Of a DNA stretch of 37,998 bases, positions 1 to 37,998 are shown piece by piece (the first letter of the stretch is position 1; each line of letters begins with the position of its first letter). A program made the translations under genes and the position numbers. The notes under the pieces are model-generated. The model did not search any database. It was not told the DNA's origin and saw nothing but the letters and a program-made list of their open reading frames with translations. The DNA comes from Nitrososphaeraceae archaeon (GTDB lineage: Archaea; Thermoproteota; Nitrososphaeria; Nitrososphaerales; Nitrososphaeraceae). The stretch is taken from contig JAJPHX010000032.1 of the NCBI GenBank assembly GCA_021325075.1, forward strand, positions 1-37,998, in the 5' to 3' direction.

Positions 1-122
1 GTTATGCAAAATCCACGCTCAGCATTCCACGTACTACGGGGTTACTTGCATGCAAGACACGCATAAAACGGTCCAGCACGCCAACACTTAAAAAGCGGAG
101 AAAATCAATTCTACGCTCGTAT

Positions 123-281
123 ATGCCTGCCCGGAAAAACACCTCGCGCAAGATCAGGTTGATGAAGCGCACAAGGCAGAACCGCCCTGTGCCGGCGTGG
201 GTAGTGATCAGGACGAACAGAAAAGTCAGGACCAACCCCAAGCGCAGGCTTTGGCGCAGGTCTGACGTAAATGTAGGTTGA
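123..281 (+). CDS. rpl39e: 50S ribosomal protein L39e
   Basis: Hand translation: [52 protein letters not shown]. Matches the L39e pattern (RxVPxWVxxxTNRKVRTxPKRRxWRRS). Absent from the ORF track because it is under 60 aa. Lies directly upstream of L31e. Confidence 0.93.
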
Positions 282-287
282 TAAAAA

Positions 288-668
288 ATGGCAACAGTTG
301 AAGAAAACCTTACACGCGTTTACACTATAAACCTCGGCAGGGCCTGGCTGACACCACAACACAAGCGCACTGACAGGGTCATCAACATGGTCCGCGAGTT
401 TGCAGAGAAGCACATGAAGAGCGACGAAGTAAAGCTCGACCAGGACCTCAACCGCCAGATATGGTCAAGGGGCAAGACAAACCCGCCAAGAAAGGTGAGA
501 GTAAAGATGGTAAAGGACGAAGACGGGGTAGTTACGGTTTCGCTCTATGAAGACCTTCCGGCATCTATCGAAGAAGAAAAGAAGCCAGAGGCCGCCCCGG
601 TGGAAGCAGCTGCAGAGCAGCCAAAGGAAGAAGAAAAGCCGACCGAAACAGAAGCAGCAGGCAAATGA
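288..668 (+). CDS. rpl31e: 50S ribosomal protein L31e with a long acidic Glu/Ala/Pro-rich C-terminal tail
   Basis: ORF 126 aa; the core TRVYTINLGRAWLTPQHKRTDRVINMVREFAEKHMKSDEVKLDQDLNRQIWSRGKTNPPRKVRVKM is typical of L31e. Confidence 0.95.
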   Translation: MATVEENLTRVYTINLGRAWLTPQHKRTDRVINMVREFAEKHMKSDEVKLDQDLNRQIWSRGKTNPPRKVRVKMVKDEDGVVTVSLYEDLPASIEEEKKPEAAPVEAAAEQPKEEEKPTETEAAGK

Positions 669-796
669 TCGAAGTCTGTCCGGTCTGCTACAAGTTTCTT
701 TTGACGATTAACGACAAGAAGCAGATGAAAGAAGTCAGGCTTGTTGAAGGCCAGCCCTGCAAGAGCATGTATCACAAAAAACTGGTTGATAGATAA
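665..796 (+). CDS. Small conserved-looking protein with CPVC motif (43 aa), translationally coupled to L31e
   Basis: Hand translation MIEVCPVCYKFLLTINDKKQMKEVRLVEGQPCKSMYHKKLVDR*. Its ATG overlaps the L31e stop (ATGA). Confidence 0.6.
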   Translation: MIEVCPVCYKFLLTINDKKQMKEVRLVEGQPCKSMYHKKLVDR

Positions 797-976
797 TCAC
801 TTTGGGAAGTGGCAGATGTCGCACTTTGCATACGTCTCGCCGTCAAGGTGGTTGAAATGAGTGCCGCAGGACTTGCAGGTGTGGTGGATGTCGTCGTAGC
901 CGTCGGGTCCGACAAAGCTGTTGCTTTCAAGCTGCTGGCTCTTGCACGCTATGCACCTGCAGCCGCAGGATATCAT
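797..976 (-). CDS. Small Cys/His-rich, probably zinc-binding protein (59 aa)
   Basis: Hand translation MISCGCRCIACKSQQLESNSFVGPDGYDDIHHTCKSCGTHFNHLDGETYAKCDICHFPK*. Several CxC/CxxC motifs. Confidence 0.65.
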   Translation of the reverse strand: MISCGCRCIACKSQQLESNSFVGPDGYDDIHHTCKSCGTHFNHLDGETYAKCDICHFPK

Positions 977-1008
977 CTTGGCAGCTGTCGTTGAAATGTA
1001 ATAATAAC

Positions 1009-1977
1009 TTACTCTATGCTCGGGATTGCCAGCTTGATGTCAGGCGCTGAATCAGGCTCGTCCCAGTCAAGCGTGTCTGGGATGATCTCGCCCAGCGGGT
1101 CGTACCTGTCAAACCTTGTCTTTTGAGGAGATGAAGCAACTAGGTGGACGCGGACGCCGTCAGTTGCAGCCATTGAAGACATCGCCACTTCAGTCGTCCC
1201 ATCTTCTTTAAATATCCCCTGTACGCAGCCTACCAGCTTGTTCAAGTCGCCAACCGGAATTCGATCGCCGCCCATGACATACACCATTGCCCTCTTTACA
1301 GTGCTTGTATCTGACACGTCGTTATACAGCATAGCCACAGAGTCGCGAAGCGACAATTCTGAGCTCGTGCTCGCTTTGCTTGTGCACAGTATGTTCATCT
1401 CTGGCCTCACGCCGCCGGTGGAAATCGAGGAAATGACTTCGACCATGGCGCTATTTGTTATTCTGTAGCACTCTTCCTTTGAGAGATCTGGATTATTGTC
1501 AAGGAACGCGTCATTGTCAAGAACGATTGTCGAGTCTGATGTTTCGCGTACGCGCCTCAGCGCGGTGCCAGAATTAAAGATTCTATCTTTTTCAAACTTG
1601 AATGGCATGATGGCAAGCGAGATCACAGAACCTGACTGCCTTGCCATCTTGCATACGAGAGGAGCCATAGCAGTGCCAGCTCTTCCTGCAAGGTTTGAGA
1701 CAACTATAATTGTTGAAAATCCCTCCATTAATGAGGCAATTTTATCTTGATGTATCTGTACAAAAGAGCGCAGCTTGTGGCTTGATGGGTTGACCCATTC
1801 TCCAGAGTCAACAAAGACCGAGTTGCACTTTTCATTCTGGATCAAGTCCTTCCTGTCATTGCTTACCAAGAGACACTTGCAATCCAGTGCCGCGCTTGCC
1901 GCGGTCGCGATTTTGGTTCCAGCGCCGCCGATGCCCACTAGCAGCATAGGATTCTTTATCAAAAGATCGTTTACCAT
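1009..1977 (-). CDS. Divergent FtsZ/tubulin-superfamily GTPase-like protein
   Basis: 322 aa; N-terminal MLLVGIGGAGTKIATAA resembles the FtsZ T1 loop. VVSNLAGRAGTAMAP sits where the GGGTGTG tubulin signature is expected. No NxDFAD T7 loop. Confidence 0.6.
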   Translation of the reverse strand: MVNDLLIKNPMLLVGIGGAGTKIATAASAALDCKCLLVSNDRKDLIQNEKCNSVFVDSGEWVNPSSHKLRSFVQIHQDKIASLMEGFSTIIVVSNLAGRAGTAMAPLVCKMARQSGSVISLAIMPFKFEKDRIFNSGTALRRVRETSDSTIVLDNDAFLDNNPDLSKEECYRITNSAMVEVISSISTGGVRPEMNILCTSKASTSSELSLRDSVAMLYNDVSDTSTVKRAMVYVMGGDRIPVGDLNKLVGCVQGIFKEDGTTEVAMSSMAATDGVRVHLVASSPQKTRFDRYDPLGEIIPDTLDWDEPDSAPDIKLAIPSIE

Positions 1978-2070
1978 GGTCCCCGAGCTCCCCGTCCACC
2001 AATACAGAGGTCAAGTTAAAAAGCTTTGGTGATTAAAGATGAACCTATGTGGAGTGTAACAAAGTTGAGC

Positions 2071-3426
2071 TTATGAAATTATCTTTGCCTTCAACGAAAA
2101 GCTGGAAAAATCATAAACTTTGACGCGCATTCTGTCGCCAAGCCGGACTTGATCACCAGTTGATACAACAACTGGCTTGTACGCATAGTTTCTGCCCTGC
2201 ACTACCTTGCCGATTTCGTCGATAACTATTTCGCCTTGCCAGTCCTTCCAGAATGAATTGTGTTTCTTTGCAACTTTCTTAGCAAGCAAGTAGAGCCGCT
2301 CCGACCTGTTCTTGGCCACTTGAGAGCTGATGCGCTTGTCCTTCCACTTTGCAGACTCTGTTCCCAGCCTTGCGCTGTAGCGCGACGAATTGATGGTGTC
2401 AGGCTCTGCCGTCTCAACAAGCTTGAGCGTTTCTTGAAAATCATCCTCGGTTTCAGATGGAAATCCCACAATGATATCTGTAGAAATCGTCATTTCAGGG
2501 ATTTTCTTTCGCAAAGCCTGTACTGCGTCCAGAAACGTATCACAAGTATGGCCGCGCTTCATCTTTCTCAACACTCTGTCGCTTCCGCTCTCAACAGGGA
2601 TATGAAGGAACTTGAAAAGCTTGTCATTTCTATAAAATAGGTCGACTATCTCTTCCAGCATCTCTGGCATGTACATCGGGTTCATCATGCCAAGGCGTAT
2701 CTTGAAATCGCCTTCGATTGCGCAGCATGCCTTGAGAAGCTCAATGAGGCTTGAGCCGTTGTCCTTGCCATAGCAGCCATTGTCAGTTGAAGTAAGCCAG
2801 ATTTCCTTGCAACCACTTTCCACATCAGACTGGATCTGCCTCATGATGTCTCCTATCCGGTAGCTCCGAAGCCATCCCTTGGCCAGCTTCGTCTGGCAGA
2901 AAGTGCACTCGCTCATGCAGCCGCTTGCTATCTCGACTATGCTCACAACCGGGTTGAGCCTCACGCGGGGGATGTTTATCTTGTCAGATTCTGAATCATC
3001 TAGTGCAACGAGCCTGCTTCCCGTCAGGGCAGAGCTTACGACATCTGTTGTCCTGTCTATAGAATGGGGCCCAAGGAGGCTGGCAGTTGGGCTTAGCAGT
3101 TCGACTTTGGTCCTGTCTGCTTTTGGTAGGCAGCCGGCAATTACAAGAGGCTTGCCGGATTTGCTCAGGGACTTTATCCTGCTAACCATCTTGTGCTCAG
3201 TTGTGTCCTTGACGGAGCATGTGACAACCAGATTGAGCGCGCCATCACCCTGTTCTGTCGCAATTTCATAGCCGGCGCTTTTCAAGAGTCCGCTTATCAT
3301 TTCCGAGTCGGCCATGCTGGCAGAGCAGCCGTACGCCTCAACCCAGACCTTCGGCTTTGTCTCAGCACGCGAATGAAGCTTTGGTATCGACTCTATAAGA
3401 GACGGCTTGAGCGAGCGCACAAACAT
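2071..3426 (-). CDS. Threonylcarbamoyladenosine tRNA methylthiotransferase (e-MtaB/CDKAL1 type), radical SAM with TRAM domain
   Basis: 451 aa; UPF0004-like N-terminus (VEAYGCSASMADSEMISGLL), radical SAM SGCMSECTFCQTKLAKG, and a C-terminal TRAM-like segment. Confidence 0.9.
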   Translation of the reverse strand: MFVRSLKPSLIESIPKLHSRAETKPKVWVEAYGCSASMADSEMISGLLKSAGYEIATEQGDGALNLVVTCSVKDTTEHKMVSRIKSLSKSGKPLVIAGCLPKADRTKVELLSPTASLLGPHSIDRTTDVVSSALTGSRLVALDDSESDKINIPRVRLNPVVSIVEIASGCMSECTFCQTKLAKGWLRSYRIGDIMRQIQSDVESGCKEIWLTSTDNGCYGKDNGSSLIELLKACCAIEGDFKIRLGMMNPMYMPEMLEEIVDLFYRNDKLFKFLHIPVESGSDRVLRKMKRGHTCDTFLDAVQALRKKIPEMTISTDIIVGFPSETEDDFQETLKLVETAEPDTINSSRYSARLGTESAKWKDKRISSQVAKNRSERLYLLAKKVAKKHNSFWKDWQGEIVIDEIGKVVQGRNYAYKPVVVSTGDQVRLGDRMRVKVYDFSSFSLKAKIIS

Positions 3427-3493
3427 GGCAGGTATTGCAGGTACATTGCCTTGCCTTTTAAATCATGCTGGCATTGTCTCTTCCAAGATATGC

Positions 3494-3862
3494 CTATTTT
3501 TTCCGGTTCTGCGTCCAGATCTCTGTCAGTATCGTGACATAGGTGGTGACAAGCTCGCCGCATTCCATATTGTCCCGATTTTTCTCCAGATCATTTCCAA
3601 GCGCCATCATGAGCGACTTTGGCATTTTCAGGTATTCGTTCATGTATATCAGGAGCGAGTAGTACATCAGCTTCATTATGTCGCTGGTGCCAGCGTCCTC
3701 TTTGAGCTTCATACTCTCCATCATGTTTGAGACTACAAGCGAGAACTGAGGCGACAGCAACGCCTTGTTGCCTTCTTTTTCTCCAAACCTTATCGCGCCC
3801 ATATGCATGAGGTCCTCTATTGCAGAAGCCATCCGCTCAAGCCGCTGGTGGTCTTCAGACAT
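3494..3862 (-). CDS. Conserved hypothetical protein
   Basis: 122 aa ORF, helical, collinear with neighbouring minus-strand genes and with no better opposite-strand ORF. Confidence 0.6.
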   Translation of the reverse strand: MSEDHQRLERMASAIEDLMHMGAIRFGEKEGNKALLSPQFSLVVSNMMESMKLKEDAGTSDIMKLMYYSLLIYMNEYLKMPKSLMMALGNDLEKNRDNMECGELVTTYVTILTEIWTQNRKK

Positions 3863-3884
3863 TGTCAGTTGTGTAGCATCTATC

Positions 3885-4268
3885 CTATTTTAGATTGTTT
3901 ATCACCGAGCGGTATGACCTTACAAATTCCGGATCTACTATGCCCTGAACCACGAAAGGACGGCCATCTGATAGCTTGATGTCCATTGCAACTGCGCTAT
4001 AAGGGATGTCAAACATTTCAATCTTTGACTGATCTGTAGTGTCAAAAAATTTGGAGCAATTGCCGCTGTCGCAGGAAAAGCCGTAAACCCTATCTACCTT
4101 TCGGTGGCCTGAGCCAGCGGCCCTTCCGCCTGCAGACCCTCGTAACTCTTCAACCATCAGGACAAAGATCTCATTTCTTACCTGTCTGTCAAGGTAAACA
4201 TCATTCTGGGAAACTACCAGCTTACGCTGTGGCAGCTGCAGGATGGCATCGATAGAGTCATCAGACAT
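3885..4268 (-). CDS. Hypothetical protein
   Basis: 127 aa ORF just upstream of the 3494-3862 gene on the same strand. Confidence 0.6.
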   Translation of the reverse strand: MSDDSIDAILQLPQRKLVVSQNDVYLDRQVRNEIFVLMVEELRGSAGGRAAGSGHRKVDRVYGFSCDSGNCSKFFDTTDQSKIEMFDIPYSAVAMDIKLSDGRPFVVQGIVDPEFVRSYRSVINNLK

Positions 4269-4311
4269 CTCTTCATCATGACATGTATGGCTAATATTAT
4301 TTCTTGCAGTG

Positions 4312-4518
4312 TTAGCGCAAGTCCTCGACGTTCCAGTGTTTTCTTTTCCTGCCGCGCCACAGTCTTTTTATCGACCAGGGCAGGCCAAAACTGATTGGTA
4401 GGAAGAAAAAGAAGAAATAGACGCCGTAAAATGTAAGGACGATTGTAGCAGTAATGGATGCGGCAGCGGCTACGATAATAAGAATAGGGACAAGTCTGCC
4501 ATCTCTGCCATTATGCAT
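4312..4518 (-). CDS. Small membrane protein (two predicted TM segments)
   Basis: 68 aa; ILIIVAAAASITATIVLTFYGVYFFFFFLPISFGLPW is strongly hydrophobic. Confidence 0.5.
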   Translation of the reverse strand: MHNGRDGRLVPILIIVAAAASITATIVLTFYGVYFFFFFLPISFGLPWSIKRLWRGRKRKHWNVEDLR

Positions 4519-4601
4519 GGCAGTATTATCGCAGGATCAAGTTATAACGCTAGCTGTTCAATTCGTAATAGATATAATATCTGCCAACCTCATTGTAGGA
4601 C

Positions 4602-5150
4602 ATGGTCAAGACAGCTTCGTCTCCCCAGATGCTCAAAACTGGCAGCATGGCTCCCAGCTTTATGCTAAAAGGTGTTGATGGCAAGATGCATTCGCTTTCT
4701 GATTACAAAGGCAAGGCTACTCTGGTGGTGTTTATTTGCAACCACTGCCCCTACGTCAAGGCAAGGATAGGCGACATTGTTGCGCTGCAGGGCAAGTTCA
4801 AACCATCTGAGCTGCAGGTGATTGGCATCAATAGCAACGACCCGAATTACAAGGACGAAGGCTTTGACAACATGGTAATGTTTGCCAAGGATCACAGGTT
4901 GAACTTTCCATACCTGATAGACGAAAGTCAAGACGTTGCAAAGGCCTATGGCGCAGTATGCACACCCGATCCGTTCCTGTTCGTTGACGGCCGGCTGGCT
5001 TTTCATGGCAAGATAAACGACGCGCTAGAGCCTGATGCAAAACCAACAATGCCTGTAATGGAAAACAACGTGCGCCGGCTGCTAAAAGGAGAGGAGCTTG
5101 AGAAGGACTTTGATCCTTCCATCGGCTGCTCGATCAAGTGGAAAAACTAG
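4602..5150 (+). CDS. Thioredoxin-fold / AhpC-TSA family redoxin
   Basis: 182 aa; LVVFICNHCPYVKARIGDIVALQGKF has a thioredoxin-like CxxC-type active site (CNHC), plus FGAVCTPDPFLF-type motifs. Confidence 0.85.
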   Translation: MVKTASSPQMLKTGSMAPSFMLKGVDGKMHSLSDYKGKATLVVFICNHCPYVKARIGDIVALQGKFKPSELQVIGINSNDPNYKDEGFDNMVMFAKDHRLNFPYLIDESQDVAKAYGAVCTPDPFLFVDGRLAFHGKINDALEPDAKPTMPVMENNVRRLLKGEELEKDFDPSIGCSIKWKN

Positions 5151-7018
5151 CCGTACTGGTAGTTTACCCCTTTTTCTCCCCTTGGGTGGCGCCACTCTGT
5201 TTCTTTGGCGCAGGTCCCACATTCGATGCACGCCTCATGCTGGAGCGTGATTTCGCCATCTTCCATGCTGTAGCAGTTTGTGGGGCAGAGCTTTACCATC
5301 TTTTTCATGAACTCTGATTCATGATCTAGCACCTTGATGTGTGATATCCTGTCATCGTCGTATTTCAGCTGGGCAACTCGCTGTGCTATAGTAGGTAATG
5401 TTGGCTCGTATGTTGCGGCCACCGGCCTGCCCATTTTTTCTGCGAGCTCTATTGGAACCTGCACGTACGTGTCTTCAGATTCGACTAGTGGCAACAGGCG
5501 ATCATAGCCAAGTATGTTTGCAAACCCTACTGCAAGTCCCCTTAGGGTGCCGCTTGACATCAGTTTGAACACCATGCCGTAGCGCTGGCCGATTATGTCC
5601 TTTGGAACGTCTTTTGCGGCGTCGAGGAATATCTTCAGGTAGTCCTTGTCGATCTCTTTCATGTCCCGTGTGAACGGGCTTTCTTCTATCATCTGGCTAT
5701 AGTGCTCTCCCATTGAATTTGACGAAAAGTCGTTTCTGTCAATTGCGCGTGCTACTGCATTTGCAGCCCTCACAGCGTCGTCAATTCCGACATTGAGTCC
5801 TTCGATGCGTGGGCCAATAAAGACGCCCCTTCCGGCCGCATCCCCGATGAACAGAATGTTCTTGTAATATGGCTTTCTCATTGCGCAGCGCTTGCCGTCA
5901 GGCACCAGCTTTGCAGCATACTCTAGCTCGACATAGTCGGTAACAAACTTGGTGCGGTACTTGCCTTCAAGCTCGCTTCGCACAGAGTCAAGCCTTGCTT
6001 TGATTTCCTCTTCCGACTTGTATTTGCCGCCTTCAACCAGCCTTTTCCTTGCAGACGGCGAATGGTAGGCATCGCGGAGCTCATTCCATGTCTTTACCAA
6101 CTTGCTTACAGCAAACCTTACTCTCAGTTGCTCCTCCTTTGGAAGGTTTCTGTCGATCTCTTCCTTGACTGCAACTTCGTCCTTGACAAACTCGGCAACC
6201 ATCGGGTTCTTCAAAAGTGCATTCACCAGCGTGTATGGCTCCGCGGGTCTTTGCATCAACGAGTCATAGTGGTACACAGCTCCAACAGAGAGTGTATCGC
6301 GGTTTGTGTAGAGGAATCCACCGCCGATGTGGTTGAGCGTAACATCGCCTGCATACAGGTGGGCTGCTCCATCCTCCTGCCCAATCCCAAAGCGTTCCTC
6401 GATTATCTCTTCTGGCATCTTGACAATGACCTTGACTCCTTGGTACAGCTGCTCTGGAGTAAACTTGTTTCTTGCGCCCGTCATCTCGGCGATTTCAGAG
6501 TTGACACCGTCTGCAGCGATTACCGCCTTGGCTTCAAATGGCTCCAACTCGTCGGTTTCGATAACCGTCTTGCCGTCCTGCCAGCTGACAGAGCGCACGT
6601 GTACACCGGACACTATGCCGCCTCCCTGCTTTTCTGCGCTTTCGCCTGCCTGCTTTGCAAACCATGAATTCAGCTTGCCGAGCAATACAGAGTAGCCAAA
6701 GTTTGCCTGGTACTCGTGGGCAGCAGTCAGGTCCATCGTGAAGACCTTGTTACCCGAAGTGGCATGCAGCATGTACTGCGTTATCCTGCGCTCGATTGGA
6801 GCGTCTGATAGAAATACCGATCCGTAGACATCTTCTACGTTGTACGCCCTGCCGCGTTTTGGTTTTTTTGAATACAGAATCCCGCCTGAAACATTCTTTG
6901 TGCCAGCCTTTTTGCCAGCTTCGATCAGTATGGCCTGTTTGCCAAGGTTGGAAAGTTGCTTTAGCGCGGCAAGCCCTGCAGAGCCCCCGCCGATTATTGC
7001 AACTTCATAGCTTTCCAT
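5147..7018 (-). CDS. Electron transfer flavoprotein-quinone oxidoreductase, FixC-FixX fused
   Basis: 623 aa; N-terminal FAD motif VAIIGGGSAGLAALKQL, FIGDAAG motif, and C-terminal ferredoxin domain CPTNCYSMEDGEITLQHEACIECGTC..WRHPRGEKGVNYQYG. Confidence 0.92.
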   Translation of the reverse strand: MESYEVAIIGGGSAGLAALKQLSNLGKQAILIEAGKKAGTKNVSGGILYSKKPKRGRAYNVEDVYGSVFLSDAPIERRITQYMLHATSGNKVFTMDLTAAHEYQANFGYSVLLGKLNSWFAKQAGESAEKQGGGIVSGVHVRSVSWQDGKTVIETDELEPFEAKAVIAADGVNSEIAEMTGARNKFTPEQLYQGVKVIVKMPEEIIEERFGIGQEDGAAHLYAGDVTLNHIGGGFLYTNRDTLSVGAVYHYDSLMQRPAEPYTLVNALLKNPMVAEFVKDEVAVKEEIDRNLPKEEQLRVRFAVSKLVKTWNELRDAYHSPSARKRLVEGGKYKSEEEIKARLDSVRSELEGKYRTKFVTDYVELEYAAKLVPDGKRCAMRKPYYKNILFIGDAAGRGVFIGPRIEGLNVGIDDAVRAANAVARAIDRNDFSSNSMGEHYSQMIEESPFTRDMKEIDKDYLKIFLDAAKDVPKDIIGQRYGMVFKLMSSGTLRGLAVGFANILGYDRLLPLVESEDTYVQVPIELAEKMGRPVAATYEPTLPTIAQRVAQLKYDDDRISHIKVLDHESEFMKKMVKLCPTNCYSMEDGEITLQHEACIECGTCAKETEWRHPRGEKGVNYQYG

Positions 7019-8199
7019 TATTTCTTCACCTCTATAGCGGGCTTTTGCTTTCTCAGTTCTTCAAGCAAAAGTGGGATCACGTCTTCCATCCTTCCCTTGA
7101 TGAATATATCACATTCGTCTTTTATCGGCGAATTCTCATCTGGGTTTATTGCCACCACAAATCCTGACTCCTTCATGCCGGCGATGTGCTGCATCGCTCC
7201 ACTGATGCCAGCGGCTATATAGAGCAAGGGCGCTACCTTGCGGCCGCTCGTGCCAATCACTCTGTCAGGGATCATGTAAGTCGAGCTTACTCCCTCGCTT
7301 ACGGCAAATGGCTTTTTTGATATCGGAAGCGACACGCCTACTTCGGCTTCAAGCGCCTGTGCAAGGTCGGCAACCATCTTTATGTTCTGCTCAGACGAAT
7401 CCTTGATCCCCCTGCCAAAGCTCACGATTGCCTTGCAGCTGTCAAAGTCAACGGCGCTTTTCACGATCTTTCTGTCAAGCACCTTCACCCGGAGGTCGCG
7501 CTCGTCAAATTTCGGGATATAGTCGGTTATCACGCCCCGTCTGGAGGTATCGCGTTCTATTGGCAGAAACACACCGGGGATTATGCTGCAGGCCTGCGGG
7601 TGGTATTCGCGTTCTATTGCAGGGTTGCGGTTGTCGAGGCAGAGTATGGTTGTCCACAGAAACCCGGAAAAGTCGGGCCGGTACATTTCGAGTGTCTTTT
7701 CGTATTTCACCGCCTGGCCCTTTGTCTTGTGCTCGTGTTTTATCTCCAGATCTTCGATGACTAGCTTGTTGATGTCTGATGCAAGGCCGGATTCAAGGTC
7801 TGCAAGAACTGTAGACGACAGCTGCCGTCCTATGTTGTCGGCGGCAAAGAACATGTAGCGCGGCTTGATAAAATTTGAAGCGTCAGAGAACTTTTTAGCC
7901 AGCTCTCTGTTCGTGGCGACTTGGCTTATTACCTTGGTGTCGACAAGATTCCTTGAATACTGAAACTCGGGACTGTCTACGTAAATCACGGCGTCGGCAC
8001 CGTAAAAGATCAGTTCTTCGCACAGCCTGCGCATGTTGTTTCCAAGGACTAACGCAACGACCTTCTCATTGGCAGAGTACTTTTTGTTAAAGCCGTTCAT
8101 AAGACGTCTTGCCTCGCCAAGCATCTCTAGGCTCACGGGTACCGGCTTGCCATCTTCATGCTCTATCACAACGTACAGGTGCTCGTATTTTGCGCTCAT
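7018..8199 (-). CDS. etfA: Electron transfer flavoprotein alpha subunit (FixB/EtfA)
   Basis: 393 aa; C-terminal IGTSGRKVAPLLYIAAGISGAMQHIAGMKESGFVVAINPDENSPI is the EtfA FAD-binding signature. Confidence 0.94.
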   Translation of the reverse strand: MSAKYEHLYVVIEHEDGKPVPVSLEMLGEARRLMNGFNKKYSANEKVVALVLGNNMRRLCEELIFYGADAVIYVDSPEFQYSRNLVDTKVISQVATNRELAKKFSDASNFIKPRYMFFAADNIGRQLSSTVLADLESGLASDINKLVIEDLEIKHEHKTKGQAVKYEKTLEMYRPDFSGFLWTTILCLDNRNPAIEREYHPQACSIIPGVFLPIERDTSRRGVITDYIPKFDERDLRVKVLDRKIVKSAVDFDSCKAIVSFGRGIKDSSEQNIKMVADLAQALEAEVGVSLPISKKPFAVSEGVSSTYMIPDRVIGTSGRKVAPLLYIAAGISGAMQHIAGMKESGFVVAINPDENSPIKDECDIFIKGRMEDVIPLLLEELRKQKPAIEVKK

Positions 8200-9077
8200 T
8201 TGATCACCATGCCTCCTAGAACTTCGTACATCTTTGCAGCCACTTTTGCAATCTGGTCGCGGCTGGAGCCGTCGACGACTTCGGCTTTGCGGCTTGCCTT
8301 TGCCTTTGGGATGCGCTCAACCTTGTAGACGATTGTTGGCGAGCCTGGCAGCCCTACCAGCTTTGGATCTACTCCCAGCTGCTGCGCGTTAAATATCTTC
8401 AGGTATTGTTTGTAGTTTTGTGCTCGCTCCTTTGCCTCCTTTTGATATTTTTCAAAAGCAAGCCTCTGCGATACAGTGTTGAAAGATGCCTTGTACGACG
8501 GGTCGATCGCGATAAATACAGGCAGTGGCGCTTCCACTTCTTCAATGACATCATAGAACCCTTGGAGCGAGATCATGCGCCTTGCCCTGACCACCCTGTT
8601 TTGCATGTCGACATTATAGTCTATGACGTTGCCAAGGAAGGTAAAGCCAAGCTTCCACGCAGTCTGCGGCCCCGTTTGGCCTGTCTCGCCATCCGATGCC
8701 CGATGACCAGAAAACACGATGTCCATCTTGCCTCCTTCCACTTTTGAAATGCCTGTCTTGAGCACTTCGGCTGTCGCAAGCGTGTCAGCGCCGGCAAACA
8801 TCCTGTCGCTGTACAGGTGCAGCTCGTCTGCGTCGCAGAGCAGCTGCGCCTGCTGGAGCGCAGTGTCTGCAATGGGCGGACCCATAGTAGTTACCGCAAT
8901 ACGCGCACCATACTTGACCTTGGCATAAAATGCAGCGCTTGACGCCACGGCGCTATGAGGTCCAAGAATGCTCTTTGTCTCCGCCCGGTTAAGGGTGCCG
9001 TCGGCGTTATAGCTGACGTTGCCTTCGGAAAAGTCGGGTTCTAGCTTTACTATAACAGCAATTTTGAGGTCTGACAA
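8196..9077 (-). CDS. etfB: Electron transfer flavoprotein beta subunit (FixA/EtfB)
   Basis: 293 aa; IAVIVKLEPDF..., FSGHRASDGETGQTGPQTAWKLGF and RMISLQGFYDVIEEVEAPLPVFIAID are typical of EtfB. 4-nt overlap with etfA. Confidence 0.94.
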   Translation of the reverse strand: MSDLKIAVIVKLEPDFSEGNVSYNADGTLNRAETKSILGPHSAVASSAAFYAKVKYGARIAVTTMGPPIADTALQQAQLLCDADELHLYSDRMFAGADTLATAEVLKTGISKVEGGKMDIVFSGHRASDGETGQTGPQTAWKLGFTFLGNVIDYNVDMQNRVVRARRMISLQGFYDVIEEVEAPLPVFIAIDPSYKASFNTVSQRLAFEKYQKEAKERAQNYKQYLKIFNAQQLGVDPKLVGLPGSPTIVYKVERIPKAKASRKAEVVDGSSRDQIAKVAAKMYEVLGGMVIK

Positions 9078-9131
9078 CTAATATCACCTTTTATCTCCAT
9101 TGGATGCCTTTAAATGGTTTGTGAAGAAAAG

Positions 9132-9827
9132 TTATGCGGCAACCATCCGCTGCGCAGGCATTGCTTTCAGCTCTTCATAGGCATATCTAATTTTGCTATA
9201 GAATTCTGGCATCTTTGGCGAAAGCATGGTGTATGCGATGTAAAAGTCTTCGGCCTCCCGGGTGTAGCGCCTCACTTTGTCGTGTCCGGGGACATGGCGG
9301 ATAAAGAGCATGTTGTTGAGCCTGTCTGCCAGCTTTATCGCTTTGACATCGTATTCAGAATCAAGTAGTATGTCGCAGTACTCTTGGAAGCGCGCAAGCT
9401 GTCGTTCGATTTCACTGGAGCCTGGATAGTTTTCAAGCTGCTTTATTTTGAGCCCGGTGGCAATGTCGCGTATTTTGCTTCCAAACCTATAGGCAAGATA
9501 CGCTTCAAATCCATATGATTTTGATTCGTGCAGATTTAGTATCCTGTCGTCGTCTTCCATTACGTCGTGCAGTATTGCGGCTGCAATTTCGACGCTTGTG
9601 ACGTTACGATTAGCAGACCGGTAATGTCTAACGACGTCCATTGCAACAGGCCATGTGTGAGTTTCCAGAAAGGGCGAGGCGCCATCCTCGCGCAAGAGCC
9701 CTGAATGGACTTCCTCTGCTACTTCCATTGCGCCTTCGATATAGTCGTCAACTCGTACGCGGGCTTCGTTTTGCAGAAATGCCAGAAATTCTTGCTTGCT
9801 TACTCGAGGGACATCGAGCTTTGCCAT
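9132..9827 (-). CDS. Standalone RelA/SpoT-type HD domain phosphohydrolase (Mesh1/SAH-like)
   Basis: 231 aa; HTWPVAMDVV, AAAILHDVMEDDD, YRFGSKIRDIATGLKIKQLE and IKLADRLNNMLFI. No synthetase or TGS domain. Confidence 0.8.
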   Translation of the reverse strand: MAKLDVPRVSKQEFLAFLQNEARVRVDDYIEGAMEVAEEVHSGLLREDGASPFLETHTWPVAMDVVRHYRSANRNVTSVEIAAAILHDVMEDDDRILNLHESKSYGFEAYLAYRFGSKIRDIATGLKIKQLENYPGSSEIERQLARFQEYCDILLDSEYDVKAIKLADRLNNMLFIRHVPGHDKVRRYTREAEDFYIAYTMLSPKMPEFYSKIRYAYEELKAMPAQRMVAA

Positions 9828-10000
9828 GCCATTATAGCGTGAGGGTTAGACAAAAGACTTGCTGTTCATGTTTACAATTGTGGTCAAGATTTTGATATAT
9901 ATCGAGCAGAACCAAAATAATTCACAAATGTTCAAGGCAGACAAATCTACCCATAGACATATTATAGGAATAGTGATGCCACTGTACTGGGTTTACTACC

Positions 10001-10162
10001 ATGATCGAGCCTTCGGCATTTCTGGCGATATTCCCATACGCTTTCATAGCCGCGTTTCCGATCCTTGGAGTTGTTCTGGTTACAAAGTGGGAGCTTGCAG
10101 CCAGAAAACGCAGAAAGCAACAAAGCCAGAAAAATAAAAGTCAAGACCCGATGACGACTTAG
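10001..10162 (+). CDS. Small single-TM membrane protein with basic tail (53 aa)
   Basis: Hand translation MIEPSAFLAIFPYAFIAAFPILGVVLVTKWELAARKRRKQQSQKNKSQDPMTT*. Below the ORF-track cut-off. Confidence 0.55.
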   Translation: MIEPSAFLAIFPYAFIAAFPILGVVLVTKWELAARKRRKQQSQKNKSQDPMTT

Positions 10163-10458
10163 GTAGAAGCGGCTTCTTTGTATTCTGGTGGTATTTCTGC
10201 GCGCCTTGCCTGCCTGCGCAAGCGATGCCTGTTGCGATGTTCGTATATTTGGGTTATGAAAATGAAACCCCCAATCGCAAACAGCAATGAAATTATTCCC
10301 CATATGATGTTGCCTGTCGCAAAGTTGTAGGCCACCAATGCAACGTTGATCCCAAAAAACACCCACATAACATGAAGGATATGCCTGCCTATCGTTAGAG
10401 CGATTTCAACCAAGCGGATTACTCGTTCAATGTCATCCAGTTGTTTTTGTTCGGCCAT
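10159..10458 (-). CDS. Two-TM hypothetical membrane protein
   Basis: 99 aa; segments HILHVMWVFFGINVALVAY and IIWGIISLLFAIGGFIFI. Confidence 0.6.
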   Translation of the reverse strand: MAEQKQLDDIERVIRLVEIALTIGRHILHVMWVFFGINVALVAYNFATGNIIWGIISLLFAIGGFIFITQIYEHRNRHRLRRQARRAEIPPEYKEAAST

Positions 10459-10535
10459 GTCATCATCTGCACAATCTGATTTTTAATGGTAGCATCTATA
10501 ACTGATATCTAGTATGCTTGCTAATTCTATATCCC

Positions 10536-10664
10536 ATGTCGGATTATACTGGATATGCTTTCAAGTGCAGGCTTTGTGGCATGGAATTTACGACGCAGGA
10601 GGAAGCAGACAGCCATTATGAAGACGTCCACAGAAAGGACCCTGGAAGAATGCACAGACAATAA
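10536..10664 (+). CDS. Single C2H2 zinc-finger microprotein (42 aa)
   Basis: Hand translation MSDYTGYAFKCRLCGMEFTTQEEADSHYEDVHRKDPGRMHRQ*. C-x2-C-x12-H-x4-H. Confidence 0.8.
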   Translation: MSDYTGYAFKCRLCGMEFTTQEEADSHYEDVHRKDPGRMHRQ

Positions 10665-10725
10665 TTATGCAGATTTTTGATTGTATCTAGATACAAAAAA
10701 GAGGAAAAGGAAGATCTTGAATGTC

Positions 10726-11826
10726 TTAAAAGACACCCAAGAAGCGCTTCTTTTCTACCACCGGCACTGGTTCGGGCTTTGATTCATGGCCGAATTTGCT
10801 CTCGACGCCAGTCAGCACGACCATCACGCGCGCCTTGCCCTTAATTTCGTGGTCAACTTTTGCGCCCCACACGATCCTTACTTCCTTTGTCAAGCTCCTT
10901 GTTACAAGCTCACCGGCTCTTGTGACTTCTTCCAGAGTGATGTCGTCACCACCGGTTACATGAATAAGAGCACCGTGAGCCATAGACATGTCCTTGATGT
11001 CGAGCAGTTGCGAGTCAAGCGCCGTCCTGGTTGCCTGCTCTATTCTGTCCATGCCTGTCGCATCGCCAACTCCTATTGCCGCCAACCCTCTTCCTTCCAT
11101 TATGGCTGTCAGGTCTGCAAAGTCAATGTTGATCAAACTGGCTGTGGTTATAGTTTCTATGGTTCCTCTGATGAACTGACCGACCAGTTCATTTGCTACG
11201 CCAAGTGCTTGTTGGAGCGGCAGGTTGCCTGCAACTCTTGTCAGTCTGTTGTTGTCGATTGCAACAACTGTGTCACATATTCTCTGGAGGTTTTGGAGTG
11301 CTTCCTTTGCCATACTATACCGATAGCGCTCAACTGCAAATGGAAGTGTTATAACAGCCACGACCAGAGCGCCAGTAGCTCGTTTGAGCTCCTCTGATAA
11401 TACCTGTATCGCGCCTGTACCTGTTCCGCCTCCGAGGCCTGCGCACAGGAAGATAATGTTTGAGCCCTGTACTTCTCTAGTAACTTCAGCAATGCTTTCA
11501 CGCGTTGCCTGCATACCTTTCTCTGGATAGCCACCGCAGCCCCTGCCCTGGGTCAGTTTAGGACCTATCAATATACGCCTGTCAGCCTTGCTGATTCCAA
11601 GGTGCGCGGCATCCGTGTTGACAGCGATTAGCTTGCCGCCAGTAATGCCCTTTTTCTTTATCCAAGATATGATGTTGCTGCCTGCGCCACCAGCACCTAT
11701 TACCGATACCTGTGGCTTGGCCATTTCCATTGCTGCGCGGAGTGTTTCTTCTTCCATCACCGAAGCCGGTGTCCTCCTGTTGTTCATGTTGTCAGAATTA
11801 TAATTATTTTTGTCATGAGATGACAT
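10726..11826 (-). CDS. ftsZ: Cell division protein FtsZ (canonical GTPase motifs)
   Basis: 366 aa; GAGGAGSNII, CAGLGGGTGTGA (tubulin signature), NIDFADL (T7 loop). Confidence 0.94.
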   Translation of the reverse strand: MSSHDKNNYNSDNMNNRRTPASVMEEETLRAAMEMAKPQVSVIGAGGAGSNIISWIKKKGITGGKLIAVNTDAAHLGISKADRRILIGPKLTQGRGCGGYPEKGMQATRESIAEVTREVQGSNIIFLCAGLGGGTGTGAIQVLSEELKRATGALVVAVITLPFAVERYRYSMAKEALQNLQRICDTVVAIDNNRLTRVAGNLPLQQALGVANELVGQFIRGTIETITTASLINIDFADLTAIMEGRGLAAIGVGDATGMDRIEQATRTALDSQLLDIKDMSMAHGALIHVTGGDDITLEEVTRAGELVTRSLTKEVRIVWGAKVDHEIKGKARVMVVLTGVESKFGHESKPEPVPVVEKKRFLGVF

Positions 11827-11906
11827 GAACCAATAAAAGCAGCAAGGTGAATATACGATCTAGTATGTAGGAAATACACCCTGACATGAGATAACATCGT
11901 TATTTT

Positions 11907-12176
11907 CTATGAGATCCTATGATATTCTGCTTTTACCATCTTCATGATAAGCTCTCCGGCCATCTCGAAGAGTTCCATGATGGTATCTTCAATTTCCCTT
12001 GGTGTGATGGGCCTTTTCTGGCTTTCTAGCGGAAAACCGTATTTTTTTTCAATTTCAAGTAGGATCAGGTCCTTTGATTGCTCACCCAGTATGGTCAGGA
12101 CTTTCAAAAACGCGGACAGAAATAGGCTGTTCTCTGAATCTGGACTGGCCGGTACTGTCTCGCGGTCCGAATTCAA
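11907..12176 (-). CDS. Hypothetical protein
   Basis: 89 aa ORF on the same strand as, and upstream of, ftsZ. Confidence 0.5.
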   Translation of the reverse strand: MNSDRETVPASPDSENSLFLSAFLKVLTILGEQSKDLILLEIEKKYGFPLESQKRPITPREIEDTIMELFEMAGELIMKMVKAEYHRIS

Positions 12177-12343
12177 TGCCTATCTCAAGAGATAGCTGTA
12201 TGAGATTATGCTATGGCTGTACTTTTAATTACATACACTATTGAGGCAACAATTAGTCGATATTTGTCGATTTCTTTTTAGGGAAAGACAAAAGCATTGC
12301 GCATGATTAGTCCATATGGCATAAGTACGTCTGGCAAAGCAAG

Positions 12344-12496
12344 ATGTCTAAAATGGAAACATTGACGCCGAACTTGGCAGAGATGATCCAACGAAATAAC
12401 CGCAAATGCCTGAAGTGCGGAAGCTACAACTGGATACAGTCTAGGTACTGCACAAAATATCTGTGCAAGTTTGACGACCCACATAGTCAACTCTAG
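12344..12496 (+). CDS. Small Cys-rich protein (50 aa), L40e/zinc-ribbon-like appearance
   Basis: Hand translation MSKMETLTPNLAEMIQRNNRKCLKCGSYNWIQSRYCTKYLCKFDDPHSQL*. CxxC plus CxxxxC pairs. Confidence 0.55.
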   Translation: MSKMETLTPNLAEMIQRNNRKCLKCGSYNWIQSRYCTKYLCKFDDPHSQL

Positions 12497-12641
12497 CGTC
12501 AAACAATGACTAGGGAGTTTTTCCTTTCCTCATTTTATACCCGATGTTACGTAATTCTTCCCTGGCTGCCTGATGAAATACCAAGTCACTTTGCTGACAG
12601 TAACCATATATGCGCGTTTTGAAAAATAGGTGTTCTAGCAC

Positions 12642-14621
12642 TTGTTGAAGAGTTCGAGAAGCTTTACACTGGCAAAGGACGCCTTTCCGCCCAGTGGCGA
12701 CCAGCCTGAAGCAATTAAGCAGCTAGTCAATGGTGTGCAAAAAACAGGGCGCCAGACCCTTCTTGGCGTGACTGGAAGCGGCAAGACGTATACCATTGCA
12801 AATGTCATCGCAAGGGCAAACAAGAACACGCTTGTGATTTCCCATAACAAGACCCTTGCCGCTCAATTGTACGCTGAGTTCAAAGAGTTCTTCCCAGAAA
12901 ACAACGTTGGATACTTTGTCAGCTTTTACGACTATTACCAGCCTGAAAGCTACATCCCGCAGACAGACACGTACATCGAAAAGGACACTGAAGTTAATGA
13001 AAAAATAGAAAGGATGCGGCTTGAAGCCACCGCCATGCTCATGTCCGGCGAACCCACGATAATCGTGTCAACCGTATCATGCATCTATTCCCTTGGTTCG
13101 CCCAGAGAGTGGGAAGACAGCGCCATCACTGTGACAAAAGACATGACAATCGATAGGAAGGTGCTCATCCACAATTTCATCGAAGCCCGCTATGAGCGAA
13201 ATGACATGTCGCTTGTGCCGGGCAACTTTCGCGTCAAGGGCGACACGATTGACATCATTCCCGGCTATGCTGATGACATCATCAGGATTTCGATGTTTGG
13301 CGACGAGATCGAGCACATCAGCATACATGATCACGTTACGATGAAAAAGCTGCGCGATGTTGACGCAGTTAAGATATTTCCTGCAAAGCACTACATCACC
13401 GACAATGACTCGCGCAACCGTGCGCTGGAGTCAATAAAACGCGAACTGCAAAACTGGCTGCCGACCTTGCCGTCAGAGCTTGAAAGGCAGAGGCTTGCGC
13501 AGCGAACGAAATATGACCTTGAAATGATAGAAGAGCTTGGCTACTGCTCCGGCATTGAAAATTATTCACGCCACCTTGACGGCAGGGCGCCGGGCCAGCC
13601 GGCCTACTGCCTGCTTGACTTTTTTGGCGACGACTTTTTGCTGGTGATTGACGAGTCGCATGTCACACTTCCGCAGCTGCACGGCATGTACAACGGCGAT
13701 CATACGCGCAAAAAGATGCTTGTAGACTATGGCTTCCGCCTGCCTAGCGCCTATGACAACCGCCCGCTAAAGTTTGAAGAATTTGAGAAATACCTAAAGA
13801 ACGTAATCTTTGTGTCAGCAACTCCGGGCCAGTACGAACTAAAGTCTAGCTGGCAGGTTGCAGAGCAGCTGGTCAGGCCGACAGGGCTGGTAGATCCAAA
13901 AGTCGAGATCCGGCCTACAAAAGATCAGATGGAGGACTTGATTAAAGAGATCAAGTCAAGGACCAAAGACAACCAGCGGACCCTTGTTACGACCCTGACA
14001 AAGAGAATGGCAGAAGATCTGGCGGAATTTCTTGCCAAGAATGAAATCCGTGTCCGATACCTGCACTCAGAGATCGAGGGCCTAGAGCGCACAGAACTGA
14101 TACGGCAACTGCGTCTGGGCGAGTTTGACGCGCTTGTAGGCATCAACCTCCTGAGAGAAGGCCTCGACATACCAGAAGTTTCACTTGTTGCAATTTTAGA
14201 CGCAGATAAGGAAGGCTTTTTACGAAATGCCACAAGCCTCATCCAGACATTTGGTAGGGCTGCGCGCAACCTTGACGGCACCGTGATACTGTATTCTGAC
14301 CGTGTTACTGACTCGATGAAGCAGGCTATTGAAGAAACAGAGCGCAGGCGCAAGAAGCAGCTGGAATACAACAAAAGGCATGGGATAACCCCCAAGACAA
14401 TAATCAAGCCGGTGCCTGAAAGCGCTAAAGAGATTGCAGACTTGGCAGTGGAAACAAAGTCGATGACAAGGCAGGATTTGGTGAAACTAGCAGTCGAGAC
14501 AGAGGCGACGATGAAGAGGTTTGCAGAAGAGTTGGAATTTGAAAAGGCAATAATGTTTAGAGAAAAGCTAAACAAGTTAAGAAAGGCGCTTGGCGAATCT
14601 GCATATTCAGAGGTGTCATAA
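12642..14621 (+). CDS. uvrB: UvrABC system protein B
   Basis: 659 aa; [56 protein letters not shown] and a C-terminal UVR domain. Apparent TTG start, with TATA-like catatatg about 30 nt upstream. Confidence 0.97.
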
Positions 14622-17483
14622 ATGCACGACAAGATAATCATCAGGGGCGCGAGGCAGCACAACCTAAAGAACATCAATGTCGAGATCCCAAAGAACAGGC
14701 TCGTTGTCATTACCGGGCTGTCAGGCTCTGGCAAGTCTACGCTTGCCTTTGACACGATATACGCTGAAGGCCAGAGGCGCTACGTTGAGTCGCTGTCTGC
14801 CTATGCCAGGCAGTTTCTGGAATTGATGGACAAGCCCGACGTCGACTCGATAGATGGGCTGTCACCAGCAATATCGATACAGCAGAAAACCACGAGCAAG
14901 AACCCGCGCTCGACTGTCGGAACAGTCACCGAGATTTACGATTATCTCAGATTATTGTTTGCAAGGATTGGCACTCCCCACTGCCCAAAGTGCGGCAGGA
15001 AAATTGCTAGTCAGTCAGCCGACTCGATAACAGAGTCCGTGCTCAAGACTGCAGAAGGCAAGAATGTCATGATACTTGGTCCAGCAATTCAGGCTAAAAA
15101 GGGGACTTATGAAAAGCTGTTTGACGAGCTAAGGCATGAAGGCTTTTCACGGATAAGGCTAGACGGTGAGATAACAAAGCTGGATGAAGAGGAAAAGTCC
15201 CAGTACCCAAGGCTGGACAAGCAGAAAAAGCACACGATTGAAGTCATAGTCGACAGGCTCAGACCGGCGATAGAAGAAAAGAGCCGGCTTTTTGACTCGA
15301 TACAATCTGCATTGAAGGTTGGCAATGGAGTTGTTGTCGTTTCAGTTGAAGGCAAGGATACGATGTATTCGCAGAGAAATGCCTGCCCGCACTGCGGCAT
15401 TTCACTTGGTGACTTGGAGCCCCGGACGTTTTCATTCAACTCTCCCTTTGGAGCGTGCAAGGAGTGCAACGGCCTTGGAATCAAGATAGAGTTCGATCCA
15501 GACCTGATAATACCAGACAGGGCAAAGAGCATCCTAGATGGCGCAATAAAGCCGTGGACCGGACACTTTGCCACCTTCCGCTCGGCGATGCTCAAAGATG
15601 TTGGCAAAAAGTTTGGCTTTGACCTGTCGACGCCGGTCGCAAAGATGACTGAAAGGCAGGTAAAGGTAATACTGTATGGCACTGACGAGAGTATTCACTA
15701 CAGATACGAATCGCGTTACTCTGACAGCCGGTGGGAATACAGGGGGACGTTTGAAGGGGTCATCCCAAACCTTGAGCGCATATACAAAGAAACAGAGTCG
15801 GAGTCAAAGCGCGAAGACCTGATGCAGTTCATGCGCGAGCGCTTTTGCGAGCGCTGCAACGGCAGGCGGCTGCGCGAAGAAGCACTTGCAGTCAAGATAG
15901 GAAACAATTCGATAATAGACGTGTGCGACCTGTCAATCGACGAGTGTTACAGGTTCTTCCAAGCTCTAGAGCTGTCAGAGACAGAACGCTACATCGCAAG
16001 GACTATACTGAAGGAAATCATTTCAAGGCTTGAATTTTTGCGAAATGTCGGCCTGAACTACCTTACACTCAACAGGATGACTGCCACGCTGTCAGGAGGC
16101 GAGTCGCAGAGGATCAGGCTTGCAACCCAGATAGGGTCGAACCTTACAGGCGTGCTTTATGTCCTTGACGAACCTACAATAGGCTTGCACCAGCGCGATA
16201 ACGCAAGGCTGATAGACACATTAAAAAAGCTGCGCGATCTGGATAACACGCTTGTAGTTGTAGAGCACGACGAGGAAGTGATACGAAGCTCTGACTGGAT
16301 AATAGACATCGGCCCGGGTGCCGGTATACATGGAGGTCAGATTGTTGCAAGCGGCGTGCTCGAAGAGATCATGAAGAATTCCAGTTCCATTACAGGAGCG
16401 TTCCTTAGAGGCGATCAAATAGTTTCACACCAGCATGAAAGGCGCAAGGCAATAAAATGGCTGGGCGTGCATGGAGCTAGGGAGAACAACCTAAAGTCAA
16501 TAGATGTGCGCTTTCCGCTTGGATGTATGACAGTTGTGACCGGAGTATCCGGCTCCGGCAAATCGACGCTTGTAAACGACATCCTGTTCAGGGCCCTTGC
16601 AGGTCACTTTTATGATGCAAAGGACAGGCCGGGCAAGCACGACAAGCTGTCTGGGCTAGAGCATATCGACAAGGTGATAGGCATCGACCAGTCGCCGATC
16701 GGCAGGACGCCACGCTCTAATGCCGCTACCTATGTCAATGCCTTTACTCCTATTCGCGAACTGTTTGCCAAGACGCCCCAAGCAAGAGAAATGGGGTACA
16801 AGGCAGGCAGGTTTTCGTTCAATGTCTCGGAAGGAAGGTGTGAGGCATGTGAAGGAGGAGGCGTCAAAAAGATAGAAATGCAGTTCCTGCCTGATGTCTA
16901 TGTCACGTGCGACGAATGCAAGGGTAGACGCTACAACTCTGAAACGCTTGCGATAAAGTACAAGGGTAAGAGTATTTCGGACGTACTTGACATGACGATT
17001 GAAGAAGCGCTAGAATTCTTCTCCAACATTTCATCCATTACAAAAAAACTTCAGACACTAAACGACGTAGGTCTCGGATACCTCCGACTAGGTCAACCAG
17101 CGACAACCCTGTCAGGAGGAGAAGCCCAGAGGATCAAGCTGGCGGCAGAGCTGTCAAGACGGGACACTGGCAAGACAGTCTACATACTGGACGAGCCTAC
17201 CACAGGTCTTCACTTTGCAGATGTCAGCAAGTTGCTTGGAGTCCTAAAGAGGTTGGTTGACCTTGGCAACACTATCATTATAATCGAGCATAATCTTGAC
17301 GTCATTGCTTCAGCAGACTGGATAGTCGACTTGGGGCCTGAAGGAGGAGCAGCTGGCGGTAGAATAGTGGCGGCAGGAACGCCTGAAGAGATAGGCGAAA
17401 ATAAAGACAGCTATACAGGCAAATACCTGAAGCCAAAGCTGGCAATGGATCAAAAGATATTGCAGCAGAGGCGCAAATTATGA
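14622..17483 (+). CDS. uvrA: UvrABC system protein A (excinuclease ATPase)
   Basis: 953 aa; two Walker A motifs ([27 protein letters not shown]), two LSGGE signatures, zinc-finger CxxC pairs. Directly abuts the uvrB stop. Confidence 0.97.
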
Positions 17484-19093
17484 CTGCAACAATTCTGAAA
17501 GAAAAGCGGATGCCTGACGAGCCTGGTGTCTACCTTATGAAAGACAGTGACGGCAAGATAATCTACATCGGCAAGGCAAAGAACCTGAAAAAGCGAGTCA
17601 CTTCGTATTTCACTAGGCATGATCCTGACACCGGGTGGAAGACAGACAGGCTGGTCAGCAGGATAGCAGACATTGAATTTGTAGTCACTGACAACGAAAT
17701 TGAGGCATTCTTGCTTGAATCAAATCTCATCAAGAGGTACCGACCAGTCTTTAACATCGAGCTGAAGGATCAGCAGCGCTATACTTATCTCAAGATAACT
17801 GACGAGCTCTTCCCGCGCCTTTTAGTTGCCCGGCGCAACAGAGGTGGCGAGTTCCTCGGTCCCAAGGGCAAGGTCTACGGACCTTTTGTGCGCGGAAGCT
17901 CAAAATTCCTGACAGTGGGCCTCTTGAGAAAGCTGTTCAAGATCAGGGTGTGCAACAAGCTTCCAAAGGCACCCTGCCTTCAGTATTTTATAAAGAACTG
18001 CGACGCGCCATGCATCAACAACGTGACGCGTGGACAGTACATGATTGGAGTCGCTTCCTTGCAGGACATACTTGAAGGCAAGAACAGCATCGACAGGTTT
18101 GCCGATGAAATGCAGGTAGAGATGAAGCGGGCATCTGACCTTGGCGACTACGAGCGGGCAAAAGAGATCCGCGACACCCTGCACAGGCTGAACAATCTGC
18201 GCGTCAGGCAAAAGATGGAAAAGGCAGTCAACAAAAATCCCGACGAAGAATACATTGGCATAATGAAAGATGAGACAAAGGGAATGGCCCATGTTATGGC
18301 GCTTCGCCGTACACGCGGAGTCATCAGCGACAGGAAAAAGTTTGAATTCGAACTTGTAGGCGATAACTCGCTGTTGTCGTTTCTCTTGCAGTACTATTCT
18401 TCCGTTCCAGTAGTCCCAAGGTTCGTATATGTCAACGAAGACCCTGAAGATAGACAGGTGCTTGAGGCATCGCTTGGAAAGATTGCAGATCACAAGGTGA
18501 GCATATTTAATGTCGAGCGAATGCTTGCAAAGGAAAAGCGCCAGCTGATGGATCTTATAATCCGGAACCTGTCGATGTATATTGAAAGGGGCTATGACCC
18601 GGCGGTAGTTGAATTGAAAAACGCTCTTTCGCTCACGACGATGCCCGAAGTCATCGACTGCTTTGACGTTTCAAACCTTGGCACAACCATTGCAGTAGGA
18701 GCGTGCACCAGATTTGTCAGCAACAAGCCAAACAAGTCAGGCTATAGGAAGTTCAGGATTAAGACAATAGCAGGACAAAATGACTTTGCGATGATAGGCG
18801 AGCTTGTTCACAGACGCTATTCTTCAAATGACGCGGAAAAATTGCCAGACCTGATAGTGATAGACGGCGGGCGCGGTCAGCTTGCGGCAGCTGTGGCGTC
18901 GCTCCGAAATTTGGGACTATCCGATATCCCTTGCATTGGCCTTGCAAAAGAAAATGAGGAAATCTACAAGCATGGTCATGTAGAGCCGATTGTGCTGTCA
19001 AAGAGCAACGCAGGACTAAAGATGCTCCAGCACATTAGAGATGAAGCGCACAGGTTCGGACTTGCGTACAACGTCAACCTGAGAAAGCTCTGA
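17480..19093 (+). CDS. uvrC: UvrABC system protein C, lacking the C-terminal (HhH)2 domain
   Basis: 537 aa; GIY-YIG domain GVYLMKDSDGKIIYIGKAKNLKKRV, UVR domain, RNase H-like VIDGGRGQL and DEAHRFGLAY near the end. ATGA overlap with uvrA. Confidence 0.95.
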   Translation: MTATILKEKRMPDEPGVYLMKDSDGKIIYIGKAKNLKKRVTSYFTRHDPDTGWKTDRLVSRIADIEFVVTDNEIEAFLLESNLIKRYRPVFNIELKDQQRYTYLKITDELFPRLLVARRNRGGEFLGPKGKVYGPFVRGSSKFLTVGLLRKLFKIRVCNKLPKAPCLQYFIKNCDAPCINNVTRGQYMIGVASLQDILEGKNSIDRFADEMQVEMKRASDLGDYERAKEIRDTLHRLNNLRVRQKMEKAVNKNPDEEYIGIMKDETKGMAHVMALRRTRGVISDRKKFEFELVGDNSLLSFLLQYYSSVPVVPRFVYVNEDPEDRQVLEASLGKIADHKVSIFNVERMLAKEKRQLMDLIIRNLSMYIERGYDPAVVELKNALSLTTMPEVIDCFDVSNLGTTIAVGACTRFVSNKPNKSGYRKFRIKTIAGQNDFAMIGELVHRRYSSNDAEKLPDLIVIDGGRGQLAAAVASLRNLGLSDIPCIGLAKENEEIYKHGHVEPIVLSKSNAGLKMLQHIRDEAHRFGLAYNVNLRKL

Positions 19094-19345
19094 TCACTCG
19101 ACCTTGACGCTTTCCTTTTTCTGGCCTTTTCTTATCTCTTCTTCCGTCAGCTGAATGTATTTTGCAAATGCCGTGTCTGCAGACTGGGCGGCAATCTGCG
19201 CCAGCCGTGCAATTGAAATTGTCGATGTCAGCGCCATTTCAAATGCTGCCTTGCCTATGACAAACGGGGCGACCAGCATCTCGACCGGGGCGTAGGGGTT
19301 GCTGCCAGTAGTGTTTTCACTCATATGGATAATATTGTCTTTCAT
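19094..19345 (-). CDS. Hypothetical helical protein
   Basis: 83 aa, Ala-rich amphipathic segment. Convergent with uvrC. Confidence 0.55.
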   Translation of the reverse strand: MKDNIIHMSENTTGSNPYAPVEMLVAPFVIGKAAFEMALTSTISIARLAQIAAQSADTAFAKYIQLTEEEIRKGQKKESVKVE

Positions 19346-19356
19346 AGTCTTAAACT

Positions 19357-20484
19357 TTAATGGAGATTGAGCACCCGCTCGTCGTACCTGCTCTTTTTTA
19401 CGAGCCTTGACATCTCTATTGCCCCATTGACTGTCCGCATGAGGTCCTTCTTAAATGCCTTTGAATTTGTTTCTTCCCGGTGGTTATTCTCTGTGTCTTC
19501 TGCATACCAGCCCCGGCTCCATCCGACAAACGGGAACTCGCCAAACACGCAGCCAAGCTGTGACCAAAATGATAACAATTCTCCGGCGACATGCTGGACG
19601 TTGTCCTGCCCGCCGGTTATGATAAACGCTGCAACCTTGTCGCGCACCAGGTAGTTGTCGTGGGTGACCATCTGGTTCTGCACGCAGTTCATGCGCTGCA
19701 CCATCTGGTAGTAAAGCGAGCTTGCGCTTCCCCACCGGATCGGCGTTGAAACAATTACCACATCGGCCCAGACCAAGAATCGGTCATAGATTTCAATCAT
19801 CTGGTCTTTTTCGTCCATTTCGGATATGGAGCACGGAAAGATGCAAGCATTGGCGTTCTTTGAGTAATAGCCTTCGCAATGCCTGAAATTCAGGTCGCGG
19901 AGTTTTATCATAACGGTTTCGGCGTGCTTGGCCTTTGCATAGTCCAATGCAAACTGGAGAGCTGCTTCTGACGTGCTTTTACGCGGCGCCTTGCTGTCAG
20001 TGTTGGTAGTCGATATCCCAAGCACCCTTACATTAGTTTCGACCGGTAGGACTTTTGAGCCTGTGATGTTTGCGACGTGCTGCTTGACTGCGCTGTCAAG
20101 TTCCTGGTACGCCTTGTGTGGCTTTGAAATCCTCCTGCCAACCCTTGCGGGAATTGTGCTGACATACACATTGTCTTCAGACACGTAAACCGGGTACGAG
20201 CTGACGCTGTCGCCTCCTTCATGAGGGGACTTGCCATCTACTACAGAATACTTCCATCCATGCCATGGGCAGGTCACGATGTTACCATCCAAGAAGCCTT
20301 GGCTCAGCGGCCCGCCTTGATGCACGCACACATTTGAAATTGCGTAAAACCTGCCTGCAATATTGAAAATTGCAACATCAGTCTTGCTGCCATTTTCGCC
20401 TGTAATAGAAAAAGCCTTTGAACTACCTTCTGGGATTTCGCTTGCGCCGCATACAAGGTGAAAGTCATTTTCCGGCATTTTCAT
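19357..20484 (-). CDS. Fusion protein: N-terminal Rieske [2Fe-2S] ferredoxin plus C-terminal NADPH-dependent FMN reductase/flavodoxin-like domain
   Basis: 375 aa; CVHQGGPLSQG and CPWHGWKYSV are the Rieske CxH/CxxH ligands. The C-terminal part has VRVLGISTTNTDSKAPRKSTSEAALQFALDYA, ...DVVIVSTPIRWGSASSLYYQMVQRM and FIITGGQDNVQHV. Confidence 0.88.
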   Translation of the reverse strand: MKMPENDFHLVCGASEIPEGSSKAFSITGENGSKTDVAIFNIAGRFYAISNVCVHQGGPLSQGFLDGNIVTCPWHGWKYSVVDGKSPHEGGDSVSSYPVYVSEDNVYVSTIPARVGRRISKPHKAYQELDSAVKQHVANITGSKVLPVETNVRVLGISTTNTDSKAPRKSTSEAALQFALDYAKAKHAETVMIKLRDLNFRHCEGYYSKNANACIFPCSISEMDEKDQMIEIYDRFLVWADVVIVSTPIRWGSASSLYYQMVQRMNCVQNQMVTHDNYLVRDKVAAFIITGGQDNVQHVAGELLSFWSQLGCVFGEFPFVGWSRGWYAEDTENNHREETNSKAFKKDLMRTVNGAIEMSRLVKKSRYDERVLNLH

Positions 20485-20500
20485 TCACTACGCACTCCCG

Positions 20501-20610
20501 CTGGCAGGGAGGCTATTATGAGCCAGTTCCGTGTTTGGCCTTTCCTCCCTGCCACAATAGCGGCCTTCGGTGAACGGAACAGAAACCCGGGTCGCCGTTT
20601 CGCAGGAGAT
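20501..20610. ncRNA. Candidate structured RNA / regulatory element in divergent intergenic region (strand unresolved)
   Basis: Perfect inverted repeat ggcagggagg (20503-20512) / cctccctgcc (20544-20553), extended one pair by t20502/a20554. Second stem aacgg (20573-20577) / ccgtt (20595-20599). No good ORF here. Confidence 0.3.
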
Positions 20611-20713
20611 TAGCTAACAATGCACTTGCTAGGTAAAAGCGCTTACAGAACAATCTTCTAGCCTGTAAAATTAAAAAGCATGTAGCCACCTTATATATGA
20701 CACCTGATCTGGC

Positions 20714-21013
20714 ATGGCAAATGATTCAGGAGACGGCTATTCCGTCCATTTTGCGCATTACGCAAGCAGACTGGAGCAGCACCTGAGAAAAAACGGCATC
20801 TCGTGCCATGACGCAGATGTCATTATCGAGGAAAGCTCTGTCCTCTACTTTGAAAAGATGCGCTCGCCAGATGGCAGGTTTTTCAGCCTAGTCAGAAAGC
20901 ATGACCCGGCGCAACTCTTTGCCGAGTCTGCCGCAAGGGCCATAGAGAGGCACTTGCCAGAGGCAAAAGGAACATTCGGATCTTATGGCGAGATCGCAAA
21001 ATGCATCAGGTAG
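20714..21013 (+). CDS. Hypothetical protein
   Basis: 99 aa ORF with TATA-like cttatatatg about 20 nt upstream of the start. Confidence 0.6.
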   Translation: MANDSGDGYSVHFAHYASRLEQHLRKNGISCHDADVIIEESSVLYFEKMRSPDGRFFSLVRKHDPAQLFAESAARAIERHLPEAKGTFGSYGEIAKCIR

Positions 21014-21060
21014 CCTGAGGAAAGCACTAATAAATGATCTGGCGCTAAAGGTTACGATTA

Positions 21061-22248
21061 TTGTTGATGATCGGGGTGCCAAGGGAGATAAAGGATCAGG
21101 AGAACAGGGTAGCATTAACACCCCGCTCGGTGTCGTCACTTGTGATATCGGAATCCAGAGTCATTGTCGAGACACAGGCTGGAGCCAAGAGCGGATTTTC
21201 TGACGATGAGTACAGCTCCGCTGGAGCTACAATAGCCGGCTCTGCAGCAGAACTGTATTCCAGAGCTCAACTGATAGTCAAGGTCAAGGAAATACAGGTA
21301 TCCAAAAGTGAGCACCTTCACATAAAGCCTCAACACATCATCTTTGGCTTCAACCACTTTGAGTCAAGCAAAGAGCTTACCGAGGCAGCAGCCAGTTCAG
21401 GTGCCACTTTTATCTCATTTGAAAAAGTAGTAGACGAAAACGGTCAGACACCACTCCTGATGCCGATGAGCAAGATTGCTGGCACCATGTCTGGCATATG
21501 GGCGGGATTTTTCCATAATTATACATTCAGGCATGACAAGTCGATAAGGCTCAAGGCAGGGGCAGATGAGATCAGGTCAAAATTCATCGAAAGCTTTGAG
21601 CACGTCATGAACGCCAAGATTGGCAGCGATCTCAAGCGCATGCTGTCGTTGCAGGACAAGACAGCAGTAATATTTGGAGGAGGGAATGTCGGCGAATTGG
21701 CGGCCAGAGTCTGCTCTGCCCTTGGCGCAAAAATAATAATTGTAGAGAGGCGCGAGTCACGCAGGAAATACCTGCAAGAGATCAACTTTCCCAGATGCTC
21801 TATAATCGCAGCTGCCGACAAAGACCTCCTGCGCAGCGCGCACGTCATAATAGGCTCGACCTATGACAAAGAGAAAGCCGACAGGGTGATAGACGAAAAA
21901 ACGTTAAAAGAAATTTCAGAAATGCGCAAAAAGATAATCATAGATGTGGCTGTCGACCAAGGCGGCAACTTTCCCTACATCAACCCTTTAGGCAAATACT
22001 CGCCATCTACCACTGGCACAATACTGAATCCAGCGCTTGTAGACTATTTTGGAAACATCTTCATCAGGGTTCCAAACATACCGTCAATCGTCCCCAGATA
22101 TGCGTCTGCTGTACTATCCACCGTCGTAGCGGATTATGTCAGAGACATTGCCCACGAAGTCCCAAGGCCAGAGCTTGCCAGAGCAGTCAGCATCAAGAAT
22201 GGCAAGATCCTTGACCAAGCAATAGTCAAAGCGCATGGCCTTGAGTAG
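21061..22248 (+). CDS. ald: Alanine dehydrogenase
   Basis: 395 aa; MIGVPREIKDQENRVALTP (start may be ATG at 21067), VIFGGGNVGELAARVCSALGAKIIIVERR Rossmann motif and DVAVDQGGNFP. Confidence 0.93.
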   Translation: MLMIGVPREIKDQENRVALTPRSVSSLVISESRVIVETQAGAKSGFSDDEYSSAGATIAGSAAELYSRAQLIVKVKEIQVSKSEHLHIKPQHIIFGFNHFESSKELTEAAASSGATFISFEKVVDENGQTPLLMPMSKIAGTMSGIWAGFFHNYTFRHDKSIRLKAGADEIRSKFIESFEHVMNAKIGSDLKRMLSLQDKTAVIFGGGNVGELAARVCSALGAKIIIVERRESRRKYLQEINFPRCSIIAAADKDLLRSAHVIIGSTYDKEKADRVIDEKTLKEISEMRKKIIIDVAVDQGGNFPYINPLGKYSPSTTGTILNPALVDYFGNIFIRVPNIPSIVPRYASAVLSTVVADYVRDIAHEVPRPELARAVSIKNGKILDQAIVKAHGLE

Positions 22249-22310
22249 ACTTTATTAGAACAAGTTTCCGTTCTTGATATAAGCACGACGAATTAGTTTT
22301 TGGTTAGATT

Positions 22311-22433
22311 ATGCTGTGCGTCATATGCAAGACTAGAATTGAGACCTCCTATAACGACTGTTGCTTCGATTGTTACAGGAAGCAAAAGATGGAAAAGACG
22401 AGGACTGCTAGTGCGAGGCATAGCGTCGCATAA
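22311..22433 (+). CDS. Small double-CxxC zinc-binding protein (40 aa)
   Basis: Hand translation MLCVICKTRIETSYNDCCFDCYRKQKMEKTRTASARHSVA*. Confidence 0.5.
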   Translation: MLCVICKTRIETSYNDCCFDCYRKQKMEKTRTASARHSVA

Positions 22434-22456
22434 ACAACAAAAGTGGGGCCGAAGGG

Positions 22457-22487
22457 ATCTGTTCTGATGCGGCTTGCCACCGCGATC
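22457..22487 (-). other. tRNA-Trp intron 2 (non-canonical, in the T-loop near position 59-60), 31 nt
   Basis: GATCGCGGTGGCAAGCCGCATCAGAACAGAT lies between T-loop TTCAAAT and T-stem CCCTT. Internal stem GAT(c)GCGG/CCGCATC. Boundary ambiguous by about 2 nt (AT repeat). Confidence 0.8.
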
Positions 22488-22510
22488 ATTTGAACCCTTG
22501 ACCCACGGGT

Positions 22511-22543
22511 TTCTTCCTTCTAACTAGCCCTTTTTTGTTAGAT
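22511..22543 (-). other. tRNA-Trp intron 1 (canonical position 37/38), 33 nt
   Basis: Intron ATCTAACAAAAAAGGGCTAGTTAGAAGGAAGAA contains stem TCTAAC/GTTAGA. Boundary could shift by one nt because of the flanking A. Confidence 0.85.
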
Positions 22544-22638
22544 CTGGAGCCCGTTGCGATGCCAGGCTTCGCTACGACCCCACCAAGTTGGCATCGTGCT
22601 ATGGATAGCGTAAATATGTCTGTATAAGTCTTGCGTGG

Positions 22639-23976
22639 TTAGGAAAAGAGTATTTCAAGCGTGTTTGCGTTCATCGGGTTCCTACCAGCCTTTCTTCCTA
22701 ACAGTTGATCGTTATCAAGGTACCAGTGCTGTGAGTCCGGGAAGAGCGGCAGGTGTAATTCTTGCTTAGTGGCGGTATCGACAAACCCAGCTATCATGGT
22801 GTCGTTATAAGTTCTGACCATTTTATGCGCGGCCGTCGAGGCAATTACGTTAAAGTCATCAAGAGTGCTATTTGCCATCAGCGCCGAAATATTTTCCAAT
22901 TCATGACTTGCGTTTGCATTGTTCATCAGCACCTTTCTTTCTGCATCTAGCCACTTTCCATCAAACCTGAGCGTCAGAAGTGTCACGGCGGCCTGCTGGA
23001 ATGTTGAATCAAAGTTCTTGTCAAGTGACTCGACTCCCACTATAAAGCCGTTCCATATTCCCGAGTCGTCTGAAGTGTAGTTTCGCGTAAAGACCATCGC
23101 TCTGCCGTCGACTTGTTTGCCATCAGAATAAAAGCTGTATTTTATGTCGTAGGCAGGCGTCAATGATAAATTGGTGGAATTGTCGCCCATCATTAGAGCA
23201 TATGTAGAGGCTGCGGATTCCACCGTGTATGAGCGCAGGTTTTTCCGCAGAACAGGCATGATCTCACTTGTAAAATACTGTTCTGGAGTTTTGGCAGCGG
23301 AGATCATTACAGGGGCGTTTCCAAACGATAGCTCCCTTACCTTGTCTGCAGACACTAGGCCAGAGCATAGCTGGATAGACTTACAGAGCGAATCATCTGG
23401 AAGCAAGTGAATAGGCATTAGCGGCTGGAAAACGTATACAAGCGTATGATCGCTTCCCCTTGCAAAAAATACAAAGCCGGTCATTGACTTGTACGGTCGT
23501 ATTATCTGCATGTCGGCACTCCAGTTTTCAGGTATAAAGGCAGTCGCAGCTTTTTCCTTGCCATCAGTCCACTTGACATAATGGCTTTCTTCATTGCCTG
23601 TATCCGGCACTATCCTGCCGGAATATGTCGTGTCATTTATGAGCATCTTGTAGCTATAAGTTACCTCAGTCGAGTTTGTTTCGATTATAAACTTGGATGG
23701 CCTGTCTATATTTTTAGTAAGCTTTAACACCACTTTGCCAGATTCAACTGTCGCATTCCACCAGTCAGAGGCAATCACGCTTTGTACAGGCGATGATGAA
23801 GTAAGCTCTAGCTCGCCTTGTGTGGCAGAGGCTGTCCAGTTTGATGGCAACATCATTACCGTTCTCTGTCCCACTTGAGCTGTTGAAAATTTTGGCTCTG
23901 GCTGCTGTTGTTCTTGGGCATACACAGGGCAGAACAGCAGAAGAAGCGCCAAAGCTATCCAGCTATAACGGATCAC
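22639..23976 (-). CDS. Secreted hypothetical protein
   Basis: 445 aa; signal peptide-like MIRYSWIALALLLLFCPVYAQEQQ, many NxS/T sequons, otherwise soluble. Confidence 0.75.
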   Translation of the reverse strand: MIRYSWIALALLLLFCPVYAQEQQQPEPKFSTAQVGQRTVMMLPSNWTASATQGELELTSSSPVQSVIASDWWNATVESGKVVLKLTKNIDRPSKFIIETNSTEVTYSYKMLINDTTYSGRIVPDTGNEESHYVKWTDGKEKAATAFIPENWSADMQIIRPYKSMTGFVFFARGSDHTLVYVFQPLMPIHLLPDDSLCKSIQLCSGLVSADKVRELSFGNAPVMISAAKTPEQYFTSEIMPVLRKNLRSYTVESAASTYALMMGDNSTNLSLTPAYDIKYSFYSDGKQVDGRAMVFTRNYTSDDSGIWNGFIVGVESLDKNFDSTFQQAAVTLLTLRFDGKWLDAERKVLMNNANASHELENISALMANSTLDDFNVIASTAAHKMVRTYNDTMIAGFVDTATKQELHLPLFPDSQHWYLDNDQLLGRKAGRNPMNANTLEILFS

Positions 23977-24096
23977 ACCGGCGATCTAGCTTGCACAGCA
24001 ATTGCATTTAACAATTAACTCCGGTAAATCTTCGCGATCACTCTTCTACGAACACGTTTCGAAATTGATAAAAAATTTCATTGGCTATGGGGATCG

Positions 24097-24780
24097 TTGA
24101 CAGGCGAGACCCAGCTGCGTGCCAGAAGGACCAGGATAAAGATCCTTCGTGCAATAGCCGACAGAAATGGCGTTGCAGGCTTCTCAGACATCAAAGTTTC
24201 AACAGGGCTCTCTACAGGCTCTATTTACTACCACCTTGAGCGCATGGGCAATTACGTTACCAAGGATTCAAAACACTACATGATAACAGAAGAGGGGCTG
24301 CAGCTCTTACGCACAGTCGATCAAAAATATGCAGCAGTTTCCTCGCCGAGAAAGGAGGAAGAGCGTGCTCAGGCACCTTCTGAAGACTTTGGTGATGAAG
24401 AGACAGTCAGGCAGACCCGGCAATGGAACGTACGCCAGTATGTGTTCTTGGGCATTTTGGGATCAGTCGTTGTCTTTGCTGCAGTAGGCATTATTACAAG
24501 CTGGCAGGCGATGTACGTCTTTGCTGGCATGAGTGCGGGTCTTGTAACAACAATTGCAATAGGAGCAATGCTTTCAACATCGCTTTTTATGCTAAAGAGA
24601 TCGCATCCTATTATAGGATACAGGGGGACAATGCTTTCAGTGTCAGTGCTTACAGTCCTGCTTGTCAGTATACTCTTGGTTTCTGGCGTTGAATACACAG
24701 GCGCGATTTCCAACCAGCCTTATGACAACTCGATGGATGCGCTCCTGTCGTCATACTCTATGCACTGGCAGGTCAGGTAG
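24097..24780 (+). CDS. Winged-helix DNA-binding protein with C-terminal TM segments (membrane-anchored regulator)
   Basis: 227 aa; RIKILRAIADRNGVAGFSDIKVSTGLSTGSIYYHLERMGNYV (wHTH), then about four hydrophobic segments. Confidence 0.75.
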   Translation: MTGETQLRARRTRIKILRAIADRNGVAGFSDIKVSTGLSTGSIYYHLERMGNYVTKDSKHYMITEEGLQLLRTVDQKYAAVSSPRKEEERAQAPSEDFGDEETVRQTRQWNVRQYVFLGILGSVVVFAAVGIITSWQAMYVFAGMSAGLVTTIAIGAMLSTSLFMLKRSHPIIGYRGTMLSVSVLTVLLVSILLVSGVEYTGAISNQPYDNSMDALLSSYSMHWQVR

Positions 24781-25869
24781 GCTGTTTGGCACCTGCCTGC
24801 TTGCAAGAAACAACCCCTTCACGTTTTTGCTTTCATTGTGAACGTTTGACACTGCAGTTTGAGGACGGGCTAGCTTATCATCTCCTGCTTCTGAAAAGAA
24901 CGCCTGGCTTTTCTCCATGGACTTGGAAAGTATTTGTGAGCTGCCTTCCTTTACAAGCTGTATTATCTCAAGGCATCTTTTTCTTACAGTGACCGTGCTG
25001 ACATCTGCGGCAATAGCTATCCTCAGTTGTGTAGTGTATTCGCTGGTTTCTATGGTCGCGAGGTAGAGTGCCGCGGCTGCAAGCGACACAGGGTTCTTGC
25101 CTGAGAGCAGAGCATTGTCTCCCACAAGGGCAAGAATTTCAAGCGCTTTTCTTACGGTCTTCTCAGATAGGTTGGCCTTGTCGGCAATCCGCGATATGCT
25201 GTTTGAAGGCACCGGGAGCGGTACATGTATCTTCATTTCGCGGAGCAAGAACTTGTAATAGTATGCGATGTTTTTCCTGTCAGCGTTGCCTATTACTTCC
25301 TGTATTTCATGTATTGAGCGTGGAGTGCCCGTGTCTTTGCACGCAATGTATATCGTGGCGGCGACAATCCCGGTTATCGACCTGCCCTTGATGAGTCCCT
25401 TCTCTAGCGCTTTTCTGTAAATATAAGCGGCGCGCTCTGCCACTGGCGTGCCGATGCCGAGGATCTCGGTTATCCTACGGATCTCGCGCATGGCCTTGTT
25501 GAGATTCTTTGTCTTTGAGTTATTCGACACGGTAATCTTGTTTAGCCTCCTGAGCCTTTCAATCTCCGAATATCCCTGAATGTGTTTGCCATTTGCGTCA
25601 ATATTCTTGTTATCGATAAAGCTTGAAAGCCCCATGTCATACATCATGAGAGACGCAGGTTCGCCTGTCCGATAGCGCTTGTCCATTTCTTCAAGTGTAA
25701 AGGCGCGTCGCTCCGCCGCCTGCTCCAAGTTGTCGCGTGCGACAATGCCGCAGCTGCAGCACACCTCTTCACCAGTGTCCGGGTCGCTGACGAGCTGGCC
25801 GCTACAAACACTGCACAGGACAAGGTTGTTGTCGATCTCGTTCCTTGCTAACATAGGGACAGACAGCAA
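24751..25869 (-). CDS. tfb: Transcription initiation factor IIB (TFB)
   Basis: 372 aa; zinc ribbon LCSVCSGQLVSDPDTGEEVCCSCGIV, B-reader region and two cyclin repeats (SITGIVAATIYIACKDTGTPRSIHEI; NPVSLAAAALYLATI). Confidence 0.95.
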   Translation of the reverse strand: MLSVPMLARNEIDNNLVLCSVCSGQLVSDPDTGEEVCCSCGIVARDNLEQAAERRAFTLEEMDKRYRTGEPASLMMYDMGLSSFIDNKNIDANGKHIQGYSEIERLRRLNKITVSNNSKTKNLNKAMREIRRITEILGIGTPVAERAAYIYRKALEKGLIKGRSITGIVAATIYIACKDTGTPRSIHEIQEVIGNADRKNIAYYYKFLLREMKIHVPLPVPSNSISRIADKANLSEKTVRKALEILALVGDNALLSGKNPVSLAAAALYLATIETSEYTTQLRIAIAADVSTVTVRKRCLEIIQLVKEGSSQILSKSMEKSQAFFSEAGDDKLARPQTAVSNVHNESKNVKGLFLASRQVPNSLPDLPVHRV

Positions 25870-25998
25870 TAGGTGATTTTAAAGGCGTGTGCAAAAGGAC
25901 TTTAGAAAGATCAAGGGTAGCAAAATACAGTTAGAGAGAAACGATTTGTTATTATGGAATTTTGTACAGTATAGGTCTTGTATTGGGCTTAAATACGG

Positions 25999-27249
25999 CT
26001 AGTTATTGGAGTCCCTGTACCTGAATTTGTCCAGCTTGATTAGCTGATGGTATGATCCAAACTGGGAAGAGTCTGCGCTATCAAGTGCTGAATCTTCGCC
26101 ATCATCATTGCTATACACTTTTATTGTTTTGTAAGTGGTAGAGCGCTGTACAGGTATCCTGCTGGCGGCTCTTATCAGGTGCCTGATCTCTTTTGGCCGC
26201 ATCAGCTGTCCGTGCTGTGCGCCTGCCGCAGTCGAGATGCTCTCGTTTATCAGCGTGCCTCCAAAGTCGTTTGCGCCGGCTCCAAGCAGCAACTGCGACA
26301 TCCTTGCCCCCTCTTTGACCCAGGACACTTGGATGTTCGGGATATGGTTGTTGAGCATTATCCTTGCCACCGCGTGCATCTTTACTACTTCGTTTCCGTC
26401 TGCCCCGGCCCTTATGTTTGGTACAGTTTGGTGGCTGTACATCGGAGCCTCGGTGTGCACAAAGCTGAGCGGCACAAATTCCGTAAAGCCATGGGTCTCT
26501 TTCTGGATCTCGCGCAGTAGGGAAATGTGATCAGCCTTGTGGCGCGACGTTTCGACGTGCCCGTACATGATTGTCGAAGTTGTCGGTATGCCAAGGGCAT
26601 GAGCCTGCCGGATTATGCTTGTCCAGTCCTTTACTGAAATCCTCCCCGGTGATATCGTATCGCGAAGATTCTGTTCAAGGATTTCTGCGGCAGTCCCCGG
26701 AAGACTTCCGATGCCGGCTTCCTTTAGCATCTTTAGGTATTCTTCTGTAGAGGTTTCGGACCTAACTGCTCCGTACATCACTTCTTCCGGCGAGAAGGCG
26801 TGGATATGTATGCCTGGCAGCTCTTTCTTGACTGCCTTGCAAATGTCAACATAGAGGTGGCCGTCCATTTTTGGAGGCAGGCCGGCCTGTATGCATATTT
26901 CTGTAGCCCCAAGGCTCGCAGCTTCTTTAGCCCTTCTTAGAACCTCTTCAGGAGGCAGGAAATAGCCTTCCTCTTCCCGAAAGTCCCTGCTAAAAGCGCA
27001 AAAACCGCACTGCTTGATGCAGACGTTTGTAAAGTTGATGTTCCGGTTGACGACGTAGGTTACATTGTCGCCCACAGTCTTTCTGCGAAGCTCGTCTGCA
27101 ACTGTGACAACCAAGTTCATCTCCAGCCCGTTGCAGTCAAACAGCTCCACTGCCTCGTCTGCAGAGATATCCTTGCCGCTCAGCGCCCTGTCAAGAGCTG
27201 ATGCGACTACAGGGTCTGCCCTCTTGAATAGAGAGTCAATCATTGGCAT
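25999..27249 (-). CDS. cofH: FO synthase subunit 2 (CofH), F420 biosynthesis
   Basis: 416 aa; radical SAM CIKQCGFCAFSR, plus GTAAEIL, TTSTIMYGHVET and WVKEGARMSQLLLGAGANDFGGTLINESIS. Confidence 0.93.
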   Translation of the reverse strand: MPMIDSLFKRADPVVASALDRALSGKDISADEAVELFDCNGLEMNLVVTVADELRRKTVGDNVTYVVNRNINFTNVCIKQCGFCAFSRDFREEEGYFLPPEEVLRRAKEAASLGATEICIQAGLPPKMDGHLYVDICKAVKKELPGIHIHAFSPEEVMYGAVRSETSTEEYLKMLKEAGIGSLPGTAAEILEQNLRDTISPGRISVKDWTSIIRQAHALGIPTTSTIMYGHVETSRHKADHISLLREIQKETHGFTEFVPLSFVHTEAPMYSHQTVPNIRAGADGNEVVKMHAVARIMLNNHIPNIQVSWVKEGARMSQLLLGAGANDFGGTLINESISTAAGAQHGQLMRPKEIRHLIRAASRIPVQRSTTYKTIKVYSNDDGEDSALDSADSSQFGSYHQLIKLDKFRYRDSNN

Positions 27250-28411
27250 AGTCCTCCCTTACCAGCCCGGAATCGTCAGATATCAAGCCTGCGTACTGCA
27301 TCAGCCGGTCCGATGTAATAAATCCACCTTTGAGAAATTCAGGGTATATCGGCAGGCGCGCCCGAAGCCTGCGACCTCTTCCTTCAGTAACCTGCTTTAC
27401 GGATTTGATTGAGGGCCAAGGGAATTCTGGGTTGACGTGGTCGATTGTGACTGGCGAAATGCCACCCCAGTCGTTGATGCCGGCATCGAGGTATCTGCCA
27501 AAAGTGTCAGGGTTCAGGTTTGGCGGGACCTGGATGTTCATGTCAGGCATGATTATTCTTGCCATCGCCACGGCACGCCGGAAATATTCAGACTGCGCAG
27601 GCGGCTCCTGTGCCATGCCTGTGTCCGGCTTGGGGGCAAAATTCTGAATTATCACTTCCTGTATGTGGCCATATTTTTCATGCAATTGCCTGATTGCAAA
27701 AAGCGAGTCTACAAGCTCGTCAGGTGTCTCTCCGATGCCTACAAGTATGCCGGTAGTCATCGGCATCCTGAGCTCTCCGGCGCTTTCAAGCGTTTTTATC
27801 CTCACCTTTGGGTTCTTGCTGGGCGCGTCTTCATGCGGCATGCCTTTTTCCGTCAGCCGCTCGCTAATGGTTTCAAGCATAACTCCAAGGCTCACGTTTG
27901 TGTCCTTGAGCATCGCCATTTCTTTTTTGGTCAAGCTGCCGGCATTGGTATGCGGGAGGAGCCCGGTTTTCGAAAGCACGAGCTCGCTCATTTCCTGTAT
28001 GTATTCAACCGTTGACGAGTGACCGAATTTGTGAAGCCATGACCGGGCCTGCTCATATTTTTGCTCAGGCCTCTCGCCTGTTACAAAGAGCGCTTCTGTG
28101 CATCGGAATTTCTTGCCTGCTTCAGCTATTGCCAGAACCTGCCGTGGATCCATCATTGAAAGGAGTGCGTCGCCAGGTTCTTTTTTGTAGGTGCAATAAG
28201 TGCACGTGTCCCGGCAGAGATTTACAAGGTTGATGAACACCTTTCTGGAATATGTGATAATATCAGGCCTTGTCCTGTCCCGTATTCTTCCGGCTGTTGC
28301 AACCAGTGAGTCTGTGGCACACTCTGCCATCAACCATATGGCTTCCTCTCTGCTCACCGGCTTTTCAATAGCCCGGTTAAGGATCTCGACGAGCGCAGGG
28401 TTGGCAAGCAA
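27236..28411 (-). CDS. cofG: FO synthase subunit 1 (CofG), F420 biosynthesis
   Basis: 391 aa; radical SAM CRDTCTYCTYKKE, GILVGIGET, IIQNFAPKPDTGM and INDWGGISPVTIDHVNPEFPWP. 14-nt overlap with cofH. Confidence 0.93.
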   Translation of the reverse strand: MLANPALVEILNRAIEKPVSREEAIWLMAECATDSLVATAGRIRDRTRPDIITYSRKVFINLVNLCRDTCTYCTYKKEPGDALLSMMDPRQVLAIAEAGKKFRCTEALFVTGERPEQKYEQARSWLHKFGHSSTVEYIQEMSELVLSKTGLLPHTNAGSLTKKEMAMLKDTNVSLGVMLETISERLTEKGMPHEDAPSKNPKVRIKTLESAGELRMPMTTGILVGIGETPDELVDSLFAIRQLHEKYGHIQEVIIQNFAPKPDTGMAQEPPAQSEYFRRAVAMARIIMPDMNIQVPPNLNPDTFGRYLDAGINDWGGISPVTIDHVNPEFPWPSIKSVKQVTEGRGRRLRARLPIYPEFLKGGFITSDRLMQYAGLISDDSGLVREDYAND

Positions 28412-28456
28412 GTATGATAGAAGAGCTACCCATCACTAATAAACGATTTTACCGCG

Positions 28457-29674
28457 CTATGGTGACTCTTGCTGGTTTGGGCGCGCCCCGAGCACGACGT
28501 TTATTTGCTGTTCCTTCCCGTCGCGCAGCACTGTCAACTGCAAGTTATCTCCCACTGACTTTTCTCTTTGGAGGTATACCAGTATGTCGTCGATCTTCCT
28601 CACTACTTTGCCGTCGATCTGGGTTATCACGTCGCCTCCAAGCTGTATAGGCCTGCCGTCGATGGTCGCTTCTCTGCTGCCGCCATGGATGCCAGCCTTG
28701 GCTGCAGGGCTTCCCGCAACCACGTCAACTACCAGAAATCCACGCGGCTCCTTCAGACCAAGAGCATCAGCTATCCCCGGAGTCATGTCTGTTCCAGACA
28801 CCCCAAGCCATGGATGCTTGAATGAGCCCGTTGTGACAAGCGATGGCACGACCTTGGTTATCGTGTTCGAAGGAATCGCAAAGCCGACCCCGGCAAACTG
28901 GCCTGTTGTAGAAAAGATAGCAGAATTGATGCCTATCACCTCGCCCCTCATATTGAGCAGAGGACCCCCGGAGTTGCCCGGGTTGATCGGCGCATCAGTC
29001 TGTATGACGTCAGGAATAGAGAAGGAACCGGCCTGCTGCGACGGTATGAGCCTGCCAAGCCCGCTGATTATGCCGGCAGTCATCGAGCCGGAAAGCCCAA
29101 AGGGGTTTCCAATCGCCGCCACCTGCTCGCCGACTCTTTCCGCGGACGAATTTGCCAGTGGCAGGGGAGCCAGTTTGTCTTTTGGCGCGTCTGCAACATA
29201 GAGGACTGCAAGGTCGGTGAACGGGTCGGAGCCTATCAAAGTTGCCCTATAGACGGTGCCGTCAAGAAACGTCACATCCAGCCTATCACTTGAGCCTCCA
29301 CTGACCACATGATAGTTGGTGATGATGTGGCCGTTGTTGTCATAGACAAAACCGGATCCCAGACGCGAGTCGGCAGGATTTGACTGAACGTTGTCGGTGA
29401 TCTGCACCACCGATTTTTCGACGCGATCGAACAGATCTGGCAGGGTCAACTCGGAATTTGCAGCCTGGACAGTGTTTATCTCCCCTAGTTTGAAGGCGCT
29501 CTCGTCCACGCCATTCCTGCCATTATTGCCGTTATGCGTCAGATCGTTTATCAGCGGCACTTTGTTGCCAATATCGCGAAGGTCGTTAAATTGTGAGTAA
29601 ACAAAAAAGATTGCAACGGCAGCAATGATAATAGATGCTGCGAGTATAGCCTTGTTCAATGACACAACTACCAT
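28457..29674 (-). CDS. HtrA/DegP-like membrane-anchored serine protease with PDZ domain
   Basis: 405 aa; N-terminal TM, GSGFVYDNNGHIITNYHVVSG (His), DLAVL (Asp), NPGNSGGPLLN (Ser), C-terminal PDZ. Confidence 0.94.
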   Translation of the reverse strand: MVVVSLNKAILAASIIIAAVAIFFVYSQFNDLRDIGNKVPLINDLTHNGNNGRNGVDESAFKLGEINTVQAANSELTLPDLFDRVEKSVVQITDNVQSNPADSRLGSGFVYDNNGHIITNYHVVSGGSSDRLDVTFLDGTVYRATLIGSDPFTDLAVLYVADAPKDKLAPLPLANSSAERVGEQVAAIGNPFGLSGSMTAGIISGLGRLIPSQQAGSFSIPDVIQTDAPINPGNSGGPLLNMRGEVIGINSAIFSTTGQFAGVGFAIPSNTITKVVPSLVTTGSFKHPWLGVSGTDMTPGIADALGLKEPRGFLVVDVVAGSPAAKAGIHGGSREATIDGRPIQLGGDVITQIDGKVVRKIDDILVYLQREKSVGDNLQLTVLRDGKEQQINVVLGARPNQQESP

Positions 29675-29728
29675 GAGCTCTTCTAATATGCTTTTACCTG
29701 ATGAAAAATTATAGCGTGTGCGCAGTTG

Positions 29729-30031
29729 TTACCTTGCAGCGACATACGGCGCACTGAACGGAAATTCTGGCTCTTCGAGGAATTCAACCAAGTGCGTGTA
29801 ATGCACCAGGAATTCTCTTCCCTTTTCTGTCGTCCGGTAGACTACTCCGTCGCCAGACACGTCCTGCGTCACAAGCTTCCTTTCTATCAGCTCGCTTAGG
29901 TACATATGCACCTGCTCGTAGCTCAGGTTCGCCCTGTACATGATGTGTGTCTTTTTTATTCCACTGGTTGCAAGCGCCAGCACGTCGCCCATGATCTGAA
30001 TTTTTCCCCTGTTGTTTTTGCGTTCCGACAT
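29729..30031 (-). CDS. Winged-helix transcriptional regulator
   Basis: 100 aa; GIKKTHIMYRANLSYEQVHMYLSELIERKLVTQ...YRTTEKGREFL is typical of small archaeal HTH_45-type regulators. Confidence 0.8.
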   Translation of the reverse strand: MSERKNNRGKIQIMGDVLALATSGIKKTHIMYRANLSYEQVHMYLSELIERKLVTQDVSGDGVVYRTTEKGREFLVHYTHLVEFLEEPEFPFSAPYVAAR

Positions 30032-30136
30032 TTCTATCCATATAACAAGCTGGTAGGTAGATTAGGAGAATGGCGGAACTGTGCAAGTGGAACGGGCGTT
30101 CCACCGATTGTTATTGCAAAATATTTTTGTAAAATC

Positions 30137-31345
30137 TTAATGAATTGGGTGCTGGTTTTCGTTTACTGTGTATTGTCTGTCCCTCCAATTAACTGCTCCC
30201 TTCTTTTTTGCATCAGCAATAGCCGATAGAAAACCAAATGAGACAATGGCTCCGCTTATTGGTGCGGCAAGCGCATAGGCTGGGCTTTCAAATACGCCCT
30301 TGCTGCATTGTATGGCATTTCCAGCAATTATCAATGCAATGGCTGACAGCTCTGCTGCAACAAGAATTGGAAATGACAGGTTGCCGGCGAATGGTGAAAC
30401 GACCAAGTACGGAAGGAATGCAAAGGGCGCGAACAAGATAAAGAATACAGCAGTAGCCATCAGATATGCACCAGCCTTGTTCTGGTAGTAGAGAGGTATC
30501 ATGAGCCGGCGGAGGCCATGCCACAGTGTTGACAGGTCCCGCGCCCACACGGCCTGAATCTGCTTTTCTCCCCTCACCATTCTCATCCTGAACTTGCCTT
30601 CCTTGACCTTGCCCCCAAGCGCGCCGTCCTCAACAAGTTCGTGCCTTACGCCTTCATGTGTACCAATCGCCTCGTAGGTGATTTTTGTGATTATGAAAAA
30701 GCTGCCAAAAAAATATCCTGTCTTGACGTTCGGATCGTTGACGCGTAGCGGTGAAAAGCGCGTGTGCAGAAACGTTGCAAGAGCAGGCAGTGTTATTTTC
30801 GTCCAAAAGTCGTTGCATATGAGCCGGGGCACTGCAGTCAGAGCATCAAGACCTTGTGATACCACCTGCCCTACTGCCAGCGCCATTGCAGAAGCAGAAT
30901 GCTCAGAGTCGGCATCGGTAAACAGCAGAAGGTCGCCCTTTGCACGCAGGTACCCTTCGTGGCATGCCCAGTTCTTGCCTGCCCACCCTTCCGGTTTTGC
31001 TGCTGCGTCGACATGAATTACACGTGGGTCCTTAGAAGCATACTGCGCCATTATTTCGCCCGTTCTGTCAGTTGAAGAATCATTGATGGCAATTATCTCG
31101 AAATTTGGGTAATCCTGCGCAAGCAGGCTGTCAAGACAGCGCGAGATGTAGCGCTCCTCATTTCTTGCTGGCAGGATCACACTGACCTTTGGAAACTTGT
31201 TTGCGCTTGTGCGGTCAAATGCTTCAAGTCTTGGAGCAAGCCGAAAGGACTTGGTCATATAGGCAACAAAGTAGACCCATACGCCAGAGATGCCAACCAT
31301 TATTGCAGTCAGCACAAGATTGGCGACTGTAAATGCAAGCTCCAT
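30137..31345 (-). CDS. Glycosyltransferase family 2, membrane-anchored
   Basis: 402 aa; VSVILPARNEERYISRCLDSLLAQDYPNFEIIAINDSSTDRTGEI, FTDADSEHS, C-terminal TM segments. Confidence 0.92.
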   Translation of the reverse strand: MELAFTVANLVLTAIMVGISGVWVYFVAYMTKSFRLAPRLEAFDRTSANKFPKVSVILPARNEERYISRCLDSLLAQDYPNFEIIAINDSSTDRTGEIMAQYASKDPRVIHVDAAAKPEGWAGKNWACHEGYLRAKGDLLLFTDADSEHSASAMALAVGQVVSQGLDALTAVPRLICNDFWTKITLPALATFLHTRFSPLRVNDPNVKTGYFFGSFFIITKITYEAIGTHEGVRHELVEDGALGGKVKEGKFRMRMVRGEKQIQAVWARDLSTLWHGLRRLMIPLYYQNKAGAYLMATAVFFILFAPFAFLPYLVVSPFAGNLSFPILVAAELSAIALIIAGNAIQCSKGVFESPAYALAAPISGAIVSFGFLSAIADAKKKGAVNWRDRQYTVNENQHPIH

Positions 31346-31375
31346 CGCTGCGTTACCTAGAAAGGAATAGGCTAT

Positions 31376-31789
31376 TTATTCGACTGCTTTTGCGATCCTG
31401 TCAAGCGCCTCTTCTGTACCCTCGGCAATGTGTTTTTTTACCATGCCAGTAAACATTCCAAGGAACCCGGCAAGCTTGATGTCCCATGCAACATCGATCC
31501 TTGTCTTGTCACCTGTCGGGTTCAGCGTAACAACCTTGGTGCCTTTCATCGGGCCTCCAGTTATTGTTATCTCGACTGATTTTTTCGGATTGAGCACCAC
31601 AGTCTGGAGGCACCTTGAATCTTTGAACGAGATCGTGACTTCGCGCTCTATTGTATTGCCGTTTTTGCTGATGTTTTTCACTGTCTTTGTCCCGTGCCAG
31701 TACTGGGGCTCGTTGTCAACGTCTGAAATAACATCCCACACCCTGTCTATTGGCGCTGACATTTCCCGACTTGCATTTATGGCTACCAT
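31376..31789 (-). CDS. SRPBCC-superfamily (polyketide cyclase/START-like) protein
   Basis: 137 aa; SREMSAPIDRVWDVISDVDNEPQYWHGTKTV...G..TRIDVAWDIKLAG. Confidence 0.8.
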   Translation of the reverse strand: MVAINASREMSAPIDRVWDVISDVDNEPQYWHGTKTVKNISKNGNTIEREVTISFKDSRCLQTVVLNPKKSVEITITGGPMKGTKVVTLNPTGDKTRIDVAWDIKLAGFLGMFTGMVKKHIAEGTEEALDRIAKAVE

Positions 31790-31914
31790 TAACTCTCATC
31801 CAGAGTAGACGAGCTATATTAGCACATAGTATAGCAGGCTAACTGGGCAGATATCTGAACTTCGTAGTGTTCGTAGCTACTTCTTTTTTCTGCCGCTCTT
31901 CTTTCTTGCTGCCT

Positions 31915-32355
31915 TTATCTGCTTGCGAGCCCTTGTTGCGTGCCTTTTAGCTTGCTAGCGGTGCTTTTTAGCATCTTTGTCGTCTTTGGTTTGTGGGCCC
32001 GTGAATTCCTTTTTCTGCCTGCAAATCTTGGTTTTGGCAACTGCTTTGTCACCAGATGCACCGTCTCCTGCGCCACTGCAGCAGTTTCCCTTGCTACGTT
32101 GGTGGTGTCTGCCACTGTCTTGTTCACGTCCTTGGCTGCATCTCTTATCTCCACGGTGGTGTCACGTGCAGCCAGAGCAGCTTCGCGCGCTGCTCCGGCA
32201 ATTTCTTCGATTGCGCCGCTGTCGCGAAAGGCTTTCACGGTTTCTCTGGCCGTGGCGGCAGCTTCACGCACATTTTTAGCAGTGTCTTTTACTATCTGGG
32301 CAGCTTTCTCTGCAGTCAGCTCGTCCTTGGCCTTTGCAGACCGACTTCTTGACAT
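31915..32355 (-). CDS. Ala-rich amphipathic-repeat (LEA-/apolipoprotein-like) protein with basic C-terminal tail
   Basis: 146 aa; repeated A-A-x-x-A-R-[ED]-T units (AAATARETVKAF, AAREAALAARDTTVEIRDAAKDV, NVARETAAVAQETV), then a K/R/S/T-rich tail. Confidence 0.65.
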   Translation of the reverse strand: MSRSRSAKAKDELTAEKAAQIVKDTAKNVREAAATARETVKAFRDSGAIEEIAGAAREAALAARDTTVEIRDAAKDVNKTVADTTNVARETAAVAQETVHLVTKQLPKPRFAGRKRNSRAHKPKTTKMLKSTASKLKGTQQGLASR

Positions 32356-32409
32356 GCATTAAATGGGTTACTATCGTATAAAAGAGGAATCGTAATTTGC
32401 AACCTAGGA

Positions 32410-32841
32410 CTATACTTCTGTCCCTTGCCCGATTTTCACGATAAAGCCGCAGCTCATTTCAGGTCTGAAGGTTCCCTTGATAAGCAGGCAGCCACCTGAA
32501 TACAAATAGAACTTGCAGTCCCGGCACTGAAAGCCTTGCGCGCCTTCATTGATGACGTATCCCTCGTCATAGTCAAGCTTTTTCCCGGTTTTCTTGATGA
32601 AATGCCACACGATGTCACCGGGCAGCATCCCATCACCTTTTGAAGAGAAGAACTTTGAAATCCCGCGCTCGTTGTTTATTTTGCCTTCCACTACGTGGCA
32701 TTTTTCTTCGTCGCCCAGATTGAACTTGCATTTTACGCATGATTGGCCGGGCCGGGCGTTTTCCGAATAGCCTGCCTGGGCTCTGGGTATTTTCTTTTTG
32801 GTGTTTAGAACTTGAAAAAAGGCGGCATCCGGCACCGACAT
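32410..32841 (-). CDS. Cys-rich protein with a HiPIP-like 4-Cys motif and a second incomplete copy
   Basis: 143 aa; CRDCKFYLYSGGCLLIKGTFRPEMSCGF (C-x2-C-x8-C-x12-C) and CVKCKFNLGDEEKCHVVEGKI (C-x2-C-x9-C). Confidence 0.65.
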   Translation of the reverse strand: MSVPDAAFFQVLNTKKKIPRAQAGYSENARPGQSCVKCKFNLGDEEKCHVVEGKINNERGISKFFSSKGDGMLPGDIVWHFIKKTGKKLDYDEGYVINEGAQGFQCRDCKFYLYSGGCLLIKGTFRPEMSCGFIVKIGQGTEV

Positions 32842-32934
32842 CTCGTCTTCTTTTTGTTGTCCAGTTGACTTGGCGACAGCAGATTCTTTTGCTTCCGTGG
32901 GATACAGCTAGGCTACAAACTATTTAACAAAAAG

Positions 32935-33669
32935 CTAAAGGGTACGCACTCTGGTAGTTTCATGCGGCTTTAGCTTGTCCCAGAAAGTGCCTAAGATGAT
33001 GCCAAGAAGCGCCCAGAATATGCCCATGGTAAAGCCACTCGCTATCCTAAAGCCGATTACCAAGTCCATGGGTGCGGTAATTGGATCGGGGTTTGGCGGC
33101 ATCGCGGCGTACGCCACTATCATTATCGCGCCATAGATTGCAGGAACCAAGATTTTCTTGGCTTCATGCTTGCCATCTTTGCCAAGCTTTCTGTACAGAA
33201 ACGCTAGGCCGAGAGCCGAAAAGCCCGATATTGCTAAAAATCCGATATATTGCGACTGCCTGTAAGATATTGTTGCAGGGTCGCCTACTGCCGGCGGGTT
33301 CGCGGGATACTTCAAGGCAGGAACGATATAGAGAACGAATAGCATAATGACGGCCAGTATCAACGCCTTCTTTTTGTTGCTAGAAGCAGGGATAGAGTCT
33401 CTTGCATATGCAAATACCAGTCCAAAGAGTGCACCAAGCGAAAGACCAAGGATCGTTCCAGCCGCTATTTCGCCGCCTTTTTGCCATATCCTATAGTTCT
33501 CAAACTGTGTCGGGTTAATCATCTCGCCTGATGACATTGCCTTTTGGTTTTCAAGTGCAATCGCTTTTTCAATGAAGGGTTCGACTATCCCTTGGTTGAT
33601 TGTAGACAGAATGGTGCCTGCAATCGCGCCTGCAAGAAGGGTGATGGCAATAAAAGTGAAGGTTCTCAT
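32935..33669 (-). CDS. cbtA: CbtA-family cobalt transporter subunit
   Basis: 244 aa; multi-TM; FTFIAITLLAGAIAGTILSTINQGIVEPFIEKAIALE is CbtA-like. Adjacent to a CbtB-like gene. Confidence 0.85.
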   Translation of the reverse strand: MRTFTFIAITLLAGAIAGTILSTINQGIVEPFIEKAIALENQKAMSSGEMINPTQFENYRIWQKGGEIAAGTILGLSLGALFGLVFAYARDSIPASSNKKKALILAVIMLFVLYIVPALKYPANPPAVGDPATISYRQSQYIGFLAISGFSALGLAFLYRKLGKDGKHEAKKILVPAIYGAIMIVAYAAMPPNPDPITAPMDLVIGFRIASGFTMGIFWALLGIILGTFWDKLKPHETTRVRTL

Positions 33670-33684
33670 AAAGACCAGAAAGGT

Positions 33685-33915
33685 TTAGTGGCAGGGCAAT
33701 CCTGCAGCATGCCTCATGTCGTGGTAGAATTCATGGGCCCAGTTGGTCCCTGAGGGGCTGCCGCTACCGTCAGCTGGCACGCTAAAGCCAAATACTTCTC
33801 CCTGATCAAATCCCACCATAAAGACTCCAAACGCAAGCACTACGAGCAAAATGGCTACAGCCTTTTTGGAAACGCCGGTTGTTGTCTTTGCGGCTTGGTC
33901 ATTTCTTAGAGACAT
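33685..33915 (-). CDS. cbtB: CbtB-family cobalt transporter subunit
   Basis: 76 aa from the internal ATG (MSLRNDQAAKTTTG...); one TM and a His-rich C-terminus HEFYHDMRHAAGLPCH. The track ORF start at 34092 seems too far upstream. Confidence 0.82.
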   Translation of the reverse strand: MSLRNDQAAKTTTGVSKKAVAILLVVLAFGVFMVGFDQGEVFGFSVPADGSGSPSGTNWAHEFYHDMRHAAGLPCH

Positions 33916-33952
33916 TCCACCTCGGATAGATTTCGGTGTTATATAAATAATC

Positions 33953-33965
33953 GGATGGTTTATCC
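33953..33965. promoter_or_regulatory. Candidate operator: interrupted palindrome between divergent cbtB and regulator genes
   Basis: ggatggtttatcc (GGAT/ATCC half sites), next to TATA-like tatataaat at about 33941. Confidence 0.25.
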
Positions 33966-34011
33966 AACTTGCACAGAATAAATAAATTCGCCGGCTGGCA
34001 GCTGTTGCAAT

Positions 34012-34656
34012 ATGCACATGTACATCAAAGCCCTTGAAAAGGTCGCAAGCAGGTACGCGCCAAGCAGAGCACTTTCTTTTGATGTTGTGCATGTGTTTGC
34101 CACGCTACAATTGATAGAGAATGGCGGCAAGACAAGCAGGGACTCACTGTGCACGGGGCTTGCCCTTGGGGAAGGGACTATCAAGACGCTTGTAAAGCAC
34201 ATGAAGATGCACAGGCTTGTGGAAACTTCAAACGGAGGAACGAAAATGACCGCCAAGGGCAGGGGGATATGCTCAGAGCTGCTTTCCTCGATGCCGTCAG
34301 AGATGAGCCTGCCAAGATGCTCGATAGCCCTTGGGAAATTCAACTATGCAGTGCTTCTCAGGGAATTTGGGTTTGCGGTAAAGTCAGGCATAGAGCAGAG
34401 AGACGCGGCTATAAAGATGGGCGCGATTGGTGCGACTACCCTGCTTTTCAAGGACGGCAAGTGTGTAATGCCGGCAAGCAGCCAGGATTCTCTAAAAAAG
34501 GAACCAGAGATCCGCAGGATGCTGGCTGAAAAACTAAAACCAAAGGAAGGAGATGTCATAATAATAGGAAGTGCAGACAGCAACGAAAAGACGGCAGAGC
34601 TGGCTGCAAAAAATGCGGCTCTGTTGACGATATTTAGCCACGAGAAGCATCACTGA
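34012..34656 (+). CDS. Winged-helix regulator with C-terminal DUF4443-like domain
   Basis: 214 aa; N-terminal wHTH (VFATLQLIENGGKTSRDSLCTGLALGEGTIKTLVKHMKMHRLVE). C-terminal GIEQRDAAIKMGAIGATTLLFKDGK...GDVIIIGSAD. Divergent from cbtBA. Confidence 0.7.
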   Translation: MHMYIKALEKVASRYAPSRALSFDVVHVFATLQLIENGGKTSRDSLCTGLALGEGTIKTLVKHMKMHRLVETSNGGTKMTAKGRGICSELLSSMPSEMSLPRCSIALGKFNYAVLLREFGFAVKSGIEQRDAAIKMGAIGATTLLFKDGKCVMPASSQDSLKKEPEIRRMLAEKLKPKEGDVIIIGSADSNEKTAELAAKNAALLTIFSHEKHH

Positions 34657-34666
34657 TTGGCTTCTA

Positions 34667-34825
34667 TCAGGTCGTAGCTTCCGCGTCAGGGTGCAAGTCT
34701 CTTCTGTGCACTTCCATCTCGTCGACATTTCTGAATTTCTTGCCGCAAATGTCGCAAGTCCTTTTGACGCGCCGGCCATAAAGAATGTCGGCAAGCCTCA
34801 TTAGGTAAATGCCAAATCCCCACAT
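34667..34825 (-). CDS. Single C2H2 zinc-finger microprotein (52 aa)
   Basis: Hand translation MWGFGIYLMRLADILYGRRVKRTCDICGKKFRNVDEMEVHRRDLHPDAEATT*. C-x2-C-x12-H-x4-H. Confidence 0.8.
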   Translation of the reverse strand: MWGFGIYLMRLADILYGRRVKRTCDICGKKFRNVDEMEVHRRDLHPDAEATT

Positions 34826-34908
34826 CGATTATTAATATACGTCATTTCTTTAAAACTTAACTATACTTTTTTCAAATCGTTATATTCACTGCGATGCCAT
34901 AATTATCA

Positions 34909-35367
34909 TTGGCTAGGTTCGAGAGGTTGCTGGTATGCGTGGACGGCTCTGAATCTTCCATGAAGGCAGCTGGCTATGCGGTGGAGATAGCAAAAGAGTA
35001 TGGTGCGCAGGTGATCGCGCTCAACGTCATTGTTTCGCAGCTTGGGTATGCGTACTCGTCAGGTGCTTTTGGTCTTGTCGGGCCCAGCACCATAAACGAC
35101 CTGCTTGAAAAGTCAAAGCAGGAGGCACAAAAGTGGTTTGACGAGATAGGCAAGAATGCCACGGCAAACGGTGTCCAGCTCAAGACCGAGGTTGTCGCAA
35201 GCCCGACTTCAGTAGCACCAGCAATAGTGGATTACGCGGAGAAAAACAAGGTCGATCTGGTGGTGGTTGGCACAAGGGGGCGGTCAGGCTTTACCAAACT
35301 GCTGCTTGGAAGTGTCGCGTCAGGCGTAGTAACTTATGCAAGCTGCCCAGTCATGGTCGTAAAATAA
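34909..35367 (+). CDS. Universal stress protein UspA family
   Basis: 152 aa; LLVCVDGSESSMKAAGYAVEIAKEYGAQVIALNV...VVVGTRGRSGFTKLLLGSVASGVVTYASCPVMVVK. TTG start. Confidence 0.95.
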   Translation: MARFERLLVCVDGSESSMKAAGYAVEIAKEYGAQVIALNVIVSQLGYAYSSGAFGLVGPSTINDLLEKSKQEAQKWFDEIGKNATANGVQLKTEVVASPTSVAPAIVDYAEKNKVDLVVVGTRGRSGFTKLLLGSVASGVVTYASCPVMVVK

Positions 35368-35403
35368 CCTAATCGATAAATATCTTGGAAGGCAGGTTTT
35401 ACT

Positions 35404-35859
35404 ATGGCAGAGACAACTGCTCATCAAAAGAAGGGCTGGATTGATCTTATCAATGAATCTGTCCATACAAGCGATGATGTTGACATTGGAGACATTGACG
35501 CAGTCAGCCGCGACTTTGTGGTTATCAAGCGCGGCTTTGTAAATGTGCATTATTACTACATCCCGATGAACAAGGTTGAAGGATGGGACGGACATGTGTT
35601 GTGGTTAAAGATAACAGAAGATGAGGTAAAGAGCAAGTATGAGCGAGATGCAGTGCCTGACCCATCGCGGTACTTTGTCAAGGATTATCCTGGCTATACA
35701 GCCGCATACCCTGACCTTACGATGATAATTCCCCGGTACACCGCGCCTATCTACGCCTCGGTCTCTCCGGAACAGCCGCTGATCTTCAGGTGCGACTTGT
35801 GTAATGCGCCGTTTCGGACAGAAGACGAGCTAAGCGCCCATGTTGCAGCAAACCACTGA
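35404..35859 (+). CDS. DUF2171/PRC-barrel-like domain fused to a C-terminal C2H2 zinc finger
   Basis: 151 aa; IGDIDAVSRDFVVIKRGFVNVHYYYIPMNKVEGWDGHVLWLKITEDEV then CDLCNAPFRTEDELSAHVAANH. Confidence 0.75.
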   Translation: MAETTAHQKKGWIDLINESVHTSDDVDIGDIDAVSRDFVVIKRGFVNVHYYYIPMNKVEGWDGHVLWLKITEDEVKSKYERDAVPDPSRYFVKDYPGYTAAYPDLTMIIPRYTAPIYASVSPEQPLIFRCDLCNAPFRTEDELSAHVAANH

Positions 35860-35861
35860 AC

Positions 35862-36011
35862 TTACATTTTCTTTTTGCTGCTTTTCCCCTTTCTACCCAT
35901 CGTGGCATTGCATACTGCGTATGCATTTCTGGCGCTGCCCTTTCTTTTTACTTTTGTGACGCACCTATCAAACTTTCTTGTGCTTAACCCCTTTTTGATT
36001 CCCCTTGGCAT
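35862..36011 (-). CDS. Small highly basic protein (49 aa)
   Basis: Hand translation MPRGIKKGLSTRKFDRCVTKVKRKGSARNAYAVCNATMGRKGKSSKKKM*. Below the ORF-track cut-off. Confidence 0.65.
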   Translation of the reverse strand: MPRGIKKGLSTRKFDRCVTKVKRKGSARNAYAVCNATMGRKGKSSKKKM

Positions 36012-36161
36012 ACCCTATTTTGAGAAAGATGATTAATCAAGGCTGCAAACTGTCATTTTATCATGCGCCGACCCTTTATTCGGTCATGCTTCCGCTGATC
36101 AGTTTGGAGGGGATTCATAGAAGAACTGTTTTTATTGAACTGATTATCACACACTGTCATA

Positions 36162-36407
36162 TTGGAAACCAACATATTCAAATGCAATGACTGTGGCCGC
36201 GAGTTTGAACTCGATTACCAATTAGAACTGCATACAAAATTTATGCACAGCTCTAGTATCTACAAATGCGAAAAATGTGGACAAGAATTTGCATCAAAGG
36301 AACAAATCGACATGCATCTGTCAAACGTTATACATGATAGCAAAGACAAGCCCACGGATGACTATAGAGGAAACAGACCAGTGGAGCAATCTCGGAAACT
36401 GTACTGA
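36162..36407 (+). CDS. Tandem two-finger C2H2 zinc-finger protein (81 aa)
   Basis: CNDCGREFELDYQLELHTKFMH and CEKCGQEFASKEQIDMHLSNVIH. TTG start. Confidence 0.82.
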   Translation: METNIFKCNDCGREFELDYQLELHTKFMHSSSIYKCEKCGQEFASKEQIDMHLSNVIHDSKDKPTDDYRGNRPVEQSRKLY

Positions 36408-36496
36408 TATCAAAAGTCTTTTCTAATCATTATTTTATGAACCCTGAACATTTTTTCATGAATGCCCTTTAATAACTTGAATGCCATTTGCTCTAT

Positions 36497-37012
36497 TCAA
36501 AGCTGTCTTGACACATTATTTTCTCTCTTTCTCGAAAGTTCACTAAATATTACAACCGCTCCCGTCAGAACAGAAGTTAAGATTATGAAGGATTTAGAGT
36601 ATTGGTCTGACATTTCTGCGTGTTCAAGGTAGTCATGGTCCGCTTGTTCTGAATGAGAGTAATTTTCAAATAACTTTTCATAATATCCGGGTGCCAATAC
36701 AAAGGTATTATTTTGCTCGTTGAAAACGACATAATCCTTGGCTTCTTGCGAAACCTCGCTAACTAGAAAATCTCCAATTCGTGTTTCATTTCTATGATAT
36801 TCAATTGTTGCCTGAATAAGCAGTTCTTCATCCTGGCGCGCCTGCTCATCTGCAAGACGTTCATAGCGAAGCGTTGTTGTTAATTCTGCATTGGTTAGTG
36901 CATAATATTTCTGAGCTTCAGCTGCGTAATAACCAGCGATTGAAGCCGCGATAGACGCAACGGCTGCCAGTGCTATTATGATCGTGTTTCTACGCGATGG
37001 AGAAGGAACCAC
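36497..37012 (-). CDS. Two-TM membrane protein, DUF4337-like
   Basis: 171 aa; TM near each terminus (IIIALAAVASIAASIAGYYA; SFIILTSVLTGAVVIFSEL) around a charged central region. Confidence 0.6.
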   Translation of the reverse strand: MVPSPSRRNTIIIALAAVASIAASIAGYYAAEAQKYYALTNAELTTTLRYERLADEQARQDEELLIQATIEYHRNETRIGDFLVSEVSQEAKDYVVFNEQNNTFVLAPGYYEKLFENYSHSEQADHDYLEHAEMSDQYSKSFIILTSVLTGAVVIFSELSRKRENNVSRQL

Positions 37013-37104
37013 TAGTTTATCTTTTCAACGATTAGAACGCGTAGTATAAAGAGATATGTTGTATTGAAACATACTTATCTCATGAAGACTATTTCAGTTT
37101 GTTA

Positions 37105-37239
37105 ATGCCATCAGCAACGACAAGCAGTAATGAACTAAAGTGCGATGAATGCGGAATTGTATTCACAACAATGCAAGACAAGGAAGAGCACATGAAGCTG
37201 GAGCATGAAGAAAGCAGACGCCCTACCGGCGTGAGGTAG
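37105..37239 (+). CDS. Single C2H2 zinc-finger microprotein (44 aa)
   Basis: Hand translation MPSATTSSNELKCDECGIVFTTMQDKEEHMKLEHEESRRPTGVR*. Confidence 0.8.
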   Translation: MPSATTSSNELKCDECGIVFTTMQDKEEHMKLEHEESRRPTGVR

Positions 37240-37241
37240 TG

Positions 37242-37379
37242 CTATTCGCTTGCTTCTCTGATCCTTTCTTTTTGCTCGCTTGTCTCGTAGCCCCGCTCAG
37301 GATCAAATAACGCGTTTGCTGCTGGGCTTGATCCGCCCTTGGTTTCCGGTTTGTTTTTCATCTCTTTATCGTCAATCAT
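37242..37379 (-). CDS. Small hydrophilic protein (45 aa)
   Basis: Hand translation MIDDKEMKNKPETKGGSSPAANALFDPERGYETSEQKERIREASE*. Confidence 0.5.
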   Translation of the reverse strand: MIDDKEMKNKPETKGGSSPAANALFDPERGYETSEQKERIREASE

Positions 37380-37457
37380 GACATCCCTTGTTCAACATCG
37401 TAATTAAGCTCGCAACGATTGCGAAACTGTCTTATATTTTGTGGTTAAGTAGTAGTC

Positions 37458-37583
37458 ATGTCGAATCAAGCGCCCAAAAGACCGCATTACCATTGTGAAA
37501 AATGCGATAAGGACTTTCCAAGCATGCTTGATCTAGAGGAGCACCGCAAGATTGACCATGCTGCTGCAGCATCCATGACTTGA
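37458..37583 (+). CDS. Single C2H2 zinc-finger microprotein (41 aa)
   Basis: Hand translation MSNQAPKRPHYHCEKCDKDFPSMLDLEEHRKIDHAAAASMT*. Confidence 0.8.
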   Translation: MSNQAPKRPHYHCEKCDKDFPSMLDLEEHRKIDHAAAASMT

Positions 37584-37621
37584 TCCGCTGCAGTTATGTG
37601 GCATGTCTGCCATTATCTCTT

Positions 37622-37849
37622 ATGGAAGAAAAAGCAAGTAGCGAACTTGTCATCCATATTGATGGGAAAAATATTCAAGTACCAGAGAAGCTCCTGACAG
37701 GCGACCAGCTTTTGGAAATTGCCGGCCTTCCGCCAAAGGATTATGACGTCTATCTTGTCTACGAAGGCGGCAAAAAACATCTTGTTGACAGCAGGGAAGC
37801 GATAGAGGTCCAGCGCGGCATGAATTTCGCAGTAGCACACAAGCCTTGA
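37622..37849 (+). CDS. Ubiquitin-like single-domain protein (resembles the Multiubiquitin family, PF14452)
   Basis: 75 aa from ATG at 37622: MEEKASSELVIHIDGKNIQVPEKLLTGDQLLEIAGLPPKDYDVYLVYEGGKKHLVDSREAIEVQRGMNFAVAHKP. The order (IxIDGKxxxVxxxxLTGxQLLxIAG, DYDVYLVYEGG, V.RGMNFAVA) is typical of that family. Confidence 0.72.
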   Translation: MEEKASSELVIHIDGKNIQVPEKLLTGDQLLEIAGLPPKDYDVYLVYEGGKKHLVDSREAIEVQRGMNFAVAHKP

Positions 37850-37881
37850 AGAGTTATCATTCATTTTGTGCAAGACATTGC

Positions 37882-37998
37882 ATGGTACAACCGAGTGAAT
37901 ACAACTATACGTGCGACGAATGCGGGGCGGCGTTTACGGCCATGGAAGAGCTGACTGAGCATTGCAGGCATGACCACGAGCCAGTGCAAAGTTCTTAA
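37882..37998 (+). CDS. Single C2H2 zinc-finger microprotein (38 aa)
   Basis: Hand translation MVQPSEYNYTCDECGAAFTAMEELTEHCRHDHEPVQSS*, ending at the last base of the window. Confidence 0.8.
   Translation: MVQPSEYNYTCDECGAAFTAMEELTEHCRHDHEPVQSS

Follow-up and report, generated by a model that had tools for sequence, protein, structure and literature searches.

The window, that is, the whole 37,998-nucleotide stretch of the Nitrososphaeraceae archaeon genome that was analysed, carries a 138-nt pre-tRNA-Trp(CCA) on its minus strand at positions 22444-22581. Once two segments of 33 and 31 nt are taken out, a tRNA of 74 nt remains (138 = 74 + 33 + 31), in which the acceptor, D, anticodon and T stems are all paired, and in which the CCA anticodon sits in a 7-nt loop. 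The CCA tail is not encoded in the gene. On the two sides lie a plus-strand ORF ending at 22248 and a minus-strand ORF ending at 22639. A CTTATA element was found no more than 70 nt upstream of the gene in 51 of the 57 distinct upstream regions of the family. The features of the locus are as follows:

22623..22628, minus strand: CTTATA, likely a TATA-type promoter element upstream of the tRNA-Trp gene
22544..22581, minus strand: exon 1 of tRNA-Trp(CCA); acceptor 5′ strand, D arm, anticodon stem 5′ strand, positions 32-37 (CTCCAG, anticodon CCA)
22511..22543, minus strand: intron 1, 33 nt, position 37/38; relaxed bulge-helix-bulge (BHB) motif; in 61/61 complete family copies, 26-48 nt
22490..22510, minus strand: exon 2; A38, anticodon stem 3′ strand, variable loop, T stem 5′ strand, T-loop 54-58 (UUCAA)
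22459..22489, minus strand: intron 2, 31 nt, in the T-loop, 58/59 by the BHB rule; in 61/61 complete family copies, 23-33 nt
22444..22458, minus strand: exon 3; T-loop 59-60 (AU), T stem 3′ strand, acceptor 3′ strand, A73
22492..22495, minus strand: exon half of the central helix of the intron-2 motif, G53-U54-U55-C56; standard pairs with intron GRAY in 61/61 copies
22461..22464, minus strand: intron half of the same central helix, GAAC; family variants GAAC/GAAU/GGAC/GGAU
22485..22488, minus strand: 5′ strand of the inner helix of intron 2, UGAU; covariation with 22465-22468
22465..22468, minus strand: 3′ strand of the inner helix of intron 2, AUCA; covariation

ARAGORN made no call anywhere in the unspliced window, and Rfam cmscan missed the unspliced gene as well (no match at E<=0.5); the Rfam model does match some of the orthologues, with 38-39 bits. 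The spliced 74-nt sequence was called tRNA-Trp(cca) by ARAGORN. When the whole window was searched for Trp genes with up to two introns, the sole fully paired parse was the one at 22581 with introns of 33 and 31 nt, and 300 first-order Markov sequences as long as the window yielded no such parse. An earlier note made from the sequence had given the same coordinates, strand, lengths and pairing, all of which proved exact. It had also warned that single-pass tRNA finders may overlook the gene and had proposed running ARAGORN; ARAGORN and Rfam cmscan do miss the unspliced form, and ARAGORN recognizes the gene only once it is spliced. Genome annotations produced with simple tRNA finders may show no tRNA-Trp in Nitrososphaeraceae.

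The source genome (G000) is an 86% complete MAG of 1.58 Mb in 195 contigs. Its 36 tRNA-model matches include no other recognisable Trp(CCA) gene; since this genome is incomplete, the absence of a second Trp gene from it rests on the relatives. The single-contig genome of the same genus (G042) has 43 tRNA matches with one Trp gene among them, the orthologue with both introns, and no other. The exon-1 pattern matched once in each family genome that had any match. An exact-match search of 70 family genomes, which diverged copies would escape, found no second copy of the 3′ end outside the gene. Thus the observation that the earlier note had named as speaking against its reading, an intact tRNA-Trp(CCA) elsewhere, was made neither in the source genome nor in the complete genome G042.

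A family-wide search gave matches in 67 of 70 genomes, several of them weak chance matches in incomplete genomes, and in 37/37 of the genomes with at least 90% completeness and at most 5% contamination. To the question whether relatives keep both introns the answer was uniform: the two stand at identical positions in every one of the 61 complete copies, which come from 58 genomes of 11 genera of Nitrososphaeraceae, single-contig genomes among them. Intron 1 varies in length between 26 and 48 nt, intron 2 between 23 and 33 nt. Comparison across genera gives an identity of 95.6% for the exons, 64% for intron 1 and 58% for intron 2 (49% for shuffled sequence). After removal of the intron the T-loop reads UUCAANU in every copy. 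Contigs bearing the same exon 1 are mostly labelled as Nitrososphaera, Nitrosocosmicus or Nitrososphaeraceae.

A fragmented MAG and a gene that neither ARAGORN nor Rfam calls might point to a pseudogene or an assembly artefact, i.e. a Trp gene broken by insertion, with an intact copy elsewhere. We consider this extremely improbable: the same two inserts stand in the same places in all 61 complete copies, the exons are nearly invariant, the pairing of the insert is upheld by compensatory change (see below), and the complete genome of the same genus has no other Trp gene. The locus is almost certainly a functional, and probably the sole, tRNA-Trp(CCA) gene of this soil-type, ammonia-oxidising archaeon, with both introns spliced by the BHB route.

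Intron 1 has a relaxed BHB motif with the 5′ bulge AG/A and the 3′ bulge AA/A (slash at the cut), in which C32-U33-C34-C35 faces GAAG with one mismatch. Across the family copies mostly three of the four central pairs are formed. Placement of the intron at 37/38 or at 38/39 yields the same mature tRNA. An archaeal tRNA-Trp intron bearing a box C/D methylation guide is known, and it is also located at 37/38 (PMC4090602). Intron 1, in contrast, is short: neither the C box (TGATGA) nor the D box (CTGA) is present in its 33 nt, and in the family it reaches just 26-48 nt. The ends of the 37/38 intron in a tRNA-Gln(CTG) gene of the source genome, ATCTAAC...GAAGAA (L267, G000:C5:12674-12933), resemble those of intron 1 of the Trp gene.

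Intron 2 has a single architecture across all 61 copies. The exon segment G53UUC56 pairs with an intron tetranucleotide of the form GRAY (GAAC in 36 copies, GAAU in 14, GGAC in 7 and GGAU in 4). The 5′ bulge is A57-A58/N in 61/61 copies, the 3′ side is A-N/N59-U60-(C61), and an inner helix begins immediately behind the 5′ bulge. The four positions of this inner helix are paired in 51/51, 50/51, 49/51 and 46/51 cases. In the 30 distinct sequences 98.1% of the pair cells are standard (91.5% in shuffled sequences), and 24 cells show double changes, compared with 6.4 in the shuffles. Sliding the partner by one column lowered the pairing to 52-55%. All two-sided changes fall within the inner helix; the invariant T-loop supplies the exon half of the central helix, which for this reason shows only one-sided changes within Trp. 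In the same-site intron of a tRNA-Tyr gene (genome G052), exon C54 lies opposite an intron G (GAGU) in place of the U54-A pair of Trp, and this difference reads as compensatory within the central helix.

When the isolated T arm was folded with RNAfold, the central helix was less favourable than an open internal loop by a mean of 2.0 kcal/mol (0 to 5.1). As thermodynamic folding by itself gives no preference for the splice motif, the assignment was made on the comparative data. Since RNAfold prefers the open loop, we call the motif of intron 2 relaxed. The strict symmetrical BHB consists of a 3-nt bulge, a 4-bp helix and a 3-nt bulge; with a 3′ bulge of 4-5 nt in intron 2 and a helix mismatch in intron 1, the two motifs belong to the relaxed class and not to the strict one. 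Removal of the introns restores the cloverleaf, and a paired motif spans each exon-intron junction. Judged from sequence, the motif of intron 2 is a relaxed BHB. The sequence and the 61 orthologues thus bear out the earlier claim that this tRNA-Trp(CCA) gene has two introns, one of them in the T-loop, and a relaxed splice motif. The bulged stem GAT-c-GCGG/CCGC-ATC, which had been proposed as the BHB target, does exist as the inner stem of the intron, but the recognised element is the adjoining G53UUC56/GAAC helix with its two bulges.

BHB cleavage falls two nucleotides into each bulge, and by this rule the site of intron 2 is 58/59, which lies within the T-loop positions 54-60. In the window copy, placements at 58/59, 59/60 and 60/61 all give an identical mature tRNA, so that the 60/61 register of the earlier note produced the right tRNA; the splice motif and the relatives nevertheless favour 58/59, two nucleotides away. 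With 59/60 being a published intron position (PMC4090602), a cut at 59/60 or 60/61 has some precedent, yet it is unlikely. Besides departing from the two-nucleotide rule, it would require relatives with the sequences UUCAAUU, UUCAAGU and UUCAAUC to draw bases 59-60 from the variable 5′ side, and in one copy it would produce C60, whereas 58/59 always gives U60. That the insert might escape splicing and enlarge the T arm of the mature tRNA is permitted by RNAfold, which allows a stable extended T-arm hairpin. Such retention is very improbable, as the insert varies in length (23-33 nt) and diverges in sequence, its conserved elements lie where the splicing motif requires them, and its removal gives the UUCAANU loop in every copy. 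Moreover, inserts at the same site occur in other tRNAs of relatives, whereas the Glu(CTC) gene of the source genome has none. The preferred reading remains excision at 58/59.

The source genome has two splicing-endonuclease (PF01974) genes. The product of one, the 181-aa EndA catalytic (alpha) subunit, aligns along its length with the Aeropyrum pernix protein 3p1z_B (E 2.9e-43) and keeps the Y-H-K active-site residues; its K36 is aligned to A. pernix K44, the lysine of the CSL loop that was reported to be necessary for cleavage of relaxed motifs (PMC6379350). In the second EndA subunit the histidine is absent by alignment, and we take this protein as the putative structural (beta) subunit. 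From these alignments the host endonuclease appears to belong to the kind that can cleave relaxed motifs. An RtcB ligase is also encoded (E 2.4e-176).

These components suggest the following pathway. The gene would be transcribed whole from the upstream promoter. Two BHB motifs could form simultaneously in the precursor: the relaxed motif at 37/38 and another in the T arm, where pairing of G53-U54-U55-C56 with GRAY would create the bulges A57-A58/N and A-N/N59-U60-(C61). An (alpha-beta)2 endonuclease would then excise both introns by cleavage at the phosphodiesters stated above, RtcB would ligate the three exons, and CCA would be added to the resulting normal tRNA of 74 nt.

Other tRNA genes of the family have introns at the same T-loop site. 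They were found in the tRNA-Glu(CTC) genes of G026 and of the genus g12 (L287 in G026; L288-L290 in G065, G068 and G066), with the same GAAC..AA/AU ending; the Glu(CTC) gene of the source genome (L007) has no T-loop insert. The tRNA-Tyr gene of G052 mentioned above (L293) has two introns, a 37/38-type insert and the same-site T-loop intron. Several further genes have unusual inserts. An initiator tRNA-Met gene of the source genome (L030, G000:C37:8137-8242), missed by ARAGORN, seems to be interrupted near 52/53, within the T stem, by a non-canonical intron of ~31 nt. A tRNA-Gly(TCC) gene of G042 (L272, G042:C1:1108663-1108789) has an anticodon-loop insert and an apparent second insert in the T arm. 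Two loci (L265, G000:C129:12584-12840; L270 in G042) have a tRNA-like 3′ portion with a TTG anticodon and an unpaired 5′ part; they are probably tRNA-Gln genes with an intron near the acceptor or D arm.

Outside the family the Trp T-loop intron has no counterpart scoring above chance. When 401 genomes of the class were scanned with the intron-2 model, strong scores were confined to Nitrososphaeraceae; the best matches outside had E ~0.007, and those inspected were not tRNA genes. The mature-tRNA model, when applied across the order, mostly matched other tRNAs outside the family. Trp genes elsewhere in the order were therefore sought by length, parse and pattern, which leaves unsampled those families that match none of the three. 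The Trp genes recovered from one family (f9) are intronless and those of another (f10) have one long 37/38 intron, whereas in two others (f2/f6; L149 in G070, L156 in G074) the genes appear to have two introns, the second near 30/31 in the anticodon stem. Since the intron-2 model is strong only in the family and the other Trp genes of the order differ, the gain of the Trp T-loop intron most likely dates to the root of Nitrososphaeraceae or earlier. One f10 Trp gene (L214 in G173), seen once, combines the long 37/38 intron with a T-loop insert whose sequence differs and which may have been gained independently.

The maturation of an essential single-copy tRNA depends family-wide on two splicing events, and one of these takes place in the tRNA's most conserved loop. 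The T-loop sequence GUUCRA is common to tRNAs, so that almost any of them could lose by splicing a short intron that ends in GRAY-NN. It is conceivable, although we regard it as unlikely, that the T-loop intron, fixed in Trp and sporadic in Glu(CTC) and Tyr, is a module that moved between these genes and became fixed in Trp by breaking a 3′ attachment site. Translocation of similar introns among tRNA species was reported in Thermoproteales (PMC4033280). As to the last element, Sulfolobus tRNA introns that disrupt virus attachment sites were proposed to be protective (PMC4090602), and the lack of a second 3′-end copy in the 70 family genomes agrees with an intron kept because it destroys the tRNA 3′-end attachment site of integrating elements. 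The same lack would be equally expected without protection, and diverged copies escape exact matching, so that protection is an improbable explanation for the persistence of the intron. The presence of no intron, of one, or of a second one elsewhere in the Trp genes of related families makes a clean comparative system for the gain, fixation and loss of tRNA introns.

The earlier note had called the gene unusual. A two-intron Trp gene with a T-loop intron is indeed real, but it is fixed across the family, and both T-loop intron positions and three-intron archaeal tRNAs were already published (PMC4090602, PMC4390854). In the openly readable literature we found no description of this specific gene, nor of a T-loop intron that is fixed throughout a family in its only Trp gene, nor of reuse of the site in Glu and Tyr. 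The T-loop introns known in Crenarchaeota, at 56/57 and 59/60, resemble intron 2 in their site and relaxed BHB and in that they may accompany a 37/38 intron; intron 2 differs in interrupting tRNA-Trp at 58/59 and in being fixed across a family of ammonia oxidisers, not Thermoproteales (PMC4090602). Among published two-intron archaeal tRNA genes are those of Caldiarchaeum subterraneum, another archaeal lineage with introns at non-canonical positions; there the tRNA is tRNA-Thr(GGU), and the introns, at 24/25 and 45/46, vary within one population (PMC3293823). Within the same phylum, 107 non-canonical introns of Thaumarchaeota were reported with tRNAscan-SE 2.0, whose clade-specific BHB intron model was trained on non-canonical introns of this group; the Trp gene described here may well be among them, the main text of that paper listing none by gene (PMC8450103). 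To these published T-loop introns and multi-intron tRNAs, the Trp gene adds a case with a clear lineage distribution.

Follow-up and report, generated by a model that had tools for sequence, protein, structure and literature searches.

The zinc-finger genes at the contig end

At one end of the window, i.e. the whole 37,998-bp stretch of Nitrososphaeraceae DNA analysed here, six genes carrying seven C2H2 zinc fingers lie between positions 34667 and 37998, and a seventh, related gene is found at 10536–10664. These coordinates all agree with the original prediction, as do the spacing C-x2-C-x12-H-x4-H and the Phe reported for seven of the eight fingers, the exception being the H-x5-H of the second finger of 36162–36407. 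By comparison with the eight strict fingers of the window, 200 order-2 Markov sequences contained a mean of 0.025 (maximum 1). The genes, designated below by their first coordinate, and the ubiquitin-like gene lying among them are as follows:

10536–10664 (+): related 42-aa single-finger microprotein with the strict motif
34667–34825 (−): 52-aa zinc-finger microprotein, in which one C2H2 finger comes after a hydrophobic/amphipathic helix MWGFGIYLMRLADILYGRR at the N-terminus
35404–35859 (+): 151-aa protein, with a PRC-barrel/DUF2171-like domain and a C2H2 finger at the C-terminus
36162–36407 (+): 81-aa two-finger protein, TTG start, with a conserved C-terminal tail DYRGNRPVEQSRKLY (SRKLY tail)
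37105–37239 (+): 44-aa single-finger microprotein with a conserved C-terminal P-[TAS]-G-V
37458–37583 (+): 41-aa single-finger microprotein
37622–37849 (+): 75-aa ubiquitin-like small protein (Multi_ubiq, PF14452)
37882–37998 (+): 38-aa single-finger microprotein at the contig end

Since the stop codon of 37882 is the final codon of the contig, the cluster may extend further; in the syntenic closed genome G056, which belongs to the same genus, a further finger gene comes next, at 935800.

The window fingers conform to the classical pattern C-x2-4-C-x3-[FY]-x5-L-x2-H-x3-5-H. Both ligand pairs and the Phe are present in all eight, the fourth ligand is invariably His, and helix position 4 is Leu, Ile or Met in six, with Ala or Lys in the other two. 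Two points of the earlier description need correction. The near-invariant spacing, presented as remarkable, is usual for the C2H2 class, and H-x5-H occurs in about one-third of the fingers genome-wide. Likewise, ‘little but the finger’ does not hold for 34667 (N-terminal helix), 36162 (C-terminal tail) or 35404 (PRC-barrel).

Only the two-finger 36162 passes the Pfam gathering score (PF00096/PF13894; zf-C2H2, 33.4 bits versus a cut-off of 25.2). The single fingers reach 17–24 bits or, for 37882, are unlisted for PF00096, because a lone 23-residue domain rarely scores enough. Searches against NCBIfam and PHROGs profiles gave only sub-threshold zinc matches.

Structural models are in line with these assignments. 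In the AlphaFold model of 34667, the finger (pLDDT approx. 76–83) is predicted to adopt the beta-beta-alpha fold; Foldseek matches it to single C2H2 fingers (2elx, TMt 0.72) with E > 0.05, owing to the small size of the protein. For 35404, the Pfam match to DUF2171 (E 0.0025) is below the cut-off, and the modelled N-terminal domain (pLDDT 77–89) matches the PRC-barrel structures 3htr and 8onw with a Foldseek probability of 1.0 and E of approximately 0.01–0.03, which points to a small beta-barrel of the PRC-barrel fold. Several paralogues of this type occur per genome.

Conservation, synteny and promoters

Five window genes have an orthologue in G056, with pN/pS between 0.13 and 0.44, and four of these five orthologues are in the same gene order, over approximately 15 kb. 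The lowest value is that of 37105 (75% identity to G056 940654–940788; pN/pS 0.13, Fisher p 2e-15), a type also found in G199 and G161. The orthologue of 37882 lies at G056 936515–936634 (pN/pS 0.34, p 6e-6), with another in G199, and the syntenic orthologue of 37458 lies at 937764–937898 (0.44, p 9e-4). For 36162, there is an orthologue with 60% identity in G209, and a one-finger relative in G213 bears the same tail. No reciprocal orthologue of 10536 turned up in the examined 85% of G056. Across 21 reciprocal orthologue pairs, the pooled pN/pS was 0.30.

The 34667 gene (pN/pS 0.29 versus G056) has the same neighbours in both genomes, HTH-DUF4443 and Usp. Its N-terminal helix (MWGxxIYLMRLADYL) is better conserved than its finger; full-length relatives exist in many genomes of the family, and the N-terminal element is retained even where the finger lacks the Phe. 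For this type, one IMG/VR match (L205) proved to be a chance one, inside a large phage-like ORF in an unrelated context; it gives no support to a viral origin, though viruses may be involved.

Upstream of the finger genes, AT content peaks at 0.80–0.84 at positions −28 to −25, and 19 TATA-like starts fall in the −30 to −26 bin versus 1.6. These signals suggest that most finger genes are transcribed singly, each from its own leaderless promoter.

Chance ORFs are ruled out by the Markov background, the reversed-pattern control, the Markov genome and pN/pS. Purifying selection, partial synteny and paralogues, the features on which the original prediction was to stand or fall, are all seen; the tiny finger genes at the contig end are real, conserved genes. 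Nor do they form a recent local tandem array, as members are closest to their orthologues and not to their neighbours: 37105, 37458 and 37882 share 54–75% identity with their own orthologues elsewhere, versus approximately 35–40% with the gene next to them.

A genome-wide family

Finger genes of this family are spread over the genome, and the contig-end cluster is one place where they lie densely. The strict DNA pattern has 26 matches in the 1.58 Mb metagenome-assembled genome (MAG) containing the window (none for the reversed-pattern control), and G056 contains at least 83 fingers in 2.4 Mb (85% of the genome) versus 2 in a Markov genome. The diversified paralogue family proposed from the window is therefore borne out, on a far larger scale. 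Median strict-pattern counts per genome are 18 in Nitrososphaeraceae, 7 in the second family sampled within its order and 1 in the rest of the phylum. This previously uncounted family is thus strongly expanded in soil-type ammonia-oxidizing archaea, with tens of copies per genome versus about one elsewhere in the phylum. The expansion extends over the families of ammonia-oxidizing archaea and is greatest in Nitrososphaeraceae. The members, classical C2H2 proteins with one finger or, rarely, two, form a large and mostly old set in which each paralogue has its own orthologue; purifying selection acts on most of them.

Fingers were also found fused to CBS, DUF2795 and PRC-barrel domains. Among genes adjoining finger genes in G056 (73 neighbours versus 101 controls), no significant enrichment was detected (CBS: 3/73 versus at most 1/101, p 0.2). 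Finger fusions also account for some of the ‘neighbours’ with CBS or DUF2795 domains.

Docking modules or DNA readers?

The base-contact positions were analysed in a set of 49 fingers, plus 19 pairs of orthologues, taken from a single genome pair. Helix position −1 is Ser or Thr in 67% of the 49 fingers and position 3 is Glu or Asp in 65%; this Ser/Thr-x-x-Glu/Asp arrangement is a helix-capping box occupying two base-contact positions. Overall, 37% of the residues at base-contact positions are acidic and 13% basic. Far from being the variable part of the finger, positions −1, 2, 3 and 6 show higher identity between paralogues (0.17) than the remaining surface positions do (0.10), while in orthologues the whole surface is kept (0.72 and 0.66, respectively).

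Because the base-reading positions are mostly acidic or helix-capping, and are more alike among paralogues than other surface positions, we prefer to see these proteins as adaptors that dock onto other proteins and not as readers of specific DNA bases, a reading that we hold to be about as likely as not. The original prediction had likewise preferred adaptors or co-regulators to strong DNA readers; the support for this view is at the level of sequence. Each finger, which we infer to be translated and to bind zinc, would be a small zinc-stabilised docking module whose whole surface binds one particular partner protein. Its place of action would be determined either by short conserved stretches beyond the finger, namely the MWG helix in 34667, the SRKLY tail in 36162 and the P-x-G-V end in 37105, or by fused PRC-barrel, CBS or DUF2795 domains, so that the set would work as adaptors or co-regulators, with regulatory roles in signalling and transcription. 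The conserved parts outside the finger argue for docking, as do the domain fusions.

It is possible, but rather unlikely, that these proteins are DNA-binding transcription regulators acting on promoter DNA, either as one finger with arms or as hetero-oligomers of one-finger proteins. The finger is a classical one by profile and by fold, and its best PDB matches on both counts are DNA-binding tandem fingers (profile E down to 4e-35), although such fingers dominate the PDB; the single archaeal finger of AFV1p06 binds DNA in vitro with sequence preference (PMC3541406). Helix positions are, moreover, kept among orthologues, and there are basic paralogues, with net charges reaching +8 (e.g. the group ending in ...HSY), which could bind nucleic acid. 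However, all window members have an acidic helix, with a net charge of −1 to −3, the diversified positions are not the base-contact ones, and the sole two-finger protein of the window joins its fingers by SSSIYK instead of a TGEKP-type linker, the other six of the seven proteins having one finger each.

The gene between 37458 and 37882 raises another alternative, namely that these two fingers work with the ubiquitin-like protein as eukaryotic ubiquitin-binding fingers do. This gene matches PF14452 above the cut-off (E 1.5e-9; 38.4 bits versus 24.5) and lies on the same strand, 38 bp downstream of 37458 and 32 bp upstream of 37882; in G056, it follows and adjoins the same finger gene. Matches to UBZ (PF18439) do exist, but at 20.9 and 15.7 bits they are below the cut-off of 25.6. 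Within the family, just 7 of 70 genomes contain PF14452, and five of these (those besides the MAG and G056) have no finger gene adjoining at the examined locus; the G056 orthologue of 37882 is situated about 1 kb further on, past a nitroreductase-like ORF, and neither the window nor the PF14452 loci yielded a recognisable E1/E2-type gene. We thus hold such a partnership to be highly improbable. Metal handling is important to ammonia-oxidizing archaea, and proteins this small and numerous could in principle serve, through their metal sites, to buffer or sense zinc or other metals. Yet conservation extends to the non-ligand surface specific to each paralogue (identity 0.66–0.72 among orthologues versus 0.10–0.17 among paralogues), which a mere metal sink would not need, and fusions to signalling-type domains also speak against this role, which we find scarcely credible. 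Association with RNA, ribosomes or RNA polymerase would be in keeping with the presence of ribosomal and RNA polymerase subunits among small archaeal zinc proteins (PMC6562870), and acidic fingers could dock to basic partners. It is nonetheless very unlikely: tens of diversified copies per genome, differing sharply between families of one order, are unlike core machinery, and no ribosomal or RpoP-type family matched above the cut-off.

Significance

Classical C2H2 fingers are regarded as a eukaryotic speciality. Here, one archaeal family bears tens of them per genome, mostly in proteins under the usual size and score cut-offs, which lets the function of a lone classical finger be tested where the finger is the whole protein. 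They represent a large unexamined pool of possible regulators in nitrifiers of global importance; no mention of the family was found in the open literature searched, which contains few subscription papers. In the boldest extension of the docking reading, a speculation that we consider unlikely, they might form a lineage-specific regulatory layer of ammonia-oxidizing archaea, in which approximately 20–90 one-finger adaptors, with one partner protein each, would represent a eukaryote-type finger expanded for docking and not for DNA reading, at least one branch involving a ubiquitin-like protein.

Comparison with known systems

The AFV1p06 family groups C2H2-like proteins with one finger, from archaeal viruses and from euryarchaea; the members known from crenarchaea are viral, and a 2013 analysis found no homologue of this type in Thaumarchaeota (PMC3541406). 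The window proteins resemble it in being short and archaeal, with one classical-type finger and a CxxC-x12-H core. However, AFV1p06 has Glu as fourth ligand and a downstream third-strand extension, whereas the window fingers have His; and, unlike the viral crenarchaeal members, window-type genes are chromosomal, at tens per genome.

The zinc-finger micro-proteins of haloarchaea, which have two C(P)XCG motifs, number 43–49 in Haloferax volcanii, where deletion mutants have phenotypes (PMC6562870, PMC11241148). They too are archaeal, under 70 aa and many per genome, but are four-Cys zinc ribbons, a fold class unrelated to the CxxC...HxxxxH fingers of the window, each of which has one CxxC and two His in place of two CPxCG/CxxCG motifs.

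Eukaryotic tandem fingers (Krueppel-type, PF00096) share with the window fingers the motif, the hydrophobic core positions, the modelled beta-beta-alpha fold and profile matches. They differ in forming arrays, mostly with H-x3-H, whereas the window has single fingers with H-x4-H or H-x5-H and a two-finger protein devoid of the TGEKP linker; its base-contact positions, unlike theirs, are acidic and not diversified.

PRC-barrel proteins (DUF2171/PF09939, CdpB, archaeal PRC1/PRC2; 8onw, 8qzo) share the predicted N-terminal barrel of 35404, which adds a C-terminal C2H2 finger to it; some of its paralogues carry the finger and others lack it.

Finger genes of the window and their conservation

The original prediction described six genes carrying seven C2H2 fingers within 3.3 kb, plus a related gene upstream. 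Both the positions and the near-invariant finger spacing are borne out, and a strict six-frame search of the window retrieved exactly these eight fingers, versus a mean of 0.025 in Markov sequences of equal composition.

10536-10664 (+), one-finger gene
34667-34825 (-), one-finger gene
35404-35859 (+), PRC-barrel with a C-terminal finger
36162-36407 (+), two-finger gene
37105-37239 (+), one-finger gene
37458-37583 (+), one-finger gene
37622-37849 (+), Multi_ubiq (PF14452) protein, between two finger genes
37882-37998 (+), one-finger gene

Three independent lines, namely purifying selection, gene order and promoters, argue from sequence that the finger ORFs are indeed genes. For five of the seven finger genes, reciprocal best matches exist in G056, whose closed genome of 2,833,868 bp belongs to the same genus (that of 35404 being a non-syntenic paralogue). 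Conservation and synteny, on which the prediction had been staked, are both found: pN/pS is 0.13-0.44 for these five pairs (Fisher p 9e-4 to 2e-26), gene order is partly shared with G056, and pooled pN/pS is 0.30 for 21 pairs between the window's MAG and G056 genome-wide.

Order and relative orientation of the HTH-DUF4443 gene, 34667 and Usp are kept in G056 (952 to 936 kb), followed in the same order by 37105, a small ORF at 37242-37379 (-), 37458, the ubiquitin-like gene and 37882; extra genes are inserted among the shared ones, and a further finger gene lies past the point matching the window's end. At the matching site in G056, the small ORF (45 aa, no Pfam family) is 69% conserved and oriented alike relative to its neighbours. 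A 28-codon match to 35404-35859 at G056 950835-950918, directly after the Usp gene, is perhaps a remnant of this PRC-barrel/finger gene, full-length relatives of which sit elsewhere in that genome.

Among 44 small G056 finger genes that begin with ATG, A+T peaks at 0.80-0.84 at -28..-25, and 19 TATA-like starts fall in the -30..-26 bin versus 1.6 expected; this spacing fits leaderless archaeal transcripts whose 5' end is the called ATG. Most finger genes lack a same-strand upstream neighbour within 100 bp (present for 12 of 55).

Elsewhere in the window, 35862-36011 (-) is a basic 49-aa ORF (MPRGIKKGLSTRKFDRCVTKVKRKGSARNAYAVC...) without Pfam match that appears to be a true small protein. By eye, consecutive genes at 12642-19093 (+) resemble UvrB, UvrA and UvrC, which would give this archaeon a repair set of bacterial type, and two ORFs, 1009-1977 (-) and 10726-11826 (-), look FtsZ/tubulin-like.

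Family size and architecture

The DNA pattern CxxCx3[FY]x8Hx4H has 26 matches in the MAG, and its reverse none. Across 300 genomes of the order, the archaeon's own family has the most fingers (median 18, range 6-65, in 39 genomes with a completeness of 90% or more); medians are 7 for a sample of another family, f9, probably Nitrosopumilaceae, and 1 for 85 other genomes of the phylum. G056 displays 83 fingers in 2.4 Mb, versus 2 in a Markov genome (H-x4-H 54, H-x5-H 28, H-x3-H 6, with a slight overlap between patterns). They lie in 76 kept genes, of which 43 encode at most 60 aa. These genes are clustered, with 15 neighbour pairs within 2 kb where 4.6 would be expected. Their densest 16-kb stretch holds 7 genes (P 0.001) and fits the G056 block that is syntenic to the window. 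Almost all single fingers fall below the Pfam cut-off, which partly explains why they have gone uncounted so far. A second, H-x5-H subfamily of G056 (sequences L078-L197, approx. 20 copies) is Phe-rich (F-x-F) at the helix start and usually ends in Gly-His.

Several types extend beyond the finger. Full-length relatives of 34667 occur in many family genomes, and its N-terminus, MWG[FI]xIYLMRLADYLxGR, is retained even in relatives whose finger no longer has the Phe; a helix of moderate amphipathicity is predicted there with low confidence. Gene 36162 has a 60% orthologue in genome G209, and G213, another genome compared, holds a one-finger relative with the same tail ending SRKLY. Gene 35404 joins its finger to a PRC-barrel; in G056, other fingers are fused to CBS and DUF2795 domains (Pfam), and further fusions look MEDS-, RHH- and WYL-like by eye, without Pfam match. 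The finger and tail of the CBS fusions are the same as in a free-standing microprotein recurring across families of the order (CPYCxSxFxxxxxLSKHIDR, extended by IH to CPYCxSxFxxxxxLSKHIDRIH):

L005:771-905, microprotein, sequence L005
195456-195611, microprotein, G056

Possible function

Of 49 H-x4-H fingers of G056, 67% have Ser/Thr at helix position -1 and 65% have Glu/Asp at position 3. These residues make up a helix N-capping box, at two positions where Zif268-type fingers read bases. Of the residues at the four base-contact positions, 37% are acidic and 13% basic. That the finger proteins bind DNA appears rather unlikely to us, and is most plausible for the basic paralogues. Paralogues are also more alike at base-contact than at other surface positions (0.17 versus 0.10), which should be the opposite of what diversification of DNA specificity would give, while orthologues retain the whole surface (0.72 and 0.66, respectively). 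Taken together, the kept surface and the undiversified base positions suggest that each paralogue would have one partner, recognized by the whole finger surface, as in protein docking. Judged on sequence, we give about an even chance to the fingers being protein-docking modules with one partner per paralogue.

As for partners, the Multi_ubiq gene adjoins one of the same two finger genes in G056. Because just 7 of the 70 family genomes contain PF14452, and no finger gene adjoins the Multi_ubiq loci of the five others, we treat it as a lead only.

Comparison with known systems

We found no description of this family expansion in the open literature searched; some finger proteins may well bear a name in automatically annotated public genomes. 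Small zinc proteins are already known from archaea: haloarchaeal micro-proteins carry four Cys (PMC6562870, PMC11241148), and AFV1p06, for which no homologue was found in Thaumarchaeota, is a small one-finger protein (PMC3541406). Short archaeal proteins were described there as carrying one finger or two (PMC3541406), an anatomy like that found here, whereas the finger numbers are unlike.
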